Assembly (NCBI RefSeq): GCF_024385575.1
Contig: NZ_JANFMV010000001.1
Location: 2,013,681-2,077,680 of the forward strand
Direction: 5' to 3'
Source of the DNA: Rhizobium sp. NRK18
GTDB lineage: Bacteria; Pseudomonadota; Alphaproteobacteria; Rhizobiales; Rhizobiaceae
DNA: 64,000 bases
The number at the start of each line of letters is the position of its first letter. The first letter of the stretch is position 1. Under the pieces are notes generated by a model. The model saw nothing but the letters and a program-made list of their open reading frames with translations, ran no database searches and was not told where the DNA came from. Below, one piece after another: positions 1 to 64,000 of the stretch. The translations under genes were made by a program, and so were the position numbers.

Positions 1-1001
1 CCGGCATGCAGCGCCATCGTCCCGAGGAAGGGATCCTTGCGCGTGCCGAAGCGGCTGGTGATCGGACGTCCGGGTTCGGGATTGGCGAAGGGGATTCCGC
101 GGGCCGTATCGCGCATCGTTTCAAGCCGGGCGAGGGCGCCGTCGAGGGCGTTCAGCGAATTCTCGAAGTTCATCTGGCCGCTGGCAGGTATGTAGGGGCC
201 GCCGATCGCTGCGTCCGAGCCATTTGCATAGGCGCCTTTCACCGGAATTCCCGTCTTCTTGAGGATGCCGGCTATGGCATTGGCCGTCTCGGAAGCTCCG
301 GCGGTCAGCGTCCGGATGCTTTCGAGCTGCTCGCTCTCGATGGTCTTCAACGAAAGGGAGACGGTCGAGAAGGCCTGATCCGCCTTTTCCGCCATGCTTT
401 CGCGCAAGGGTGCGTAACCGAGCGCCTTCTGTGCCGGAGGCACCTCGTCCGTCTTCAGGCCGAGCAGGCTATTGATGGCGTCCGCACCGGTCGCCGCTGC
501 CTGTTTTTGAGGAAGGCGAGGGTTCACGGTCGGGACTGGCACGGTATTGCTGGACGGCAAGTCGGCGGAGGCCCGCTCCAGGAGCAGGTCGAGCTTGCCA
601 TGGCGGCTGGTCAATGCCTGCTGGCGCTTCAGAAGCTTGTCGACCTTTTCTTCCACCACCTGCTGGTCGAGAAGCTGGCGGGATGTGATGCGGTCCACCT
701 GCGCGCGGAGCGCCGCAATGCGGTCTTCATAGGCGTGCTGGATGCGTGCCTGCCGGGCAGTGGATGCGCCGATCAGATCGTCCCGGAAAACGAGATAGGA
801 TGTCGCGGCAAGATAACCGATGGCCATGACGCCGGCAAAGGAAACGCCAAGAGCCAGCATCCATGGCCTGATGGTCATGTGACGAATGTCATTGCCGCTT
901 GCCAGGATAAGCACGTGCTGCTTGCTTCGCTTGCCGAAGACCTGGTCTTTTGCGCCGCTTGCCACTGGCTGATACTCCCGCACCGACTGCTGATTCCTCA
1001 T
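1..1001 (-). CDS. M23 family peptidoglycan endopeptidase (C-terminus cut by window edge)
   Basis: Reading leftward from the ATG at 1001, the frame stays open to the window edge. It gives a basic N-terminus, one membrane segment around residues 45-65 (WMLALGVSFAGVMAIGYLA), a long charged, Gln-rich coiled-coil region, and then the typical start of a LytM/M23 domain (ITSRFGTRKDPF followed by LHAG, whose His is the first zinc ligand). M23 enzymes cut peptide cross-links of peptidoglycan in the periplasm; the coiled coil plus membrane anchor suggests a NlpD/EnvC-like or divisome-associated role. The catalytic HxH half lies outside the window, so activity cannot be judged. It follows the DUF455 gene on the same strand after about 80 bp. 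Confidence 0.85.
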   Translation of the reverse strand, partial: MRNQQSVREYQPVASGAKDQVFGKRSKQHVLILASGNDIRHMTIRPWMLALGVSFAGVMAIGYLAATSYLVFRDDLIGASTARQARIQHAYEDRIAALRAQVDRITSRQLLDQQVVEEKVDKLLKRQQALTSRHGKLDLLLERASADLPSSNTVPVPTVNPRLPQKQAAATGADAINSLLGLKTDEVPPAQKALGYAPLRESMAEKADQAFSTVSLSLKTIESEQLESIRTLTAGASETANAIAGILKKTGIPVKGAYANGSDAAIGGPYIPASGQMNFENSLNALDGALARLETMRDTARGIPFANPEPGRPITSRFGTRKDPFLGTMALHA

Positions 1002-1081
1002 CTCGAGCCTGTGCCAATTACACACCGTTAAGGTTAATAAAGCCTTGCCCGGCGTGTTTGCGGGCTGGCTTTGCGGTGTGA

Positions 1082-1909
1082 TCAGGCGTGGCTGGTGGAG
1101 GACAGCGAGCGGTAGAAGGATGGCGTCAGACCAGCCTCTGCGCGGGCGATATCGTTGAAGGGCGCCTTTAGCGGGCCGCGGAAATTGGCCCGCACGAGCT
1201 CGTGGAAGGTTCTGGCGGGATCCCTGGATTGCCGGGCGCAGAGAAAGCGGAACCACTTGGCGCCGATCGCGACGTGGCCTTTCTCGTCATTGTAGATGAC
1301 GTCGAGAACGGCTGCGCTTTCTACGTCTCCGGTCTCGCGCATCTTTTCCTGCAAAGACGGCGTGACGTCGAGCCCGCGCGCTTCGAGGATCAGCGGCACC
1401 ACGGCCAGCCGTGCGGTGAGGTCGGTCTTCGTCGCATGCGCCGCCTGCCAGAGACCGTCGTGGGCGGGGAGGTCGCCATAGTCTCCGCCAATCGCGCGGA
1501 GCCGTTCGCGAACCATCCGGAAATGCTTGGCCTCCTCGAATGCGACCTGCATCCAGCCGTCGAAAAACGAGTGCGGAACCTTCTCTGTCGCAAAGCGGGC
1601 GACGATGTCGAGCGCCAGATCGACGGCATTGAGTTCGATATGGGCGATCGCATGCAGAAGGGCGATGCGGCCATGATTGGAATGCAGCGACCGCTTCTTC
1701 ATCTGCGTCGGCGGCACGAGATCGGGTTTGGCCGGACGACCCGGTCGATCGGGAATGGAGGGGTCGAGCGGCGATCGCAGCGACAGCCGCCGCTGTCGCC
1801 AGAGCGTGGCTGTCCGCTGCGCCAGTTCCGTCTTCACATCCAGGTCTGCCGCCATGATGGCAGCAGTCGCGCCCTGGCGCAGTGTGGAGATTTTCGGCAG
1901 TTCCTGCAT
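1082..1909 (-). CDS. DUF455 ferritin-like domain protein
   Basis: A 275-residue protein with the all-helical ferritin-like pattern of the DUF455 family: an AHIELNAVDLALD helix, an EEAKHF helix, an EARGLD segment and a DEKGHV helix supply the Glu/His residues expected of a di-metal centre. The biochemical function of DUF455 proteins is not established; a metal-binding or oxidoreductase role is inferred from the fold. The start lies 15 bp after the stop of the peroxiredoxin gene, so the two are probably cotranscribed, which fits an oxidative or metal stress context. No strong Shine-Dalgarno precedes the ATG at 1909; an ATG 18 codons further in is an alternative. Confidence 0.8.
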   Translation of the reverse strand: MQELPKISTLRQGATAAIMAADLDVKTELAQRTATLWRQRRLSLRSPLDPSIPDRPGRPAKPDLVPPTQMKKRSLHSNHGRIALLHAIAHIELNAVDLALDIVARFATEKVPHSFFDGWMQVAFEEAKHFRMVRERLRAIGGDYGDLPAHDGLWQAAHATKTDLTARLAVVPLILEARGLDVTPSLQEKMRETGDVESAAVLDVIYNDEKGHVAIGAKWFRFLCARQSRDPARTFHELVRANFRGPLKAPFNDIARAEAGLTPSFYRSLSSTSHA

Positions 1910-1924
1910 CTGTCTGTCTGGGGA

Positions 1925-2395
1925 TCAGGCACTTAACGCGTGGATGGCTTCAAGCACTTCCTCGGCGTGACCGGCGACTTTCACCTTCGGCCAGATCCTG
2001 GCAACCGTGCCGTCCGGCGCAACGAGAACGGTCGTGCGCACGACGCCCATGTATTTTTTGCCGTACATGCTCTTTTCCTGCCAGACGCCGTAGGCATTGA
2101 GCACGTCCTGGGCTTCATCCGATGCGAGCGTCACTGAAAGGTCGTGTTTCTTGGCAAACTTCTCATGGCTTTGAAGCGAGTCGGGCGAAATGCCGACTAC
2201 CTCGGCTCCGGCCGCCCTGAATTTCGGCAGCAGCGCGGAGAAGTCCTTCGATTCGGTGGTGCAGCCCGAGGTGTCGTCCTTGGGGTAGAAGAACAGGACG
2301 ACGGGTTTTCCACGGAAACTTGACAGCGTCAGTGGACTTCCTCCGGTCGCAGGAAGGGTGAAATTCGGGGCGGTATTTCCAGTTTCGAGTGTCAC
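1925..2395 (-). CDS. bcp: Bcp/PrxQ-type peroxiredoxin
   Basis: Thioredoxin-fold peroxiredoxin that reduces hydrogen peroxide and organic peroxides in the cytoplasm. The peroxidatic Cys sits in the motif DDTSGCTTE after the strand VVLFFYPKD, and the family Arg is in VVRTTVLV. The Cys five residues on, used for resolution in E. coli-type Bcp, is Lys here, and the protein has no other Cys, so it should behave as a 1-Cys enzyme needing an external thiol. I chose GTG at 2395 because GAAAGG lies 9 bp upstream; a TTG three codons earlier also opens the frame. It is the first gene of a leftward group with DUF455 and the M23 peptidase. Confidence 0.9.
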   Translation of the reverse strand: MTLETGNTAPNFTLPATGGSPLTLSSFRGKPVVLFFYPKDDTSGCTTESKDFSALLPKFRAAGAEVVGISPDSLQSHEKFAKKHDLSVTLASDEAQDVLNAYGVWQEKSMYGKKYMGVVRTTVLVAPDGTVARIWPKVKVAGHAEEVLEAIHALSA

Positions 2396-2521
2396 TGACG
2401 CCAACCTTTCTTCAAGCCGCTATTGTGATGGGAGTTCTTTCCGGTGATATAGGCATGCTATGGTATTCGTCCATACGAACGAGTGACACTTAAGCACATA
2501 ATTGGGAGGTGCTCGGTCGGG

Positions 2522-5500
2522 ATGGGCCAGCTCCATGACCAGAACGCTTTTCGCGAAGAGCCGCATCGGGAGGCAGACATCTTGGACGTGCTTCCCGAGA
2601 GTTCCGTCGGGCGCGGCGGAGACCCTTTGCCGGTCCGGAGAAAGCGACGCCGGCTTGCATGGGCGGTGCGCGGGTTACTGATCCTTATCGCGCTCATCTG
2701 CATCGGTCTGACATCGCTTTTTCTCGCACTGGAGAATGGCGTTCTCGACAAGAGCCTGAACGAACGTGTTCAGAAGCTGTTGCAGCAGGCGGTCGGCACG
2801 ACGGATGCCGTCGCCATCGGCAGCACGGCGCTGCGTTTCACGTCGGAAGGGCGCCTTGCGCTCGAAGCGCGGGATGTGACGCTGACAAAGGGGGACAGCG
2901 GAGAGCCGGCAGACGATGCCGCCTCGAAGATCGGCACGGTGCGGCTGGTGCTCGACCCGTTGAGGCTCGCCCGCGGTCAATTGAGCGTCTCATCGATCGA
3001 TGCGAGCGGGATCGTTGTCGGAAATTCGCTTTGGCAGAGCGATGGCAAGATCGACTGGGCGAAGCTGAGGGTCGACGGCATTCCCAAGTTGACCGAGGAA
3101 CTCTTCAGCAAGCTCGACGCGCTTCTGGCGGTCAAGCGTCGGGGCGGGCTTTCGGTCCTGCGGATCTCCGACGTGACCATCATGATGAAGGCGCTTGGCG
3201 GCAGGCCGCAAGCGGTCATCATGTCCGAGCTCAGTCTCAGGGAGCCGGAACCGGGTGACGTGGAGCTCAACGGTACGTTCGATGTCGGTGGGCATGAAGC
3301 GACGCTGTCGATTCTTGCCGACACCACCAAGGGCAGGGCCGAGCGCCTCAAGGCCAGCCTGGAAGGCGCCGCCCTCGGTCCGCTGATGACTTTGCTCGAT
3401 GACCAGGGCGAGATCGTCAAGGGCGCGACCGGCAAGCTGACGGCGCAATTGACGGCGGTGCGCGGCCAGAGCGGTGGGGAAGCACAGGTCCAGATGTCTG
3501 CCAAGGTTGACGACGGTCGCTTCTACATGCGCTGGGAGCCCGTCGACGTGCCGCAGTTGACGATCAATGCGGCCTATGACAACGAAAAGCATACGCTGGA
3601 AGTGCAGCCCTCGAAGGGTGTCTTTGGCGATACGACACTGCCGTTCAGCGGTGGGATCATTGATCTCGACCGGCTGGACGATGACGGCCGCAGCGGCTTC
3701 GGTTTCGACTTCCTGTTTTCCGGTGCGAGTGCGGATACGGAAACGGCGGGTGAGCCGCCGGTGCCGTTCGACGCCAAGTTCGCCGGCCAGTTTCTGACGC
3801 AGACCAATGAGCTGACGGCCGACCAGATCGTCGTTTCGACGGCGCGGGGCGCGGCGGCAGGATCACTGAAGATGGTGTTCGGCGAGGGCTCGCCCCAAGT
3901 CTCCTTCGGCATGCGCGCGGCGCGCCTGCATTCCTCGGTGGTCAAGCAGCTGTGGCCGTTCTGGATGGCGTCGAAAGCACGGGACTGGGTCCACAAAAAC
4001 CTATTCGGCGGCAATGTCACCAATGCGTCGCTGTCCGTTTTCATTCCTGCGGGCCGGATGTCGATCTATCCGGAGCCGCTGGATCTCGACGAGAATGAAC
4101 TGAGGATCAGCTTCGACGTCGACAATGTCCGAATGAACATCGCCGGCAATATTCCGCCGATCCGTGATACCGCCGGTCATTTCAGTCTGCGGGGACCAAA
4201 GATGGTGGTCGATATCGATCACGGCACGTCCTATTTCCCCTCAGGACGCTCGGTATCGCTCGACGGCGGCCAGTTCATCATCGCCAACACCTACGAAAAG
4301 CCGCTGATGGCAGACATGCACATCAATGTGTCCGGTGCTGCCGACGGGGTCGCGGAACTGGCAACCTACAAGCCCATCGGCGCTTTGGAGCGGACCGGTT
4401 TCGTGCCGTCGGATTTCTCCGGCAAGATCAGCGCCAAGGTCGATGCGGCCTTCGGGCTCATTCCGGACCAGAACCCGCCGCCGCCGCAATGGCATACGGT
4501 GATGACGCTCAATGGTGTCGACCTGGAAAAGGAATTCAACGGTCACTGGCTGACGGATCTCGATGGCACGCTCGACATCACGCCGGAGGCAGCCAAGGTG
4601 GACGCCAAGGGCAATCTCGACGGGGCGCCGATGCAACTGACCGCACTCGAGCCGGTCGAACCAAACTCCAAGGTTCAGCGAAGCCGCAATATCGAGCTGA
4701 CGCTCGACAATGACGATCGCAATCGGCTGCTGCCCGGGCTGGGGGAACTGATCGACGGACCGTTGAAGATCAACATCGATCAAAGCAGCGAAGGCAGACA
4801 GGCGGTTTCCGTTGACATCACCAAGGCCGCTCTGATCCTGCCGTGGATTGACTGGATCAAGGGGCGCGGCATCAAGGCTGTGGCGACATTCGACCTCAAG
4901 CAGGACGGTGCGCGCAGCGATATCGGCAATTTCGATCTGAACGGCGATGGCTTCCGCATCACCGGCGATCTGAGCGTCGGGAAGTCCGGCCTGATTTCCG
5001 CCGACTTCGGCAATGTCCGGCTCTCCCAGGACGACCGGTACGCGCTGACAGTCAAGCGCGTGAGCGGTGGCTACGATGTGCGGGTCGATGGTGAGAGCGC
5101 CGACATGCGCTCGGTGCTGCAGAAGCTGAAGACCGGCGAGGAATCGACGGCGCAAGGCGAACTGGGGCTCAGCATCACGGCCAATCTCAGCAAGCTCATC
5201 GGCTTCAACGGGGAGGTGCTGAGCGCTGCGAATTTCAAGTACTCGGCCGAGGGAACGACAATCAAGTCGATATCGGGATCCGCGGTGACCGATACCGGTG
5301 CCGCCTTCGTCATCCAGACTGCGTCTGATGCCAGCGGGCCCTTCGTGCAGATCACCAGCGGCGACGCGGGTGCCATAGCGCGCTTCGCCGATCTGTATAG
5401 GCAAATGCAAGAGGGGCTGCTCAACATCAAGATCAGGGGCATGCGGACGGACAACTGGAGCGGGGCGATCGACATCCGCAAGTTCCGGATCGTGGACGAG

Positions 5501-5935
5501 AAGCGTCTGCAGAAGCTCGTCTCGACGCCGGCCGGCAAGGACGGACAGAGCCTCAACAGCGCCGTCAAGCGCAACATCGACGTCAGCAGCGAGCGGTTCC
5601 AGCGTGGCTTTGCGCGGATCAATTCGAACAAGGGTGTGCTGACGATCGAGAATGGCGTGGTGCGCGGCGACCAGATCGGTGCAACCTTCCAGGGCGTTCT
5701 GCGCGACAAGAAGGGGCAGATGTCGATGACCGGCACGTTCATGCCGGCCTATGGGCTCAACCGGCTGTTCACCGGGCTGCCGATCATCGGGCTCATTCTC
5801 GGCAACGGCAACGACCAGGGCGTGATCGGGATAACCTTCAAGCTGACCGGCAGTTTCGATCACCCCGATCTCTTGATCAATCCGCTGTCGATCATCGCAC
5901 CCGGTATCTTCCGGCAGATCTTCGAGTTCCAATGA
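2522..5935 (+). CDS. Large AsmA-like / DUF3971 membrane-anchored protein
   Basis: About 1137 residues. A basic stretch (VRRKRRRLAW) precedes a single membrane segment at roughly residues 46-69; the remainder is a long beta-rich periplasmic region ending in an AsmA-like C-terminal domain (RITSNKGVLTIENGVVRGDQ-type pattern near residue 1030, hydrophobic end LLINPLSIIAPGIF). This architecture matches the DUF3971/YhdP-AsmA group, whose members are thought to form long grooves that move phospholipids between the inner and outer membranes; that role is inference here. I prefer the ATG at 2522, 12 bp after GGGAGG, over an in-frame GTG at 2483. It is transcribed divergently from bcp and converges on tyrS. 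Confidence 0.8.
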   Translation: MGQLHDQNAFREEPHREADILDVLPESSVGRGGDPLPVRRKRRRLAWAVRGLLILIALICIGLTSLFLALENGVLDKSLNERVQKLLQQAVGTTDAVAIGSTALRFTSEGRLALEARDVTLTKGDSGEPADDAASKIGTVRLVLDPLRLARGQLSVSSIDASGIVVGNSLWQSDGKIDWAKLRVDGIPKLTEELFSKLDALLAVKRRGGLSVLRISDVTIMMKALGGRPQAVIMSELSLREPEPGDVELNGTFDVGGHEATLSILADTTKGRAERLKASLEGAALGPLMTLLDDQGEIVKGATGKLTAQLTAVRGQSGGEAQVQMSAKVDDGRFYMRWEPVDVPQLTINAAYDNEKHTLEVQPSKGVFGDTTLPFSGGIIDLDRLDDDGRSGFGFDFLFSGASADTETAGEPPVPFDAKFAGQFLTQTNELTADQIVVSTARGAAAGSLKMVFGEGSPQVSFGMRAARLHSSVVKQLWPFWMASKARDWVHKNLFGGNVTNASLSVFIPAGRMSIYPEPLDLDENELRISFDVDNVRMNIAGNIPPIRDTAGHFSLRGPKMVVDIDHGTSYFPSGRSVSLDGGQFIIANTYEKPLMADMHINVSGAADGVAELATYKPIGALERTGFVPSDFSGKISAKVDAAFGLIPDQNPPPPQWHTVMTLNGVDLEKEFNGHWLTDLDGTLDITPEAAKVDAKGNLDGAPMQLTALEPVEPNSKVQRSRNIELTLDNDDRNRLLPGLGELIDGPLKINIDQSSEGRQAVSVDITKAALILPWIDWIKGRGIKAVATFDLKQDGARSDIGNFDLNGDGFRITGDLSVGKSGLISADFGNVRLSQDDRYALTVKRVSGGYDVRVDGESADMRSVLQKLKTGEESTAQGELGLSITANLSKLIGFNGEVLSAANFKYSAEGTTIKSISGSAVTDTGAAFVIQTASDASGPFVQITSGDAGAIARFADLYRQMQEGLLNIKIRGMRTDNWSGAIDIRKFRIVDEKRLQKLVSTPAGKDGQSLNSAVKRNIDVSSERFQRGFARINSNKGVLTIENGVVRGDQIGATFQGVLRDKKGQMSMTGTFMPAYGLNRLFTGLPIIGLILGNGNDQGVIGITFKLTGSFDHPDLLINPLSIIAPGIFRQIFEFQ

Positions 5936-5958
5936 AAAACCCCGCCACCGGGGCGGGG
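5935..5958 (-). terminator. Rho-independent terminator of tyrS
   Basis: A 7-bp GC stem (5940-5946 paired with 5952-5958, loop ACCGG) is followed on the minus strand by five T residues. It lies 33 bp beyond the tyrS stop and touches the stop of the convergent AsmA-like gene, so it may also slow transcription from that side. Confidence 0.8.
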
Positions 5959-5990
5959 TCATGATCTTCTGCCGTCGGTGATCCTGCGGA

Positions 5991-7244
5991 TCAGGCCGGC
6001 CGGACGAGAATGTGCTTCTTCTTGCCGAGCGAGACCTTGATCACGCCATCTGCGGTCACTTCCGCCGAGCCGACAGTCATCCGGTCGTCGCTGACCGGAT
6101 TGTCGTTGATGCGGACGGCGCCGCCCTGGATATGGCGGCGGGCTTCGCCGTTGGAGCCGGCGAGGCCGGCGCGCACCAGCAGCGTCAGGATGCCGAGACC
6201 GCCGTCAAGCTCTGCCGCCGGCACGTCGATCGACGGCAGGTTGTCGGCAAGCGCGCCTTCCTCGAAGGTCTTGCGGGCGGTTTCGGCTGCTTCTTCGGCG
6301 GCGGCGCGGCCGTGCAGGATTGCCGTGACTTCCGTCGCCAGGATCTTCTTCACCTCGTTGATTTCGGAGCCGCCTAGCTGCGACAGCCGGGCAACCTCGT
6401 CCATCGGCAAGGTGGTGTAGAGCTTGAGGAAGCGGCTGACGTCTGCATCTTCCGTGTTGCGCCAGTATTGCCAGAAGTCGTAGGCCGAAAGCATGTCCGG
6501 GTTCAGCCAGACGGCGCCCGTCGCGGACTTGCCCATCTTGGCGCCAGAAGAGGTCGTCAGGAGCGGCGAGGTGAGGGCGTAGAGTTGCGGCGTGCCCATG
6601 CGATGACCGAGATCGATACCGTTGACGATGTTGCCCCACTGGTCCGAACCGCCCATCTGCAGCCGGCATTCGTAGCGCTTGCTCAACTCGACGAAGTCGT
6701 AGGCCTGCAGAATCATGTAGTTGAATTCGAGGAAGGACAGCGACTGCTCGCGGTCGAGTCGCGTCTTGACGCTGTCGAAGGAGAGCATGCGGTTGACCGA
6801 GAAGTGGCGGCCGACATCGCGCAGGAATTCAAGGTAATTCAGCGGGCGCAGCCATTCGGCGTTGTTGATCATCAACGCGTCTTTCGGGCCGTCGCCGTAG
6901 GTCAGGTAGTTCGAGAAGACGCGCTTGATGGACGCGATGTTGTTCTCGATCATGTCGACCGTCATCAGCTGCCGCGCCTCGTCTTTGAAGGACGGGTCGC
7001 CGACCATGCCGGTTCCGCCGCCCATCAGGGATATGGCGCGGTGGCCGGTAGCCTGGAACCAATGCAGCATCATGATCTGGATGAGAGAACCTGCATGCAG
7101 GCTCGATGCCGTCGGGTCGAAGCCGATATAGGCGGTCACGGTTTCCTTGCAGAGCAAATCGTCGAGGCCAGTTTCATCGGAAATCTGATGAATGAAGCCG
7201 CGTTCGGAGAGGGTGCGGAGAAAATCGGACTTGAACTCGGACAT
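5991..7244 (-). CDS. tyrS: Tyrosyl-tRNA synthetase
   Basis: Class I aminoacyl-tRNA synthetase charging tRNA-Tyr. The HIGH-equivalent is SLHAGS after YIGFDPTA; the tyrosine-binding region has YMILQAYDF and [10 protein letters not shown]; the KMSKS loop is KMGKS within [15 protein letters not shown]; an S4-like RNA-binding domain closes the protein ([11 protein letters not shown]). The length from the chosen ATG (417 residues) matches bacterial TyrRS. The frame runs 27 codons further upstream, but that extension is not typical of the family. Single gene with its own terminator. Confidence 0.95.
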
Positions 7245-7416
7245 AACGTGGTTCTTTCGTGACTGGGTGTCGCGCTTTTGGCTGAAAACGAGCGCGGCTT
7301 TAGCATTGTTTTTTGAAATGTGCACCTGTTTCGCCGGCCGAGGACAAGCCGTGATGAAATGAAAACGGCCGGCGCGGGGTGTCTTTACCCGGCCGGCCGC
7401 TTCCGATGCAATTGGC

Positions 7417-8094
7417 TTAGCGGATGCGCTTGGCCGCCGGTTCCGGCACCAGCTCGCCGTCGAGGCGACGGTCGAGATAGTCCTCGCATTCGGCCATCAG
7501 CTGATCGACGCGGTCCTTGAAGAAATGGTTGGCGCCTTCGACGGTGCGGTGGGTGATCAGAATACCCTTCTGCGCCTTCAGCTTCTCGACGAGACCGATG
7601 ACGTCCTTCTCGGGCGCCACCTTGTCGGCCGTGCCGTTGATGATCAGGCCGGACGACGGGCAGGGCGCCAGGAACGAGAAGTCGTAGCTGTTGGGCTGCG
7701 GTGCGATCGACATGAAGCCCTCGATTTCTGGACGGCGCATCAGAAGCTGCATGCCGATCCAGGAACCGAAGGAGTAGCCGGCGACCCAGCAGCTCTTGGA
7801 ATCCGGGTGCAGGCTCTGCACCCAGTCGAGCGCCGAGGCGGCGTCCGAGAGCTCGCCGGCGCCATGGTCGAATTCGCCCTGGCTGCGGCCGATTCCCCGA
7901 AAGTTGAAGCGGAGCGTGGTGAAGCCGCGCTTCTGGAACATGTAGAACAGCTGGTATACGATCTGGTTGTTCATCGTGCCGCCGAACTGGGGGTGCGGGT
8001 GCAGGATGATGGCGATCGGGGCGTTCTTTTCCTTGGAGGGTTGGTAGCGGCCTTCAAGACGGCCGGCGGGGCCGTTGAAAATTACTTCAGGCAT
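7417..8094 (-). CDS. Alpha/beta hydrolase (dienelactone hydrolase-like)
   Basis: Serine hydrolase of about 225 residues. The oxyanion/His region is [13 protein letters not shown], the nucleophile elbow GYSFGSW, the acid NGTADKVAP and the catalytic His EGANHFF. This group is conserved in alphaproteobacteria as short esterase-like proteins of unknown substrate, and no specific reaction can be assigned. The ATG at 8094 is preceded by GGAG with 5 bp spacing, which decides it over an ATG ten codons upstream. It is divergent from the suf operon and shares the intergenic region that carries the candidate iron-regulatory boxes. Confidence 0.85.
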
Positions 8095-8142
8095 TTGTAC
8101 TCCGGCTTCATAATCACGATCCAAAAACCGGCGTCGCAGACG

Positions 8143-8172
8143 AAAGTTGACTTGACGAAGTCAGTCAACTTT
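8143..8172. promoter_or_regulatory. Long inverted repeat over the suf -35 region
   Basis: Arms AAAGTTGACT (8143-8152) and AGTCAACTTT (8163-8172) are perfect 10-bp inverted repeats separated by 10 bp, with a second palindrome nested in the spacer (TGAC-GAA-GTCA, 8153-8163). It overlaps the best -35 hexamer of the suf promoter, so a repressor site is likely. It is not a clean match to the RirA IRO consensus as I remember it, so the binder is unknown. Confidence 0.55.
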
Positions 8173-8180
8173 TCTAGAAG
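8152..8180 (+). promoter_or_regulatory. Candidate suf operon promoter
   Basis: TTGACG (8152-8157) and TAGAAG (8175-8180) are spaced by 17 bp. The -35 is good and the -10 weak. Transcription would begin near 8187, inside the ICE-like palindrome, leaving a leader of about 130 nt before the first suf gene. Confidence 0.4.
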
Positions 8181-8184
8181 CTAG

Positions 8185-8201
8185 TTTAGAACCATTCGAA
8201 A
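8185..8201. promoter_or_regulatory. ICE-like box (candidate Irr site) upstream of suf
   Basis: TTTAGAA-CCA-TTCGAAA matches the rhizobial iron control element TTTAGAA-N3-TTCTAAA at 13 of 14 arm positions. Irr, a Fur-family haem-responsive regulator, binds such sites and represses iron-using genes when iron is scarce; suf control by Irr and RirA is established in Agrobacterium. Its position immediately downstream of the predicted -10 fits repression. Confidence 0.65.
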
Positions 8202-8315
8202 CTTGTTCTCCCGCCACAAGAACGGGTTTTGAGGTGTCATAAGGCAAGCGTTGCAGAAAATTCAAGAAAAATGCGCCGTCTTGCCTGTTAATGTCTAAAC
8301 GCTGGAAGTGTAGCC

Positions 8316-9482
8316 ATGGTCGCCCCGCGGCATTATTTCGACTGGAACGCCACCGCGCCGATGTTGCCGGCAGCGCGTGACGCCGTCGTTGCGGCGCTTT
8401 CCCAGTTCGCCAACCCGTCGTCCGTTCATGGCGAAGGCCGGGCGGTGCGGGCTTCGATCGAAGCTGCGCGTCGGCAGGTGGCCGCACTTGTCGGCGCCGA
8501 ACCCGCGCATGTGACGTTTACGAGCGGTGCTACGGAGGCCGCCAATCTCGTGCTGACGCCCGACTTTCGCATGGGGCGCACACCCTTGAAGGCAGGGCGG
8601 CTTTATTTCTCGGCAATCGAGCATCCGGCGATCGGTGAGGGTGGGCGTTTTGCCAAGGGCGCGATGACGGAAGTGCCGGTGACGTCTTCTGGTGTCATCG
8701 ATCTCGAAGCGCTGGAAAATCTGCTTGCCGCTCACGACAAGGCGGAAGGGCTGCCGCTGGTCGCGTTGATGCTGGTCAACAATGAGACAGGTATCGTGCA
8801 GCCGGTCGCCCGGGCAAGCGAGATCGTCAAGGCGCATGGCGGCATGCTTGTCGTTGATGCGGTGCAGGCGGTCGGCCGTATTCCGGTCGACATGGCAGAC
8901 CTCGGCGCCGATTTCCTGATCCTGTCGTCGCACAAGATCGGCGGCCCCAAGGGGGCGGGGGCGCTCGTCACGCGCGGCGAAATCCTGATGCCGGCGCCGT
9001 TGATCCGTGGCGGCGGCCAGGAAAAGGGTCACCGCTCGGGGACGGAGAATTCGACCGCCATCATCGGCTTCGGCGTTGCCGCAAGAGAGAACAGGGCCGA
9101 ATTGACCGAGCGCAATCAACGCATCGGCCTGTTGCGTGATCGGCTCGAGGCCGGCATGCGCGACGCGGCAAATGATGTGATCATTCACGGTCAGGACGAG
9201 ACAAGGGTTGCCAATACCAGCTTCTTTACTTTACCGGGTCTGAAGTCGGAGACGGGGCAGATTGCATTCGACCTCGAAGGCGTTGCGCTTTCGGCCGGAT
9301 CGGCCTGCTCGTCGGGAAAAGTCGGCGAGAGCCACGTGCTCGTGGCCATGGGAAAGGATGCGCGCCTTGGCGCCCTGCGTCTTTCCATCGGTCCGTCGAC
9401 CACCGACGAGGATATCGAGGCGGCGCTCGCCGCCTTTCGCAAAATCGCCGGGCGGCGCAAGCCGGCCGGGCAGGCGGCCTGA
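8316..9482 (+). CDS. NifS/IscS-type cysteine desulfurase, first gene of suf operon
   Basis: PLP enzyme of 388 residues that removes sulfur from cysteine as a persulfide for iron-sulfur cluster assembly. The Schiff-base lysine is K207 in SSHKIGG; the persulfide cysteine is C331 in GSACSSGKV. The flexible Cys loop and the SGATEAANL cofactor site place it in the NifS/IscS (group I) class, unlike the second desulfurase of this operon, which is SufS-type. In Agrobacterium the corresponding gene has been called sufS2. It heads the operon behind the ICE-like box; sufB follows after 157 bp, long enough for an internal promoter or processing site. Confidence 0.93.
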   Translation: MVAPRHYFDWNATAPMLPAARDAVVAALSQFANPSSVHGEGRAVRASIEAARRQVAALVGAEPAHVTFTSGATEAANLVLTPDFRMGRTPLKAGRLYFSAIEHPAIGEGGRFAKGAMTEVPVTSSGVIDLEALENLLAAHDKAEGLPLVALMLVNNETGIVQPVARASEIVKAHGGMLVVDAVQAVGRIPVDMADLGADFLILSSHKIGGPKGAGALVTRGEILMPAPLIRGGGQEKGHRSGTENSTAIIGFGVAARENRAELTERNQRIGLLRDRLEAGMRDAANDVIIHGQDETRVANTSFFTLPGLKSETGQIAFDLEGVALSAGSACSSGKVGESHVLVAMGKDARLGALRLSIGPSTTDEDIEAALAAFRKIAGRRKPAGQAA

Positions 9483-9639
9483 GGGCAGCACGCAGAAAAA
9501 TTGAGAATTGCCAGATTTCTTCCACCCAAGAGGGTGAAATCTCGGTATCGGAACAATAGATAGAGGGCAGATCGCCACATCTGCCGTCAAACGTTGACAA
9601 GCTGCCGGACCTTGGACCCGGCGAGATTGGAGAACGAGA

Positions 9640-11109
9640 ATGGTAGCCGTTCAGGAAACGATCGATCAGGTGCGCCGGATCGATGTCGACCAGTACAAAT
9701 ACGGTTTTGAGACACTTATCGAAGTCGACAAGGCCCCCAAGGGTCTGTCGGAAGACGTCATCCGCTTCATTTCCGCCAAGAAGCAGGAGCCGGAGTGGAT
9801 GCTGGAATGGCGCCTTGCCGCCTATCAGCGCTGGCTGACGATGGAAGAGCCCACTTGGGCGCGCGTCAATTATCCGAAGATCGACTTCAACGACATCTAC
9901 TACTATGCCGCGCCGAAATCGGCCGCCGGCCCGAAGTCGCTCGACGAAGTCGATCCGGAGCTGCTGGCGACCTACGAGAAGCTCGGCATTCCGCTGAGAG
10001 AGCAGGAAATTCTCGCTGGCGTGCAGAAGTCGAAGATCGCGGTCGATGCCGTCTTCGATTCGGTCTCGGTCGTCACCACTTTCAAGGAAGAGCTGAAGAA
10101 GGCCGGCGTGATCTTCATGTCGATCTCGGAAGCCATGCGCGAGCATCCCGAGCTGGTGAAGAAGTATCTCGGCACCGTCGTGCCGGTATCCGACAACTAT
10201 TATGCGACGTTGAATTCGGCGGTCTTCACCGACGGTTCCTTCGTGTACGTGCCGAAGGGCGTTCGTTGCCCGATGGAGCTTTCCACCTATTTCCGCATCA
10301 ACGAGAAGAACACCGGCCAGTTCGAGCGCACGCTCATCATCGCGGAAGAAGGCGCCTACGTCTCCTATCTGGAAGGCTGCACAGCGCCGCAGCGTGACGA
10401 AAACCAGCTGCATGCCGCTGTCGTCGAGCTCGTTGCGCTGGATGATGCGGAGATCAAGTATTCCACCGTCCAGAACTGGTTCCCTGGCGACAAGGACGGC
10501 AAGGGCGGCATCTACAACTTCGTCACCAAGCGTGGCGATTGCCGCGGCAAGAACTCCAAGATTTCCTGGACGCAGGTGGAAACCGGTTCGGCGATCACTT
10601 GGAAGTATCCGTCCTGCATCCTGCGCGGCGACGGTTCGCGCGGCGAGTTCTACTCGATCGCCGTTTCGAACGGCCATCAGCAGGTCGACAGCGGCACCAA
10701 GATGATCCACCTCGGCAAGAACACGTCGAGCCGCATCATCTCCAAGGGCATTTCCGCTGGCGTCTCGCAGAACACCTATCGCGGTCAGGTGTCGGCCCAC
10801 CGCAAGGCGGAGAACGCCCGCAACTTCACCCAGTGCGACAGTCTTCTGATCGGCGACAAGTGCGGCGCTCACACCGTGCCCTATATCGAGGCGAAGAACT
10901 CGACGGCGCAGTTCGAGCACGAGGCGACCACGTCGAAGATCTCCGAAGACCAGCTGTTCTACTGCCTGCAGCGCGGCATTCCGGAAGAAGCGGCGATCGC
11001 GCTGATCGTCAACGGCTTCGTGCGCGAAGTCATCCAGGAACTGCCGATGGAATTCGCCGTCGAGGCGCAGAAGCTGATCGGCATCTCTCTGGAGGGGAGC
11101 GTGGGGTAA
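9640..11109 (+). CDS. sufB: Fe-S cluster scaffold subunit SufB
   Basis: 489-residue SufB, the scaffold subunit of the SufBCD complex that builds nascent Fe-S clusters in the cytoplasm. It shows typical SufB blocks ([50 protein letters not shown]) and the conserved C-terminal half with the cluster-ligand region [21 protein letters not shown] lies 7 bp before the ATG. Its stop overlaps the start of the small membrane protein gene (TAATG), indicating translational coupling. Confidence 0.97.
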
Positions 11110-11264
11110 TGGATTCGGTCGGCCTGACATACTACGCGATTGTCTGCGGCGGTCTCGCCGTTCTCCTGGAGAGAATTCCGGGAAGGATGATGCGCCTGGT
11201 TGTCGGGCTGGCGGTCGGAGCCATCTCCGCCTCTATTCTCCCTTTCATTCGAACCGTTTTGTGA
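11109..11264 (+). CDS. Small 51-residue membrane protein between sufB and sufC
   Basis: The ATG shares its A with the sufB stop codon (TAATG), and 51 codons follow. Two hydrophobic segments, about residues 8-21 (YYAIVCGGLAVLL) and 29-48 (RLVVGLAVGAISASILPF), flank a short basic loop ERIPGRM, so a helical hairpin in the inner membrane is likely. No family is recognised. The coupling to sufB and position inside an otherwise conserved operon argue that it is expressed, possibly tethering SufBC2D to the membrane, but that is speculation. The gap to sufC is 54 bp. Confidence 0.65.
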   Translation: MDSVGLTYYAIVCGGLAVLLERIPGRMMRLVVGLAVGAISASILPFIRTVL

Positions 11265-11318
11265 ATTTGAACTGAAGATCGCGCTGAGCCTGCTCGCGCA
11301 TGAAGACAGGAAACAACC

Positions 11319-12071
11319 ATGCTTGAAATCAAGAACCTGCACGCACGCATCGCCGAAGACGGCACCGAAATCATCCGCGGCCTGAACCTGACGGTCAAGG
11401 CTGGCGAAGTGGCCGCCATTATGGGCCCGAACGGCTCCGGCAAGTCGACGCTGTCCTACATCCTTTCGGGCCGCGAAGACTATGAAGTCACCGATGGCGA
11501 CATTCTCTACAACGGCGAGAGCATTCTCGAACTCGACCCGGCCGAACGCGCCGCCAAGGGTATCTTCCTCGCCTTCCAGTATCCGGTCGAAATTCCCGGT
11601 GTCGCCACCATGCAGTTCCTGAAGGTGGCAATGAACGAGCAGCGCAAGGCGCGCGGCGAAGAGGAACTTTCGACGCCGGACTTCATGCGCCGCGTCAAGG
11701 AAGCTTCGGCAGAGCTCAAGATCGCGCCGGAAATGCTGCGCCGTCCGCTGAACGTCGGTTTCTCCGGCGGTGAGAAGAAGCGTGCTGAAATCCTGCAGAT
11801 GGCTCTGCTTGAGCCGAAGCTCTGCGTGCTGGACGAAACCGATTCCGGTCTCGACATCGACGCCCTGAAGATCGTCGCCGACGGCGTCAACGCACTGCGT
11901 TCGCCCGACCGCGCCGTGATCGTCATCACCCACTACCAGCGCCTGCTCGACTACATCGTGCCGGACACCGTCCACGTTCTCTACAAGGGGCAGATCATCA
12001 AGTCCGGCGACAAGACGCTGGCCCACGATCTGGAAGCCAACGGCTACGCCGACATCATTGAGGCGGCCTGA
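11319..12071 (+). CDS. sufC: SufC ABC-type ATPase
   Basis: 250-residue soluble ABC ATPase that powers rearrangement of SufBCD during cluster assembly. Walker A GPNGSGKST begins near residue 36, the signature is FSGGEKKRAEI near 148, and Walker B LCVLDETDSGLD near 169, with the Asp-Glu variant (DET) usual in SufC. The spacing between sufB, the small gene, sufC and sufD is consistent with one transcript. AGG lies 8 bp before the ATG. Confidence 0.97.
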   Translation: MLEIKNLHARIAEDGTEIIRGLNLTVKAGEVAAIMGPNGSGKSTLSYILSGREDYEVTDGDILYNGESILELDPAERAAKGIFLAFQYPVEIPGVATMQFLKVAMNEQRKARGEEELSTPDFMRRVKEASAELKIAPEMLRRPLNVGFSGGEKKRAEILQMALLEPKLCVLDETDSGLDIDALKIVADGVNALRSPDRAVIVITHYQRLLDYIVPDTVHVLYKGQIIKSGDKTLAHDLEANGYADIIEAA

Positions 12072-12104
12072 GGCCCGAGCGGAAACGGTACAAGGATTTT
12101 GATC

Positions 12105-13382
12105 ATGAACATGCAAGCTCAGACCAGGCTGACGGCCGCCGAAACGGCGCTGATCGAAGCCTATGGCGGTCTGTTCGGCCAGCTGCCGGGCGACGGCGCG
12201 GTGACGTCGACGCGTGACCGGCTGATGCACGAGCTGAAGCTGGCCGGTCTGCCGACCCGCCGGATCGAGGCCTGGCATTATACCGACCTGAAGACGCTGC
12301 TGAAGTCCGTCCCGGCAAGTGCCGGCGACGAAAGTGCTGCCGTGGCCGCGCCGCTGGTCGCCGGAGCCTCGGTGCAGGCGATCGTTCAGGGCAAGGCCGC
12401 ACTCGACGGTGCGATCGACGGCGTGGCCATCAAGGCCTATGCCGCGGCGCTGGCAAGCGGCTCGGCCGCCGAAGCGCTTTCCGTCTCTGACGCAGATGAC
12501 GCGATTGGCCGGATCAATGGTGCTTTCGTCCGTGACGGACTGATCGTCGACGTCGCAGCCGGTGCGGAAGTCGATCAGCCGATCGAGCTGCAGTCGGTGC
12601 ATGCCGGCGGCCAGGTTCACGGCCGGATCGCCGCGACCTTTGGTGCCGGCGCCAAGGCGACCGTTGTAGAGCGTCACATCTCGGCCGATGGAGCGTCTGC
12701 GGCCCTCGTGTCATCGGTCAGTGACATCAAGCTCGAAGACGGCGCCGAGGTCACCTGGATCATCGTCCAGGCGCAGGGCGCTGACGACACCCATCTCGGC
12801 CAGATCAACATAGATCTCGGCAAGGATTCCAAGCTGTTTCTGTTCGTGCTGAATGTGGGCGGCAAGCTCGTGCGCCAGGAAATCCATGGCGTGACGACCG
12901 GCGAGGGCGCCGACCTGAAGCTGCGCGGCGTCAACCTGCTCGGCGATGCCACCCATACGGACGTGACGCTGACGCTCGGTCATGACCTGCCGAACACGAC
13001 CTCGACGGAAGTCATCCGCAACGTGGTGTTCGACAATGCTCGCGGCGTTTTCCAGGGCCAGATCCGCGTTGCGCCGGATGCGCAGAAGACCGATGCCCGC
13101 ATGGCCTGCAACACGCTGCTCATGTCGGATGACGGCGAGTTTTCGGTCAAGCCGGAGCTCGAGATCTTCGCCGACGACGTGCAGTGCGCACATGGCGCCA
13201 CCGTTGCCGACATCGACCACACGCATCTCTTCTACCTCATGGCCCGCGGCATCTCCGAAGCGAAGGCGCGCGGCCTGCTGATCAAGGCGTTCGTCGCCGA
13301 GATCGTCGAGGAACTGGAAGACGAGGCCATCGTCGAGGCGCTGGAAGGCGTCATCGACAGCTGGCTGGAACAGCGGGCCTGA
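12105..13382 (+). CDS. sufD: SufD subunit of SufBCD
   Basis: About 425 residues, homologous to SufB in its C-terminal beta-helix. Recognisable blocks are RRIEAWHYTDLK near the N-terminus and DDVQCAHGATVADID followed by FYLMARGI near the C-terminus, holding the conserved His/Cys used at the SufB-SufD interface. SufD supports iron acquisition for the nascent cluster. AAGGA lies 8 bp before the ATG at 12105; an in-frame TTG two codons earlier is less likely. Confidence 0.96.
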   Translation: MNMQAQTRLTAAETALIEAYGGLFGQLPGDGAVTSTRDRLMHELKLAGLPTRRIEAWHYTDLKTLLKSVPASAGDESAAVAAPLVAGASVQAIVQGKAALDGAIDGVAIKAYAAALASGSAAEALSVSDADDAIGRINGAFVRDGLIVDVAAGAEVDQPIELQSVHAGGQVHGRIAATFGAGAKATVVERHISADGASAALVSSVSDIKLEDGAEVTWIIVQAQGADDTHLGQINIDLGKDSKLFLFVLNVGGKLVRQEIHGVTTGEGADLKLRGVNLLGDATHTDVTLTLGHDLPNTTSTEVIRNVVFDNARGVFQGQIRVAPDAQKTDARMACNTLLMSDDGEFSVKPELEIFADDVQCAHGATVADIDHTHLFYLMARGISEAKARGLLIKAFVAEIVEELEDEAIVEALEGVIDSWLEQRA

Positions 13383-13398
13383 GGAAGCGATAAGCAGG

Positions 13399-14643
13399 AT
13401 GGACCAGATGGCACCCATGAGCGGACCTTACGACGTCGAGGCGATCCGGAAGGATTTTCCGATCCTCTCTAAGACGGTCTACGGCAAGCCGCTGGTCTAT
13501 CTCGACAACGGCGCATCGGCCCAGAAGCCGAAAGTCGTGATCGACGCGATCTCGCACGCCTATTCGGACGAATATGCGAACGTGCACCGCGGGCTGCATT
13601 TTCTCTCCAATGCCGCGACCGACGCCTATGAGGCGGCGCGCGAAAAGGTGCGCCGCTTCCTGAATGCCTCATCGGTCGACGAGATCGTTTTCACCAAGTC
13701 CTCGACGGAAGCGATCAACACCGTCGCCTATGGCTATGGCATGCCGAATATCGGCGAAGGCGACGAGATCGTCATCTCGATCATGGAACACCATTCCAAC
13801 ATCGTGCCGTGGCATTTCATCCGCGAGCGACAGGGCGCCAGGCTCGTCTGGGTGCCGGTGGATGAAGCGGGCGCCTTCCATATCGAGGATTTCGAGAAGT
13901 CGCTGACGGAGAAGACCAAGCTCGTCGCGATCACCCACATGTCCAATGCACTGGGAACCATCGTTCCGGTCAAGGAAATCTGCCGCATCGCCCATGAGCG
14001 CGGCATTCCGGTTCTGATCGACGGCTCGCAGGGCGCCGTCCACATGCCGGTCGACGTTCGCGATATCGATTGCGACTGGTATGTGATGACCGGCCACAAG
14101 CTTTACGGTCCGTCGGGCATCGGCGTGCTCTATGGCAAGAAGGAGCGGCTTGCCGCCATGCGGCCGTTCCAGGGCGGCGGCGAGATGATCCTCGACGTCT
14201 CGGAAGGTGCCGTGAGCTACAACGAGCCGCCGCACCGTTTCGAGGCCGGAACGCCGCCGATCGTGCAGGCGATCGGTCTCGGCTATGCGCTCGATTACAT
14301 GGAATCGATCGGCCGTGCGTCGATCGCCGCGCATGAGGCCGATCTGGCCGCCTACGCACAGAGCCAGCTGTCGGCGATCAACTCGCTGAAAATATTTGGC
14401 ACGGCGCCGGACAAGGGCGGAATATTCTCCTTTGAGCTCGAAGGCATTCACGCCCATGATGTGTCGATGGTGATCGACCGGCGGGGCGTCGCCGTTCGCG
14501 CCGGCACCCATTGTGCCCAGCCCTTGCTGAAGCGCTTCGGCGTGACATCCACTTGCCGGGCCTCGTTTGGCCTCTACAATACAAGGGCGGAGGTCGACGC
14601 GCTGGCCGAGGCGCTCGAATATGCCCGCAATTTCTTCGCCTGA
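13399..14643 (+). CDS. sufS: SufS-type cysteine desulfurase
   Basis: 414-residue PLP enzyme of group II (SufS/CsdA). Blocks are KPLVYLDNGASAQKP, NVHRGLHFLS, the PLP lysine K234 in MTGHKLYGPSG and the catalytic C372 in AGTHCAQPLL, set in the short rigid loop of SufS. It supplies persulfide sulfur to SufB. No SufE is encoded in this window, so any partner lies elsewhere or is replaced. This is the second, different-class desulfurase of the operon. Confidence 0.96.
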   Translation: MDQMAPMSGPYDVEAIRKDFPILSKTVYGKPLVYLDNGASAQKPKVVIDAISHAYSDEYANVHRGLHFLSNAATDAYEAAREKVRRFLNASSVDEIVFTKSSTEAINTVAYGYGMPNIGEGDEIVISIMEHHSNIVPWHFIRERQGARLVWVPVDEAGAFHIEDFEKSLTEKTKLVAITHMSNALGTIVPVKEICRIAHERGIPVLIDGSQGAVHMPVDVRDIDCDWYVMTGHKLYGPSGIGVLYGKKERLAAMRPFQGGGEMILDVSEGAVSYNEPPHRFEAGTPPIVQAIGLGYALDYMESIGRASIAAHEADLAAYAQSQLSAINSLKIFGTAPDKGGIFSFELEGIHAHDVSMVIDRRGVAVRAGTHCAQPLLKRFGVTSTCRASFGLYNTRAEVDALAEALEYARNFFA

Positions 14644-14653
14644 GGTGATGTTG

Positions 14654-15034
14654 ATGAGTGAGACCGGAACGGAAGAAAAATGGGATGCCCGCGACGGCAT
14701 CGTGACCTCGACGATCCCTTCGGAGGAGATCGCCAGGCTGTCCGATGACATAATCGCGGCGCTGAAGACGGTCTATGATCCGGAAATCCCGGCCGACATC
14801 TTCGAACTCGGGCTGATCTACAAGGTCGACATCGAAGATGACCGCATGGTCAAGATCGTCATGACGCTGACGGCGCCCGGCTGCCCGGTCGCCGGCGAAA
14901 TGCCCGGCTGGGTGGAAAACGCCGTTGGCGCCGTCGAAGGCGTTTCGGGCGTTGAAGTGGAAATGACGTTCGATCCGCCGTGGTCGCCGGACCGCATGTC
15001 GGAAGAGGCGCAGGTCGCGCTCGGCTGGTATTGA
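14654..15034 (+). CDS. DUF59/MIP18-family Fe-S assembly protein in suf operon
   Basis: 126 residues of the MIP18 (DUF59) family commonly named SUF system Fe-S cluster assembly protein; called sufX in some Agrobacterium work. The core YDPEIPADIFELGLIY and MTLTAPGCPVAGEMP contains the conserved Asp-Pro-Glu and Cys. Family members act in Fe-S maturation or trafficking to targets. GAGG lies 8 bp before the ATG at 14654, so the upstream in-frame ATG at 14648 is not preferred. It overlaps no neighbour and sits 10 bp after the sufS stop. Confidence 0.93.
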   Translation: MSETGTEEKWDARDGIVTSTIPSEEIARLSDDIIAALKTVYDPEIPADIFELGLIYKVDIEDDRMVKIVMTLTAPGCPVAGEMPGWVENAVGAVEGVSGVEVEMTFDPPWSPDRMSEEAQVALGWY

Positions 15035-15110
15035 TCCACCGCCGGCCGACGCCTACATCTTGAAACGGAAGCACCGGGCCTTGAACCCGGTCGTGGAAGG
15101 AGCAGACAGA

Positions 15111-15497
15111 ATGGCATTCGAAGTCATCACCCTGACCGATGCGGCAGCCGACCGTGTGAACGCGATCGTCGGCAACAGCGGCCCCGACGCCAAGGGCATC
15201 CGCGTTTCCATCAAGAAGGGCGGCTGTGCCGGGATGGAGTATTCGGTTGATCTCGTGCGCGAGCCCGATCCGAAGGACGACAAGGTCAGCCGCAACGGCG
15301 CCAGCGTCTGGATCGATCCGTCTGCCGTCCTCTACCTGCTCGGCACCGAGATGGACTATGAAGTCACGACGCTCCGCTCCGGATTCACCTTCCGCAACCC
15401 CAACCAGAGGTCCGCCTGCGGCTGCGGCGAATCCGTCGAACTGAAGGCCGCCGACCTCGCCGAACTGGCACGCCAGCGGGAAGGGGCCGGGGCTTAA
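15111..15497 (+). CDS. sufA: SufA/IscA A-type Fe-S carrier
   Basis: 128-residue A-type carrier (HesB/IscA family) that receives clusters from SufBCD and passes them to apoproteins. The three ligand cysteines are present: one in KKGGCAGMEY and two in SACGCGES. AAGGAG lies 8 bp before the ATG at 15111; the frame extends upstream but without family similarity. Last gene of the suf operon; no obvious terminator follows. Confidence 0.96.
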   Translation: MAFEVITLTDAAADRVNAIVGNSGPDAKGIRVSIKKGGCAGMEYSVDLVREPDPKDDKVSRNGASVWIDPSAVLYLLGTEMDYEVTTLRSGFTFRNPNQRSACGCGESVELKAADLAELARQREGAGA

Positions 15498-15567
15498 TCC
15501 CGGCTATTCTGCTGCATGCCATTGGTGCAACGGTTGCCCTCTGTAACCGCAGGACGACGGAACGGCT

Positions 15568-16335
15568 GTGAACCTGGAACGAAAACTTCGCCGCCTGCTA
15601 AGCAGCCTGACACGGCATGTGTTTCGCCTCGTTATTTTCACCCAGCGTCACCGGGAACCGCGAGTTGCGTTTGAGCGCACATGGTTCCTTCTCCTCAAGA
15701 CAAGGCCGTTTCTCTGGGCATTGAGAAACGGGTATTATGCTCAGCGCGGGTCCTGTATCCGGACGGACCTGATGGGCATGTACTGCGATTTTGCCCCAGG
15801 ATTGTACGCGTCGGTCAAGACCGTCGTTCCTGCGGAGCTGATTTCGCTTCTCGCCGGCGGCGGACCTCTTGCCGTCATGGATTTCCATCAACGGCATACC
15901 GGCGTGACCAAGTGCCTTTGTTCTCTGGGCATTGAGCATTATCGGCTGGTCGCAAACGTGCCGCAGATGGAGCAGAAAGTGCGCTCTCTGGGATTCGATT
16001 TGTCCGTGGTTCATTTCGTGGAACGATCTGTCGCCAGCCTCGCTCAACTGAGGACACTCGCACTGCAGCGCAATGTTGTCTGCTGCTCGGTCGATTTCAA
16101 GTCGAGCGGCAAGTACGAGTATCTCAGCCCCGCAATGGTGGTTGTGATGGAACGAATTTCGATCCCGGTCGTCTTTTGCAAGACCCATGTCACGGAGGAT
16201 GGGGTAATTCATCTCAACTACATGATGTGCCCCAATGGTCAGGATGCGGAGCAATCCCTGGCCTCGGCAATCCGCTTTTTCAATTCCACCCCGGGGGACA
16301 GGCGGAGTTTCACGATATCAAAATTCCAGAGGTGA
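15568..16335 (+). CDS. Orphan protein with acyltransferase-like pattern (paralogue A)
   Basis: 255 residues starting at GTG, with GGAA 5 bp upstream. I recognise no named family. It is clearly paralogous to the protein encoded at 17926-18753: they share MGMY, the block DFHQ-x-H-x-GVTK (here D105-K115), EHYR, CCS-x-DFK (C172-K178), IPVVF-x-K-x-HV and a GDRRS end. The order of these blocks resembles the LPLAT fold of LpxL/HtrB late acyltransferases (HxGxxE block, then a second half near ApvvpvF, then a terminal Arg-rich block), but the catalytic acid of HX4(D/E) is Lys here (H110...K115). Membrane binding through a basic amphipathic N-terminus (RKLRRLLSSL) is plausible. It converges on the ACP gene. 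Confidence 0.7.
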   Translation: MNLERKLRRLLSSLTRHVFRLVIFTQRHREPRVAFERTWFLLLKTRPFLWALRNGYYAQRGSCIRTDLMGMYCDFAPGLYASVKTVVPAELISLLAGGGPLAVMDFHQRHTGVTKCLCSLGIEHYRLVANVPQMEQKVRSLGFDLSVVHFVERSVASLAQLRTLALQRNVVCCSVDFKSSGKYEYLSPAMVVVMERISIPVVFCKTHVTEDGVIHLNYMMCPNGQDAEQSLASAIRFFNSTPGDRRSFTISKFQR

Positions 16336-16346
16336 CAGCCTGCTGT

Positions 16347-16571
16347 CTATGAACTCAGCAATTCATGAAATTGGCTGATATCCTTGTCCTTGTCGATCTT
16401 GTTGACGTCTATGGTGACGTTGAATTCTTCTTCAACCAACATGATGAACTCCACAAGTTCCAGGGAGTCCATTCCTGAGGATTTCAGCGGCTTGGAAATG
16501 TCCATGCGTATCTCCGACGCATTGAGATAGGTCTGCAGAAACGAGTCGAATTCACTCTTGGTGGCGGTCAC
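16347..16571 (-). CDS. Acyl carrier protein
   Basis: 74-residue stand-alone carrier protein with the phosphopantetheine site S36 in SGMDSLELVEF and acidic helices II/III (VEEEFNVTIDVNKIDKDKD). It is distinct from housekeeping AcpP, which is not normally encoded here. Its ATG overlaps the P450 stop codon by 4 bp (ATGA), so the two are translated together and the carrier is probably the substrate-bearing partner of the P450. G+C in 16381-16500 is 55 of 120 bases (46%), far below the surrounding suf genes. A GACAGC-CT-GCTGTC hairpin (16334-16347) covers its 3' end. Confidence 0.9.
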   Translation of the reverse strand: MTATKSEFDSFLQTYLNASEIRMDISKPLKSSGMDSLELVEFIMLVEEEFNVTIDVNKIDKDKDISQFHELLSS

Positions 16572-17650
16572 GTTGCACCTTTGAATTGCAGGAAAACCGA
16601 TGGGAGCATTTCAGGTCTGGGCAAGTTGCCCCAGTTGATGTTTTCGTGGGCTGACTGAACGGCCGTGATCCAGTGGCTCGCAAGCTGGAGAGACAGAGCC
16701 TGGCCGGCGCAAATATGTTTCCCCGCTCCGAACACCAGGCTCCTTCCTGACTTGGTGGCGGCGTAATCGACCGTCCACGGAAGCATCAGAATAATCTGGT
16801 CGCCGGGGAGAATTTCGATGTCTCCGATTTTCGTCCCGGCAACGGCAATCCGGCTGATGTAATTGACCGGCGCCGATCTGGCGAACATCTGGCGGGGACC
16901 GAGGGATCTTATCTGGCTGGCTCTTTCGTCAGTCGGTAGCGACGCAAGCCAGAGACTGAATGCCGACAGCGTGCCGATGAGCGGGTCGCGCCCTTGGAGA
17001 ACGTAGCTCAGGAGAAGTGGGGTTATGTCCTCTTTCCCGGTCCGGGCTATTTCCCGCACGAGGTTTTTGACCTGTATTTCCTTCTCCTTGAGCTGCGACC
17101 GGGAATGGAAGAATTCCATTATGCTTGAAGCGCTCCCGCTCCAGGTGTCCGGCCTCAGATCTTCGCCCAAATGATGTCGAATGATCAACGCGATTGCCCC
17201 GTCAACATAATCTCCAGCGAGGTATTGAAGGGACAGCTTCTCCGGCTTTGCAGATGCCGTCGCAAATATCTGTTGCGCGAGATCGGACAGAAGGGGAGCG
17301 ACTGCTGCCTCCGCTTCTGTCAGGGCTGCCATGAACGTCTGACGCGGTACCGAATGTTCTTTACCGTCCTTCTGCATCGGATTTTGATTCAGAAAATGCT
17401 CGACGATCGAAATGGATGCCTCTTCAGACTTCAATACCTGGGCAATTGCACCGGCTATACGCGGCTGGTGGAAGGCGTGACTGGTCAAGACGGCGCGGCA
17501 TAACCGTTCACTGCGAATGACGATGATGCGTTCGTTGCCGCCTGCAAAGACGGCATGTTCTTCTGATCCGTCTTGAATTTTGTCTGTGACAATCGGTGGC
17601 CGAGCGGCAATGGCCATATTAATGAATTTATATGCGTCCAATGAAATCAT
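16568..17650 (-). CDS. Divergent cytochrome P450 lacking EXXR and acid-alcohol pair
   Basis: 360 residues, about 40 shorter than typical bacterial P450s. The haem-binding loop FGAGKHICAG is intact (ligand C314), and the propionate-binding C-helix motif DGKEHSVPR (H99, R103) is present. The K-helix EXXR is missing: the segment before PVNYISRIA reads RQMFARSA. The I-helix AGxET motif is replaced by LQGRDPLIG (R221, P223), recalling the Arg-Pro pair of CYP152 fatty-acid peroxygenases. Coupling to an ACP suggests a carrier-bound acyl or aminoacyl substrate, as with P450 BioI. No ferredoxin or reductase is nearby. Real oxygenase activity is uncertain. Confidence 0.85.
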   Translation of the reverse strand: MISLDAYKFINMAIAARPPIVTDKIQDGSEEHAVFAGGNERIIVIRSERLCRAVLTSHAFHQPRIAGAIAQVLKSEEASISIVEHFLNQNPMQKDGKEHSVPRQTFMAALTEAEAAVAPLLSDLAQQIFATASAKPEKLSLQYLAGDYVDGAIALIIRHHLGEDLRPDTWSGSASSIMEFFHSRSQLKEKEIQVKNLVREIARTGKEDITPLLLSYVLQGRDPLIGTLSAFSLWLASLPTDERASQIRSLGPRQMFARSAPVNYISRIAVAGTKIGDIEILPGDQIILMLPWTVDYAATKSGRSLVFGAGKHICAGQALSLQLASHWITAVQSAHENINWGNLPRPEMLPSVFLQFKGAT

Positions 17651-17743
17651 CAGATGCTATTCCTGTCACGAAAGAAAGAAGCAGACGGTTTCGGCGCCGG
17701 TCGAAATCTTCGAACGCAGATATTCAATATTAAAAGGATTAAG

Positions 17744-17773
17744 ATATTAAAGCATAAAATTTGGGTCAGCCAA
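17744..17773 (-). promoter_or_regulatory. Candidate promoter of P450-ACP operon
   Basis: On the minus strand TTGGCT (17768-17773) and TAATAT (17744-17749) are spaced by 18 bp, within a very AT-rich stretch (15 G+C in 60 bases at 17701-17760). The rest of the 275-bp gap 17651-17925 holds a small palindrome GGGTA-GA-TACCC (17787-17798) and no gene. Confidence 0.35.
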
Positions 17774-17925
17774 TGGGACCATTATTGGGTAGATACCCGA
17801 TCTAATCGCCATGCCTTCCGCCGAACTTGTGTTGCTTGAGCCGCTGATCATGGGCGGATCACAGGGGAGGGCACGGTCAGGGGTGGAGGGAACGTCCCAC
17901 TCCTGCAGGCGGCGCCGATGCGCCT

Positions 17926-18753
17926 TCATCTGAAGTCGGAGTCGAGAAAATGCGCCGGCGGCGGGTTGGAGATGCTTGACCGCTTGTTGCGCTTTTGCTT
18001 GCGATATTTCGCAACGCTCATGGATCGTCTGTCGCCGGCTGCCGTATTGAAGAATTCGATCATCGCCTCCGCAGCTGCAACCGCATCGTCGATCTGCATG
18101 ACCGCAGAATGGAGCAGGTGCATCCGCCCATCTTCATCGACATGAGACTTGAGAAAGACGACGGGTATGGCGTTCAGGCGGGCAACCTCCAAGACTGCGG
18201 GGCTGACGAATTTGTATTCGTCTTGCCATTTGAAATCGATAGAACAGCAAATTACCCGCTTGTTCCTTGCCGCGCTCCTGAGAAAGACGAGGCTGCCGGC
18301 GTTCCTTCGTACCGAATGAATGAGGGTTTCATCAAGGCCGATGCTGCGGGCTTTGGACCGCACATAGTCGGGGTCGGCCACGACCCTGTAATGTTCCACG
18401 CCCGCCTCGCACAGGCTTTTGGTGACGCCTGGATGTCCCTGGTGAAAGTCCACGATCAACAGAGGTCGATTTGCCCTCAGGATTTCCTCAATGGTCGGCG
18501 AGGACATGCTCCTGGCCTGACCATAGAGATGGGGCGCGTACCTCGAGTACATGCCCATTATCTGGGTCTGCAGTGTGCTTTGTCTGTCGGTGAACAGGCT
18601 GTGGCGAAGACAGAACTTGAACAGCTCGAATTTCTGGAGGGTTTTCCATGTTCTTTGAAACCCTTCCTCATCCGCGGACCCGGAATGCTGCCTGACGACG
18701 GCATTAAACAGAAGGCGTGCGAAACTGTTCGAAAGCCGCCGCAAATTCCGCAT
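17926..18753 (-). CDS. Orphan protein with acyltransferase-like pattern (paralogue B)
   Basis: 275 residues from the ATG at 18753; the frame stays open to an ATG at 18858, but the shorter form aligns with paralogue A (MGMY at residue 66 versus 69) and the longer would start 4 bp after a tRNA. Shared blocks: LLIVDFHQGHPGVTK (H107, K112), GVEHYRVVAD, CCSIDFKW, IPVVFLKSHV, FFNTAAGDRRS. The pattern suggests a divergent LPLAT-like fold with the catalytic acid replaced by Lys. The last 25 residues are a basic tail (KYRKQKRNKRSS) missing from paralogue A. GAGG lies 5 bp before an in-frame TTG three codons upstream of the ATG, an alternative start. It lies upstream of P450-ACP on the same strand. Confidence 0.7.
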   Translation of the reverse strand: MRNLRRLSNSFARLLFNAVVRQHSGSADEEGFQRTWKTLQKFELFKFCLRHSLFTDRQSTLQTQIMGMYSRYAPHLYGQARSMSSPTIEEILRANRPLLIVDFHQGHPGVTKSLCEAGVEHYRVVADPDYVRSKARSIGLDETLIHSVRRNAGSLVFLRSAARNKRVICCSIDFKWQDEYKFVSPAVLEVARLNAIPVVFLKSHVDEDGRMHLLHSAVMQIDDAVAAAEAMIEFFNTAAGDRRSMSVAKYRKQKRNKRSSISNPPPAHFLDSDFR

Positions 18754-18862
18754 TCCAAACAAGACGACCTCGTGACCGCTCGAGATATGACGACGTGGAT
18801 GCTGAACGAGTTTCGGCGACGATCCCCTCATCGCCGGACATCTCAAGCAGAAATTCATGAAA

Positions 18863-18938
18863 TGGTGAGCGCGCAGGGATTCGAACCCTGGACCTACTGA
18901 TTAAAAGTCAGTTGCTCTACCGGCTGAGCTACGCGCTC
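18863..18938 (-). tRNA. tRNA-Lys (anticodon TTT)
   Basis: 76 nt on the minus strand with an encoded CCA. Acceptor GAGCGCG pairs with CGCGCTC; D-arm GCTCAGCCGGTAGAGC; anticodon loop CTTTTAA; T-arm CAGGGTTCGAATCCCTG. Its 3' end faces the low-GC P450/ACP patch, the usual orientation for a tRNA integration site, though I see no duplicated 3' end nearby. Confidence 0.97.
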
Positions 18939-19175
18939 CCAAGGCGAAGGATTCTGGCCCCCGCTGGAATGGCGCGGAACATATTGGCGAGGTGGTATAT
19001 GGTCAACCCATAAAATTGCATTTTGCCTGGCGAAAATCAAAGGTCATTTTGGGCCTCTTGCCTGTGGCAATAAGTTGACTGGCATGTGATCGTCCGACGC
19101 TTTATTGAGGCCTTTGACGTGGCCTGTTTGAAGCGGGCCGGATTGTGAATGCCTGAACTGCCGGAGCCGGTTACC

Positions 19176-19922
19176 GTGTCGATTGCTGAAATTTCGCTCC
19201 TGAGTGCGCTCCTCGCCGGCGCTCTGTCCTTCCTGTCGCCCTGCGTGCTGCCGCTGGTGCCGCCGTATCTCTGCTACATGGCAGGCGTTTCGGTCGAGGA
19301 TTTTCGCGGCGGTGCGAACGGGACCGCATCGGCCACGCGCCGCACCGTGATGCTGTCGGCGCTGTTCTTCACGCTCGGATTTGCGACGGTCTTCGTTGCG
19401 CTCGGGGCAGGGGCGTCGACCATCGGCCAGCTGTTGCGCCAGCATCTCGATGTCCTCGCCAAGATCGGCGGTCTGATCATCGTCGTGATGGGTCTGAATT
19501 TCCTCGGTGTCTTCCGGCTCGGTTTCCTGGCGCGTGAGGCACGGTTCCAGGGCGGTGGCAAGCCGGCGACGCTGTCGGGCGCCTATATCATGGGACTGGC
19601 GTTCGCCTTCGGCTGGACGCCCTGCATTGGGCCGGTTCTCGGTGCCATCCTCGGGGTCGCCGCCTCGCGCGACACCGTCGGCGACGGTGCCTTCCTGCTT
19701 GCCGTCTATTCGCTTGGCCTTGCCATTCCGTTCTGGATTGCAGCCAGCTTCTCGGGCGCCTTCATGCGGTTCCTGTCGCGTTTCCGCAAGCATCTCGGCC
19801 TCGTCGAGAAGGTCATGGGCGCGCTCCTGGTGCTCACGGGCCTTGCCTTCATGCTCGGATATATCAGCGATCTGGCGATCTGGTTCCAATCGACCTTTCC
19901 AATCCTGTCGCAAATCGGCTAA
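19176..19922 (+). CDS. ccdA: CcdA-family thiol-disulfide membrane protein
   Basis: 248-residue inner membrane protein with six predicted helices, the CcdA/DsbD transmembrane type that carries reducing equivalents from cytoplasmic thioredoxin to periplasmic thiols for cytochrome c maturation. The paired redox cysteines are in SFLSPCVLPLVPPYL and AFGWTPCIGPVLGA. I prefer GTG at 19176 (GGAG 10 bp upstream) because relatives start at SIAEISLLSALLAG; an ATG nine codons earlier is possible. No other cytochrome c genes are adjacent. Confidence 0.9.
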   Translation: MSIAEISLLSALLAGALSFLSPCVLPLVPPYLCYMAGVSVEDFRGGANGTASATRRTVMLSALFFTLGFATVFVALGAGASTIGQLLRQHLDVLAKIGGLIIVVMGLNFLGVFRLGFLAREARFQGGGKPATLSGAYIMGLAFAFGWTPCIGPVLGAILGVAASRDTVGDGAFLLAVYSLGLAIPFWIAASFSGAFMRFLSRFRKHLGLVEKVMGALLVLTGLAFMLGYISDLAIWFQSTFPILSQIG

Positions 19923-19966
19923 CTGCTTACCGTTGATCGCGGAATGATTGCAGGCAAGACGAGCGC

Positions 19967-20929
19967 ATGGGGAATATTGTCGGACTACTGGCGCCTTTTT
20001 TCGGGTTGATCATCGTCGGCTTCGTGGCGGCCCGGATCACCAGGCAGGATCAGGCTGCGCTCGGCTGGATGAACACGTTCATCATCTATGCCGCGCTGCC
20101 AGCGCTGTTCTTCAAGCTGGTTTCGGGCACACCGATCGAAGAGCTGACGCGTTTCGACTTCATCCTGACCGATCTCGGCGCGACCTATCTGATCTTCATC
20201 CTGGTCTTCGCCGTCGGCTATATCATCCGGCGCAATTCACTGGCCGACTGCACCATCCAGTCGTTTGCCGGGGCTTACGGCAATATCGGCTACATGGGGC
20301 CCGGGATCGCGCTGCTGGCATTCGGCGAAAAGGCGGCCGTTCCCGTGGCGCTGATCGTCTGCTTTGAAAATGCGCTGCATTTCGTCGTGGCGCCGGCGAT
20401 GATGGCGATGGCCGGCGATGACAAGCGCGGTCCGCTGCAACTGGTCGTGGCGATCGCGCAGAAGGTTTTCCTGCACCCGTTCATCCTGTCGGCTGCCGCA
20501 GGCTTCGTCGTTGCGGCCTCCGGTCTGCAGGTGCCGGCCGCGTTCCAGAATTTCGTCAATTATCTCGCCCAGGCGGCCGCACCCTGCGCGCTGTTTGCCA
20601 TGGGCGTGACCTTGGCGCTGAGGCCGGTCAAGCGCGTGCCTGCGGAAATCTACTATATCGTGCCGGCCAAGCTGATCCTGCATCCGATCGTCGTCTATCT
20701 GGCACTCGCCAGCGTCGGCGGTTTCGACCCGGCGTGGATCTATTCGGCGGTTCTTCTGGCCGCCCTGCCGACGGCAACCAATGTCTTCGTCATCGGCCAG
20801 CAATATGGGGTCTGGCAGGAGCGGGCGTCGGCGACGGTATTGATCACTACGACGCTCTCGATCGTCAGCGTCACGGCGCTGCTCTACGTGATCGACAGCG
20901 GCCTGTTACCGCCCGAGCTTTTCCCGTAA
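19967..20929 (+). CDS. AEC family (auxin efflux carrier-like) transporter
   Basis: 320-residue membrane protein with about ten helices. N-terminal block FFGLIIVGFVAARITRQ and the central AGAYGNIGYMGPGIAL are typical of the bacterial AEC/permease group related to malonate and auxin carriers. The substrate cannot be predicted. It follows ccdA by 44 bp on the same strand and its last 24 bp overlap the convergent UbiH-family gene tail to tail. Confidence 0.88.
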   Translation: MGNIVGLLAPFFGLIIVGFVAARITRQDQAALGWMNTFIIYAALPALFFKLVSGTPIEELTRFDFILTDLGATYLIFILVFAVGYIIRRNSLADCTIQSFAGAYGNIGYMGPGIALLAFGEKAAVPVALIVCFENALHFVVAPAMMAMAGDDKRGPLQLVVAIAQKVFLHPFILSAAAGFVVAASGLQVPAAFQNFVNYLAQAAAPCALFAMGVTLALRPVKRVPAEIYYIVPAKLILHPIVVYLALASVGGFDPAWIYSAVLLAALPTATNVFVIGQQYGVWQERASATVLITTTLSIVSVTALLYVIDSGLLPPELFP

Positions 20930-22111
20930 CGCTCTCGGAAGCGAGAATATCCCGCCGCCCGGCTGTACGCCTTCGCGCATCACGAGGTGGCGCAGCGGCG
21001 AAACCGTGTCAAGCACGTGCAGTCCGGCCGCGCGCAGCATCTGTACCGGCAGGAAACCGGAGAGAAGAGTGCGATTGAGGAGATCGACGCTGGCGGTCCG
21101 GCTCATGATGTCGGCGCGGCGCTTCCAGTCGAAACGGGTACCGGCGTCGGCGGTAACCGGCTTGTTGCCAGACGGTGCCAGAGCGTCGGTCAGCGCGATC
21201 ACATCACGCAGGCTGAGGTTGAGGCCCTGGGCGCCGATCGGCGGAAAGACGTGGGAGGCTTCGCCGACAAGCGCGATGCGGCCCTTGCCGAATCGGTCGG
21301 CCATCAGGCCCGAGAGCGGCCAGGCCTGGACGCCGTCTTCGACGTACACGCGTCCGAGCAGCGATTGCATGCGGTCTTCGACCTTGCGGCTGAGTGCATC
21401 CAGCGGAAGAGCCATCAGATCGTCCGCCTGCTCGGGCTTCACCACCCAGACAAGGCTCGATCGCTTGCCGCCGGGCAGGGGAACCTGCGTGAATGGTCCC
21501 GTTTCGGTGTGAAATTCCGTCGAGATGTTTTCATGCGGCCGATCGTGGGCGAAATTCAGCACGATTGCCGATTGCGGGTAGGACCATGTGCGGCTGCCTA
21601 TGCCGGCGCTGGTGCGAACCAGCGAATTGCGGCCGTCGGCGCCGACGACGAAGTCGGCCACGAACGCACTTCCGTCGTCAAGGGTGACGGCCACGGCCGC
21701 ATCGGTGATGTCGATCGCCTGCGCCTTCGCCGTCAGCCGCTCGATATTGGGCTCGGCGGCGATCGCCGTTTCAAGGATGGCGTTGAGCGCGCTGTTGGGG
21801 AAATTGTACCCGAATGCCTCAAGATCGATGTCGCCGGCACGGAAGGAAACGACCGGTGCGCGCAGGAGACGGTCCGTGCCGTCGATGATCCGCATGTGCT
21901 TGAGACCGGCGGACTGCGCCTTCAGGTCCTGCCAGATGCCGAGACGGTCGATGAAGGCAATGGACTGGTCCATGAGCGCCGTGGTGCGCCTGTCATCCCG
22001 GTTCGCCGGCGGCGCAACGAACGCCACCTTGCGGCCCGCCCTGGCCAACGCCAGCGCTGCCAGCGAACCCGCCGGGCCGGCTCCGATAACACCGATTTCA
22101 TAATCGCTCAT
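20906..22111 (-). CDS. UbiH/UbiF/VisC-family FAD monooxygenase
   Basis: 401-residue flavoprotein hydroxylase. The N-terminal Rossmann motif is GAGPAGSLAALALARAG, the DG motif is FVVGADGRNSLVR, and the FAD-ribityl motif GRIALVGEASHVFPPIGAQGLN has Glu in place of the usual Asp (GEASH for GDAAH). Members hydroxylate ring positions of ubiquinone precursors; which position cannot be told. ATG at 22111 chosen over a GTG three codons upstream. Single gene, divergent from pcs. Confidence 0.88.
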   Translation of the reverse strand: MSDYEIGVIGAGPAGSLAALALARAGRKVAFVAPPANRDDRRTTALMDQSIAFIDRLGIWQDLKAQSAGLKHMRIIDGTDRLLRAPVVSFRAGDIDLEAFGYNFPNSALNAILETAIAAEPNIERLTAKAQAIDITDAAVAVTLDDGSAFVADFVVGADGRNSLVRTSAGIGSRTWSYPQSAIVLNFAHDRPHENISTEFHTETGPFTQVPLPGGKRSSLVWVVKPEQADDLMALPLDALSRKVEDRMQSLLGRVYVEDGVQAWPLSGLMADRFGKGRIALVGEASHVFPPIGAQGLNLSLRDVIALTDALAPSGNKPVTADAGTRFDWKRRADIMSRTASVDLLNRTLLSGFLPVQMLRAAGLHVLDTVSPLRHLVMREGVQPGGGIFSLPRALREKLGR

Positions 22112-22336
22112 GACCGCCACCTGTCACTTTCGTCTCTTCCGCATATTGCCTCTATTTAGCGCCGGCCGGTGCGCAAATCCATGGGGCGGAACGGCGCAGC
22201 CGTCAGATTGTATCCCCTTGGCCCGATTCATTTTTGTGCTGTACGTTACAGGCAAATACAGTATCAGGACTCACATGTGTGGACTTCGGGGCCCTGTCCT
22301 CGAAGTGCCGGCCGAAAAAGGGTGGGAACGGCGAAC

Positions 22337-23068
22337 ATGAAGATCTTCAACTACAGGCGGGTGCCCTATGCGGAAATCCGGGCGTTCTCCGTCCATATCC
22401 TGACGGCGTCCGGCTCGTTTCTGGCCTTTCTCGGCGTCGTGGCGGCGGCGGAACTGCGCTTCATCGACATGTTCTGGTGGCTCGGGCTGGCGCTCGCTGT
22501 CGACGGCATCGACGGACCGATCGCCCGCAAGCTGAAGGTGAAGGAGGTCCTGCCGAACTGGTCGGGCACGATGCTGGACAACGTCATCGACTACGTCACC
22601 TATGTGCTGCTGCCGGCCTTCGCGCTCTACCAGAAGCACATGATCGGCGAACCCTGGTCCTTCGTGGCAGCCGGCGCGATCGTCATGTCGAGCGCAATCT
22701 ATTACGCCGACATGGGCATGAAGACCGAGGAGAATTTCTTCTCCGGCTTCCCGGTCGTGTGGAACATGGTCATCTTTTCGCTGTTCGTGGTGGATGCCAG
22801 CGAGAATGCCGCCATGGTGGTGATCTTCGTCTCGGTGATCCTGACCTTCCTGCCGATCAACTTCCTGCATCCCGTTCGGGTCGAGCGGCTCCGGCCGCTC
22901 AATCTCGGCATATTCCTGCTCTGGTGCCTGTTGGGCGGCATATCGCTTCTCAGGCATTTCGAAATGGCATCCTGGATGGTGTGGTTGTTCATCGCTTGTG
23001 GTATCTACCTCTACGTGATCGGAGCGGTACTGCAATTCTTTCCGAATCTCGGGAAAAAGTCAGTCTAG
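22337..23068 (+). CDS. pcs: Phosphatidylcholine synthase
   Basis: 243 residues, eight or so membrane helices. Pcs makes phosphatidylcholine directly from choline and CDP-diacylglycerol in the inner membrane; it is characteristic of rhizobia and other host-associated bacteria. The CDP-alcohol phosphotransferase motif is present in its Pcs form: DGIDGPIAR, then 8 residues, G, then MLDNVIDY. Length agrees with known rhizobial Pcs. The frame is open 56 codons upstream but family similarity begins at MKIFNYRRVPYAEIR. Confidence 0.95.
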   Translation: MKIFNYRRVPYAEIRAFSVHILTASGSFLAFLGVVAAAELRFIDMFWWLGLALAVDGIDGPIARKLKVKEVLPNWSGTMLDNVIDYVTYVLLPAFALYQKHMIGEPWSFVAAGAIVMSSAIYYADMGMKTEENFFSGFPVVWNMVIFSLFVVDASENAAMVVIFVSVILTFLPINFLHPVRVERLRPLNLGIFLLWCLLGGISLLRHFEMASWMVWLFIACGIYLYVIGAVLQFFPNLGKKSV

Positions 23069-23174
23069 ACCAGGAAAAACCACTTCTCGCCACACTGATA
23101 ATGCTTAGTTTGTTGCGAGATTCCGATTGTATGGCGGGATATTCCGCCGACCGCAGACGCTAGCGGGAGAGGGT

Positions 23175-24245
23175 ATGAGGAAGATAATTGTCACGCTGCT
23201 GGTCCTTGCTTGCGGGAGCTTGGGGATGACGGCGGCACGGGCCGATGACAAGCCGAAGATCTGTTTCATCTATGCCGGGTCCAAGACCGACGGTGCCTGG
23301 AGCCAGGCCCACGAGCAGGGTCGGCAGGCGCTGCAGGAGAAGTTCGGCGACAAGATCGAGACGACCTACCTGGAGAACATTCTCGAGGGTCCGGAGGCCG
23401 AGGGCGTCATTCAGAAGCAGGCCGCTTCCGACTGCCAGATGATCTTCGCAACCTCATTCGGCTTCATGGAGCCGGTCTTGAAGGTGGCTGCGGACTTTCC
23501 GGACGTAAGGTTCGAGTATGCCAGCGGCTACAAGGTCTCAGGCAATGTCGCCACCTATACCTCGCGTTTCTACGAGGGGCGCTACATCGCCGGCCAGATA
23601 GCGGCCAAGGTTTCGAAGAGCGGTGTCGCAGGCTATGTCGCGTCCTTTCCGATTCCCGAGGTCATCCGCGGGATCGATGCGTTCCTTCTCGGCGCCCGTT
23701 CCGTCAATCCTGAGTTCAAGCTGAAAGTCGGCTGGGCCAATGCTTGGTTCGATCCCGGCGTCGAGGCCGATGTGACCAAGGCGCTGATATCCGAGGGCGC
23801 CGACGTCATCACCCAGCACACCGATAGCGCCGCGCCGATGCAGGTGGCCGAGGAAATGGGCGTCAAGGCGTTCGGCCAGGCCTCCGACATGATCTCGGTC
23901 GGTCCGCATGCGCAGCTGTCGGCGATCATGGACACCTGGGGCGCCTATTATATCCGCCGCGTCCAGGCCTTTCTCGACGGCAAGTGGGAGGCGCAGCGGA
24001 GCTGGGAAGGGTTGGCCGACGGTATTCTGACGATGGCGCCCTACACCAACATGCCGGACGACGTGAAGGCGATGGCCGAGGCGACCGAGAAGAAGATCAA
24101 GTCCGGGGAGCTCAAGCCTTTCAGCGGGCCTATCCACAAGCAGGATGGCAGTCTCTGGCTTCCGGATGGCGAGACGGCAGACGACCGCACGCTTCTGGGG
24201 CTGAATTTCCTGGTCCAGGGCGTGGAAGGCGAGATGCCGCACTGA
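23175..24245 (+). CDS. Orphan BMP-family (PnrA-like) substrate-binding protein
   Basis: 356 residues with a cleavable signal peptide (KIIVTLLVLACGSLGMTAARA). The mature part shows the BMP/PnrA pattern: ICFIYAGSKTDGAWSQAHEQG, FATSFGFMEPVLKVA and QHTDSAAPMQVAEE. Family members bind purine nucleosides and related bases for ABC import. There is no ATPase or permease next to it, so it either shares the nucleoside transporter encoded at 45.4-50.1 kb or serves one elsewhere. It is paralogous to the binding protein at 49013-50095. ATG at 23175 preceded by a purine-rich GGGAGAGGG. Confidence 0.9.
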   Translation: MRKIIVTLLVLACGSLGMTAARADDKPKICFIYAGSKTDGAWSQAHEQGRQALQEKFGDKIETTYLENILEGPEAEGVIQKQAASDCQMIFATSFGFMEPVLKVAADFPDVRFEYASGYKVSGNVATYTSRFYEGRYIAGQIAAKVSKSGVAGYVASFPIPEVIRGIDAFLLGARSVNPEFKLKVGWANAWFDPGVEADVTKALISEGADVITQHTDSAAPMQVAEEMGVKAFGQASDMISVGPHAQLSAIMDTWGAYYIRRVQAFLDGKWEAQRSWEGLADGILTMAPYTNMPDDVKAMAEATEKKIKSGELKPFSGPIHKQDGSLWLPDGETADDRTLLGLNFLVQGVEGEMPH

Positions 24246-24401
24246 CGTGCGGCAATCGCCTCAGCGGTCCAGTCGTCACCTTAGAATTCCCTTAGCGACA
24301 ACCTAATTCTGTTGCTATCAATCCCGGCGGCCTGTCGAATGACTGTCGGGTTTCATCCCGCCCACGGGCATGTGGCGAACGATCAATTCGGAGAAGAGAG
24401 A

Positions 24402-25778
24402 ATGAACGACCGTACCTGTCTCGCGATCGTCCTTGCCGCCGGCGACAGCACGCGGATGAAATCGAGCAAATCGAAGGTCCTGCATCCGATTGCCGGGCGC
24501 CCGATGATTGCCCATGTGATGGCCGCAGTGGCCGCCACCGGGATTGCGGATGCGGCTCTGGTGGTCGGCCGCAATGCCGATGAGGTGACCAAGGCAGCCT
24601 CGGTCGAAGGCTTGTCCGTCGAGGCGTTCCTGCAGACCGAGCGGCTTGGAACCGGACATGCTGTGCTTTCGGCACGCGACGCGATCGCGCGTGGCTATGA
24701 CGATATTCTCGTGACCTATGGCGACGTGCCGCTGGTGACTGCCGCGCCGTTTCTCGCAGCCCGCGAGGGGCTTGCCGCCGGCAATGACGTCGTCGTCATC
24801 GGATTCGAGACGGCCAAGCCGACCGGCTATGGCCGGCTGATCGTCGAAAAGGGTGAGCTTCTGGCGATCCGCGAGGAAAAGGATGCGACCGACGAGGAGC
24901 GAAAGATCACCCGCTGCAACAGCGGCCTGATGGCGATCAACGGCCGGAAGGCGATTGAACTTCTCAGCCGGATAGGTAACCAGAACGCCAAGGGTGAGTA
25001 TTACCTGACGGACCTCGTCGAGATCGCCCGCTCACTCGGCGGCCGGACATCGGTGGTCGATGCGCCGGAGGCAGAGCTCGCCGGCTGCAACAACCGCGCC
25101 GAACTGGCGATGATCGAACGCTTCTGGCAGGAGCGCCGTCGCCATGAACTCATGGTCTCCGGCGTGACGATGATTGCCCCGGAAACCGTGTTTCTCGCCT
25201 ATGACACCGAGATCGGCCAGGACGCGCTGATCGAGCCCAACGTCGTGTTCGGCCCGGGTGTGACGATCGATGGCGGCGCGGTGATCCATGCATTCTCGCA
25301 TATCGAGGGCGCACATGTTTCGGCCGGGGCGTCGGTCGGGCCGTTTGCGCGGTTGCGGCCGGGCGCGGATCTGGCGGAAGGGTCGAAGGTCGGAAATTTC
25401 TGCGAGGTGAAGAATGCCGATATCGGCAAGGGCGCCAAGGTCAACCACCTGAGCTATATCGGCGACGCGTCCGTCGGGGCCGATGCGAATATCGGCGCCG
25501 GCACAATCACCTGCAATTACGACGGGGTGAACAAGCACCATACGGATATCGGGGCAGGGGCATTCATAGGGTCCAACTCCGCGCTTGTCGCCCCGGTCAA
25601 TATCGGCGCGAATGCGCTTGTCGCTTCGGGCAGCGTGATCACGGAGAACGTTCCCGACGAAGCGCTCGCGCTCGGCCGCGCCCGCCAGGAGGTGAAGCCG
25701 GGTCGGGCGACCGTGATCCGCGAGCGCAACCTTGCCATCAAGGCCGCCAAGAAAGCCGCGAAGGATGCCGGCCGCTAA
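24402..25778 (+). CDS. glmU: Bifunctional GlmU (GlcN-1-P acetyltransferase / UDP-GlcNAc pyrophosphorylase)
   Basis: 458 residues. N-terminal uridylyltransferase: [19 protein letters not shown] at the start, TYGDVPLV and the NSGLMA segment. C-terminal left-handed beta-helix from about residue 255 (hexapeptide repeats such as [33 protein letters not shown]) holds the acetyltransferase. It makes UDP-GlcNAc for peptidoglycan and lipid A from the product of the next gene's pathway. GGAGAAGAGAGA precedes the ATG at 24402. glmS follows after 126 bp. Confidence 0.97.
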
Positions 25779-25904
25779 GGTCAGCAGTGACGGAGGCAAT
25801 TTGTCCATTAACCTGCCGAAATTCAATGTGAATCGGCAAGTATTGCGTATTGCGCCGGAATGGTTAGGAGTGCGGCAACCGAGTGAAAAGCGCAGGGTTG
25901 TTGC

Positions 25905-27731
25905 ATGTGCGGAATTGTTGGAATTGTCGGCAAGTCGCCGGTCGCGGAACGGCTGGTCGATGCGCTGAAGCGTCTGGAATATCGCGGTTATGATTCCGCT
26001 GGCGTTGCGACCGTTCATGACGGCGTAATGGATCGGCGGCGGGCGCCCGGCAAGCTCTTCAACCTGGAAAAGAAGCTCGATGGCGAGCCGCTGGCTGGTC
26101 TTACGGGCATTGCGCACACCCGCTGGGCGACGCATGGCGTTCCCAACGAGACCAATGCGCATCCGCATTTCGTCGACGGTGTTGCCGTGGTCCACAACGG
26201 CATCATCGAGAACTTTTCCGAACTGCGGGATGAACTCACCGCCGCCGGCGCCGTCTTCTCGACGCAGACCGACACCGAAGTCGTCGCGCATCTGGTGGCG
26301 CACTATCTCAAAGCCGGCATGTCCAACCGCGAGGCGGTTCTGGCGACGCTCGGGCGGGTGACCGGCGCGTTCGCGCTGGCGGTGATGTTCCGCAATGATC
26401 CCGGCACCATCATCGGTGCGCGCTCCGGTCCGCCGCTTGCCATCGGCTATGGGCGGGGCGAGATGTTCCTCGGTTCCGACGCGATCGCGCTCTCGCCGTT
26501 CACCAGCGAGATTACCTATCTCGCCGACGGCGACTGCGCTGTGATCACGGCCGAGGATGCGGAGATCATCGACTTCTCCGGCAAGCCGGTCAGCCGTGCG
26601 CGGCAGATCTCGCAGGCGACTGCCTATGTCGTCGACAAGGGCAACCACAAGCATTTCATGGAGAAGGAAATCTACGAGCAGCCCGAGGTGATCTCGCATG
26701 CGCTCGGACACTACGTAGACTTCTCCACCAATCGCGTCTCGAAGGTTGCCGAAGGGATCGACTTCGCTTCCGCGACGGGTCTGGCGATTTCCGCCTGTGG
26801 CACGGCCTATCTCGCCGGATTGATCGGCAAGTACTGGTTCGAGCGTTATGCGCGCTTGCCGGTCGAAATCGACGTTGCGTCGGAGTTCCGCTACCGCGAG
26901 ATGCCGCTTTCGCCCTCGCAGGCGGCGCTCTTCATTTCGCAGTCCGGCGAGACGGCCGATACGCTGGCGTCGCTGCGCTATTGCCGCGAGCAAGGGCTGA
27001 AGATCGGTGCGGTCGTCAACGTGACCGAATCGACGATTGCCCGTGAGGCGGACGCCATCTTCCCGACGCTTGCCGGCCCGGAGATCGGGGTCGCCTCCAC
27101 CAAGGCGTTCACCTGCCAGCTCGGCGTACTGGCGTCGCTGGCGATCGCGGCGGCCAAGGCGCGCGGCACGATCGATGCGGCGGACGAACAGGCCATGGTC
27201 AAGCACCTCGCCGAAATGCCGCGCATCATGTCGCGGGTTCTGAACCTCATCCAGCCGCAGATGGAATCGCTGGCGCGCGAACTGTCCCGCTGCCGGGACG
27301 TGCTCTATCTCGGCCGCGGCACGAGCTATCCGCTGGCCATGGAAGGCGCGCTGAAGCTCAAGGAAATCTCCTACATCCACGCCGAGGGCTATGCCGCTGG
27401 CGAATTGAAGCATGGTCCGATCGCACTGATCGACGAAAACATGCCGGTGATCGTGATCGCGCCGCATGACCGGTTCTTCGAGAAGACCGTCTCCAACATG
27501 CAGGAGGTCGCGGCGCGCGGCGGCAGGATCATCTTCATCACCGACGAAAAGGGCGCTGCGGCATCCAACCTGCCGACCATGGCGACGATCGTCCTGCCGA
27601 ATGTCAACGAGATCATCGCGCCGATGGTCTTCTCGCTGCCGATCCAGCTGATCGCCTACCATACCGCCGTCTTCATGGGCACGGACGTCGACCAGCCACG
27701 CAACCTCGCCAAGTCGGTCACGGTGGAATAA
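25905..27731 (+). CDS. glmS: Glutamine-fructose-6-phosphate aminotransferase
   Basis: 608 residues. Cys2 (catalytic N-terminal nucleophile after Met removal) starts MCGIVGIVG; LEYRGYDSAGVA and TRWATHG complete the glutamine amidotransferase domain; two SIS sugar-isomerase domains follow (ISACGTAYLAG, SQSGETADTLA, GRGTSYPLAMEGALKLKE). It produces glucosamine-6-phosphate, the first committed step to UDP-GlcNAc, and sits with glmU. No glmS ribozyme-like element is seen in the 126-bp leader. Confidence 0.97.
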   Translation: MCGIVGIVGKSPVAERLVDALKRLEYRGYDSAGVATVHDGVMDRRRAPGKLFNLEKKLDGEPLAGLTGIAHTRWATHGVPNETNAHPHFVDGVAVVHNGIIENFSELRDELTAAGAVFSTQTDTEVVAHLVAHYLKAGMSNREAVLATLGRVTGAFALAVMFRNDPGTIIGARSGPPLAIGYGRGEMFLGSDAIALSPFTSEITYLADGDCAVITAEDAEIIDFSGKPVSRARQISQATAYVVDKGNHKHFMEKEIYEQPEVISHALGHYVDFSTNRVSKVAEGIDFASATGLAISACGTAYLAGLIGKYWFERYARLPVEIDVASEFRYREMPLSPSQAALFISQSGETADTLASLRYCREQGLKIGAVVNVTESTIAREADAIFPTLAGPEIGVASTKAFTCQLGVLASLAIAAAKARGTIDAADEQAMVKHLAEMPRIMSRVLNLIQPQMESLARELSRCRDVLYLGRGTSYPLAMEGALKLKEISYIHAEGYAAGELKHGPIALIDENMPVIVIAPHDRFFEKTVSNMQEVAARGGRIIFITDEKGAAASNLPTMATIVLPNVNEIIAPMVFSLPIQLIAYHTAVFMGTDVDQPRNLAKSVTVE

Positions 27732-27812
27732 GAGACATCGTCCGGCGGAACGACGTCCTGCGCTTTTTGCCGATTCGTCAACGACTGCTGCTGCCAATGC
27801 GGGGAACATATT

Positions 27813-28466
27813 TTGGGCGTCTTGTCCTCTGTCTGGAGACGGTTGCGGAGCACATGGCGGCGTCCAAAAGGAGGGCAGGGCGAGGGCCACCGGAAGGCCT
27901 CGGCCGAGGAACCGGCGCTGTCATTCGAATCGTCGAGCGCTCTGTTCGAGGCAATGGCCGGTGCCGCCGAAATCTATGGAGAATACGGCGCCGGCAAGTC
28001 GACGATCTGGGTTCACCGGAATACCTCTGCAGAGATCATCTCCGTTGATACGAATGCGCAGTGGCTGTCGACAGTGGAAGATGCTGTCGGCCCGTCAGAC
28101 CGTCTTCAGCTCCGGTACGTGGACGTCGGTCCCGTCGGTGAATGGGGGCGGCCGGACAGTTACGCCAGGCGGGATTCCTTCGACGGCTATCTCGAGGCAA
28201 TCTGGAAATGTGATGCCAAGCCACAAGTGGTCCTGATCGACGGCAGATTTCGCGTCGCGTGTTTCCTGACATGCCTGAAGAATGCCGACCCGGGCACCGT
28301 GATCCTCTTCGACGACTATGCCTACAGGCCCTACTACCACATTGTCGAAGAGATTCTTCCGCCCCAGCAGCGTACCGACAGAATGGCCGTTTTCATCGTT
28401 CCCGAGCAGCGCGACTTTCCGCGCATAGCGGAGATGCAGGGCATGTTCAGGATGGTCATGGACTGA
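27813..28466 (+). CDS. Orphan protein, methyltransferase-like fold
   Basis: 217 residues from a TTG with GGGGA 7 bp upstream. I recognise no named family. The order IYGEYGAGKSTIWV, IISVDTN, VLIDGRFRVAC and VILFDDYAYRPYY resembles the glycine-rich motif I, acidic motif and strand 4-5 of class I AdoMet-dependent methyltransferase-like proteins. The segment GEYGAGKS also fits the Walker A pattern GxxxxGKS, but no Walker B or other P-loop signature follows, so an ATPase is unlikely. The Arg-rich N-terminus (WRRLRSTWRRPKGGQGEGHRK) is unusual and could be non-native if translation begins at an ATG near 27954. It stands alone between glmS and DUF502. Confidence 0.6.
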   Translation: MGVLSSVWRRLRSTWRRPKGGQGEGHRKASAEEPALSFESSSALFEAMAGAAEIYGEYGAGKSTIWVHRNTSAEIISVDTNAQWLSTVEDAVGPSDRLQLRYVDVGPVGEWGRPDSYARRDSFDGYLEAIWKCDAKPQVVLIDGRFRVACFLTCLKNADPGTVILFDDYAYRPYYHIVEEILPPQQRTDRMAVFIVPEQRDFPRIAEMQGMFRMVMD

Positions 28467-28569
28467 AGCTTTTGGAGGCCTGCGTCGACATAGCTGTTGT
28501 AATGCCCGGTCGCTTCCGGCATTGTCTTGAAGGCTGCCCGCCCATCCTCCTTAAAACCGATTGATTGCT

Positions 28570-29244
28570 ATGTCCGAAGAGCTGAAACGCGATTCCTTTG
28601 CCTCCAGATTGCGGAACAATTTCCTCGCCGGGCTTGTCATCTGCGCCCCGATCGCCATCACGATCTGGCTGACGCTTTCCTTCATCCGCTGGGCCGACAG
28701 CTGGGTGACGCCCTATATTCCGCCCTACTACAATCCGGAGAAATATCTGCCGATCGCCATTCCCGGCCTCGGTCTCTTGATTGCGATGATCATCATCACG
28801 CTGATCGGCTTTCTCGGCAAGAACCTGATCGGACGGTCGATCTTCAGTTTCGGTGAATCGATCCTGCACCGGATGCCGTTGGTCCGGACGCTGTACAAGA
28901 GCCTGAAGCAGATTTTCGAGACCGTCCTGAAAGAGCAGTCGACATCCTTCCGCAAGGTCGGGCTGATCGAGTTTCCGACACCGGGCACCTGGGTGATCGC
29001 CTTCATCTCGTCGGAACCGCAGGGCGAACTTGCGGAGAAATTCGGCACGATCGGACAGGAAATGGTGGCCGTCTTCGTGCCCCCGACGCCAGTGCCGACC
29101 GCAGGCTTCCTGCTCTATGTGCAGAAGGACAAGATCGTGCCGCTCGACATGTCGCCGGAGGATGCGACGAAGCTTCTGATCTCCGGCGGCATCATTACGC
29201 CCGAATACAAATCGAAGCTCGTAAAGACACCCGAAGAAGCCTGA
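28570..29244 (+). CDS. DUF502 membrane protein
   Basis: 224 residues with two N-terminal membrane helices (FLAGLVICAPIAITIWLTLSF; LGLLIAMIIITLIGFLGKNL) and the DUF502 signature LVRTLYKSLKQIFETV followed by VFVPPTPVPTAGFLLYV. Function unknown; the family is widespread in proteobacteria and plants. ATG at 28570 chosen over TTG three codons before. Its stop abuts the recG stop of the opposite strand with no gap (29244/29245). Confidence 0.88.
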   Translation: MSEELKRDSFASRLRNNFLAGLVICAPIAITIWLTLSFIRWADSWVTPYIPPYYNPEKYLPIAIPGLGLLIAMIIITLIGFLGKNLIGRSIFSFGESILHRMPLVRTLYKSLKQIFETVLKEQSTSFRKVGLIEFPTPGTWVIAFISSEPQGELAEKFGTIGQEMVAVFVPPTPVPTAGFLLYVQKDKIVPLDMSPEDATKLLISGGIITPEYKSKLVKTPEEA

Positions 29245-31350
29245 TCAGCCGGCGCTCAGGAAGCGCACGGCTTCGTCGCGGCGGTGGAAATAGAGCAGGG
29301 TTCTGAGTGCATCACCGCGTGGTGACAGAAGGTCGGGGTCCTTGTCGATCATGTAGGACGCGTCGCGGCGGGCGGTTTCCAGCAAGTCTCCATGCGCCTC
29401 AAGGCTCGCGAAGCGGAAACCCGGCGTGCCGGACTGGCGGGTACCCAAAAGCTCGCCTTCGCCGCGCAGGCGTAGGTCTTCCTCGGCGATAACGAAGCCG
29501 TCCTCGGTGTCGCGCATGATCGACAGCCGGGCGTGGCCCGTGTCGCCGAGCGGGCCCTTGTAGAGCAGGATGCAGCTGGATGCCTCCGCGCCACGGCCGA
29601 CGCGGCCGCGCAGCTGGTGCAACTGGGCAAGCCCGAAGCGTTCGGCATGCTCGATGACCATGATCGTCGCATCGGGCACGTCGACGCCGACCTCTACTAC
29701 GGTCGTTGCCACCAGCAGCCGCAGGTCGCCGGCCTTGAAACCGCCCATGACCTCGTCCTTTTCGAGACCCGACATGCGGCCATGGACGAGACCGACGCCG
29801 GGGCCAAGTTCCCGGGTCAGGACGGCGTGGCGTTCTTCTGCCGACATGAGGTCGGAGACATCGGATTCCTCGACCAGAGGGCAGATCCAGTAGGCTTTCT
29901 TGCCCTCGGCGATCGCTGTCTTTAGTCGGCTAATGATATCGGCGATCCGTTCCATCGGGACTGTGACGGTCTGAACGGGTTTCCGCCCGGCGGGCTTTTC
30001 GGTGAGCTTGGAGACGTCCATGTCGCCGAAGGCGGCAAGCACCAGCGTCCGGGGAATGGGGGTGGCGGTCATGACGAGCATGTGGGGCGAGATACCCTTG
30101 GCGGTCAGCCGCAGCCGCTGGTGGACGCCGAAGCGGTGCTGTTCGTCGACGACGGCAAGCAGGAGGTTTTGATAAACGACACTGTCCTGGAAAAGAGCGT
30201 GTGTGCCGAGAATGATCTGTGCCTCGCCGCTGGCAATCCGCTCCAGCGCTTCGCGGCGCTCGGCGGCCTTCATCTTGCCGGTGAGGATTTCCACGGTGAT
30301 CCCGGCGGCTGTGGCCAGCGGCGTGATCGTCGCCAGATGCTGGCGGGCGAGAATTTCCGTCGGCGCCATCAGAACGGCCTGGCCGCCGCTTTCGACCGCC
30401 GCCGCCATCGCCATCAGCGCCACCAGCGTCTTGCCGGCGCCAACATCGCCCTGCAGCAGGCGCAGCATCCGGTCCGTGCCCGCCATGTCCTTGAGGATGT
30501 CGGCGATGGCCAGCGTCTGGCTGTTTGTCAGCGAGAAGGGCAGGGACGCGGCAATCTTTTCGCGCAGCACGCCCTTGTCCTGAACCGGGCGCCCGGCGAC
30601 CTTGCGGATGCGTTGGCGAACCAATGCCAGGGACAGCTGCCCGGCCAGGAACTCGTCATAGGCAAGCCGCCGGCGGGACGGCGATTGCGGATCGATGTCG
30701 GCCTCGTCGCGCGGATTGTGGAGGCAGTCGAAGGCCTCTTTGAGCGATGGAAAGCGCTGCTTGCCGGTGAACGCCGCATCCAGCCATTCCGGCAGATCGG
30801 GCAGGCGTTCCAGGCTCTGTTCGATGGCACGACGAAGCACCTTTGGCGAGAGGCCGGCAGTGAGAGGATAGACCGGTTCGACGAGTGGCAGTTCGCCGGC
30901 GCGGTCCTCGGTGACCATATGGTCCGGGTGGACCATGGAGGCGCGGCCGTTGAACCAGTCGATCTTGCCGGAGACGATGACCGTTTCGCCCTCGGGCAGA
31001 GACTTTTCCAGCCAGGAGGACTTGGCATGGAAGAAGACGAGCGTCAGTTCGCCGGTGTCGTCGTGCAGATAGACGCGGTAGGGCACGTTCGAGCGGCTGT
31101 TCGGCGGCGGCTGATGACGGTCGACGCGCCCCGTCACCGTGACGATCGCGCCTTGCGGCGCCAGCGCGATTCCCGGCTGCTTGCGCCGGTCGATGAGGGC
31201 GTAGGGCGCGTGAAACAGCACGTCGATGACGCGGCAGTCGTCTGCATCCTCACGGCCGAACAGCCGCGCCAGCGTGTCGGCGAGTTTCGGGCCGACGCCG
31301 GCAAGCGATGAAACGGAAGCAAAGAGGGGGTCGAGGAGGGCCGGGCGCAT
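29245..31350 (-). CDS. recG: ATP-dependent DNA helicase RecG
   Basis: 701 residues from the ATG at 31350, the usual RecG length; the frame remains open 54 codons upstream. RecG reverses stalled forks and branch-migrates Holliday junctions. N-terminal wedge/OB domain (VTVTGRVDRHQ...YRVYLHDDTGELTLVFF), Walker A GDVGAGKT near residue 301, DEQHRFGV box, and motif VI LRGRVGRGAEASSC. It is divergent from sdhE-mfd. Confidence 0.97.
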   Translation of the reverse strand: MRPALLDPLFASVSSLAGVGPKLADTLARLFGREDADDCRVIDVLFHAPYALIDRRKQPGIALAPQGAIVTVTGRVDRHQPPPNSRSNVPYRVYLHDDTGELTLVFFHAKSSWLEKSLPEGETVIVSGKIDWFNGRASMVHPDHMVTEDRAGELPLVEPVYPLTAGLSPKVLRRAIEQSLERLPDLPEWLDAAFTGKQRFPSLKEAFDCLHNPRDEADIDPQSPSRRRLAYDEFLAGQLSLALVRQRIRKVAGRPVQDKGVLREKIAASLPFSLTNSQTLAIADILKDMAGTDRMLRLLQGDVGAGKTLVALMAMAAAVESGGQAVLMAPTEILARQHLATITPLATAAGITVEILTGKMKAAERREALERIASGEAQIILGTHALFQDSVVYQNLLLAVVDEQHRFGVHQRLRLTAKGISPHMLVMTATPIPRTLVLAAFGDMDVSKLTEKPAGRKPVQTVTVPMERIADIISRLKTAIAEGKKAYWICPLVEESDVSDLMSAEERHAVLTRELGPGVGLVHGRMSGLEKDEVMGGFKAGDLRLLVATTVVEVGVDVPDATIMVIEHAERFGLAQLHQLRGRVGRGAEASSCILLYKGPLGDTGHARLSIMRDTEDGFVIAEEDLRLRGEGELLGTRQSGTPGFRFASLEAHGDLLETARRDASYMIDKDPDLLSPRGDALRTLLYFHRRDEAVRFLSAG

Positions 31351-31440
31351 GGCACGAAAAGAGACGACATTCGCGCCATTTGCAAGGCTGACATTTGCGA
31401 AATCACCGTCTATAGAAGCGTCAAACGAAAGGTTCCGCTC

Positions 31441-31740
31441 ATGACCGGTCTCTCCCGCACCAGCGCCGATCTCGATCCCCGCCGCCGCCGCATCCTGTTT
31501 CGCTGCTGGCACCGCGGCATTCGCGAAATGGATCTGGTGCTCGGCCAGTTTGCCGAAGAGAACATTGGCGACCTCTCCGACGATCAGCTCGACGAGCTCG
31601 AGGTGATCATGAAGGAGGAGGACAATGATCTGGTGAAATGGGTGACCGGCGCGGAGGCGACGCCCGAACGGATGCTGACGCCCTTGTTTTCCAAAATCTG
31701 TTCCTATGTTCCGGATTTCGATCCGAAGACAGCCCCTTGA
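31441..31740 (+). CDS. sdhE: Succinate dehydrogenase assembly factor SdhE
   Basis: 99-residue SdhE (DUF339/YgfY) which promotes covalent FAD attachment to the SdhA flavoprotein. The conserved RGxxE motif is in CWHRGIREMDLVLGQF. The stop is 18 bp before mfd, so both are likely on one transcript; recG-sdhE-mfd is a common rhizobial order. Confidence 0.94.
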   Translation: MTGLSRTSADLDPRRRRILFRCWHRGIREMDLVLGQFAEENIGDLSDDQLDELEVIMKEEDNDLVKWVTGAEATPERMLTPLFSKICSYVPDFDPKTAP

Positions 31741-31758
31741 GAATTTCCGTAAGGTCCC

Positions 31759-34700
31759 ATGATACCCGGTTTTGATGCCAAGAGACTGGCGGAAGACGCC
31801 TCCGCCCTGACCGTCGGCAATGTGCCTTCCGGCATGGAGCCGCTGCTGATCGCCGAACTGGCGCGCACCGGCAAGCCCGTGGCCTATGTCGTCTCCGACG
31901 GACAGGTGGTCAGCGATCTCGAACAGATGCTCGGCTTCTTTGCGCCGGAAATTCCTATCCTGAGTCTGCCGGCCTGGGACTGTCTGCCCTACGACCGGGT
32001 GTCACCGAGCGCTGACACGTCTGCCCGCCGTCTGTCCGCACTGGCCGGGCTCGTGGCGCATCAGAAGAAGCCGCATGCGGCGATCGTGCTGGTCACCGTC
32101 AATGCCATGCTGCAGCGTCTGACGCCGGCGCCGGTGATCGAGAGCCTGACCTTCTCGGCAAGACCCGGAAATCAGATCCGGATGGAAGCGATTGCCGACC
32201 GGCTGGCGGCGAACGGCTTCGAGCGCGTGCCGACGGTGCGCGAGGTCGGCGAATTCGCCGTGCGCGGCGGCATTCTCGACGTCTATGTGCCGGGCGCGGA
32301 CGAGCCGGTGCGGCTCGACTTCTTCGGCGATACGCTGGAATCGATCCGCTCCTTCGATCCGGCCAGCCAGCGTACCACCGGCCAGGCAAAGTCGCTCGAC
32401 CTCAACCCGATGAGCGAAGTGAGCCTGACGCCGGAGACGATCAGCCGCTTCCGGAAGAATTATCTGAGCCTGTTCGGCGCGGCCACCCGCGACGATGCGC
32501 TCTATGCGGCGATCTCCGAAGGGCGACGATATGCCGGCATGGAGCATTGGCTGCCGCTGTTCCACGACGAGCTTTCGACAGTCTTTGATTACCTTTCCGG
32601 CTTCCGCATCGTCACCGATCATACGGCGTTGCAGGCGGCCGAGGAGCGCTTCAAGCTGATCGAGGACTATTACGACGCGCGGCGGACGACCGGCGATTCC
32701 GGCAAGGCCGGCTTTTCGCAAGGCACGCCTTACAAGCCGGTGCCGCCGGACATGCTTTATCTCGGTGCCGATCAGTTCAAGGCCGGTCTGGACGCCTTTG
32801 GCGCCATCCGCCTGTCGCCCTTCAACGAGCATGAGGGCGAAACGCGGCCCGTCGTCAATCTCGACGCCCATGCCGGACCGCGCTGGGCAACCTCGGCTCT
32901 GGAAGCGAAAGCGGAAACCGACCGCGTCAATGTCTTCGACATCGCCGTCAAGCATATCGCCGACAAGCGCGCCAAGGGTTCGAAGGTGCTTATCGCCGGC
33001 TGGTCGGAAGGCTCCCTCGATCGTCTGCTGCAGGTGCTGGACGAGCATGGGCTCGAGAAGATCAAGCCGATCGAGAGCTTCAAGGAACTCGGGCAGCTGA
33101 AGAAGGGTGAGGCGGCCTCGACCGTTCTGAGCCTTGAATCCGGTTTCGAGGTGGGCGACGTCGCCATCATCGGCGAGCAGGATATTCTCGGCGACCGCAT
33201 GGTGCGCCGCTCCAAGCGGCGCAAGCGCGGCGCGGACTTCATCTCCGAGGTGGCGGGGCTGGAGGAGGGCGCGCTCGTCGTCCACGCCCAGCACGGCATC
33301 GGCCGCTTCGTGGGGCTGGAAACCATCCAGGCCGCCGGCGCGCCGCATGCCTGCCTGCTCTTGCACTATGCCGACGAGGCCAAGCTCTATCTGCCGGTCG
33401 AAAATATCGAACTTCTGTCGCGCTACGGCTCGTCGGACGGGTCGGATGCGCAGCTCGACAAGCTCGGTGGCGTCGCGTGGCAGGCGCGCAAGGCGAAGCT
33501 GAAGAAGCGGCTCCTCGACATGGCGGGCGCATTGATCCGCATCGCAGCGGAACGGGTGACGCGTCATGCGCCGGCGCTCGTTGCGCCGGATGGCATTTAC
33601 GACGAGTTCGCGGCCCGCTTCCCCTATGACGAGACGGAAGACCAGTTAAACGCCATCGAGGCGGTGCGCGAGGATCTCGGCGCCGGAAAGCCGATGGACC
33701 GTCTGATCTGCGGCGATGTCGGCTTCGGCAAGACGGAAGTGGCATTGCGCGCGGCCTTCATTGCCGCAATGAACGGCGTCCAGGTGGCGGTCGTCGTGCC
33801 GACGACGCTGCTCGCCCGCCAGCATTTCAAGACCTTCTCCGAACGCTTCCGCGGACTTCCGATCCGCGTGCAGCAGGCGTCCCGCCTTGTCGGCGCCAAG
33901 GAACTGGCGCTGACCAAGAAGGAAGTGTCCGAAGGCAAGACCGACATCGTCGTCGGAACCCATGCACTGCTCGGCTCCGGCATCAAGTTTGCCAATCTCG
34001 GCCTCCTGATCATCGACGAGGAGCAGCATTTCGGCGTCAAGCACAAGGAGCGGCTGAAGGAACTGAAGTCCGACGTGCATGTGGTGACGCTGTCGGCAAC
34101 GCCGATCCCGCGCACGCTGCAACTGGCCATGACCGGCGTGCGCGAACTGTCGCTGATCACAACGCCGCCGGTCGACCGTATGGCGGTGCGCACCTTCATC
34201 TCGCCGTTCGATCCGCTGGTGATCCGCGAGACGCTGATGCGCGAGCATTATCGTGGCGGCCAGAGCTTCTATGTCTGCCCGCGTCTTGCCGACCTTGCCG
34301 ATATCCATGCCTTCCTGCAGTCGGACTGCCCCGAGCTGAAGGTAGCCGTCGCCCATGGCCAGATGGTGGCGGGCGAGCTCGAGGACATCATGAACGCCTT
34401 CTATGACGGGCGCTACGACGTGCTTCTGTCGACGACCATCGTCGAATCCGGCCTCGACGTGCCGACCGCCAACACGCTGATCGTCCATCGCGCCGACATG
34501 TTTGGCCTCGCCCAGCTTTACCAGCTGCGCGGCCGCGTCGGCCGTTCCAAGGTGCGTGCGTTCGCGCTGTTCACGTTGCCGGCCAACAAGACGCTGACGG
34601 CGACCGCCGAGCGACGCCTGAAGGTGCTGCAATCGCTTGATACGCTGGGCGCCGGCTTCCAGCTTGCCTCACACGATCTCGATATCCGCGGCGCCGGCAA

Positions 34701-35265
34701 CCTGCTCGGCGAAGAGCAGTCCGGCCATATCAAGGAAGTCGGCTTCGAGCTTTACCAGCAGATGCTGGAAGAGGCCGTCGCCGAGGTGAAGGGCGAGGAA
34801 GAAATCCACGACAGCGGCTGGTCGCCGCAGATTTCCGTTGGCACGCCGGTGATGATCCCGGACGAATACGTGCCGGACCTGCACCTGCGTCTCGGCCTCT
34901 ATCGCCGTCTCGGCGAAATCCGGGACCTGCAGGAAATCGACGCGTTCGGCGCGGAGATGATCGACCGCTTCGGGCCCCTGCCGATCGAGGTCCAGCACCT
35001 CCTGAAGATCGTCTACATCAAGGCGCTCTGCCGCAAGGCCAATGTCGAGAAGCTGGAAGCGGGGCCGAAGGGCATCGTTGTGCAGTTCCGCAACAAGGAA
35101 TTCCCGGATCCGGCCAGCCTTGTCGGCTTCATCGCCAAGCAGGGTTCGATGGCGAAGATCCGTCCGGATCAGAGCGTGTTCTTCCTGCGCGACCTGCCGA
35201 CCCCGGAAAAGCGCCTTGCCGGCGCCGGCGTCATCATGACCCAGCTGGCGGGGCTGCTGAAGTAG
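31759..35265 (+). CDS. mfd: Transcription-repair coupling factor Mfd
   Basis: 1168 residues. Mfd displaces RNA polymerase stalled at lesions and recruits UvrA. N-terminal UvrB-homology region (LPAWDCLPYDRVSP), CarD-like RNA polymerase interaction domain near residue 507 (VVHAQHGIGRFVGLE), Walker A GDVGFGKTEVA near 652, DEEQHFGV near 752, motif VI LRGRVGRSKVRAFA and a C-terminal TRCF domain. Its last 32 bp overlap the tail of the convergent DMT transporter gene. Confidence 0.98.
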   Translation: MIPGFDAKRLAEDASALTVGNVPSGMEPLLIAELARTGKPVAYVVSDGQVVSDLEQMLGFFAPEIPILSLPAWDCLPYDRVSPSADTSARRLSALAGLVAHQKKPHAAIVLVTVNAMLQRLTPAPVIESLTFSARPGNQIRMEAIADRLAANGFERVPTVREVGEFAVRGGILDVYVPGADEPVRLDFFGDTLESIRSFDPASQRTTGQAKSLDLNPMSEVSLTPETISRFRKNYLSLFGAATRDDALYAAISEGRRYAGMEHWLPLFHDELSTVFDYLSGFRIVTDHTALQAAEERFKLIEDYYDARRTTGDSGKAGFSQGTPYKPVPPDMLYLGADQFKAGLDAFGAIRLSPFNEHEGETRPVVNLDAHAGPRWATSALEAKAETDRVNVFDIAVKHIADKRAKGSKVLIAGWSEGSLDRLLQVLDEHGLEKIKPIESFKELGQLKKGEAASTVLSLESGFEVGDVAIIGEQDILGDRMVRRSKRRKRGADFISEVAGLEEGALVVHAQHGIGRFVGLETIQAAGAPHACLLLHYADEAKLYLPVENIELLSRYGSSDGSDAQLDKLGGVAWQARKAKLKKRLLDMAGALIRIAAERVTRHAPALVAPDGIYDEFAARFPYDETEDQLNAIEAVREDLGAGKPMDRLICGDVGFGKTEVALRAAFIAAMNGVQVAVVVPTTLLARQHFKTFSERFRGLPIRVQQASRLVGAKELALTKKEVSEGKTDIVVGTHALLGSGIKFANLGLLIIDEEQHFGVKHKERLKELKSDVHVVTLSATPIPRTLQLAMTGVRELSLITTPPVDRMAVRTFISPFDPLVIRETLMREHYRGGQSFYVCPRLADLADIHAFLQSDCPELKVAVAHGQMVAGELEDIMNAFYDGRYDVLLSTTIVESGLDVPTANTLIVHRADMFGLAQLYQLRGRVGRSKVRAFALFTLPANKTLTATAERRLKVLQSLDTLGAGFQLASHDLDIRGAGNLLGEEQSGHIKEVGFELYQQMLEEAVAEVKGEEEIHDSGWSPQISVGTPVMIPDEYVPDLHLRLGLYRRLGEIRDLQEIDAFGAEMIDRFGPLPIEVQHLLKIVYIKALCRKANVEKLEAGPKGIVVQFRNKEFPDPASLVGFIAKQGSMAKIRPDQSVFFLRDLPTPEKRLAGAGVIMTQLAGLLK

Positions 35266-36214
35266 CGTTCCTGTCGTCAGGATTTGTCAGGGCGTCGTCG
35301 CTGATGGCGACGGCGGCCTGCGTGTTGGGAGCAACCGGCGGCGGCATGGCGACGCCACGCTTGCGCTCGCGCACCAGCGTGATCAGTCCGGAGCCGACGA
35401 TCAGGCCGATACCGAGCAGCATCGGCGCGTCGACGCCGTCTCCGAAGATCAGGTAGCCGAGAATGATCGCCCAGATCATCTGGCTGTACTGGATCGGGCT
35501 GACGACAGCGGCCGGTGCATAGAAGGTCGCATACATCAGGAGCACGTTGCCTAGCGCTCCGAGGATGCCGTAGCCGAGCAGCAGCAGCCATTCGTTCCCG
35601 CCCGGCATAGTGAAGGTCGGCGCCATCACGCCGGCGCAGATGATCAGCGCGCCGAGCGAGCCGGCCCCAAACAGCGAGATGCTCTTTTCCGCCGGGCCGA
35701 TGCCACGCATGATGACGATGTTGATCGCGGCGGCCAGACCGGCGACGAGGGCGGCGACGTGACCGATGCCGAGCTCTCGAAAGCCGGGGCGCAGGACGAC
35801 CAGAACGCCGATGAAGCCGAGAATGACGGCGCTCCATCGACGGATTCCGACTTCTTCCTTGAGGAAGATGACCGACATGATGGTGACGAAGGACGGCAGC
35901 AGGAAGATCAGCGAGAAGGCTTCCGCCATGGAGAGATGCGTAAACGCCGTGACGCTGGTGATGGCGCCGATCGCCGAACAGACGAAGCGCAACAGCCAGA
36001 GCGGCCGGTTGACGCTGCGCACCGTATCCAGCCAGCGATCCGTCCGCTTCTTCAAGAAGGGCAGGGCAAGCAGCGAGAGCAGCGCGCCGAAGAAGGCCGA
36101 TTCGTAAGGCGGGATGCGGCCTTCGATCAGCTTTACAGAGGCATCGCTGAAGGAGAAGGCGGCAAACGAGCCGAAAGCGATCAGCACGCCCTTGAGGACA
36201 AAATCATTGCGCAT
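35234..36214 (-). CDS. DMT-superfamily (EamA) exporter
   Basis: 326 residues, ten predicted helices in two EamA repeats, with a small-residue rich end and a hydrophilic C-terminal tail (PPVAPNTQAAVAISDDALTN) reaching into the mfd 3' end. Family members export amino acids or metabolites; no substrate can be given. The preceding gene on this strand (DsbA-like) is 208 bp upstream, and that gap holds a TGCGGC-ATAC-GCCGCA hairpin (36315-36330). Confidence 0.88.
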   Translation of the reverse strand: MRNDFVLKGVLIAFGSFAAFSFSDASVKLIEGRIPPYESAFFGALLSLLALPFLKKRTDRWLDTVRSVNRPLWLLRFVCSAIGAITSVTAFTHLSMAEAFSLIFLLPSFVTIMSVIFLKEEVGIRRWSAVILGFIGVLVVLRPGFRELGIGHVAALVAGLAAAINIVIMRGIGPAEKSISLFGAGSLGALIICAGVMAPTFTMPGGNEWLLLLGYGILGALGNVLLMYATFYAPAAVVSPIQYSQMIWAIILGYLIFGDGVDAPMLLGIGLIVGSGLITLVRERKRGVAMPPPVAPNTQAAVAISDDALTNPDDRNATSAAPPAGS

Positions 36215-36421
36215 GGTTCACGGTCACTTGGAAACGGGAGGTTGAGACGTTCAGTCGGTCGGGCGCATCCGTGATCCGTCAGCCGGCGGTCCTCGACATT
36301 CGCCGGCTCCTCCCTGCGGCATACGCCGCACCATACCAGCAGGATGTCAAACCTGGCCGCCGCATCCTGTGTGGCGAAAGCGCTCAGACAAGATCTGCTC
36401 TAAGACCGCGAGCCTGTTGCG

Positions 36422-37096
36422 TCAATTCAGATTCGCGCTGCCGCGTTCCTTCTCGGCGGCAATCTGCCGAAAGGCGTTGGCGAGCACCTGTGCGGGCTGG
36501 GCACCGCTGACGGCGTATTTCTGGTCGATGATGATGAAGGGAACGCCGCTGACGCCCATCTTCTGCGCCTGCTCAATCTCCTGCTTTATGGTGTCCTTGT
36601 CGGCGTCCGAGTAGAGAAGACGCTCGACGACGGCGCGGTCGAGGCCGGCTTGCTGCCCGATATCGAGAAGGACGGCCGGATCGCCGACATTGCGGCCTTC
36701 CTCGAAATTCGCCTTGAACAGCAGATCGACGGCCCTGAGATGAACGTCGTTGCCTTCCTGCATCGCCCAGTGGATGAGGCGATGGGCATCGAGCGTATTC
36801 GGGCCGATCTTGATTTTGTCGAAGTGGTAGTCGAGCCCGTCTTCCTTGCCGAGCTCCGTCAGCTGGGCATGGGCGCGGTCAAGGGCTTCCTCGCCGCCGA
36901 ACTTCGCGGCCAGATGCGCGCGCTGATCGACGCCTTCCGGCGGGAAGTCGGGATTGAGCTGGAAGGGACGGAAGGTGACGTCCGCGGCGATGCCCTGCGG
37001 TTCGACTTCGGCGAGTGCCTTTTCCAGCCGGGCCTTGCCGAGGTAGCACCAAGGGCAGACGACGTCAGAGACGACATCGATGACGAGCTTTTCCAT
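36422..37096 (-). CDS. DsbA-family oxidoreductase (FrnE-like)
   Basis: 224 residues of thioredoxin fold with inserted helical domain. The redox motif C14-P-W-C17 follows strand IDVVSDVV, and the cis-Pro region is GVSGVPFIIIDQKYAVSGAQ. No signal peptide, so it is cytoplasmic, as in the FrnE/2-hydroxychromene-2-carboxylate isomerase-like branch. The CPWC pair favours a disulfide oxidoreductase over the isomerase. A 9-bp inverted repeat (37106-37114/37137-37145) lies just upstream of its start. Confidence 0.9.
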   Translation of the reverse strand: MEKLVIDVVSDVVCPWCYLGKARLEKALAEVEPQGIAADVTFRPFQLNPDFPPEGVDQRAHLAAKFGGEEALDRAHAQLTELGKEDGLDYHFDKIKIGPNTLDAHRLIHWAMQEGNDVHLRAVDLLFKANFEEGRNVGDPAVLLDIGQQAGLDRAVVERLLYSDADKDTIKQEIEQAQKMGVSGVPFIIIDQKYAVSGAQPAQVLANAFRQIAAEKERGSANLN

Positions 37097-37191
37097 GAAC
37101 GGGGTCCTTCCGGCTTTGGCGTTCTGCCAGACCTAGGCCGGAAGGCATCGAACTTCAAGGCGTTACCCCAAGGTAACCACCCGTCTTCCTG

Positions 37192-38994
37192 CTACTGCGC
37201 CCGGGCGTCCCACCATGTCTCGAGCTGATAGCCGTAGAGCGGTGCCTTTTCGACATGGTCTATGAACTTCCAGCGCGCAACCCATTGTTCGCCGACGTAA
37301 TAGAGCGGGATCACGTAATGGCCGGCGACCAGAAGGCGGTCATAGGCGCGCACTGCGGCGGTGAAATCTTCCTGGCTGCGCGCCTGCAACATCGCGTCGA
37401 TCATCCGGTCGATATCCGGATCGGCCACGCCGGCATAGTTGAACGTGCCCTCCATGTCCTTCGAAACCGAGCCCCAGCGGTAAAGCTGCTCGGCGCCGGG
37501 CGAGAGGGAGGACGGATAGGCCTTGATGATGACGTCGTAGTCGTAGCTGTTGGAACGGCTCTGGTATTGCGCGTCGTCGACGGTGCGGATCGCCATGTTG
37601 ATGCCGATCAGCTTCAGCGTCCGCTGGTAGGCGAGCGCCATCTTTTCCTGGTCGGCGTTCTGCGTCATCACCTCGAAGGCGAGCGGTTTGCCGTCCGGTC
37701 CGACCATCTGCCGGCCCTGGATCGTGTAGCCTGCCTGCTTGAAGAGGTCGACGGCCTTGCGCAGCACCTTTCGGTCGCTGCCCGAGCCGTCCGTGACTGG
37801 CATTTCATAGGTGCCGGCGAGAATGGCGGGATCCATCTTGTCCTTGGCCGGGCCGAGCAGCTTCAATTCGCGTTCATCGGCTGCGTGGCCATAGGCGCCA
37901 AGATCGGAATTCTGCCAGAAGCTTTCCGTGCGATGGAACTGGTTGCCGTAGAGGTTCTTGTTCATCCACTCGAAATCGAGCGCCCAGGTCAGCGCCTCGC
38001 GCAGCGTCTCGTTCTGGAAGAGCGGGCGGCGGAGATTGAAGACGAAGCCGAGCATGCCGGATGGCAGGCCGGGCTTGACGGTCTCCTTGACCACGTCGCC
38101 ATTCTGGACGGCCGGGAAATCATAGGCGCGGGCCCAGTGGGTGGCGTCACCTTCCGGATAGACGTTGACGTTGCCCTTCTTGAAGGCCTCGAACAGGGTC
38201 GCCTGCTGCAGGAAGTATTTGACGGTGATCTTGTCGTAATTGTCGAAACCGACCTTTGCGGGAATGTCCTTGCCCCAGTAATTCGGGTCGCGTTCGTAGA
38301 CGATCTGCTCGCCCGGCGTGATCGACTTGATCTTGTAGGGCCCGGATCCGACCGGAATGTCGAGCGATGTCTGCTCGAACGTGTCGGCGTTGACCGCATG
38401 CTTCGGCAGGATCGGCGACATGGCGATGATCAGTGGCGTCTCGCGGTTCGCCTTGTCGTTGAAGGTGAAACGGACACTGTTCTCGCCGACCTTCTCCATC
38501 TTCTCGACTGTCTTCAGCCGGTTGTTGTAGGGCGGGCGACCCTTCTCGGCGAGCAGGTTGAACGAGAAGATCACATCGTCCGCGGTGACCGGCTGTCCGT
38601 CCTGCCAATGCGCCTTGGGATTGAGGTTGAATTGGATATAGGTGCGGTCGTCGTCCCACTCGACGCTTTCTGCCAGAAGTCCGTAGAGGCTGAAGGGCTC
38701 GTCGGAAGACCGCGTCATCAGCGATTCGTAGAAGAGATTGCCGTATTCCGGGTCCCAGATGCCGCGGGCGGTTGTGCGCATTCCCTTCAGGACGAAGGAG
38801 TTCAGGCTGTCGAACGTGCCGACGACGCCATAGGTGATCTCGCCGCCCTTCTTCACATCCGGATTGACGTAAGGGAAGTTCTTGAAGTCGGATGGCAGCG
38901 CCGGATCGCCATGCATCGCGATGCCGTGGACTGGCTCGGCATGGCCAAGAGCGGGAGCCAGAAGCATGGAAAGGCAGAGGAGAAGGCGGCGCAT
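37192..38994 (-). CDS. ABC transporter substrate-binding protein, family 5 (YejA-like)
   Basis: 600 residues with signal peptide RRLLLCLSMLLAPALGHA. The mature part has the SBP_bac_5 pattern of the YejA/oligopeptide group (GGEITYGVVGTFDSLN, NLFYESLMTRSSDE, NPKAHWQDGQPVTADDV). It binds peptides or peptide-like compounds in the periplasm. No permease or ATPase genes are adjacent, so its transporter lies elsewhere. ATG at 38994 chosen at the signal peptide; ATG at 39009 five codons earlier is possible. The frame opens far upstream without similarity. Confidence 0.9.
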   Translation of the reverse strand: MRRLLLCLSMLLAPALGHAEPVHGIAMHGDPALPSDFKNFPYVNPDVKKGGEITYGVVGTFDSLNSFVLKGMRTTARGIWDPEYGNLFYESLMTRSSDEPFSLYGLLAESVEWDDDRTYIQFNLNPKAHWQDGQPVTADDVIFSFNLLAEKGRPPYNNRLKTVEKMEKVGENSVRFTFNDKANRETPLIIAMSPILPKHAVNADTFEQTSLDIPVGSGPYKIKSITPGEQIVYERDPNYWGKDIPAKVGFDNYDKITVKYFLQQATLFEAFKKGNVNVYPEGDATHWARAYDFPAVQNGDVVKETVKPGLPSGMLGFVFNLRRPLFQNETLREALTWALDFEWMNKNLYGNQFHRTESFWQNSDLGAYGHAADERELKLLGPAKDKMDPAILAGTYEMPVTDGSGSDRKVLRKAVDLFKQAGYTIQGRQMVGPDGKPLAFEVMTQNADQEKMALAYQRTLKLIGINMAIRTVDDAQYQSRSNSYDYDVIIKAYPSSLSPGAEQLYRWGSVSKDMEGTFNYAGVADPDIDRMIDAMLQARSQEDFTAAVRAYDRLLVAGHYVIPLYYVGEQWVARWKFIDHVEKAPLYGYQLETWWDARAQ

Positions 38995-39277
38995 TTCACG
39001 GTATCCCATAGTGTGCGGACGATTCCCCAGGACGTTACCATGGGCTGCGGCATTTCCAACCTTTGACCTTGCGGAAGCGGCCTTTGTTGGGCCGGAGATC
39101 AAAAAATCCGAAAGAAATACTGGATATCGCGATTGTGGCAATGTAACAGGATGAGCGGAAAGACCGGGGTCATCCAATTGCCTTATTTGGGAGACAGGTG
39201 ATCACCTCATGTGACCCGAGACGCGGAAGGCCGGCAGGAAGCCGCCACCGTTTCAATTTCAGGAGATGGAATTCGTT

Positions 39278-39916
39278 ATGATCTCAATCGCGCGTAAAAT
39301 TCTTCCGGCCATTGCAGCTACGCTTGCTCTGGGCACTGGCTACGGCGCGCTGCCGGCTGTCGCCCAGGACGCGCCTGCCGCCGGCCAGCCGCCGCTTGGC
39401 TGGTTCAAGACCTGCAACAAGCAGGAAGACAACGACATCTGCCTCGTCCAGAACATCGTTCGCGCCAATAACGGCCAGATGCTGACCGCCGTTGCGCTGA
39501 TCAGCGTCGAAGGCAAGGTGAACCGCAAGCTCTTGCAGGTGTCGGTTCCGTCCGCCCGCCTGATCCAACCGGGTGTGCAGATGCAGATCGACGGCGGCCA
39601 GGGCCAGCAGGTTCCCTATGCCGTCTGCCTTCCGGACCGTTGCACGGCCGAGGTTCCGCTGACCGACGCGATGATCGCTTCCTTGAAAAAGGGTGGCGAG
39701 GTCGTCTTCACCTCGATCAACTTCCGCCGCGCGCCGAACCCGATCAAGGTCAGCCTCAGCGGTTTCACGGCGGCCTATGATGGCGAGCCGATGTCGGAAT
39801 CGAAGCTTGCCGAAACCCAGCGCAGCCTTGAGGAAAGCATGCAGAAGAAGGCCGAAGAGGCCCGCAAGAAGCTTGAAGACGCGCAGAACGCCGCCAAGCA
39901 GTCCGAAAACAACTGA
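39278..39916 (+). CDS. Invasion-associated locus B (IalB) family protein
   Basis: 212 residues. Signal peptide (KILPAIAATLALGTGYGALPAVA), then an IalB domain with four cysteines in two close pairs (KTCNKQEDNDICLV; YAVCLPDRCTAE) that probably form disulfides. The C-terminal 45 residues are a charged Glu/Lys/Ala helix (SLEESMQKKAEEARKKLEDA). Named after a Bartonella erythrocyte-invasion locus, the family is common in free-living rhizobia where its role is unclear. Followed by a strong terminator. Confidence 0.88.
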   Translation: MISIARKILPAIAATLALGTGYGALPAVAQDAPAAGQPPLGWFKTCNKQEDNDICLVQNIVRANNGQMLTAVALISVEGKVNRKLLQVSVPSARLIQPGVQMQIDGGQGQQVPYAVCLPDRCTAEVPLTDAMIASLKKGGEVVFTSINFRRAPNPIKVSLSGFTAAYDGEPMSESKLAETQRSLEESMQKKAEEARKKLEDAQNAAKQSENN

Positions 39917-39950
39917 TCGGATCGCCGCGCACGCGCATTTCATCAATGGA

Positions 39951-39974
39951 CCCGGCTCTCGAGCCGGGTTTTTT
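39951..39974 (+). terminator. Rho-independent terminator after ialB-like gene
   Basis: CCCGGCTC (39951-39958) pairs with GAGCCGGG (39961-39968), followed directly by six T residues. Confidence 0.9.
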
Positions 39975-40031
39975 GTTGTATGAAGGGCGCAGGCCACAGC
40001 CCCGCCGTCTCACTGCCGAACTGGAATTGCC

Positions 40032-40196
40032 ATGAACAACAACGTCATCAAATTCGAGCGCCCGAAGAAGCCGAAGGAAAAGCGGCCTATGTCGCCGCGC
40101 ATGCAGAAGATGCTGATCATCGCCGGCATTATCCTCGGCATTGCCGCGGTCTACACCTATTATGCGCTGACCTTGCCGGGGCAGGCTGGCGTCTGA
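40032..40196 (+). CDS. Small 54-residue single-pass membrane protein
   Basis: ATG at 40032 opens 54 codons ending TGA at 40196: a basic cytoplasmic part (FERPKKPKEKRPMSPR) followed by one hydrophobic helix (MLIIAGIILGIAAVYTYYAL) and a short polar end. No family recognised. The clean basic-then-hydrophobic layout and the position directly after a terminator and before tRNA-Arg make it a likely real small gene. TGGA lies 7 bp before the ATG. Confidence 0.6.
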   Translation: MNNNVIKFERPKKPKEKRPMSPRMQKMLIIAGIILGIAAVYTYYALTLPGQAGV

Positions 40197-40217
40197 ATTT
40201 TTGAGGGAGTTGGCAAG

Positions 40218-40295
40218 TGGCGACCCCTGCAGGATTCGAACCTGCGACCATCGGCTTAGAAGGCCGGTGCTCTATCCAGCTGAGCTAAGGGGCCG
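40218..40295 (-). tRNA. tRNA-Arg (anticodon TCT)
   Basis: Minus-strand tRNA with encoded CCA. Acceptor GGCCCCT pairs with AGGGGTC; anticodon loop CTTCTAA; T-arm GCAGGTTCGAATCCTGC. Confidence 0.97.
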
Positions 40296-40340
40296 TTTGC
40301 CTGGAAAAGCGGTCAAATGGCGATAGTCGCCCGCCGGGCC

Positions 40341-40646
40341 TCAATGGGTCCAGGGCTGAGTGCGGCTGTAGCGGAAATTGTCCGTGTAGGATAGCGACTT
40401 GCGGGTCGCTTCCTTGGGCTGGATCACCCGGTATTCGATCCCCTTGCGCTTGGCGTAGGCTTCGGCTTCTTCCTGCGTTTCGAAGGTCAGCTTGACCTGC
40501 TGCAGCATGTCCGATGACGAAGTGTAGCCCATGATCGGATCGATCTTGCGGGCAACGCTCTGATCGAATTCGAGTACCCAGAGATGCGTCTTTGCCTTTC
40601 CGGACTGCATGGCGGTCTTGGCGGGACGGTAGATCTTGGCAGACAT
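40341..40646 (-). CDS. NDUFS4-like complex I accessory subunit
   Basis: 101 residues from the ATG at 40646. It matches the ETC complex I subunit conserved region (NDUFS4, 18-kDa accessory subunit): SAKIYRPAKTAMQSGKAKTHLWVLEFD, PIMGYTSSSDMLQQVKL and a terminal SYTDNFRYSRTQPWTH. This subunit is typical of alphaproteobacteria and mitochondria. It stabilises the NADH-oxidising arm of complex I. It is flanked by tRNA-Arg and tRNA-Pro on the same strand. Confidence 0.93.
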   Translation of the reverse strand: MSAKIYRPAKTAMQSGKAKTHLWVLEFDQSVARKIDPIMGYTSSSDMLQQVKLTFETQEEAEAYAKRKGIEYRVIQPKEATRKSLSYTDNFRYSRTQPWTH

Positions 40647-40730
40647 GGTTCGAACACGCTCCGAATGAAGGTTCCGACGATATTGTTCCACAATTTGAAC
40701 CGAATGTCTTTCCATTCCGTTCAAGGCGGC

Positions 40731-40807
<77 letters not shown>

Positions 40808-40976
40808 TTTGACCAACGAAGCGGGGATACACGTTTCGTTTCCGCGCTGCAATAGCAATTTGAGCTTGTGCATAGACTGGCTGATGCCGGCCGGCGCATT
40901 GCTTGACGGGCAGGGCAGAATTGGAAAGGATCGCGTTCCATTCCCTTTCACACCGCCCACTCTTCCAGGACATTCC

Positions 40977-42263
40977 ATGCTTGACCTGATCATCAAGAAC
41001 ACCAATCTTCCCGACGGCCGCACAGGGATCGACATCGGCATTGCGCAGGGCCGGATCGCGGCTGTCGAGGCCGGCATCGAAGCGGACGGCGCCGAGGTCA
41101 TCGATGCGACGGGGCGGCTGGTCTCGCCACCCTTCGTCGATCCGCATTTTCACATGGATGCCACACTGTCGCTCGGCCTGCCGCGAATGAACGTGTCGGG
41201 CACGCTTCTCGAAGGAATCGCGCTTTGGGGAGAGCTGCGGCCGATCCTGACGCGCGAGGCGTTGGTGGAGCGCGCGCTGCGCTACTGCGATCTTGCCGTT
41301 TCGCAGGGGCTCCTGTTCATCCGCAGTCACGTCGATACGTCCGATCCGCGACTGGTGACGGTCGAGGCCATGCTGGAGGTGAAGGAGAAGGTAAGGCCCT
41401 ATATCGACCTGCAGCTCGTCGCTTTTCCGCAAGACGGATATTTCCGCGCCAAGGATGGCGTCGAATCGCTCAATCGCGCGCTGGACATGGGCGTCGACAT
41501 CGTCGGCGGTATTCCGCATTTCGAGCGGACCATGGACGAGGGCCGTCAATCGGTGGAGGCATTGTGCCGGATTGCGGCCGAACGCGGCCTGCCGGTCGAC
41601 ATGCATTGCGACGAGACCGACGATCCGATGTCCCGCCACATCGAGACGCTGGCGGCGGAAACGGTGCGGTTCGGGCTGCAGGGCAGGGTGGCCGGTTCTC
41701 ACCTGACCTCCATGCACTCGATGGACAACTACTACGTCTCCAAGCTCATCCCGCTTATGGCGGAGGCTCAGATCAACGTCATCCCCAATCCGCTGATCAA
41801 CATCATGCTGCAGGGGCGGCACGACACCTACCCGAAGCGGCGCGGCATGACGCGTGTGAAGGAGCTGATGGAGGCCGGGCTCAATGTCTCCTTCGGCCAT
41901 GACTGCGTGATGGACCCCTGGTATTCCATGGGCTCCGGCGACATGCTGGAGGTCGGACACATGGCGATCCATGTGTCGCAGATGGCCGGCATCGAGGACA
42001 AGCGGAAGATTTTCGAAGCGATCACAGTCAATTCGGCGAAGACGATGGGCCTTGAGGGCTATGGTCTCGCCAAGGGCTGCAATGCCGACCTCGTGATCCT
42101 GCAGGCGCGCGATCCGCAGGAGGCGCTGCGGTTGAAGGCGAATAGGCTCGCGGTGATCAAGGGCGGCAAGCTGATTGCGCGGTCCGCGCCGCGCGTCAGC
42201 GACATCTTCCTGGCCGGCAGGCCAGGCTCGGTGGATGCTTCCGCCTACGCGCCGAAAGCCTGA
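40977..42263 (+). CDS. Cytosine deaminase-like amidohydrolase (CodA family)
   Basis: 428 residues, almost exactly the length of E. coli CodA. Metal and catalytic blocks of the family are present: HFHMD (H57, H59, D61), DMHCDETDD and GHDCVMDPWYSMGSGDML. It would hydrolytically deaminate cytosine or a related base such as isoguanine or creatinine; the specificity cannot be read from the motifs. It abuts tail to tail (no gap) an MFS transporter and lies with a second, unrelated deaminase and a LysR regulator, forming a nucleobase-use locus. Confidence 0.88.
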   Translation: MLDLIIKNTNLPDGRTGIDIGIAQGRIAAVEAGIEADGAEVIDATGRLVSPPFVDPHFHMDATLSLGLPRMNVSGTLLEGIALWGELRPILTREALVERALRYCDLAVSQGLLFIRSHVDTSDPRLVTVEAMLEVKEKVRPYIDLQLVAFPQDGYFRAKDGVESLNRALDMGVDIVGGIPHFERTMDEGRQSVEALCRIAAERGLPVDMHCDETDDPMSRHIETLAAETVRFGLQGRVAGSHLTSMHSMDNYYVSKLIPLMAEAQINVIPNPLINIMLQGRHDTYPKRRGMTRVKELMEAGLNVSFGHDCVMDPWYSMGSGDMLEVGHMAIHVSQMAGIEDKRKIFEAITVNSAKTMGLEGYGLAKGCNADLVILQARDPQEALRLKANRLAVIKGGKLIARSAPRVSDIFLAGRPGSVDASAYAPKA

Positions 42264-43487
42264 TCAGGCCGGTTGAGCCGACGGTTCCTGCGGCCGCGGA
42301 AAGGGCCGGAAGGTTATGGCGACCGCGAAGGCGCCGAGACCGAGGACAGAGCAGGTGATGTACATCAGGCCGTAGCTGCCGGTCGTATCGTAGATCCAGC
42401 CGCCGAGCACCGGGCCGGTCGCCATGCCGAGGCCGCCGGCCATGCCCGTGCCGCCCATGATCGTGCCCATCATCTTCATCGGGAAGTTTTCGCGAACCAG
42501 CACGGCATAGAGCGGCATGATGCCGGCATAGATGAAGCCGAAGATGGCGGCGACCAGATAGAACTGGAACAATTCGCGGGCGAAGTAATAGCCCATGGCG
42601 CCTATCGCCTGCGCAAGCAGCCCGGCAACCAGCACGCGCTTGGCGCCGAAGCGGTCGCCCATCAGGCCGAAGCCGATGCGCCCGCCCATGCCGGCAATGC
42701 CCTCGACGGAATAGATGGAAACGGCGGCGATGGCCGAAATGCCGCAGATTTCGGCGTAGCTCACGGTGTGGAAGATCGGTCCGGAATGGGTGGCGCAGCA
42801 GAAGAAGTTGGTCAGCACAAGGCAGATGAACTGCGGCGAGGTCACGGCCTCGCGCACGGTCATGGCCGGGTTCGGGTCGTCGGCAGTCGGCCCGGCATTG
42901 CCGCCCGCGGCGGCCGTCATGACGGGCGGGCGGCGAAGCAGAAGCGCTGTCGGGATGGTGGTGACCGCTACGACGACTGCGAGGATCATCAGCACCTGCT
43001 GCCAGTCGCGCGTTTCGGCAAGCCTTGCGGCGAGCGGAGACATGGTGACGGGGGCCAGCCCCATGCCGGCGGAGACCAGGGAGACCGCAAGGCCGCGGCC
43101 CGTGCGGAACCAGCCGACGACGGTCGCCATCATCGGGGCGAAGAAGGCCGCGACGGTGCCGCCCATCAAGATGCCGAACGTCAGCTGGAAGGCGAGCAGG
43201 GACGAGGCATGCGCGGCCAGCCAGACGCTTGCCGCATACAGGCTGGCACCGACGAGCACGACTGCACGCGCACCGTAACGGTCCGACAGCGCACCCCAGA
43301 TCATTGAGCTGAAGGCCATCGCCAGGAAGGCGATAGTCATCGCCGCGGAAATGCCGGTCCGTGACCAGCCGGTGGCTGTTGTCATCGGATTGAGGAGGAC
43401 GGGCAACGAGAACAGCGTTCCCATCGCGATGCAGCCCATCAGGCCGCCGGCCGCAACCATGACCCAGCGATACGGTGACTGCTGCAT
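42264..43487 (-). CDS. MFS transporter
   Basis: 407 residues with twelve predicted helices. The MFS motif after TM2 is GALSDRYGARAVVL, and GLMGDRFGAKRVLVAG is its repeat between TM8 and TM9. It resembles the OFA/monocarboxylate-type branch. Its context (two deaminases and a LysR regulator) suggests uptake or export of the substrate or product of those deaminases. A perfect 16-bp palindrome lies 33 bp upstream of the start. Confidence 0.9.
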   Translation of the reverse strand: MQQSPYRWVMVAAGGLMGCIAMGTLFSLPVLLNPMTTATGWSRTGISAAMTIAFLAMAFSSMIWGALSDRYGARAVVLVGASLYAASVWLAAHASSLLAFQLTFGILMGGTVAAFFAPMMATVVGWFRTGRGLAVSLVSAGMGLAPVTMSPLAARLAETRDWQQVLMILAVVVAVTTIPTALLLRRPPVMTAAAGGNAGPTADDPNPAMTVREAVTSPQFICLVLTNFFCCATHSGPIFHTVSYAEICGISAIAAVSIYSVEGIAGMGGRIGFGLMGDRFGAKRVLVAGLLAQAIGAMGYYFARELFQFYLVAAIFGFIYAGIMPLYAVLVRENFPMKMMGTIMGGTGMAGGLGMATGPVLGGWIYDTTGSYGLMYITCSVLGLGAFAVAITFRPFPRPQEPSAQPA

Positions 43488-43519
43488 TGCCCCCTCCGGA
43501 CCAAAGCGAAGATCCTTTT

Positions 43520-43535
43520 ATGTTGATATCAACAT
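43520..43535. promoter_or_regulatory. Perfect 16-bp palindrome upstream of MFS gene
   Basis: ATGTTGATATCAACAT is an uninterrupted palindrome between the MFS start (43487) and the end of the upstream deaminase gene, in AT-rich sequence. It looks like an operator of GntR or LacI type; the LysR protein encoded nearby is less likely since its own palindrome differs in sequence. Confidence 0.55.
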
Positions 43536-43575
43536 TAAGGCCTTGCCGCAAGAGGTTCGCAACGCCCGTGGTCCG

Positions 43576-44064
43576 TCAGCCCCACACGCCCTCATGGATG
43601 GCTGCAGCCTCGTCCTCGAGCATGGGGCCGATGACTTCCACCTGCCGCTGTCCCGCTGCAAAGACCGTACGGCAGGGGAGGTCGAGCGTCGGGTTCTCAG
43701 GGTGGTTGCCGGTGATCGTCTTCAGCTTCGATTCGGAGAGGCCATAGACGACGCGCTTCAAACCGGTCCAGTAGATGGCTCCGGCGCACATGGCGCAGGG
43801 TTCGGCGGACGTATAGATGGTGCATTCTTTCAGAAGCTCCATCGGCAGCGTCGTCGACGCCCGAGTCATCAACACGCGTTCGGCGTGGCCCGTCATGTCG
43901 TGATCCGGCATGTAGGCGTTGTGCTGGGTCATCAGCACCTTGCTGTCGGGGCCGACCAGTATCGATGCGAAGGGATGGACGCCGGCGGCCTTCGCCTTGG
44001 CCGATTCGTCGATGGACTGGCGCAACAGCGCCTCGTGGTCGAGTTCTTCGCACATGATTGCCAC
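43576..44064 (-). CDS. Nucleoside/nucleobase deaminase, CDA fold
   Basis: 162 residues from GTG at 44064 (AGGAG 8 bp upstream). Zinc site of the cytidine/deoxycytidylate deaminase superfamily: GHAERVL and EPCAMCAGAIYW. Closest by pattern to guanine deaminase and tRNA-adenosine-deaminase-like enzymes. It would deaminate a free base such as guanine or cytosine. It is divergent from the LysR gene across a region with a perfect palindrome, and 88 bp upstream of the MFS gene on the same strand. Confidence 0.88.
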   Translation of the reverse strand: MAIMCEELDHEALLRQSIDESAKAKAAGVHPFASILVGPDSKVLMTQHNAYMPDHDMTGHAERVLMTRASTTLPMELLKECTIYTSAEPCAMCAGAIYWTGLKRVVYGLSESKLKTITGNHPENPTLDLPCRTVFAAGQRQVEVIGPMLEDEAAAIHEGVWG

Positions 44065-44150
44065 GGTATTCGCTCCTGTTTCACTCTCTGCAATGGTGCT
44101 GAAACTCGCCTTGATCGCTGCTCTTTTCAAGTGCATCTATTGATATGCAT

Positions 44151-44169
44151 CGTGCGAATTGTTCGCACG
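44151..44169. promoter_or_regulatory. Palindromic operator candidate for LysR regulator
   Basis: CGTGCGAA (44151-44158) and TTCGCACG (44162-44169) are perfect 8-bp inverted repeats with a 3-bp spacer, between the divergent deaminase and LysR genes. It lies 16 bp before the LysR start and about 87 bp from the deaminase start, as expected for an autoregulated LysR operator. Confidence 0.6.
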
Positions 44170-44185
44170 TTCGGAGGTTTGCCCG

Positions 44186-45106
44186 GTGTCCCTGATTTCT
44201 CCCGCCGCGATGCTTTTCGATGAAGTGGCACGGATCGGCTCGATCCGGCGGGCGGCCGAGCATCTGAACGTATCGCCGTCGGCGCTCAATCGTCGGATTC
44301 TCAATCTCGAAGCCGAATACGGGGTGAAGCTTTTCGAGCGGCTGCCGCGCGGCGTTCGCCTGACGTCCGCCGGGGAGGTGCTGATTGCCGACATCCGCCG
44401 GTGGCGGGCCGAACAGGATCGTTCGCGGGTTCGGCTACAGGAGATGCAGGGCCTGCGTCGCGGCCATCTGGCAGTCGGCCTTATGGAATGTCTTGCCGGC
44501 GATTTCGCCCGCGACATGTTCGAGACCGTGCAACAGAAATTCTCACGATTCACGCTGGATGTGTTCATTGGCGGTACTGCGCATATCATCGAGAAGCTGC
44601 AGGCGAGCGAACTCGATATCGCCATATGTTTCAACGTCGCGGATCTTCCCTATATCCGCAAGCTGGTGACCTTCCAGGTGCCGGCCGGGATCGTCGTGTC
44701 GCCGGACCATCCGCTGGCGGCACGCTCCAGCGTGCATCTGAGCGACTGCATGGATTTCCCCTATATCCTGCCGGACGCGACGCTGGCCTCGCGCAAACTC
44801 ATCGACCGCGCGCTGGAGGCGGCGAATTTCCGCGCGATCCCCAGTCTGGTCACGAATTCCAGCAGCCTTTTGAAGCTTCTGGTCGGCGACGATCGGCACA
44901 TCGCCTTCCTCGGCCCGGTCAACATCATGCAGGAACTCAAGGAGAACCGGCTGCGCTTTCTGGCGGTTTCAGGGCGGCAGATGCCATATGAGGAATTGTC
45001 GCTCGTCACCCGCAGCACGCATGCTCCGAGCGCCGCCGTGCAGGCGATCATTCATCTCTTGAAGGAGCGCATGGAAGCCTTGCCTTACCACAGCAAAGCG
45101 GTCTAA
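44186..45106 (+). CDS. LysR-family transcriptional regulator
   Basis: 306 residues from GTG at 44186 (GGAGG 9 bp upstream). N-terminal winged helix: GSIRRAAEHLNVSPSALNRRI then LFERLPRGVRLT; C-terminal LysR effector domain (RGHLAVGLMECLAG onwards; VPAGIVVSPDHPLA). Divergent orientation to the deaminase gene and the intervening palindrome make it the likely local regulator of the deaminase/MFS/CodA locus, with a base or base metabolite as effector. Confidence 0.9.
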   Translation: MSLISPAAMLFDEVARIGSIRRAAEHLNVSPSALNRRILNLEAEYGVKLFERLPRGVRLTSAGEVLIADIRRWRAEQDRSRVRLQEMQGLRRGHLAVGLMECLAGDFARDMFETVQQKFSRFTLDVFIGGTAHIIEKLQASELDIAICFNVADLPYIRKLVTFQVPAGIVVSPDHPLAARSSVHLSDCMDFPYILPDATLASRKLIDRALEAANFRAIPSLVTNSSSLLKLLVGDDRHIAFLGPVNIMQELKENRLRFLAVSGRQMPYEELSLVTRSTHAPSAAVQAIIHLLKERMEALPYHSKAV

Positions 45107-45413
45107 CGTCCGTGTTGCGTTTTTTGCAACGCACCGCTCGAAACAATATGCTTGTGTGCGCTGCAAAAGCGTCACCAACTACCGGTTATAAGAATGCAAG
45201 GGGACATGAGTGGAACTGGGTGATTTGGCAGTAGGTCGGCATGCGTCGGTAGCGCATCCGAATACGGCCGGTGACAGTATGGCACCGGCACATATCCGTT
45301 TGGTCATTTCCTGCAATTCAGCACATCGAAATAAGCCGGTCGCCGGTGCGGTCACTCGCAATGGCGCGCAACCGACATTTGCTTCGACGGCTTCGGGTTG
45401 AGCAGGGGACACG
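45107..45413. other. 307-bp gap before nucleoside transporter operon
   Basis: No convincing gene. Near the LysR stop is a weak hairpin (GTTGC...GCAAC, 45114-45130) around a T-run that may end the LysR transcript. TTATAA at 45186-45191 is the best -10, without a good -35. The remaining 200 bp would be an untranslated leader; I could not match it to a riboswitch class. Confidence 0.4.
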
Positions 45414-46979
45414 ATGGAAAACAAGCCTTTACCTCGCCTTGAACTGACGGGAATTACCAAGCGGTTTCCCGGCGTTCTGGCGAACGATCACGTCAGTTTC
45501 TCGGTTCTGCCCGGTGAGATTCATGCCCTTCTCGGCGAAAACGGCGCCGGCAAGTCGACGCTGGTCAAGATGATCTACGGCATCATGCAGCCGGACGAGG
45601 GCGAAATCCGCTGGAACGGCCAGCCAATGACGGTTGCCAATCCGAAGGCTGCCCGCAAGCTCGGCATCGGCATGGTGTTCCAGCACTTCTCGCTGTTCGA
45701 AGCGATGACGGTGCTGGAGAACATCGCGCTCGGCATGGATGCTAAAATTCCGGCGCGCGAACTGGAAGCGCGTATTCTCGACGTGATGAAGCAGTACGGG
45801 CTGAAGCTGGAACCGCATCGCATCGTGTCCACGCTGTCTGTCGGCGAACGCCAGCGCATCGAGATCGTGCGGGCGCTGCTGCTCAATCCGAGCCTGCTGA
45901 TCATGGACGAGCCCACCTCGGTGCTGACGCCGCAGGAAGTCGAACAGTTGTTCGTCGTCTTGCGCCAGCTCGCCAAGGAAGGCTGTTCGATCCTCTACAT
46001 TTCCCACAAGCTGCATGAGATCAAGGCGCTCTGCGATACCGCGACCATCCTGCGCGGTGGCAAGCTGGTCGATACCTGCGACCCGAAGGTCGAAACCTCG
46101 CGGTCGATGGCCGAAAAGATGATCGGTGGCGGGTTGAAGGACATCCAGAAGGCCGCCGACCGCTCATTCGGTCAGGACATGCTGATCGTCAACAAGATGG
46201 ACATGCCGTCGACCGAGGCTTTCGGCACGTCGCTGAAGGACGTCACCTTCACCGTGAAGGCCGGCGAGATCTTCGGTATTGCCGGCGTCGCCGGCAACGG
46301 CCAGAACGAACTGCTGCTGGCCCTGTCCGGCGAAACGCCCTCGCTCGGGGCAGATCACATTACCGTCGACGGTGCCCGCATCGGAAAGATGACGGCAAAG
46401 CAGCGCCGCCTCTCCGGCATGGCGACGGTTCCGGAAGAGCGCAACGGTCACGCGGCCGTTCCGGACTTCACGCTCTCCGACAATGCTGTTCTGACGGCTC
46501 GTGACCGGCTCGGCATGGTGAGGATGGGCCTCATCGATTCCGGTGTCGCGCGGACCTATGCCGGCGAGGTCATCACCTCGTTTTCGGTCAAGGCGCTCGG
46601 TCCCGGTTCGATGGCCGGTTCCCTGTCGGGTGGCAACCTGCAGAAATACATCATGGGCCGCGAGATCATGCAGAAGCCGACCGTGCTCGTGGTCAGCCAG
46701 CCGACATGGGGCGTCGATGCCGGAGCGGCCGCGGCAATCCATCAGGCGCTGGTCGATCTTGCTGCCGCCGGCTCTGCCATCGTCGTGATCAGCCAGGACC
46801 TGGACGAACTGCTGTCGCTCTGCGACACGCTCGCGGTCATCAACGAGGGCCGGCTGTCGAAGTCGATGCGCGTCGTCGATGCGGATATCGAGGAAATCGG
46901 ATTGCTGATGGGCGGCATACACGGCGAGAGCCACGCGTCCGCAACACAGACCAAGGCGGAGCCCGCCCATGCGCATTAA
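45414..46979 (+). CDS. Nucleoside ABC transporter ATPase (tandem NBD)
   Basis: 521 residues with two ABC domains, as in RbsA and the NupO/BMP-type nucleoside importers. First domain: Walker A GENGAGKST near residue 41, signature LSVGERQRIEI, Walker B LLIMDEPTSVLT. Second domain is degenerate: GVAGNGQNELL in place of Walker A, signature LSGGNLQKYIMGRE, and VVSQPTWGVDAGA in place of Walker B. The stop overlaps the permease start by 11 bp. Confidence 0.94.
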   Translation: MENKPLPRLELTGITKRFPGVLANDHVSFSVLPGEIHALLGENGAGKSTLVKMIYGIMQPDEGEIRWNGQPMTVANPKAARKLGIGMVFQHFSLFEAMTVLENIALGMDAKIPARELEARILDVMKQYGLKLEPHRIVSTLSVGERQRIEIVRALLLNPSLLIMDEPTSVLTPQEVEQLFVVLRQLAKEGCSILYISHKLHEIKALCDTATILRGGKLVDTCDPKVETSRSMAEKMIGGGLKDIQKAADRSFGQDMLIVNKMDMPSTEAFGTSLKDVTFTVKAGEIFGIAGVAGNGQNELLLALSGETPSLGADHITVDGARIGKMTAKQRRLSGMATVPEERNGHAAVPDFTLSDNAVLTARDRLGMVRMGLIDSGVARTYAGEVITSFSVKALGPGSMAGSLSGGNLQKYIMGREIMQKPTVLVVSQPTWGVDAGAAAAIHQALVDLAAAGSAIVVISQDLDELLSLCDTLAVINEGRLSKSMRVVDADIEEIGLLMGGIHGESHASATQTKAEPAHAH

Positions 46980-48063
46980 ACTGGAAAAACGCCCCGAGCC
47001 CAGTCGGCTGATGTTGGTCGTCACGCCGATCGCCTCGGTGCTGGCGACCATGCTGATCGGCATAATCGTCTTCGACGCCATCGGCGTGAAGGGGCTTCAG
47101 GCGGTCATCGACATCTTCCTGACGCCGCTGCTGGCCTCCTACAAGTGGCAGGACGTGGCCGTGAAGGCCGCGCCGCTGATCATCATCGCGCTCGGCCTGT
47201 CGCTCGGCAACCGGGCGCAGGTGTGGAACATCGGGGCGGAAGGCCAGTACATCATCGGTGCACTGTGCGCGGCCGGCGTCGGCATTGCCGCAGGCGACGC
47301 GGGCGGCGCGCCCGTGATGATCGCGATGATCATCGCCGGCATCATCGGCGGCACGCTTTGGGCCGCCGTTCCCGCCTTCCTGCGCACCCGGTTCAACGTC
47401 AACGAAATCCTGTCGACGCTGATGTTCACCTATGTGGCGCTGCAGGTGCTGGGTTATCTCGTCGGAGGCCCGTGGAAGGATCCGAACGGCCGCAATTTTC
47501 CGGCAACCGCACCGCTGTCGCCCGACCAGACCCTGCCGATCCTGTTTCCCGGCACGACGATCCACCTGGGTGTCGCGATCGCCGTCATCCTGCCCTTCGT
47601 CTTCTGGCTGATCATGTCGCGTTCCGTTTTCGGCTTCCAGATCCGTGTGGTCGGCAGTGCGCCGCAGGCGGCCCGTCACGGCGGCTTCGACGCAAAGCAG
47701 ACGATATGGGTCACGCTCCTGATCGGTGGTGCGATGGCCGGGCTTGCCGGCTCTCTGGAATTTGCCGGAGCGCTGAAGACCGTCAATCTTGGCTTTCCGT
47801 CCGGCTATGGCTTTACGGCGATCATCGTCTCCTTCCTCGGACGGCTGCATCCGATCGGCTGCCTTCTGGCCGGCATCGTGCTTGCCGTCACCTATGTCGG
47901 CGGGCAGGTGGCGCAGACGACCGTCCACATTCCCAATTCGACAGCGGGCATCTTCCAGGCGATGATGCTGTTCTTCATCCTGGCGAGTGATATCCTGGTG
48001 CGCTACCGCGTGCGCATCGTGCCAAGCCACAAGGCCGCCGCAGTGCCGGCAGCGGGAGAGTAA
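46969..48063 (+). CDS. Nucleoside ABC transporter permease 1
   Basis: 364-residue permease of the BPD_transp_2 type, about ten helices. Hallmarks are ALGLSLGNRAQVWNIGAEGQY, FNVNEILSTLMFTYVA and VVGSAPQAARHGGFD. Together with the second permease it forms the heteromeric membrane channel. It starts within the ATPase gene and ends 3 bp before the next ATG. Confidence 0.94.
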   Translation: MRIKLEKRPEPSRLMLVVTPIASVLATMLIGIIVFDAIGVKGLQAVIDIFLTPLLASYKWQDVAVKAAPLIIIALGLSLGNRAQVWNIGAEGQYIIGALCAAGVGIAAGDAGGAPVMIAMIIAGIIGGTLWAAVPAFLRTRFNVNEILSTLMFTYVALQVLGYLVGGPWKDPNGRNFPATAPLSPDQTLPILFPGTTIHLGVAIAVILPFVFWLIMSRSVFGFQIRVVGSAPQAARHGGFDAKQTIWVTLLIGGAMAGLAGSLEFAGALKTVNLGFPSGYGFTAIIVSFLGRLHPIGCLLAGIVLAVTYVGGQVAQTTVHIPNSTAGIFQAMMLFFILASDILVRYRVRIVPSHKAAAVPAAGE

Positions 48064-48066
48064 CGC

Positions 48067-48990
48067 ATGAGCCTCGATTTCATCATCGCTGCGATCATCA
48101 CCGTCGTCGGCCTGACGACGCCCATTCTGCTTGCGGGCCTCGGCGAACTGGTCGTCGAGAAATCCGGCGTTCTCAATCTCGGCGTCGAAGGCATGATGCT
48201 GATGGGCGCGATCTCCGGCTTCGGCGTCACGGTCATGACCTTCAATCCGTGGATCGGCATTCTGGGAGCGGCCGCCGGCGGCGCGCTGTCGTCCATGCTG
48301 TTTGCCGTTCTGGTGCTGCAGCTAAATTCCAACCAGGTGGCGACCGGCCTGGCGCTGACCATTTTCGGAACCGGCCTGTCGTCGCTCCTCGGTCTGTCCT
48401 TCGTCGGCCGCATCGTCATGCCGTTCGGCTCCATCTTTCCGGACTTCCTGGCCCGCGACCCGATCCTCAAGGTCATCTTCGGCTATTCGCCGATCGTCTA
48501 TTTCGCGCTGATCATGGTGCCGGTGGTGGCCTGGTTCCTGAAATCGACCCGGGCCGGTCTCATCCTGCGCGCCGTCGGTGAGAACGACCACTCGGCCCAT
48601 TCCATCGGCTATTCCGTCATCGGCGTGCGCTATGCCGCGATCGCCTTTGGCGGTGCGATGGCAGGCATTGGTGGCGCCTACTTCTCGATGGTGATCACGC
48701 CGATGTGGGCGGAAAAGATGACCGCGGGCAGGGGCTGGATCGCGCTCGCGCTCGTCGTCTTCGCCGGCTGGCGTACAGGCCGTCTTCTGGTTGGCGCTTA
48801 TTTCTTCGGCATCCTGATGGCGCTTGAACTCTACGCCAAGGCCGCCGGCTTCTCCTTCCTTCCGTCGCAGTTCTGGGCCGCCATGCCCTATCTGATGACC
48901 GTTGTCGCGCTGGCGGTCATATCCGCCCGCAAGAATGCCGGGGGAAGCGCGCCCGCCTGCCTCGGCAAGCCTTTCCTACCCTCAACCTGA
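48067..48990 (+). CDS. Nucleoside ABC transporter permease 2
   Basis: 307 residues, second BPD_transp_2 permease. Hallmarks are LAGLGELVVEKSGVLNLGVEGMML, QVATGLALTIFGTGLSS and RAVGENDHSAHSIGY. The last 15 residues (GSAPACLGKPFLPST) look non-conserved. The binding protein follows after 22 bp. Confidence 0.94.
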   Translation: MSLDFIIAAIITVVGLTTPILLAGLGELVVEKSGVLNLGVEGMMLMGAISGFGVTVMTFNPWIGILGAAAGGALSSMLFAVLVLQLNSNQVATGLALTIFGTGLSSLLGLSFVGRIVMPFGSIFPDFLARDPILKVIFGYSPIVYFALIMVPVVAWFLKSTRAGLILRAVGENDHSAHSIGYSVIGVRYAAIAFGGAMAGIGGAYFSMVITPMWAEKMTAGRGWIALALVVFAGWRTGRLLVGAYFFGILMALELYAKAAGFSFLPSQFWAAMPYLMTVVALAVISARKNAGGSAPACLGKPFLPST

Positions 48991-49012
48991 ACATCATAAA
49001 CAGGAGACCTCC

Positions 49013-50095
49013 ATGGGAATTATCAATCGTCGCACAATGCTCAAGGCAGCCGGTGCCGCTGCGGCCCTGCCGCTCCTCGGCCGCGCCGCCTTCACCGCTG
49101 ACAAGGTCAAGATCGGCTTCATCTTCCTCGGCCCGATCGGCGACTACGGCTGGACCTGGGCGCATAACAAGGGCCGCCTGGCCGTGGACGAAGCGCTCGG
49201 TGACAAGGTCGAGACCGTCTATGTCGAGAACGTGCCGGAAGATGCGTCGGCCATCCCGGTCATCCGCGACCTGGCGCAGCAGGGCTGCAAGCTCATCTTC
49301 ACGACGTCCTACGGCTACATGGACCAGACCATCGAAGTCGCCAAGGAATTCCCGGATGTGATGTTCGAACATTGCACGGGCTTCAAGCGCGCCGACAACG
49401 TATCGACCTACAACTCGAAGTTCCATGAAGGCCGCGCCGTTCTCGGCACGATCTCCGGCAAGATGTCGAAGTCCGGCACGCTCGGCTACCTCGGCTCGTT
49501 CAAGGTTCCGGAAGTGGTGCTCGGCGTGAACTCGTTCTGCCTGTCCGCCCAGAAGCAGAACCCGGATGCCAAGGTCAAGCTCGTCATGATCGACAGCTGG
49601 TTCGACCCGCCGAAGGAAGCGGCCGCGACCGAAACCCTCATCAACCTCGGCTGCGATATCGTCACCACGCACACCGACAGCCCGGCTGCCCTGCAGATCC
49701 TCGAGCAGAAGGGGCTCTACGGCTTCGGCCAGGGCGCAGACATGTCGTCCTTCGCACCGAAGGCCCATCTGACCGCCATCGAAGACATCTGGGGTCCGTA
49801 TTATATCGAACGCGCACAGGCGATCGTCGACGGCACCTGGAAGTCCAAGGACACCTGGGACGGCTTCAAGGAAGGCACCGTCGCCATTGCGCCGTACAAC
49901 GAAGCCATTCCGGAAGACGTCCGCAAGCTCGCTGACGACGTCCAGGCCGGCTACAAGGACGGCAGCTACGACATCTTCAAGGGCCCGATCTACGACCAGG
50001 ACGGCAATCTGAAGGTCAAGGAAGGTGAAGTCATGACCCTCGATCAGCTCGCGGTCATCGACTGGTTCGTCAAGGGCGTCGAGAGCGCCGCCTGA
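49013..50095 (+). CDS. BMP-family nucleoside-binding protein
   Basis: 360 residues, AGGAG 6 bp before ATG. The N-terminus (NRRTMLKAAGAAAALPLLG) has twin arginines and could use the Tat pathway. The mature part follows the BMP/PnrA pattern: KIGFIFLGPIGDYGWTWAHNKG, IFTTSYGYMDQTIEVA and THTDSPAALQILEQ. It delivers purine nucleosides or related bases to the ATPase/permease set directly upstream; paralogue of the orphan at 23175-24245. Last gene of the operon before a strong terminator. Confidence 0.94.
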   Translation: MGIINRRTMLKAAGAAAALPLLGRAAFTADKVKIGFIFLGPIGDYGWTWAHNKGRLAVDEALGDKVETVYVENVPEDASAIPVIRDLAQQGCKLIFTTSYGYMDQTIEVAKEFPDVMFEHCTGFKRADNVSTYNSKFHEGRAVLGTISGKMSKSGTLGYLGSFKVPEVVLGVNSFCLSAQKQNPDAKVKLVMIDSWFDPPKEAAATETLINLGCDIVTTHTDSPAALQILEQKGLYGFGQGADMSSFAPKAHLTAIEDIWGPYYIERAQAIVDGTWKSKDTWDGFKEGTVAIAPYNEAIPEDVRKLADDVQAGYKDGSYDIFKGPIYDQDGNLKVKEGEVMTLDQLAVIDWFVKGVESAA

Positions 50096-50121
50096 TTTCA
50101 GGCCAGCATTCCATCAGAGAA

Positions 50122-50146
50122 GGCGGGGAGCGACCCCCGCCTTTTT
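50122..50146 (+). terminator. Rho-independent terminator of nucleoside transporter operon
   Basis: GGCGGGG (50122-50128) pairs with CCCCGCC (50135-50141), loop AGCGAC, followed by five T residues. Confidence 0.88.
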
Positions 50147-50256
50147 CATTTCCCGGCCCCCATCCGTCCTCTTGATACTTGTCAAAGCCGTTGTGGTCGC
50201 CTCGATGTAGAAAAGTCTGGTATTCGTCTGCCTCCGGCATGAAGGGATGGCGCGGG

Positions 50257-51822
50257 ATGATCACCGAGGACCAGAAGGGCGTGACCGACTTCCTGCGACA
50301 AGCGGCGGGGGGTGCACGCTGCTGCGAGATCGAGACGCATATTTCAAGGATATTCCTGGCGCCGGACCGGGTCTTCAAGCTGAAGCGGGCGGTTGCTTTG
50401 CCCTATGTCGATTTCTCGACGGCAGAAAAACGGCTGGCGGCCTGCGAGAAGGAAGTCGCGCTCAATAGCCGGACCGCCCCAGGTCTCTATCGCGGTGTCG
50501 AGCCGATTGTCCGCACGGCAGACGGCAGCCTCGGCTTCGGCGGAGCGGGCGAACTTGTCGACGCTGTCGTCGTCATGCGTCGCTTCGAGCAATCCGCGCT
50601 CATGGACGCCATGGCGGAAGCCGGCCAGTTGACGATGGATCATGTCGATGAGGTCGCCAGGACCATTGCCGCTTTTCACCGCGACGCGCCGGTCGTGCCC
50701 GGCGAGGGTGGTTCCGCCAATATCGCCGCCGTGCTCGACATCAATGAACGCGCCTTTGCCACCAGCCGGATCTTCGATCGCGACGAGGTCGCCCGCCTCA
50801 ATGCGCTGTTTCGCGAGCATCTGGCACGCCATGCCGGGCATCTGGACGCAAGAGCCTCCGCGGGAAAAATCCGGCGCTGCCATGGCGATCTGCATCTGCG
50901 CAACATCTGCTGGCTGGATGGCGCGCCACGCCTGTTCGACTGCATCGAATTCAACGACCGGATCGCCACGACCGATGTGCTCTATGACCTCGCCTTCCTG
51001 CTGATGGATCTCTGGCACCGGGACCTGAGGGCTCACGCCAATCTTGTCGCCAATCGTTATTTCGACCTGACCGGCGAAGCGGACGGCTTTGGCCTGCTGT
51101 CGTTCCTGATGGCGATCCGCGCCGCCGTCCGCGCCCATGTCACTGCGACAGCCGGGGAGGAACGTGACGGCGACAGAACAGTTCTTGAGGAGATGGCCCT
51201 CAGCTATTTTGATCTGTCCATGGATCTTCTGAAGCCCTGTCCGTCTCTGCTTCTGGCGGTCGGCGGTTTCAGCGGCTCGGGCAAGAGCACCGTCTCGGCG
51301 CAACTTGCGGATCAGGTCGGCCCGGCGCCGGGTGCCCGCATTCTCGAAAGCGATACCATTCGCAAGGGTATGCACGGCGTGTCGCGTGACACGACTCTGC
51401 CTCCGGACGCCTATCGCCCCGAGGTCTCGGAACAGGTCTACGGGCAGATATTTGCCCACAGTCAGGCCACCCTCGCGGAGGGTGCGGCGGTCCTCGCAAA
51501 CGCGGTCTTTGACCTGCCGACGATGCGGGCTGGAATTGCCGAAAGCGCGGCGGCGGCAGGTGTGCCGTGCTGCGGTGTCTGGCTGGATGTCGTACCGCAG
51601 CGCCTCCGCGAAAGGGTCGGTGCGCGCAGTGGCGGCTCGTCGGACGCCACCGTCGATGTCCTGGAGCGCCAGTTGGAGCGCGGCGCCGGCGACAACGATT
51701 GGGTCCGCATCGACGCGGATCGGCCGGTGGACAAGGTGGTGCGCGCCATTGTTGCTCTCGCCAACAGCATCTCGCATGCGCATGACGAACCGGCCTCATC
51801 CACAGGAGTTGAGCATCCATGA
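50257..51822 (+). CDS. APH-like kinase fused to P-loop (AAA) kinase domain
   Basis: 521 residues from ATG at 50257 (AAGGGA 9 bp upstream). N-terminal half is an aminoglycoside-phosphotransferase-like fold with catalytic HGDLHLRNICW and metal site FDCIEFND. C-terminal half from about residue 330 is a separate P-loop kinase: GGFSGSGKSTVS then ILESDTIRKGMHG, as in gluconate/adenylylsulfate-kinase-like proteins. This fusion is common in proteobacteria and its substrate is unknown; an antibiotic-resistance role should not be assumed. The stop overlaps the pfkB-type start by 4 bp (ATGA), so a sugar or sugar phosphate is a reasonable guess. Confidence 0.88.
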   Translation: MITEDQKGVTDFLRQAAGGARCCEIETHISRIFLAPDRVFKLKRAVALPYVDFSTAEKRLAACEKEVALNSRTAPGLYRGVEPIVRTADGSLGFGGAGELVDAVVVMRRFEQSALMDAMAEAGQLTMDHVDEVARTIAAFHRDAPVVPGEGGSANIAAVLDINERAFATSRIFDRDEVARLNALFREHLARHAGHLDARASAGKIRRCHGDLHLRNICWLDGAPRLFDCIEFNDRIATTDVLYDLAFLLMDLWHRDLRAHANLVANRYFDLTGEADGFGLLSFLMAIRAAVRAHVTATAGEERDGDRTVLEEMALSYFDLSMDLLKPCPSLLLAVGGFSGSGKSTVSAQLADQVGPAPGARILESDTIRKGMHGVSRDTTLPPDAYRPEVSEQVYGQIFAHSQATLAEGAAVLANAVFDLPTMRAGIAESAAAAGVPCCGVWLDVVPQRLRERVGARSGGSSDATVDVLERQLERGAGDNDWVRIDADRPVDKVVRAIVALANSISHAHDEPASSTGVEHP

Positions 51823-52754
51823 CCATTCTCGCAGTCGCCCTCAATCCCACGATCGACATATCCAGCGAGGTGCAGCATGTGCAGCCCACCCACAAGATGC
51901 GCACGTCGCTGCAGGAGCGTCATGCCGGCGGTGGCGGCGTCAATGTCGCGCGAGTGATCGCCAAGCTTGGCGGTCGGCCGGAGCTTCTGATTCTCTCCGG
52001 CGGGGCGACCGGCGCTCTTCTCGAGGAAATTTTGGCAGACCTTCCGATCACGCTGAGAACGGTCCATGTCGGCGGCTCAACGCGCATCGCCTTCATGGTC
52101 TATGAAAGGGATACTGGGCAGGAATACCGTTTCGTGCCGGAGGGGGCGGACATTACCGCAGATGAAGTCGAAAAGGCGATGGCGGCGGTGGCCAAGTTTC
52201 GAGGCGACTATATCGTTGCCAGCGGCTCGCTTCCGCGTGGGGCGCCGGATGATACCTATGCCAGGATGTCCGATATTGCCGCCGCCAACGGCGTCCGTTT
52301 CGTGCTCGACACGTCGGGCGCACCGCTGCGCGCCACGCTTGAGAAGGGCCAGGTCTTTCTGGTCAAGCCGAGCCTCGGCGAACTGGAAACCCTTGCCGGG
52401 CGCAAGCTCGACGAAGCCGGCCTGCGCGACGAGGCCATGAAGCTCGTGAGAGAGGGCCGCTCGCAATATGTTGCCGTCACCCTGGGGCGCGAGGGGGCGA
52501 TCCTTGCCGGCCCGAACGGTGTTCTGCGCGTGCCCGCCATTCACGTCCCGGTCAAGTCGGCGGTTGGCGCGGGCGACAGTTTCGTCGGCGCCTTGGTGTG
52601 GCTGCTGTCCAATGGCGGCACGATGGAAGAGGCCTTCCGTTTCGGGGTTGCCGCAGGTGCGGCGGCGGCGATGACACCCGGCACCGAACTCTGCCACCGC
52701 GACGATATCTTCGCGATCTACGAGGGCAGGGCGGCCTACGACACCGAAGCGTGA
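51819..52754 (+). CDS. PfkB-family hexose kinase (1-phosphofructokinase-like)
   Basis: 311 residues. Ribokinase-fold sugar kinase: N-terminal LNPTIDISSEV and GGGGVNVARVIAKLGG, C-terminal anion hole and catalytic base in SAVGAGDSFVGALVW. Pattern and length fit 1-phosphofructokinase / 6-phosphofructokinase II; tagatose-6-phosphate is another option. There is no fructose PTS nearby. Translationally coupled to the APH-AAA fusion, and convergent with radC. Confidence 0.9.
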   Translation: MTILAVALNPTIDISSEVQHVQPTHKMRTSLQERHAGGGGVNVARVIAKLGGRPELLILSGGATGALLEEILADLPITLRTVHVGGSTRIAFMVYERDTGQEYRFVPEGADITADEVEKAMAAVAKFRGDYIVASGSLPRGAPDDTYARMSDIAAANGVRFVLDTSGAPLRATLEKGQVFLVKPSLGELETLAGRKLDEAGLRDEAMKLVREGRSQYVAVTLGREGAILAGPNGVLRVPAIHVPVKSAVGAGDSFVGALVWLLSNGGTMEEAFRFGVAAGAAAAMTPGTELCHRDDIFAIYEGRAAYDTEA

Positions 52755-52768
52755 TGGCGACGGCGTTT

Positions 52769-53617
52769 TCAGATCAGCCGCAGGCCCTTGAGGCTCGCAT
52801 GGCCCTGCTTGCCGATGATGATGTGGTCGTGGACCGTGATGCCGAGCGGTTTGGCCGTGTCGATGATCATCCGCGTCATGTCGATGTCGGCGCGCGAGGG
52901 CGTCGGGTCGCCTGACGGATGGTTGTGGACCAGGATTACCGCCGTGGCCGACAGTTCCAGCGCGCGGCGCACCACTTCGCGCGGGTAGACCGGCGTGTGG
53001 TCGACCGTCCCTCTGCCCTGCACCTCGTCGGCAATCAGCGCGTTGCGCTTGTCGAGAAAGAGAATGCGGAACTGTTCGCGGGCTTCATGCGCCATGGCGG
53101 TATGGCAGTAGTCGATCACCGCCGACCACGAGCCGAGGATCTGCCGGCCTTTTAACTCGCTCTTCAACATGCGCTGGGAGATGCTGGAAACGAGCTTGAT
53201 ATCGAGCGCCACCGTTTCTCCCACGCCGCTCACCTCCTGCAGGAGCGCCGGCGAGGCGCCGAAAACTTCGGCTAGCGAGCCGAAGCGCTCGATCAGCGCC
53301 TTGGCGATCGGCTTGGTGTCTCGGCGCGGGATCAAACGGAAGAGAAAGAGTTCCAGCAGTTCGTAGTCGGCGAGCGCGCCGTCGCCGTTTTCCCGGTAGC
53401 GGGTGCGCAGGCGGTCGCGATGACCGTGGAAATGCGAGGCCTTCGCGTTGCCGCCAGCCCCGATCGCCGCTCCGGCGGGCATCCCGCCGCGCTTCTGCGC
53501 CTGTTCGGCGAAGAAGCCGCGTTCGTCATCTGGCAACGCATCTTCCGACCCTTCAGCAAAGCCGGAGAGGCTATTGCCTTTCCCGCTGTTCCCTGAATGG
53601 CCGGAGCGTGTTGCCAT
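52769..53617 (-). CDS. radC: RadC-family JAB-domain protein
   Basis: 282 residues from ATG at 53617. N-terminal low-complexity Gly/Ser region, a helix-hairpin-helix-like segment ([18 protein letters not shown]), and a C-terminal JAB/MPN metalloprotease-type domain with [15 protein letters not shown], the JAMM zinc signature. Despite the name, a DNA repair role is not supported for RadC; JAB domains often act as isopeptidases. It starts 10 bp after the map stop, so it is probably cotranscribed with map. Confidence 0.92.
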
Positions 53618-53627
53618 GTCGCATCCT

Positions 53628-54461
53628 CTATGTGTTCGATCCGAGGCCGGGGCGATCAAGGCCCGCCGGAGACAGGGTGAAGATCTCGCATCCGTCCGCG
53701 GTCACGCCGACGGTGTGCTCGTATTGCGCTGAAAGCGAACGATCGCGGGTGACGGCCGTCCAGCCGTCCGCCAGGACCTTCACATGCGGGCGGCCGAGAT
53801 TGATCATCGGCTCGATGGTGAAGATCATGCCTTCGCGAATTTCCGGGCCTTCGTTGGCGCGTCCGTAATGGAGGATGTTCGGCGTGTCGTGGAAAAGCTG
53901 ACCGACACCATGGCCGCAAAAGTCGCGGACGACCGAGCAGCGCTCGGCCTCGGCGAAGGTCTGGATGGCTTCTCCGATCGCGCCGGTGCGCGCGCCCGGC
54001 TTGACGGCGGCAATGCCCAGCATCAGGCACTCATATGTCACTTCCAGGAGACGTTCCGCCGCCCGCTTTATGCTGCCCACGGGATACATCCGGCTCGCAT
54101 CGCCATGCCAGCCGTTGAGAATGAAGGTGACGTCGATGTTGACGACGTCGCCTTCGCGCAGCGGCTTGTCGTTGGGGATGCCGTGGCAGACAACATGGTT
54201 GATCGAGGTGCAGGACGATTTCGTGTAGCCGCGGTAATTGAGCGTCGCGGGCAGGGCACCGTGATCGAGCCCGAAGGCCAGGATGAAGCGGTCGATCTCG
54301 TCGGTGGTCACGCCCGGCTTGACGATGTCGACGAGTGCGTCGAGGCAGCGTGCGGTCAGCTGGCAGGCGGCGCGCATTCCCTCGAAAGCCTCAGGGCCAT
54401 AGAGCCGGATCGCGCCGGTGTTCTTCAGCGGCGCGCCGGCCGCTTCGATGTAGTTCACCAT
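53628..54461 (-). CDS. map: Type I methionine aminopeptidase
   Basis: 277 residues. Removes N-terminal Met from nascent proteins using a di-metal site. Ligands are visible in [17 protein letters not shown] (two Asp), [12 protein letters not shown] (His), TIEPMI (Glu) and QYEHTV (Glu). ATG at 54461 chosen because family similarity begins at [14 protein letters not shown]; the frame opens 20 codons upstream. Its start region is followed downstream by radC. Confidence 0.96.
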
Positions 54462-54555
54462 TTGGTTGTATTCCCGATGTGTTTTTTCAATACATAAAGC
54501 AGTCGAACGGGTCTCGTCCATGGGCTGCCCGGTGCAAAGGCGTTTTGTGACCGGC

Positions 54556-55446
54556 TCAGCCGAGATTTCCGCCGCACAGATGCAGAAATTCGTGCGCGGC
54601 GCGGCTCAGATGCCGCTCCTTGTGGCAGAGCGCGTAGAAGCGGCGGGGCGGCAAGGCAAGATCGAGAAGCCGCAGCCGGCCGGTGGCGACGAAAGGCTCC
54701 GCCGCCGCCTTGGAGACGGCCGCCGCGCACGAACTGCCGATCAGCGCCGTCAGGATGCTTTCATTCGACGGCAATATCAGAGCGATGCTCATTCGGTCGC
54801 TTTCGAGGCCGAGTGTGGCGATCGCACTTTCGAAGACGGAGCGGGTGCCTGAGCCCTTTTCACGCATGATCCAGCGCGTCTTCCTCAGTTCGTCGATTGC
54901 CTCCCCGGCTGGAAGGGTGGCGAGCGGGCTGGCCGCATCCACGATGATCCCGATCTCGTCGCTGCCGACCATGATCTTGCTGAGCGCTGGCTCGTCGATC
55001 TCTCCTTCGATGAAGCCCATGTCGGCGGCGCCGTCGCGAATCGCCCGGCTGACGGTGTCCGTGTTGCCAACCTGCAGCCGGATGTCGATCTCCGGATAGC
55101 GTTCGTGAAAGCGCATGAGGCGTGGCGGCAGCCAGTAGCTTGCGACCGTCTGGCTGGCCTGCACCTCCAGCGTGCCGCGCTTCAGCCCGCCGAGCTCGCT
55201 CAGCACCAGCGATGCCGCCTTCGCCCGCGCCAGCGTCTCACGCGCCTCCTGCAGGAAAATCACGCCCGCCCGGGTCAGACGAATACCGCGGCCCACACGG
55301 TCGAACAGGCTGACATTGTAGAAGTTTTCCAGTGCCTTGATCGCCGCGCTGACGGCGGATGGGGTGAGGCCGAGAGCATCGGCGGCCCTGGTCACATGCT
55401 GGCGTTCTGCGACGGCGACAAAGATGGTCAATTGCTCGAATGTCAT
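54556..55446 (-). CDS. LysR-family regulator, YeiE-like
   Basis: 296 residues. N-terminal winged helix FVAVAERQHVTRAADALGLTPSAVS and LFDRVGRGIRLTRAG; C-terminal effector domain of CysB/CbbR type (LEVQASQTVASYWLPP; TRWIMREKGSGTR). It is divergent from a YeiH-family exporter gene, the same pairing as yeiE-yeiH of enterobacteria, where YeiE responds to sulfite. Regulation of the exporter is inferred from this pairing and from the palindrome between the genes. Confidence 0.9.
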   Translation of the reverse strand: MTFEQLTIFVAVAERQHVTRAADALGLTPSAVSAAIKALENFYNVSLFDRVGRGIRLTRAGVIFLQEARETLARAKAASLVLSELGGLKRGTLEVQASQTVASYWLPPRLMRFHERYPEIDIRLQVGNTDTVSRAIRDGAADMGFIEGEIDEPALSKIMVGSDEIGIIVDAASPLATLPAGEAIDELRKTRWIMREKGSGTRSVFESAIATLGLESDRMSIALILPSNESILTALIGSSCAAAVSKAAAEPFVATGRLRLLDLALPPRRFYALCHKERHLSRAAHEFLHLCGGNLG

Positions 55447-55465
55447 GTTAAACGTGCAATCCTAT

Positions 55466-55480
55466 TGCATGGAACATGCA
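55466..55480. promoter_or_regulatory. Palindrome between yeiE-like and yeiH-like genes
   Basis: TGCATG-GAA-CATGCA, perfect 6-bp arms with a 3-bp spacer, 20 bp from the LysR start and 63 bp from the exporter start. Size and place fit a LysR binding site. Confidence 0.5.
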
Positions 55481-55542
55481 TTATTATTCGATTTTTCTGC
55501 ATGAAATTCAATGCCAATGTCAGGTCAACAAAAGAGGCCGAC

Positions 55543-56550
55543 ATGAAGAAGATTCAATTTGCCAAGGATGTCCTTCCCGGAGTTCTGCTCTGCGCAGCCA
55601 TCGCCGCCATCTCGTATGGCGCCGAATGGCTCGAGGTGCATCTGACGGGGCAGAGGTTCATCGACGCTCTCGTCTTCGCGATCCTGCTTGGCACGGCCTA
55701 TCACAGCATTGCGGGCCTCCATCCACGCTTCCATCGCGGCGTTCATTTTTCCGCCAAGACACTCCTCGAACTGGCCATCGTCTTTCTCGGCGCGTCGCTC
55801 AGCCTTTCGGTCATCACCGGCATGGGCGGCCTGCTGGTCGCGGTCGTCGCCGGCGTGGTGGTCGTGGCGATCTTGGTCAGCTATGCGATCGGCCGGTCTC
55901 TCGGCCTGCACAGGCAATTGGCGCTTCTGGTCGCCTGCGGCAATTCTATCTGCGGCAACTCGGCGATCGTCGCTGCGGCCCCGGTCATCGAGGCCGAGTC
56001 CGACGATGTCGCGGCATCGATCGCCTTCACGGCGGCGCTGGGCATTGCCGTCGTGCTTCTGCTGCCGCTCGGCGCCAGGATGTTCGATATCGGCCAGCAC
56101 AGCTACGGCATTCTGGCCGGCATGACGGTCTACGCCGTACCGCAGGTGCTCGCCGCCACCGTGCCGGTCGGTGCGATCAGCGTGCAACTCGGCACCGTCG
56201 TCAAGCTGATGCGGGTGCTGATGCTCGGCCCGGTCATTCTGGTGCTGGGTCTGAGCAGCGGCACGAGAACCACCGGGTCGCTGAAGATCCGCCATCTGGT
56301 TCCGTGGTTCATCGTCGGCTTTTTCGCCATGATGCTGCTGCGCACGGCCAATCTCCTGCCGCAATGGACCGTCGCTCCGATGCGGGAAGTGGCAACCCTT
56401 CTGACGATCCTGTCGATGGCCGCCCTGGGTCTTGCCGTCGACATCCGTTCCGTCTTCGCCTCCGGCGGACGGGTTCTGGCAGCAGGCTGTCTGTCGATTC
56501 TGGCGCTGACGGCGATCAGCGGCTCGCTGATCTATTTCCTGGCTCTGTGA
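55543..56550 (+). CDS. YeiH-family (UPF0324) putative sulfate/sulfite exporter
   Basis: 335 residues, about ten helices. Family blocks are VFLGASLSLSVITGMGG, LVACGNSICGNSAIVAAAPVI and ILSMAALGLAVDIRSV. The family is annotated as putative sulfate exporters; direct transport data are sparse. GAGG lies 5 bp before ATG. Its stop is 6 bp from the sfsA stop on the other strand. Confidence 0.92.
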   Translation: MKKIQFAKDVLPGVLLCAAIAAISYGAEWLEVHLTGQRFIDALVFAILLGTAYHSIAGLHPRFHRGVHFSAKTLLELAIVFLGASLSLSVITGMGGLLVAVVAGVVVVAILVSYAIGRSLGLHRQLALLVACGNSICGNSAIVAAAPVIEAESDDVAASIAFTAALGIAVVLLLPLGARMFDIGQHSYGILAGMTVYAVPQVLAATVPVGAISVQLGTVVKLMRVLMLGPVILVLGLSSGTRTTGSLKIRHLVPWFIVGFFAMMLLRTANLLPQWTVAPMREVATLLTILSMAALGLAVDIRSVFASGGRVLAAGCLSILALTAISGSLIYFLAL

Positions 56551-56556
56551 GGAAGA

Positions 56557-57261
56557 TCAGTCGACGAACGGCACGGCCTTCACGGGCGTGATCGCCTCCG
56601 GTGTGGCAAGGCATTTGACGGCATAGGCCTCGACCCCGATCGCTTGTGCGTGCCTGAACGCAGCCTCATAGGCCGTGTCGAGGTCGCCGCAGATCGAGAA
56701 CCTGTCACAGTCGTCGCGCTGGATGAGGTAGACCATCACCGCACGGTGACCCTCCTGCACCATGTCTGAGAGTTCCTGCAGATGCTTGGCGCCCCGCTCC
56801 GTTACCGTATCCGGGAACTCGGCAAGTCCGGGCTTTCGAATAAAGTGGACGTTCTTGACTTCGACATATGCGTCCGGCCGGCCGTCCGCCTTGAGAAGCA
56901 GGTCGATCCGCGAATTGCGGCCGTATTTCCGTTCACGCAGGATCGACGTGTAGTCGCCGAGATCGGCAATCATGCCCTTACGGATCGCCTCTTCGGAGAG
57001 CCGGTTGGGCAGGCCGGTATTGACGCCGACCGTCGTGCCGTCGGCTTCGATCATCTCGAAGCGGTGGCGGTATTTGCGGCCGCCGGCCAGGTCATGCTCG
57101 GAGAGCCAGATCCGCGAACCGGGCGTCGTCAGGCCGAGCATGGAGCCGGTATTGGGGCAGGAGCCGGTGATCGCTTCGCCTGTGTCCAGAATGGCATCGA
57201 ACAGGAAGCGCTTGTAGCGACGCACCAGAATTGCCGGGACAAGAGGCGAGGGGAACTGCAT
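56557..57261 (-). CDS. sfsA: SfsA nuclease-fold protein
   Basis: 234 residues of the SfsA family (sugar fermentation stimulation protein), with an OB-like N-terminus ([24 protein letters not shown]) and a restriction-nuclease-type core whose residues D/ExK lie in [29 protein letters not shown] nuclease activity has been reported for the family; the cellular role is open. It lies 16 bp downstream of phaC on the same strand. Confidence 0.94.
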
Positions 57262-57277
57262 CGGGAACGGCGTCGGC

Positions 57278-59119
57278 CTAGATGCGGGCGCGGACGTAGG
57301 AGCCGGGTGCTTCCTCGATCGCGTTCATGTGGCCGCCGCCGGGCTGGCGCGCCGGCACCTGCTTGTCGTTGTGGCTCCTGATCCAGCTATCCCAATGCGG
57401 CCACCAGGATCCGGGCGTCTCCTTGGCGTTGGCGAGCCAAGCTTCGAGATCGCCGACCGGTTCGCCGTTCGTCCAGTACTGGTACTTCTTCTTGTCGGGC
57501 GGATTGACCACGCCGGCGATATGGCCGGAACCCGACAGTACGTATTCGACCGGCCCGCCGAAGAACTGGCAGCCATGGAAGACGGATTTCGGCGGCGCGA
57601 TATGATCTTCCTTGGTCGCCAGATTGTAGACCGGAATCTTCACGTCCTTCAGCGACAGCTTGTAGCCGGCCAGCACCATCTTGTCGTTGGCAAGCGTGTT
57701 GTCGAGGTAGCAGTTGCGCAGATAGTAGGAATGGTTGGCAGCCGCCATGCGGGTGGAATCGGAATTCCAGTAGAGCAGGTCGAATGGCGTCGGTTCCTGG
57801 CCGCGCAGGTAGTTGTTGACGAAATAGGGCCAGATCAGCTCCTGCGAACGCAGCATGTTGAACGCCATCGCCATCTTCGAGCCGTCCAGATAGCCGTTCG
57901 CCATCATCTGCGTCTCGATGGTTTCGAGCTGCTCCTCGTCAACGAACACCTTCAGGTCGCCGGCATAGGTGAAGTCGACCTGAGTGGTGAACAGCGTTAC
58001 CGTCTTGATGCGGGTGTTCTTCTCGCGGGCATGCAGGGCAAGGGTCGCCGCCAGCAGCGTACCGCCGACGCAGTAGCCGATGGCGTTGACGCCCTTTTCG
58101 CCGGTCGACGTTTCGACAGCCTCCAGCGCGAAATCGATGCCTTCGCGGATGTAGGATTCCCAGTTCTTCTGCGCGTGGCGTTCGTCCGGATTGACCCAAG
58201 AAATGACGAAGACCGTATGGCCCTGGTCGACACACCACTTGATGAAGGATTTCTGCGGATTGAGGTCTAGAATGTAGAACTTGTTGATCCATGGCGGCAC
58301 GATCAGCAGCGGTCGCTTCAGCACCGTCTCGGTCGAAGGATTGTACTGGATCACCTGGCAGACATCGCTCTGCGCGATCACCTGTCCGGGCGTCAGGGCC
58401 ATGTTCTCGCCGACCGCGAACTTGCTGGCATCCGTCTGCCGCATGCGCAGGTCGCCCTTGCCGGCCTTGATGTCCTCGGCGAACATCTTCATGCCCTTGA
58501 CGAGGTTCATGCCGCTGGAGGCCACCGTCTCGCGGTAGACTTCCGGATTGGTGACGGAGAAATTGGCCGGAGACAGCGCCGCAACGATCTGCGCCACATA
58601 GAACTGCGCCTTGTGGCGGGTGTGCTCGTCCAGTCCTTCGGCATCGGTGACGAGCTTCGCTGCCCAGTTGGACACCAGTTGATACGCTTCGCGCAGGAAG
58701 CTGTAGAAGGGATTGGAGTACCAGTCGTCGAAAGCAAAGCGCTTGTCCTTGGACGGAGCGGGCGGGGCCGTTTCCTGACCCTGCATGCGCTGCATCGTCT
58801 GCATCCAGATGCCAAAGAAACTGTTCATCAGCATGGTCTGGGCTTCAAGCGTCCGCTTCGGGTCGGCAACCCAGTATTCGACGACCTTGGACAGGGTCTT
58901 GACCATGTCGGCCATCGGTTCGGCGACGACGTCGGCGACCTCGCCACGCTCGCGCGGGCCGATCCATTCGGTTGCGGCTTCACCCAGATTTTGCAGCGCG
59001 CGGGCGATGTTCATCGCCATGCCTTCGGGGTCCTTGACGACAAAAGGCTCTATGTCGATGGAGCCGGGAGCCTCTCGGTCACCGTTTTCACCTCGCGCAG
59101 TGCGCCCTCCATCAGCCAA
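57278..59119 (-). CDS. phaC: Class I poly(3-hydroxybutyrate) synthase
   Basis: 613 residues. Polymerises (R)-3-hydroxybutyryl-CoA on granule surfaces. The lipase-like box is GYCVGG with nucleophile C350; the catalytic Asp is in [10 protein letters not shown] and the His in [13 protein letters not shown]. The start is TTG at 59119 with GGAGGAA about 7 bp upstream; the nearby ATG is out of frame. No phasin, phaZ or phaAB is in the window. sfsA follows on the same strand. Confidence 0.96.
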
Positions 59120-59286
59120 TCCCGATTCCTCCCGAACAACGCATTTTCTTTTGGCTTTTTACATTCTGCATGAAAAAGAATACAAGCGCTAGGCATCCCG
59201 CCATTGCAGTTGCCCGCGTCTTTTCGCTAATAGACATCAACAGGGTGGTGCGGGGGTGCACCGGAATCGATGTTGAAGGAATTTCT

Positions 59287-59670
59287 GTGACCTACCGTTC
59301 GATGTCACTCGGGGCCAGATTTTTGCCCGTTGCAGTCCTGGGTTTCGGGCTGATCAGCGGCTGCAGCGCCTTTCCGCTGGAAGATCTTGCATTGCGCAAG
59401 CCGCCACCGCCGACCATTTCGGCCCGTTCGGCGCAACAGGCGGCCGTGATGGACAAGGACGGTTATCCCAACATTTCGACACCTCTGGTGGCCGCCAATT
59501 CGCAGATGACCGACGGCGACGCCGCGGCCCTGCAGGCGCAACTGTCTGCGCTTGGCCAGCAGCGCAAGGCCGGCACCTTGAGCGAGGCGCAGTACCAGGC
59601 GAAAGTTGCCGAACTGCGCAAGCTGGCGCAGACGCACGGCACGAATATGGAAAGCCAGATCCAGCAGTAG
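59287..59670 (+). CDS. Small lipoprotein with SHOCT-like tail
   Basis: 127 residues from GTG at 59287 (AAGGA 6 bp upstream; ATG at 59302 also possible). Signal peptide with lipobox LISGCSAF, so a lipid-anchored envelope protein. A Pro-rich linker is followed by a C-terminal helix pair (QLSALGQQRKAGTLSEAQYQ) resembling the SHOCT short C-terminal domain. No function can be assigned. Divergent from phaC. Confidence 0.8.
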   Translation: MTYRSMSLGARFLPVAVLGFGLISGCSAFPLEDLALRKPPPPTISARSAQQAAVMDKDGYPNISTPLVAANSQMTDGDAAALQAQLSALGQQRKAGTLSEAQYQAKVAELRKLAQTHGTNMESQIQQ

Positions 59671-59895
59671 GCAAGATTTCTCGTTCGCATGCGCCACGGG
59701 TCTTGCGTTTCAGACATTTTCGCCGCAAAGCACTGTGCCGAAAAGCGGCGCGGGCCACAAATTCGCCAGCGTCGATGCGTTCGAATGCACTTCATGCTAC
59801 CCTGTTTTTGAACCCCGTTGCCGGGTAGCGTCGAGAAGGAAAGGAAAACGGGGATCGCCGGCGGCCGGCTGAGCCGCAGATTTCCATGAGGAACG

Positions 59896-61116
59896 ATGAT
59901 GGAAGAATTTCATAAAGTCCGGCGTCTGCCGCCCTACGTTTTCGAACAGGTCAACCGTTTGAAAGCGAGCGCGCGAGCGGGCGGAGCGGACATCATCGAC
60001 CTCGGCATGGGCAATCCGGATCTTCCGACCCCGAAGGCGATTGTCGACAAGCTCTGCGAAGTTGTCCAGGACCCGCGCACGCACCGCTATTCCGCCTCGA
60101 AGGGCATTCCCGGCCTTCGCCGTGCGCAGGCGAGCTACTATGCCAGCCGTTTCGGCGTGAAGCTCAATCCGGATACGCAGGTCGTCGCCACGCTCGGTTC
60201 CAAGGAAGGCTTCGCCAACATGGCGCAGGCGATCACGGCGCCCGGCGATGTCATTCTCTGCCCCAATCCGACCTATCCGATTCATGCCTTCGGCTTCCTG
60301 ATGGCGGGCGGCGTCATCCGTTCGCTCTCCGTCGAGCCGGACGAGAGCTTCTTCGGACCTCTGGAGCGCGCCGTGCGCCACTCCATCCCGAAGCCGTTGG
60401 CGCTCATCCTCAACTATCCGTCCAACCCGACGGCCTATGTCGCGACGCTCGACTTCTACAAGGACGTCATCGCGTTCGCCAAGAAGCACGATATCATCGT
60501 GCTCTCGGATCTGGCCTATTCGGAAATCTACTTCGACGGCAATCCGCCGCCGTCGGTTCTGGAAGTGCCCGGCGCAATCGACATCACCGTCGAATTCACC
60601 TCCATGTCGAAGACCTTCTCCATGCCCGGCTGGCGCATGGGCTTTGCCGTCGGCAACGAGCGGCTGATTTCGGCGCTGACCCGCGTGAAGTCCTATCTCG
60701 ACTACGGCGCCTTCACGCCGATCCAGGTTGCGGCCACCCACGCGCTCAACGGCGACGGCAGCGACATCGCCGAGGTGCGTTCGATCTACAAGAAGCGCCG
60801 CGATGTGCTGGTCGACAGCTTCGGCAAGGCCGGCTTCGAGGTGCCGCCGCCGGCTGCCACCATGTTCGCCTGGGCGAAGATCCCGGAAAAATTCCGCCAT
60901 CTCGGCTCGCTGGAGTTCTCCAAGCTGCTCGTCGAGAAGGCGGATGTCGCCGTCGCGCCCGGCATCGGCTTCGGCGAGCAGGGCGATGAGCACGTCCGCA
61001 TCGCGCTCGTCGAAAACGAACATCGCATTCGCCAGGCGGCGCGCAACATCAAGCGCTTCCTGTCGACGGCGGACGACACGTTGCACAATGTCGTCTCGCT
61101 GAACGCCCACCGCTAA
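59896..61116 (+). CDS. Class I aminotransferase, LL-DAP aminotransferase / AlaC-like
   Basis: 406 residues. Fold-type I PLP enzyme: DLGMGNPDLPTP, YSASKGIPGLR, NYPSNPTAYVA and the PLP lysine K239 in SMSKTFSMPGWRMGF. Rhizobial homologues are annotated LL-diaminopimelate or AatC/AlaC-type aminotransferase. Adjacent hom points to a role around aspartate-family or alanine/glutamate metabolism. Two ATGs in tandem (59896, 59899) follow GAGGA; either may be used. A GC hairpin separates it from hom. Confidence 0.9.
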   Translation: MMEEFHKVRRLPPYVFEQVNRLKASARAGGADIIDLGMGNPDLPTPKAIVDKLCEVVQDPRTHRYSASKGIPGLRRAQASYYASRFGVKLNPDTQVVATLGSKEGFANMAQAITAPGDVILCPNPTYPIHAFGFLMAGGVIRSLSVEPDESFFGPLERAVRHSIPKPLALILNYPSNPTAYVATLDFYKDVIAFAKKHDIIVLSDLAYSEIYFDGNPPPSVLEVPGAIDITVEFTSMSKTFSMPGWRMGFAVGNERLISALTRVKSYLDYGAFTPIQVAATHALNGDGSDIAEVRSIYKKRRDVLVDSFGKAGFEVPPPAATMFAWAKIPEKFRHLGSLEFSKLLVEKADVAVAPGIGFGEQGDEHVRIALVENEHRIRQAARNIKRFLSTADDTLHNVVSLNAHR

Positions 61117-61133
61117 GTCCACCACCCTCCGAC

Positions 61134-61153
61134 GGGCGGCCGTCCGGCCGCCC
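61134..61153 (+). terminator. GC hairpin between aminotransferase and hom
   Basis: GGGCGGCC (61134-61141) and GGCCGCCC (61146-61153) form a perfect 8-bp stem with loop GTCC. Only TT follows, so it may weaken rather than stop transcription into hom. Confidence 0.5.
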
Positions 61154-61179
61154 TTCAGCCCAAACGTCAGGAATACCCA

Positions 61180-62493
61180 ATGGCAGATGCCCTGAAGATC
61201 GGCATTGCGGGCCTCGGCACCGTCGGTGTCGCGCTTGTCCGAATCCTCCAAAACCGTGCCAACCAGCTTGCCGTAACCTGTGGTCGTCCGATCACGATCA
61301 CGGCAGTCTCGGCCCGCACGCGCGACAGGGACCGCGGCATCGACATTTCGACGTACAGCTGGTTCGACGACCCGGTCACGATGGCAAAGGACGCCGATAT
61401 CGACGTCTTCGTCGAGCTGATGGGCGGCGAGGGCGGTTCGGCCCATGCCTCCGTCGAGGCCGCACTTGCGCGGGGTCTCCACGTGGTGACAGCCAACAAG
61501 GCACTGCTGGCCCGCCATGGCGTGGCGCTGGCAAGACTCGCTGAAGAGCAGGGTGCGCTTCTCAATTTCGAGGCCGCCGTCGCCGGTGGCATTCCGGTCA
61601 TCAAGGCGCTGCGCGAATCGCTGACCGGCAACAACATCTCCCGCATCTACGGGATCATGAACGGCACCTGCAATTACATCCTGACCCGGATGGAGAAGGA
61701 AGGCCTGTCGTTCGAAGCCTGCCTCGCCGAGGCCCAGCGTCTCGGCTATGCCGAAGCCGAACCGGCGTTCGACATCGAAGGCAACGACACGGCGCACAAG
61801 CTGGCGATCCTGACGACGCTCGCCTTCGGCACCGAGATTGCCGCAGACGAGATCTATCTCGAAGGCATCACCAACATCACCATCGAGGACATCAATGCGG
61901 CGGCCGATCTCGGTTACCGGATCAAGCTTCTCGGTGTGGCGCAGAAGACGGAGACGGGCATCGAACAGCGCGTCCACCCGACCATGGTTCCGCGCGATTC
62001 GGTGATTGCCCAGGTCGATGGCGTGACCAATGCCGTGGCACTTGAAGCCGACATTCTCGGCGAACTGCTGATGGTCGGCCCCGGTGCCGGCGGCGATGCG
62101 ACGGCCTCGGCCGTGCTCGGCGACATCGCCGACATTGCCAAGAGCCAGCCCGGAGCACAGACCGTGCCGTCGCTCGGCCGGCCGGCCGCGCTGCTTTCGC
62201 CTTACAAGCGGGCGGAGATGCGCAGCCATGAGGGCGGCTATTTCATCCGTCTGACGGTCGAGGATCGCACCGGCGTCTTCGCCTCGATCGCCACGCGCAT
62301 GGCCGAGAACCGGATTTCGCTCGAATCGATCGTCCAGCACTCCAAGGAACCGGTCAATTCGGCCGGCGACAAGACGATCATCCTGGTGACGCACGCGACG
62401 ATGGAAGAGTCTGTCCGTCAGGCGGTCGCGGCGATCCAGAAGGAAGGCTACCTGCGCGGCGAACCGCAGGTCATCCGCATCGAGCGTCCCTGA
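61180..62493 (+). CDS. hom: Homoserine dehydrogenase
   Basis: 437 residues. Reduces aspartate semialdehyde to homoserine for threonine, methionine and isoleucine synthesis. NAD(P) motif GIAGLGTVGVALVRIL, VTANKALLARHG, the catalytic core GIMNGTCNYILTRM and EPAFDIEGNDTAHKLAIL, and a C-terminal ACT domain from about residue 350 (FIRLTVEDRTGVFASIATRMAE split over the domain start) that would mediate threonine feedback inhibition. It is the monofunctional form, without an aspartokinase domain. Confidence 0.96.
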   Translation: MADALKIGIAGLGTVGVALVRILQNRANQLAVTCGRPITITAVSARTRDRDRGIDISTYSWFDDPVTMAKDADIDVFVELMGGEGGSAHASVEAALARGLHVVTANKALLARHGVALARLAEEQGALLNFEAAVAGGIPVIKALRESLTGNNISRIYGIMNGTCNYILTRMEKEGLSFEACLAEAQRLGYAEAEPAFDIEGNDTAHKLAILTTLAFGTEIAADEIYLEGITNITIEDINAAADLGYRIKLLGVAQKTETGIEQRVHPTMVPRDSVIAQVDGVTNAVALEADILGELLMVGPGAGGDATASAVLGDIADIAKSQPGAQTVPSLGRPAALLSPYKRAEMRSHEGGYFIRLTVEDRTGVFASIATRMAENRISLESIVQHSKEPVNSAGDKTIILVTHATMEESVRQAVAAIQKEGYLRGEPQVIRIERP

Positions 62494-62518
62494 TCGAGAC
62501 CGACGGCATTGCCGTTTC

Positions 62519-62545
62519 GGCCCGTGGCGTGTCCCGCCGCGGGCC
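62519..62545 (+). terminator. Hairpin downstream of hom
   Basis: GGCCCG (62519-62524) can pair with CGGGCC (62540-62545), extended by an imperfect GGCG/CGCC; no T-run follows. Possible hom terminator or stabilising hairpin. Confidence 0.35.
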
Positions 62546-62709
62546 GTCTGCATTCGGGCCGGCAACTCTTGCGGTCCGTCAAACCTTTCTAAACTTTAAG
62601 TTTTGTTGACTGTGCAACTCTGGTATCGGTCAGAGAGGTGCGTCGGACATCGTCCGAATTTTTCAGAATCAGTTGTTTTAGCCAGGCCCACCGTGGCGCG
62701 TGGACATAT

Positions 62710-63921
62710 ATGAAGACATCCCATTTCATCTTCGCCGGTCTCGGCCTCCTTGCTGTCATCGGCGGCGGTTACTGGGTCAACAGCCGCTATTTTGGTGCAG
62801 AAACGCCGCGCTACATTGCTGCCGACGTCCACAAGGGCACGATCTCGCAAACCGTTCTGGCGACCGGCATCATCAAGCCGAAACAGCTGGTTGCTGTCGG
62901 CGCGCAGGTTTCCGGCCGCATCACATCCGTCAAGGTCGCTCCCGGCGACGACGTCAAGAAGGGTGACCTGATTGCCGAGATCGATTCCGCGACGCAGGAA
63001 AACAACCTGAAGACCAGCCAGGCGCAGCTCGACTACGCCAAGGCCCAGCGAAACGAAAAGGCGGCGGATCTTCGCAGCGCGGAACTGACGCTCGCGCGCC
63101 AGCAATCGATCTACACTCAAAAGGCCGGCTCGCAGGCGGATCTCGAAACGGCCCAGGCCAATTTGGAGGCCGCCAAGGCGCAGGTCGCGGCCATTGATGC
63201 GCAGATCGTCGAGTCCCAGGTTGCCGTCGATACCGCCAAGGTCAATATCGGCTACACACGCATTTCCGCGCCGATCGACGGAACGGTTCTTGCCGTCGTC
63301 AATCAGGAGGGGCGCACCGTCAACGCGTCTCAATCCGCGCCGACGATCGTCATCCTGGGCGATCTCAGCACGATGACCGTCAGAGCGGAGATTTCGGAGG
63401 CTGACATCGTCAATGTCGAGCCCGGACAGAAGGTCTACTTCAACATTCTCGGAGAGCCTGACCAGGAACACGAGGCGACGCTGGCCTCGATCGAACCTGC
63501 ACCGGAATCGATCACCAGCGACAGTGCCGTCACGACGTCCTCGAGTTCCAGTTCGTCGTCCTCATCCTCCACATCGGCGGTCTACTACATCGGTGTGTTC
63601 GACATCGACAACAAGGACCGCAAGTTCCGCACCTACATGACGGCGGAGGTCAAGGTTGTCCTTGCCGAGGCGAAAGACGTGCTGGTGATCCCGTCCTCCG
63701 CGCTCGGTACGGCCGGGAAGGACGGCAAGTACAGCGTGCAGGTGGTTGGCAAGGACGGCACTCTCGAACGACGGCAGATCGAGACGGGGCTCAACAACAA
63801 GACGCTCGTCGAAGTGAAATCCGGACTGACCGAAGGCGAACGCGTCGTCATCGGCGAGGGGACGGGCGCGTCGGGATCGTCGTCGACGCGGCGTGGTCCA
63901 CCGGGACCGATGGGGCTCTGA
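62710..63921 (+). CDS. MacA-like periplasmic adaptor (HlyD/RND type)
   Basis: 403 residues. One N-terminal membrane segment (FIFAGLGLLAVIGGGYW), a lipoyl half-motif GRITSVKVAPGDDVKKGDLI, a coiled-coil hairpin about residues 100-175 and a beta-barrel domain. It connects an inner-membrane ABC exporter to an outer-membrane channel. A run of Ser (about residues 277-290, TTSSSSSS...) interrupts the barrel region, and the end is Pro/Gly-rich. The MacB-like partner starts 3 bp after its stop, so this is a MacAB-type tripartite exporter; substrate unknown. Confidence 0.92.
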   Translation: MKTSHFIFAGLGLLAVIGGGYWVNSRYFGAETPRYIAADVHKGTISQTVLATGIIKPKQLVAVGAQVSGRITSVKVAPGDDVKKGDLIAEIDSATQENNLKTSQAQLDYAKAQRNEKAADLRSAELTLARQQSIYTQKAGSQADLETAQANLEAAKAQVAAIDAQIVESQVAVDTAKVNIGYTRISAPIDGTVLAVVNQEGRTVNASQSAPTIVILGDLSTMTVRAEISEADIVNVEPGQKVYFNILGEPDQEHEATLASIEPAPESITSDSAVTTSSSSSSSSSSSTSAVYYIGVFDIDNKDRKFRTYMTAEVKVVLAEAKDVLVIPSSALGTAGKDGKYSVQVVGKDGTLERRQIETGLNNKTLVEVKSGLTEGERVVIGEGTGASGSSSTRRGPPGPMGL

Positions 63922-63924
63922 TCG

Positions 63925-64000
63925 ATGTCGGACGCAATCATCCGCCTCAAGAGCGTGCGTCGCGAATATCCGGCGGGCGATCAGGTTCTGACGGTCCTCA
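63925..64000 (+). CDS. MacB-like ABC transporter, N-terminal fragment
   Basis: Only the first 25 codons lie in the window (start SDAIIRLKSVRREYPAGDQ), the beginning of an ABC ATPase domain of the MacB/LolD type: the IRLKSVRREY strand and the AGDQVLTVL segment that precedes Walker A. The 3-bp spacing to the adaptor gene supports the pairing. Confidence 0.8.
   Translation, partial: MSDAIIRLKSVRREYPAGDQVLTVL

What the first reader, a model, noticed from the sequence alone, without database searches (positions are those of the whole stretch)
15568..18753. Candidate new system: ACP, divergent P450 and two paralogous acyltransferase-like proteins
Seen: four genes between sufA and tRNA-Lys: paralogue A on plus; paralogue B, P450 and ACP on minus, with P450 and ACP overlapping by 4 bp. 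Known: P450s such as BioI act on ACP-bound acyl chains, and LpxL-type enzymes use acyl-ACP donors. Inference: the set could load, oxidise and transfer or hydrolyse an unusual acyl group, giving a modified lipid or signal. I recall no described pathway with this composition.
Basis: partly seen in the sequence, partly recalled or inferred. Interest (0 to 1): 0.85.

Follow-up and report, generated by a model that had tools for sequence, protein, structure and literature searches.

The report
ACP-coupled P450 clade lacking ExxR
A rare bacterial gene module pairs an unusual stripped-down cytochrome P450 with its own acyl carrier protein and an enzyme of acyltransferase or hydrolase type, which suggests an undescribed way of oxidising a carrier-bound acyl group and then handing it on.

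Summary
The four genes are real and where stated. Orphans A and B (40% identical) have the LPLAT fold (PatA/LpxM) and keep an invariant His and Asp, as PatA's catalytic pair would need, but lack HX4D/E. The P450 (360 aa) keeps the Cys-heme loop and lacks the K-helix ExxR and the I-helix Thr. Such P450s are rare. I read 12 loci in 11 genomes: all 12 have an ACP beside the P450 (a stricter, independent ACP model finds 10), and in the 10 junctions checked the ACP frame overlaps the P450 stop. None of 53 other P450 loci fetched with the same kind of profile has one (ExxR confirmed in 50). The third gene varies: LPLAT-like in 6 loci, hydrolase-like in 5 (mostly by eye), NeuD-like acetyltransferase in 1. 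Best reading: the ACP carries an acyl group, the P450 oxidises it there, and the third enzyme transfers or releases it. Substrate, redox partner, loading enzyme and acceptor are unknown. Nine searches of an open-access paper library listed no such module.

The parts
15568..16335 (+). LPLAT-fold acyltransferase-like protein A, tail to tail with the ACP (11 bases between stops); same place and orientation as the single copy in L004, L005 and L007
   Evidence: ORF; 40% identical to B; H104 and D173 (B numbering) kept; gene order. Fold inferred from B, not modelled itself
16347..16571 (-). dedicated acyl carrier protein with phosphopantetheine Ser in GMDSLEL
   Evidence: PF00550 E 4e-9; alignment A4; GTGA overlap with the P450 stop
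16568..17650 (-). cytochrome P450-fold protein without K-helix ExxR, with RDP in place of the I-helix acid-Thr pair, with FGxGxHxCxG kept
17926..18753 (-). LPLAT-fold acyltransferase-like protein B, same strand as and upstream of the P450 (275 bases between); inner ATG start, open frame to 18858
18863..18938 (-). tRNA-Lys(TTT), border of the module; not part of it
   Evidence: tRNA-Lys next to ccdA in 5 of 6 relatives read

Best explanation
A small biosynthetic module for an acyl group held on a dedicated ACP. (1) The ACP carries an acyl chain as a phosphopantetheine thioester. (2) The co-translated P450, a heme-thiolate enzyme reduced to a minimal core, docks the ACP and oxidises the tethered chain, much as BioI does. 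Because the acid-alcohol pair of the I-helix is replaced (RDP in the window), proton delivery probably comes from the substrate, water or peroxide rather than from Thr. (3) The LPLAT-fold enzyme takes the product off the ACP with a His(104)-Asp(173) pair and passes it to an acceptor, giving a modified lipid or acyl conjugate; in sister modules a hydrolase-like protein takes this place. Shown by computation: parts, folds, coupling, partner exchange. Inferred: all chemistry, substrate, acceptor and order of steps. The role of two acyltransferases (two acceptors, or one loading and one unloading) is a guess.
For: Coupling: an ACP lies beside the P450 in 11 of 11 ExxR-less loci and 0 of 53 other P450 loci (own ACP model, 9 of the 11 in its training set); a generic model made from three unrelated carriers finds 10 of 11 and 0 of 53. 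A 12th locus, L117, came later (own model 4.8e-14, not in training; generic model missed it). The ACP frame overlaps the P450 stop in 10 of 10 junctions printed (start codons are my choice, L004's is ambiguous). The acyltransferase profile, without use of the P450, led to L073, which turned out to be P450-ACP-acyltransferase. Fold: PatA, LpxM, PlsC and GPAT top the list for B; H104 and D173 are invariant in 9 proteins, and PatA uses His126 with Glu200 outside HX4D, whose Asp seems structural (PMC4792965, passages). P450: H99 and C314 invariant in 13. Partner exchange: acyltransferase against hydrolase needs 3 changes on the P450 tree (11 rows labelled), as expected if both act on the same carrier-bound product. 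Constraint between L005 and L007 (NG86): P450 dN 0.16, dS 0.53; ACP 0.22, 0.55; acyltransferase 0.19, 0.52.
Against: No loading enzyme, ferredoxin or reductase was recognised by eye among the ORFs overlapping 12000-22500. Loss of ExxR and of the I-helix Thr could mean loss of monooxygenase activity. The acyltransferases lack HX4D/E and have no sequence-level match to any characterised acyltransferase. The genome of L006 (a 2.6 Mb MAG) shows no LPLAT-like relative. The hydrolase-like partners are called mostly by eye; Pfam gives sub-threshold hydrolase hits for two of three tested. Fold likeness does not prove function; the P450 model has pLDDT 77 and matches many P450s, not BioI alone.
Confidence: 0.6

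Rival explanations
1. The P450-fold protein is not a catalyst but a helper that binds the ACP and the acyltransferase or hydrolase, like the P450-derived activators of glycosyltransferases.
For: ExxR and the I-helix Thr are absent in all 13 aligned; one clade member has a weak hit to TIGR04515, P450-derived glycosyltransferase activator (L079, E 2.9e-4, 20.3 bits against a cut-off of 343); strict genetic coupling to small partners suits a scaffold.
Against: The Cys loop residues F307, G308, G310, H312, C314, G316 and H99 are invariant in 13 of 13, and L082 and L117 keep the Cys; a helper without heme would not need them. The same L079 protein scores slightly better with the Cyp119 model (1.6e-4, also far below its cut-off).
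Confidence: 0.17
2. The acyltransferase-like proteins load the ACP from the cell's own acyl-ACP or acyl-CoA pool, or are inactive binding proteins, and the oxidised acyl group leaves by another route.
For: HX4D/E is missing in all 9; no other loading enzyme was recognised near the window module (by eye); there are two copies in the window.
Against: His and a block-3-like Asp are invariant, as PatA needs. In sister modules the slot is filled by hydrolase-like proteins, which fit release better than loading.
Confidence: 0.18
3. A BioI-type route that cleaves acyl-ACP to pimeloyl-ACP for biotin.
For: BioI is the top Foldseek match and can cleave acyl-ACP to pimeloyl-ACP (PMC7645780, passages).
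Against: No biotin genes were recognised by eye near the window module or in the listed stretches of L004-L007; the alpha-proteobacteria named in PMC7645780 use BioZ and lack BioI; biotin synthesis needs no LPLAT-type enzyme (recalled); sister modules neighbour a sulfotransferase or an ATP-grasp ligase. I did not search the genome for biotin genes.
Confidence: 0.04
4. A decaying foreign island or a chance neighbourhood with no shared function.
For: Lower GC3 than its neighbours; rare: 0 of 397 other Pseudomonadota genomes drawn matched either profile (only 5-6 candidates a genome were scored).
Against: Open frames, full-length close relatives, overlapping genes, constraint in a sister pair, 12 of 12 loci with ACP.
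Confidence: 0.03

Closest known systems
Cytochrome P450 BioI (CYP107H1, Bacillus subtilis; family number recalled) with acyl-ACP
   Same: A P450 acting on ACP-bound acyl chains; its complexes with acyl-ACP (3ejb, 3ejd, 3eje) lead the Foldseek list.
   Different: Here the ACP is encoded next to the P450, ExxR is absent, and a transferase or hydrolase-like gene is attached; no biotin genes recognised nearby. Identity in the alignment is only 16-17%.
CYP157 family of Streptomyces
   Same: P450s that break the ExxR rule (PMC3599690, passages).
   Different: CYP157 changes the Arg to Trp (EVLW, EQSLW) and is linked to conservons; here neither residue is kept and the partner is an ACP.
PatA / LpxL-LpxM / HtrB acyltransferases (LPLAT fold)
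   Different: No HX4D/E, no family hit by sequence, and beside a P450-ACP pair in all 7 cases read.
P450-derived glycosyltransferase activators (TIGR04515)
   Same: Degenerate P450 fold, genetic coupling to a transferase.
   Different: Cys loop kept here; partner is an ACP; only one weak hit, in a sister protein.
P450s acting on carrier-bound amino acids in NRPS pathways (recalled, e.g. NovI type)
   Same: P450 plus small carrier protein.
   Different: No adenylation enzyme recognised in the window module; other P450 clade. Recalled, not tested.

Membership tests
Cytochrome P450 superfamily | P450 fold | tested here: met
Cytochrome P450 superfamily | Cys heme-ligand loop FxxGxHxCxG | tested here: met
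   Invariant in 13 of 13; L082 has Y for F
Cytochrome P450 superfamily | K-helix ExxR | tested here: not met
   Absent at the K-helix position in all 13 of A6, in L081 and L082 and, by eye, in L117. A bare E..R pattern does occur elsewhere in the window protein (EIAR) and in L007 (EAER), off the K-helix column. CYP157 is a known exception, so this marks an aberrant P450 and does not exclude membership
Cytochrome P450 superfamily | Pfam PF00067 at its cut-off | tested here: not met
   12.6 bits against 22.8 for the window; L078 just meets it at 22.9
BioI | acyl-ACP as substrate | not testable with these tools
   Needs protein; the ACP neighbour is only circumstantial
BioI | neighbouring biotin genes | tested here: inconclusive
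   None recognised by eye among neighbours; no search for biotin genes was run
LPLAT / HtrB-LpxL-PatA | fold | tested here: met
LPLAT / HtrB-LpxL-PatA | HX4D/E motif | tested here: not met
   HQGHPG, HQRHTG, HDGFSF, HELHLS and similar in the 9 proteins of A7
LPLAT / HtrB-LpxL-PatA | catalytic His with a block-3 acid, as in PatA | tested here: inconclusive
   H104 and D173 invariant in 9 of 9; spacing fits, but no superposition of side chains was possible
LPLAT / HtrB-LpxL-PatA | sequence family match | tested here: not met
   No Pfam or NCBIfam hit for A and B, none for sister proteins tested; no PDB acyltransferase by profile at E up to 10
P450-derived glycosyltransferase activator | loss of the heme Cys (recalled as typical) | tested here: not met
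   Cys invariant; family hit only for L079, far below its cut-off; none for the window protein
Type II acyl carrier protein | PF00550 with DSL Ser | tested here: met
   37 bits against 20.8; GMDSLEL

The most novel reading that the evidence does not exclude
A separate clade of P450s has shed ExxR and the usual I-helix Thr and has become obligately coupled to a dedicated ACP, so that catalysis occurs only on a tethered chain and the off-loading enzyme is swapped like a plug-in (LPLAT, alpha/beta-hydrolase, perhaps hexapeptide transferase) to make different lipids, conjugates or signals. If so, ACP docking may replace part of what ExxR does in other P450s, and the chemistry may be unlike ordinary hydroxylation.
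Probability: 0.4. Interest if true: 0.85.

Novelty: new variant of a known kind. Interest (0 to 1): 0.7.

Why it matters
ExxR is one of the two motifs by which P450s are found in genomes (PMC3990721, passages), so members of this clade can be left as hypothetical proteins, as the PAMB 3182 one is; two of the seven database relatives do bear the name cytochrome P450. A minimal P450 with its own carrier offers a compact system for asking what ExxR is for and how P450s recognise carrier-bound acyl chains, and points to an undescribed class of oxidised acyl products in Pseudomonadota.

Tried and rejected
Biotin (BioI) role: set aside on context, without a search for biotin genes. Plasmids: no match by tblastn for the P450 (E up to 1e-5) or B (1e-3). 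Viruses: 26 stretches fitted the patterns, none encodes a relative. Sequence link of the acyltransferases to solved structures: none (best hits, E 0.86 and 0.89, are unrelated). A possible tRNA-site island: in 6 relatives the stretches read (about 9-10 kb upstream of ccdA) hold no match to the suf proteins (E up to 1e-8); tRNA-Lys was matched beside ccdA in 5 of the 6; no att repeat was sought. Promoter and terminator patterns are near the shuffled expectation (2 against 1.5; 6 against 3.7). Papers: 9 searches answered, some on side questions (PatA, CYP157, BioI, ERR triad); none of the listings (titles, starts of abstracts) shows a P450-ACP-acyltransferase module of this kind. Of four papers I saw passages, of none the whole text. 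The library is open-access only, so absence there is weak.

Limits. The own ACP model was trained on 9 of the 11 loci it then finds; on the window's genome it finds 3 of 5 PF00550 loci, one of them its own, hence the generic model, which misses L009 and L117 (10 of 12). Of the 53 control loci, ExxR was confirmed by pattern in 50; L015, L029 and L030 were not classified because the Cys pattern did not match. L118 (ExxR, no ACP) and L119 (not classified, no ACP) are outside the 53. In one search, 140 of 394 genomes matched at E up to 1e-3, but only the 30 best loci were fetched and classified (2 ExxR-less besides the window's); the weaker matches were not looked at. Genome searches with an alignment scored only 5-10 candidates a genome as a rule, and A5 holds no member of the second clade, so rarity may be overstated. 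Protein searches scored only the candidates that share most words. The tree is the 'quick' method with long branches (L082, L078, L081); 24 of 43 control P450s of 380-460 aa were kept after thinning; one origin of the clade is suggested, not proven. L117 is not in the tree. In the count of partner changes PAMB 3182 is labelled acyltransferase on the strength of one contig length shared by its three proteins, its neighbourhood was not read, and L006 is unlabelled. P0001, P0002 and P0004-P0008 have no readable DNA context. L005 and L073 lie in one genome (G799).
Full report
WHAT IS THERE. Four genes lie between the suf genes and tRNA-Lys: A (15568-16335, +), ACP (16347-16571, -), P450-like (16568-17650, -) and B (17926-18753, -). 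The P450 stop and the ACP start share GTGA. A ends 11 bases from the end of the ACP, tail to tail. GC3 is 0.62-0.69 in the four genes and 0.79-0.81 in five neighbours, so the module probably came from elsewhere. Only the ACP passes a Pfam cut-off (PF00550); A and B hit nothing in Pfam or NCBIfam. The names suf, ccdA and the like are read from the translations, not from a search.

RELATIVES. Protein search gave 7 P450 relatives and 3, then 4, relatives of the orphans. A scan of genome contigs gave L004 Silicimonas, L005 Betaproteobacteria SCN2, L006 Azoarcus and L007 Hydrogenophilaceae. Genome searches added G284 and G290 (140 of 394 genomes matched at E up to 1e-3, nearly all weakly; the 30 best loci were fetched), G915 (3 of 117 genomes), G1218 and G932 (26 of 385 genomes matched, all but these and the window's by P450s with ExxR), and G1401 (4 of 196). 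Among 398 Pseudomonadota genomes only the window's own matched, for the P450 (A5, E up to 1e-12) and for the orphans (A7, E up to 1e-5); only a few candidates a genome were scored. The orphan profile alone led to a second module in the genome of L005 (L073/L077), again P450-ACP-orphan.

COUPLING TEST. P450 loci fetched with the family's own P450 profiles (A1, A6) serve as control. With the ACP model made of the module ACPs, 11 of 11 ExxR-less loci and 0 of 53 other loci have an ACP within 1500 bases; with a generic model from three unrelated carriers of the window's genome, 10 of 11 and 0 of 53. ExxR was seen in 50 of the 53; 3 could not be classified. L117 was found afterwards, also with an ACP (own model 4.8e-14; the generic model missed it), making 12 of 12 loci in 11 genomes, or 10 of 12 by the generic model alone. 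The ACP frame overlaps the P450 stop in 10 of 10 junctions printed, by 4 or 8 bases in nine if the nearest start codon is taken (L004's start is ambiguous). In L082 the order is ACP then P450; L081 was not checked because the frame is broken there. On a quick tree 15 ExxR-less P450s stand on one side of a branch against 24 others (SH-aLRT 99.9), with long branches as a caveat.

THE THIRD GENE. LPLAT-like in the window (two), L004, L005, L007, L077 and L082; in L004, L005, L007 and the window (A) it stands tail to tail with the ACP. Alpha/beta-hydrolase-like in L078, L079, L080 and L081, and a thioesterase-like ORF facing away from the P450 in L117. These are called by eye from GxSxG-like motifs; Pfam gives sub-threshold hydrolase hits for two of three tested. 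L006 has a NeuD/PglB-family acetyltransferase (TIGR03570) overlapping the P450 start, and no LPLAT-like relative was found in its genome. Acyltransferase against hydrolase needs 3 changes on the P450 tree (11 rows labelled). Added neighbours: an ATP-grasp ligase akin to LdmS in L007 and L005 (7r8p, E 5e-22 for the two-row profile; NF047900 E 1e-30 but below its cut-off for L007), an Stf0 sulfotransferase in L078 and a KAS III in L079. Between L005 and L007 the module genes are under constraint (NG86 dN and dS: P450 0.16, 0.53; ACP 0.22, 0.55; acyltransferase 0.19, 0.52).

HOW IT PROBABLY WORKS. The ACP carries an acyl group; the P450 oxidises it while tethered; the third enzyme transfers (LPLAT) or frees (hydrolase) the product. 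Parts, folds and coupling are computed results; chemistry and products are inference. Open: how the ACP is loaded, which redox partner is used, why the window has two acyltransferases, what the acceptor is. The main rival is a P450-fold helper without catalysis; the kept Cys loop and His speak against it.

KNOWN OR NEW. The kinds are known (ACP-reading P450 such as BioI; LPLAT fold; ExxR exceptions). The combination and the clade do not appear in the listings of the 9 paper searches answered (named under Tried and rejected). I therefore call it a new variant of a known kind, with a bolder reading stated apart.

Noticed in passing
L005:5055-7111 and L007:12272-14328: Two ORFs follow the module; the second resembles the ATP-grasp ligase LdmS, the first only looks like ATP-grasp by eye (best PDB hit E 0.086). 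They may add amino acids to the product.
   Followed up: partly
L078:7079-7888: Stf0-type sulfotransferase directly upstream of the P450-ACP-hydrolase set.
   Followed up: partly
L079:9177-10331: KAS III-like gene divergent from the P450-ACP-hydrolase set in a Rhizobiaceae genome of the window's family.
   Followed up: partly
L004:15149-16654: ORF that by eye looks like an acyl-CoA synthetase or AMP ligase, about 4 kb from the P450-ACP pair, a conceivable loading enzyme.
   Followed up: no
L007:4208-9694 and L005:25-2484: Very long, nearly identical ORF next to the module in two betaproteobacterial records, which by eye resembles site-specific recombinases; may explain movement of the module.
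   Followed up: no
window 11319-15497 and 18863-19922: tRNA-Lys and ccdA stay neighbours in 5 of 6 relatives read, without suf matches in the stretches read (about 9-10 kb upstream of ccdA); the suf to tRNA-Lys junction is not shared with those six.
   Followed up: partly
L082: Divergent module with order ACP, P450, LPLAT-like, and a P450 whose I-helix acid is replaced (LGVRPF).
   Followed up: partly
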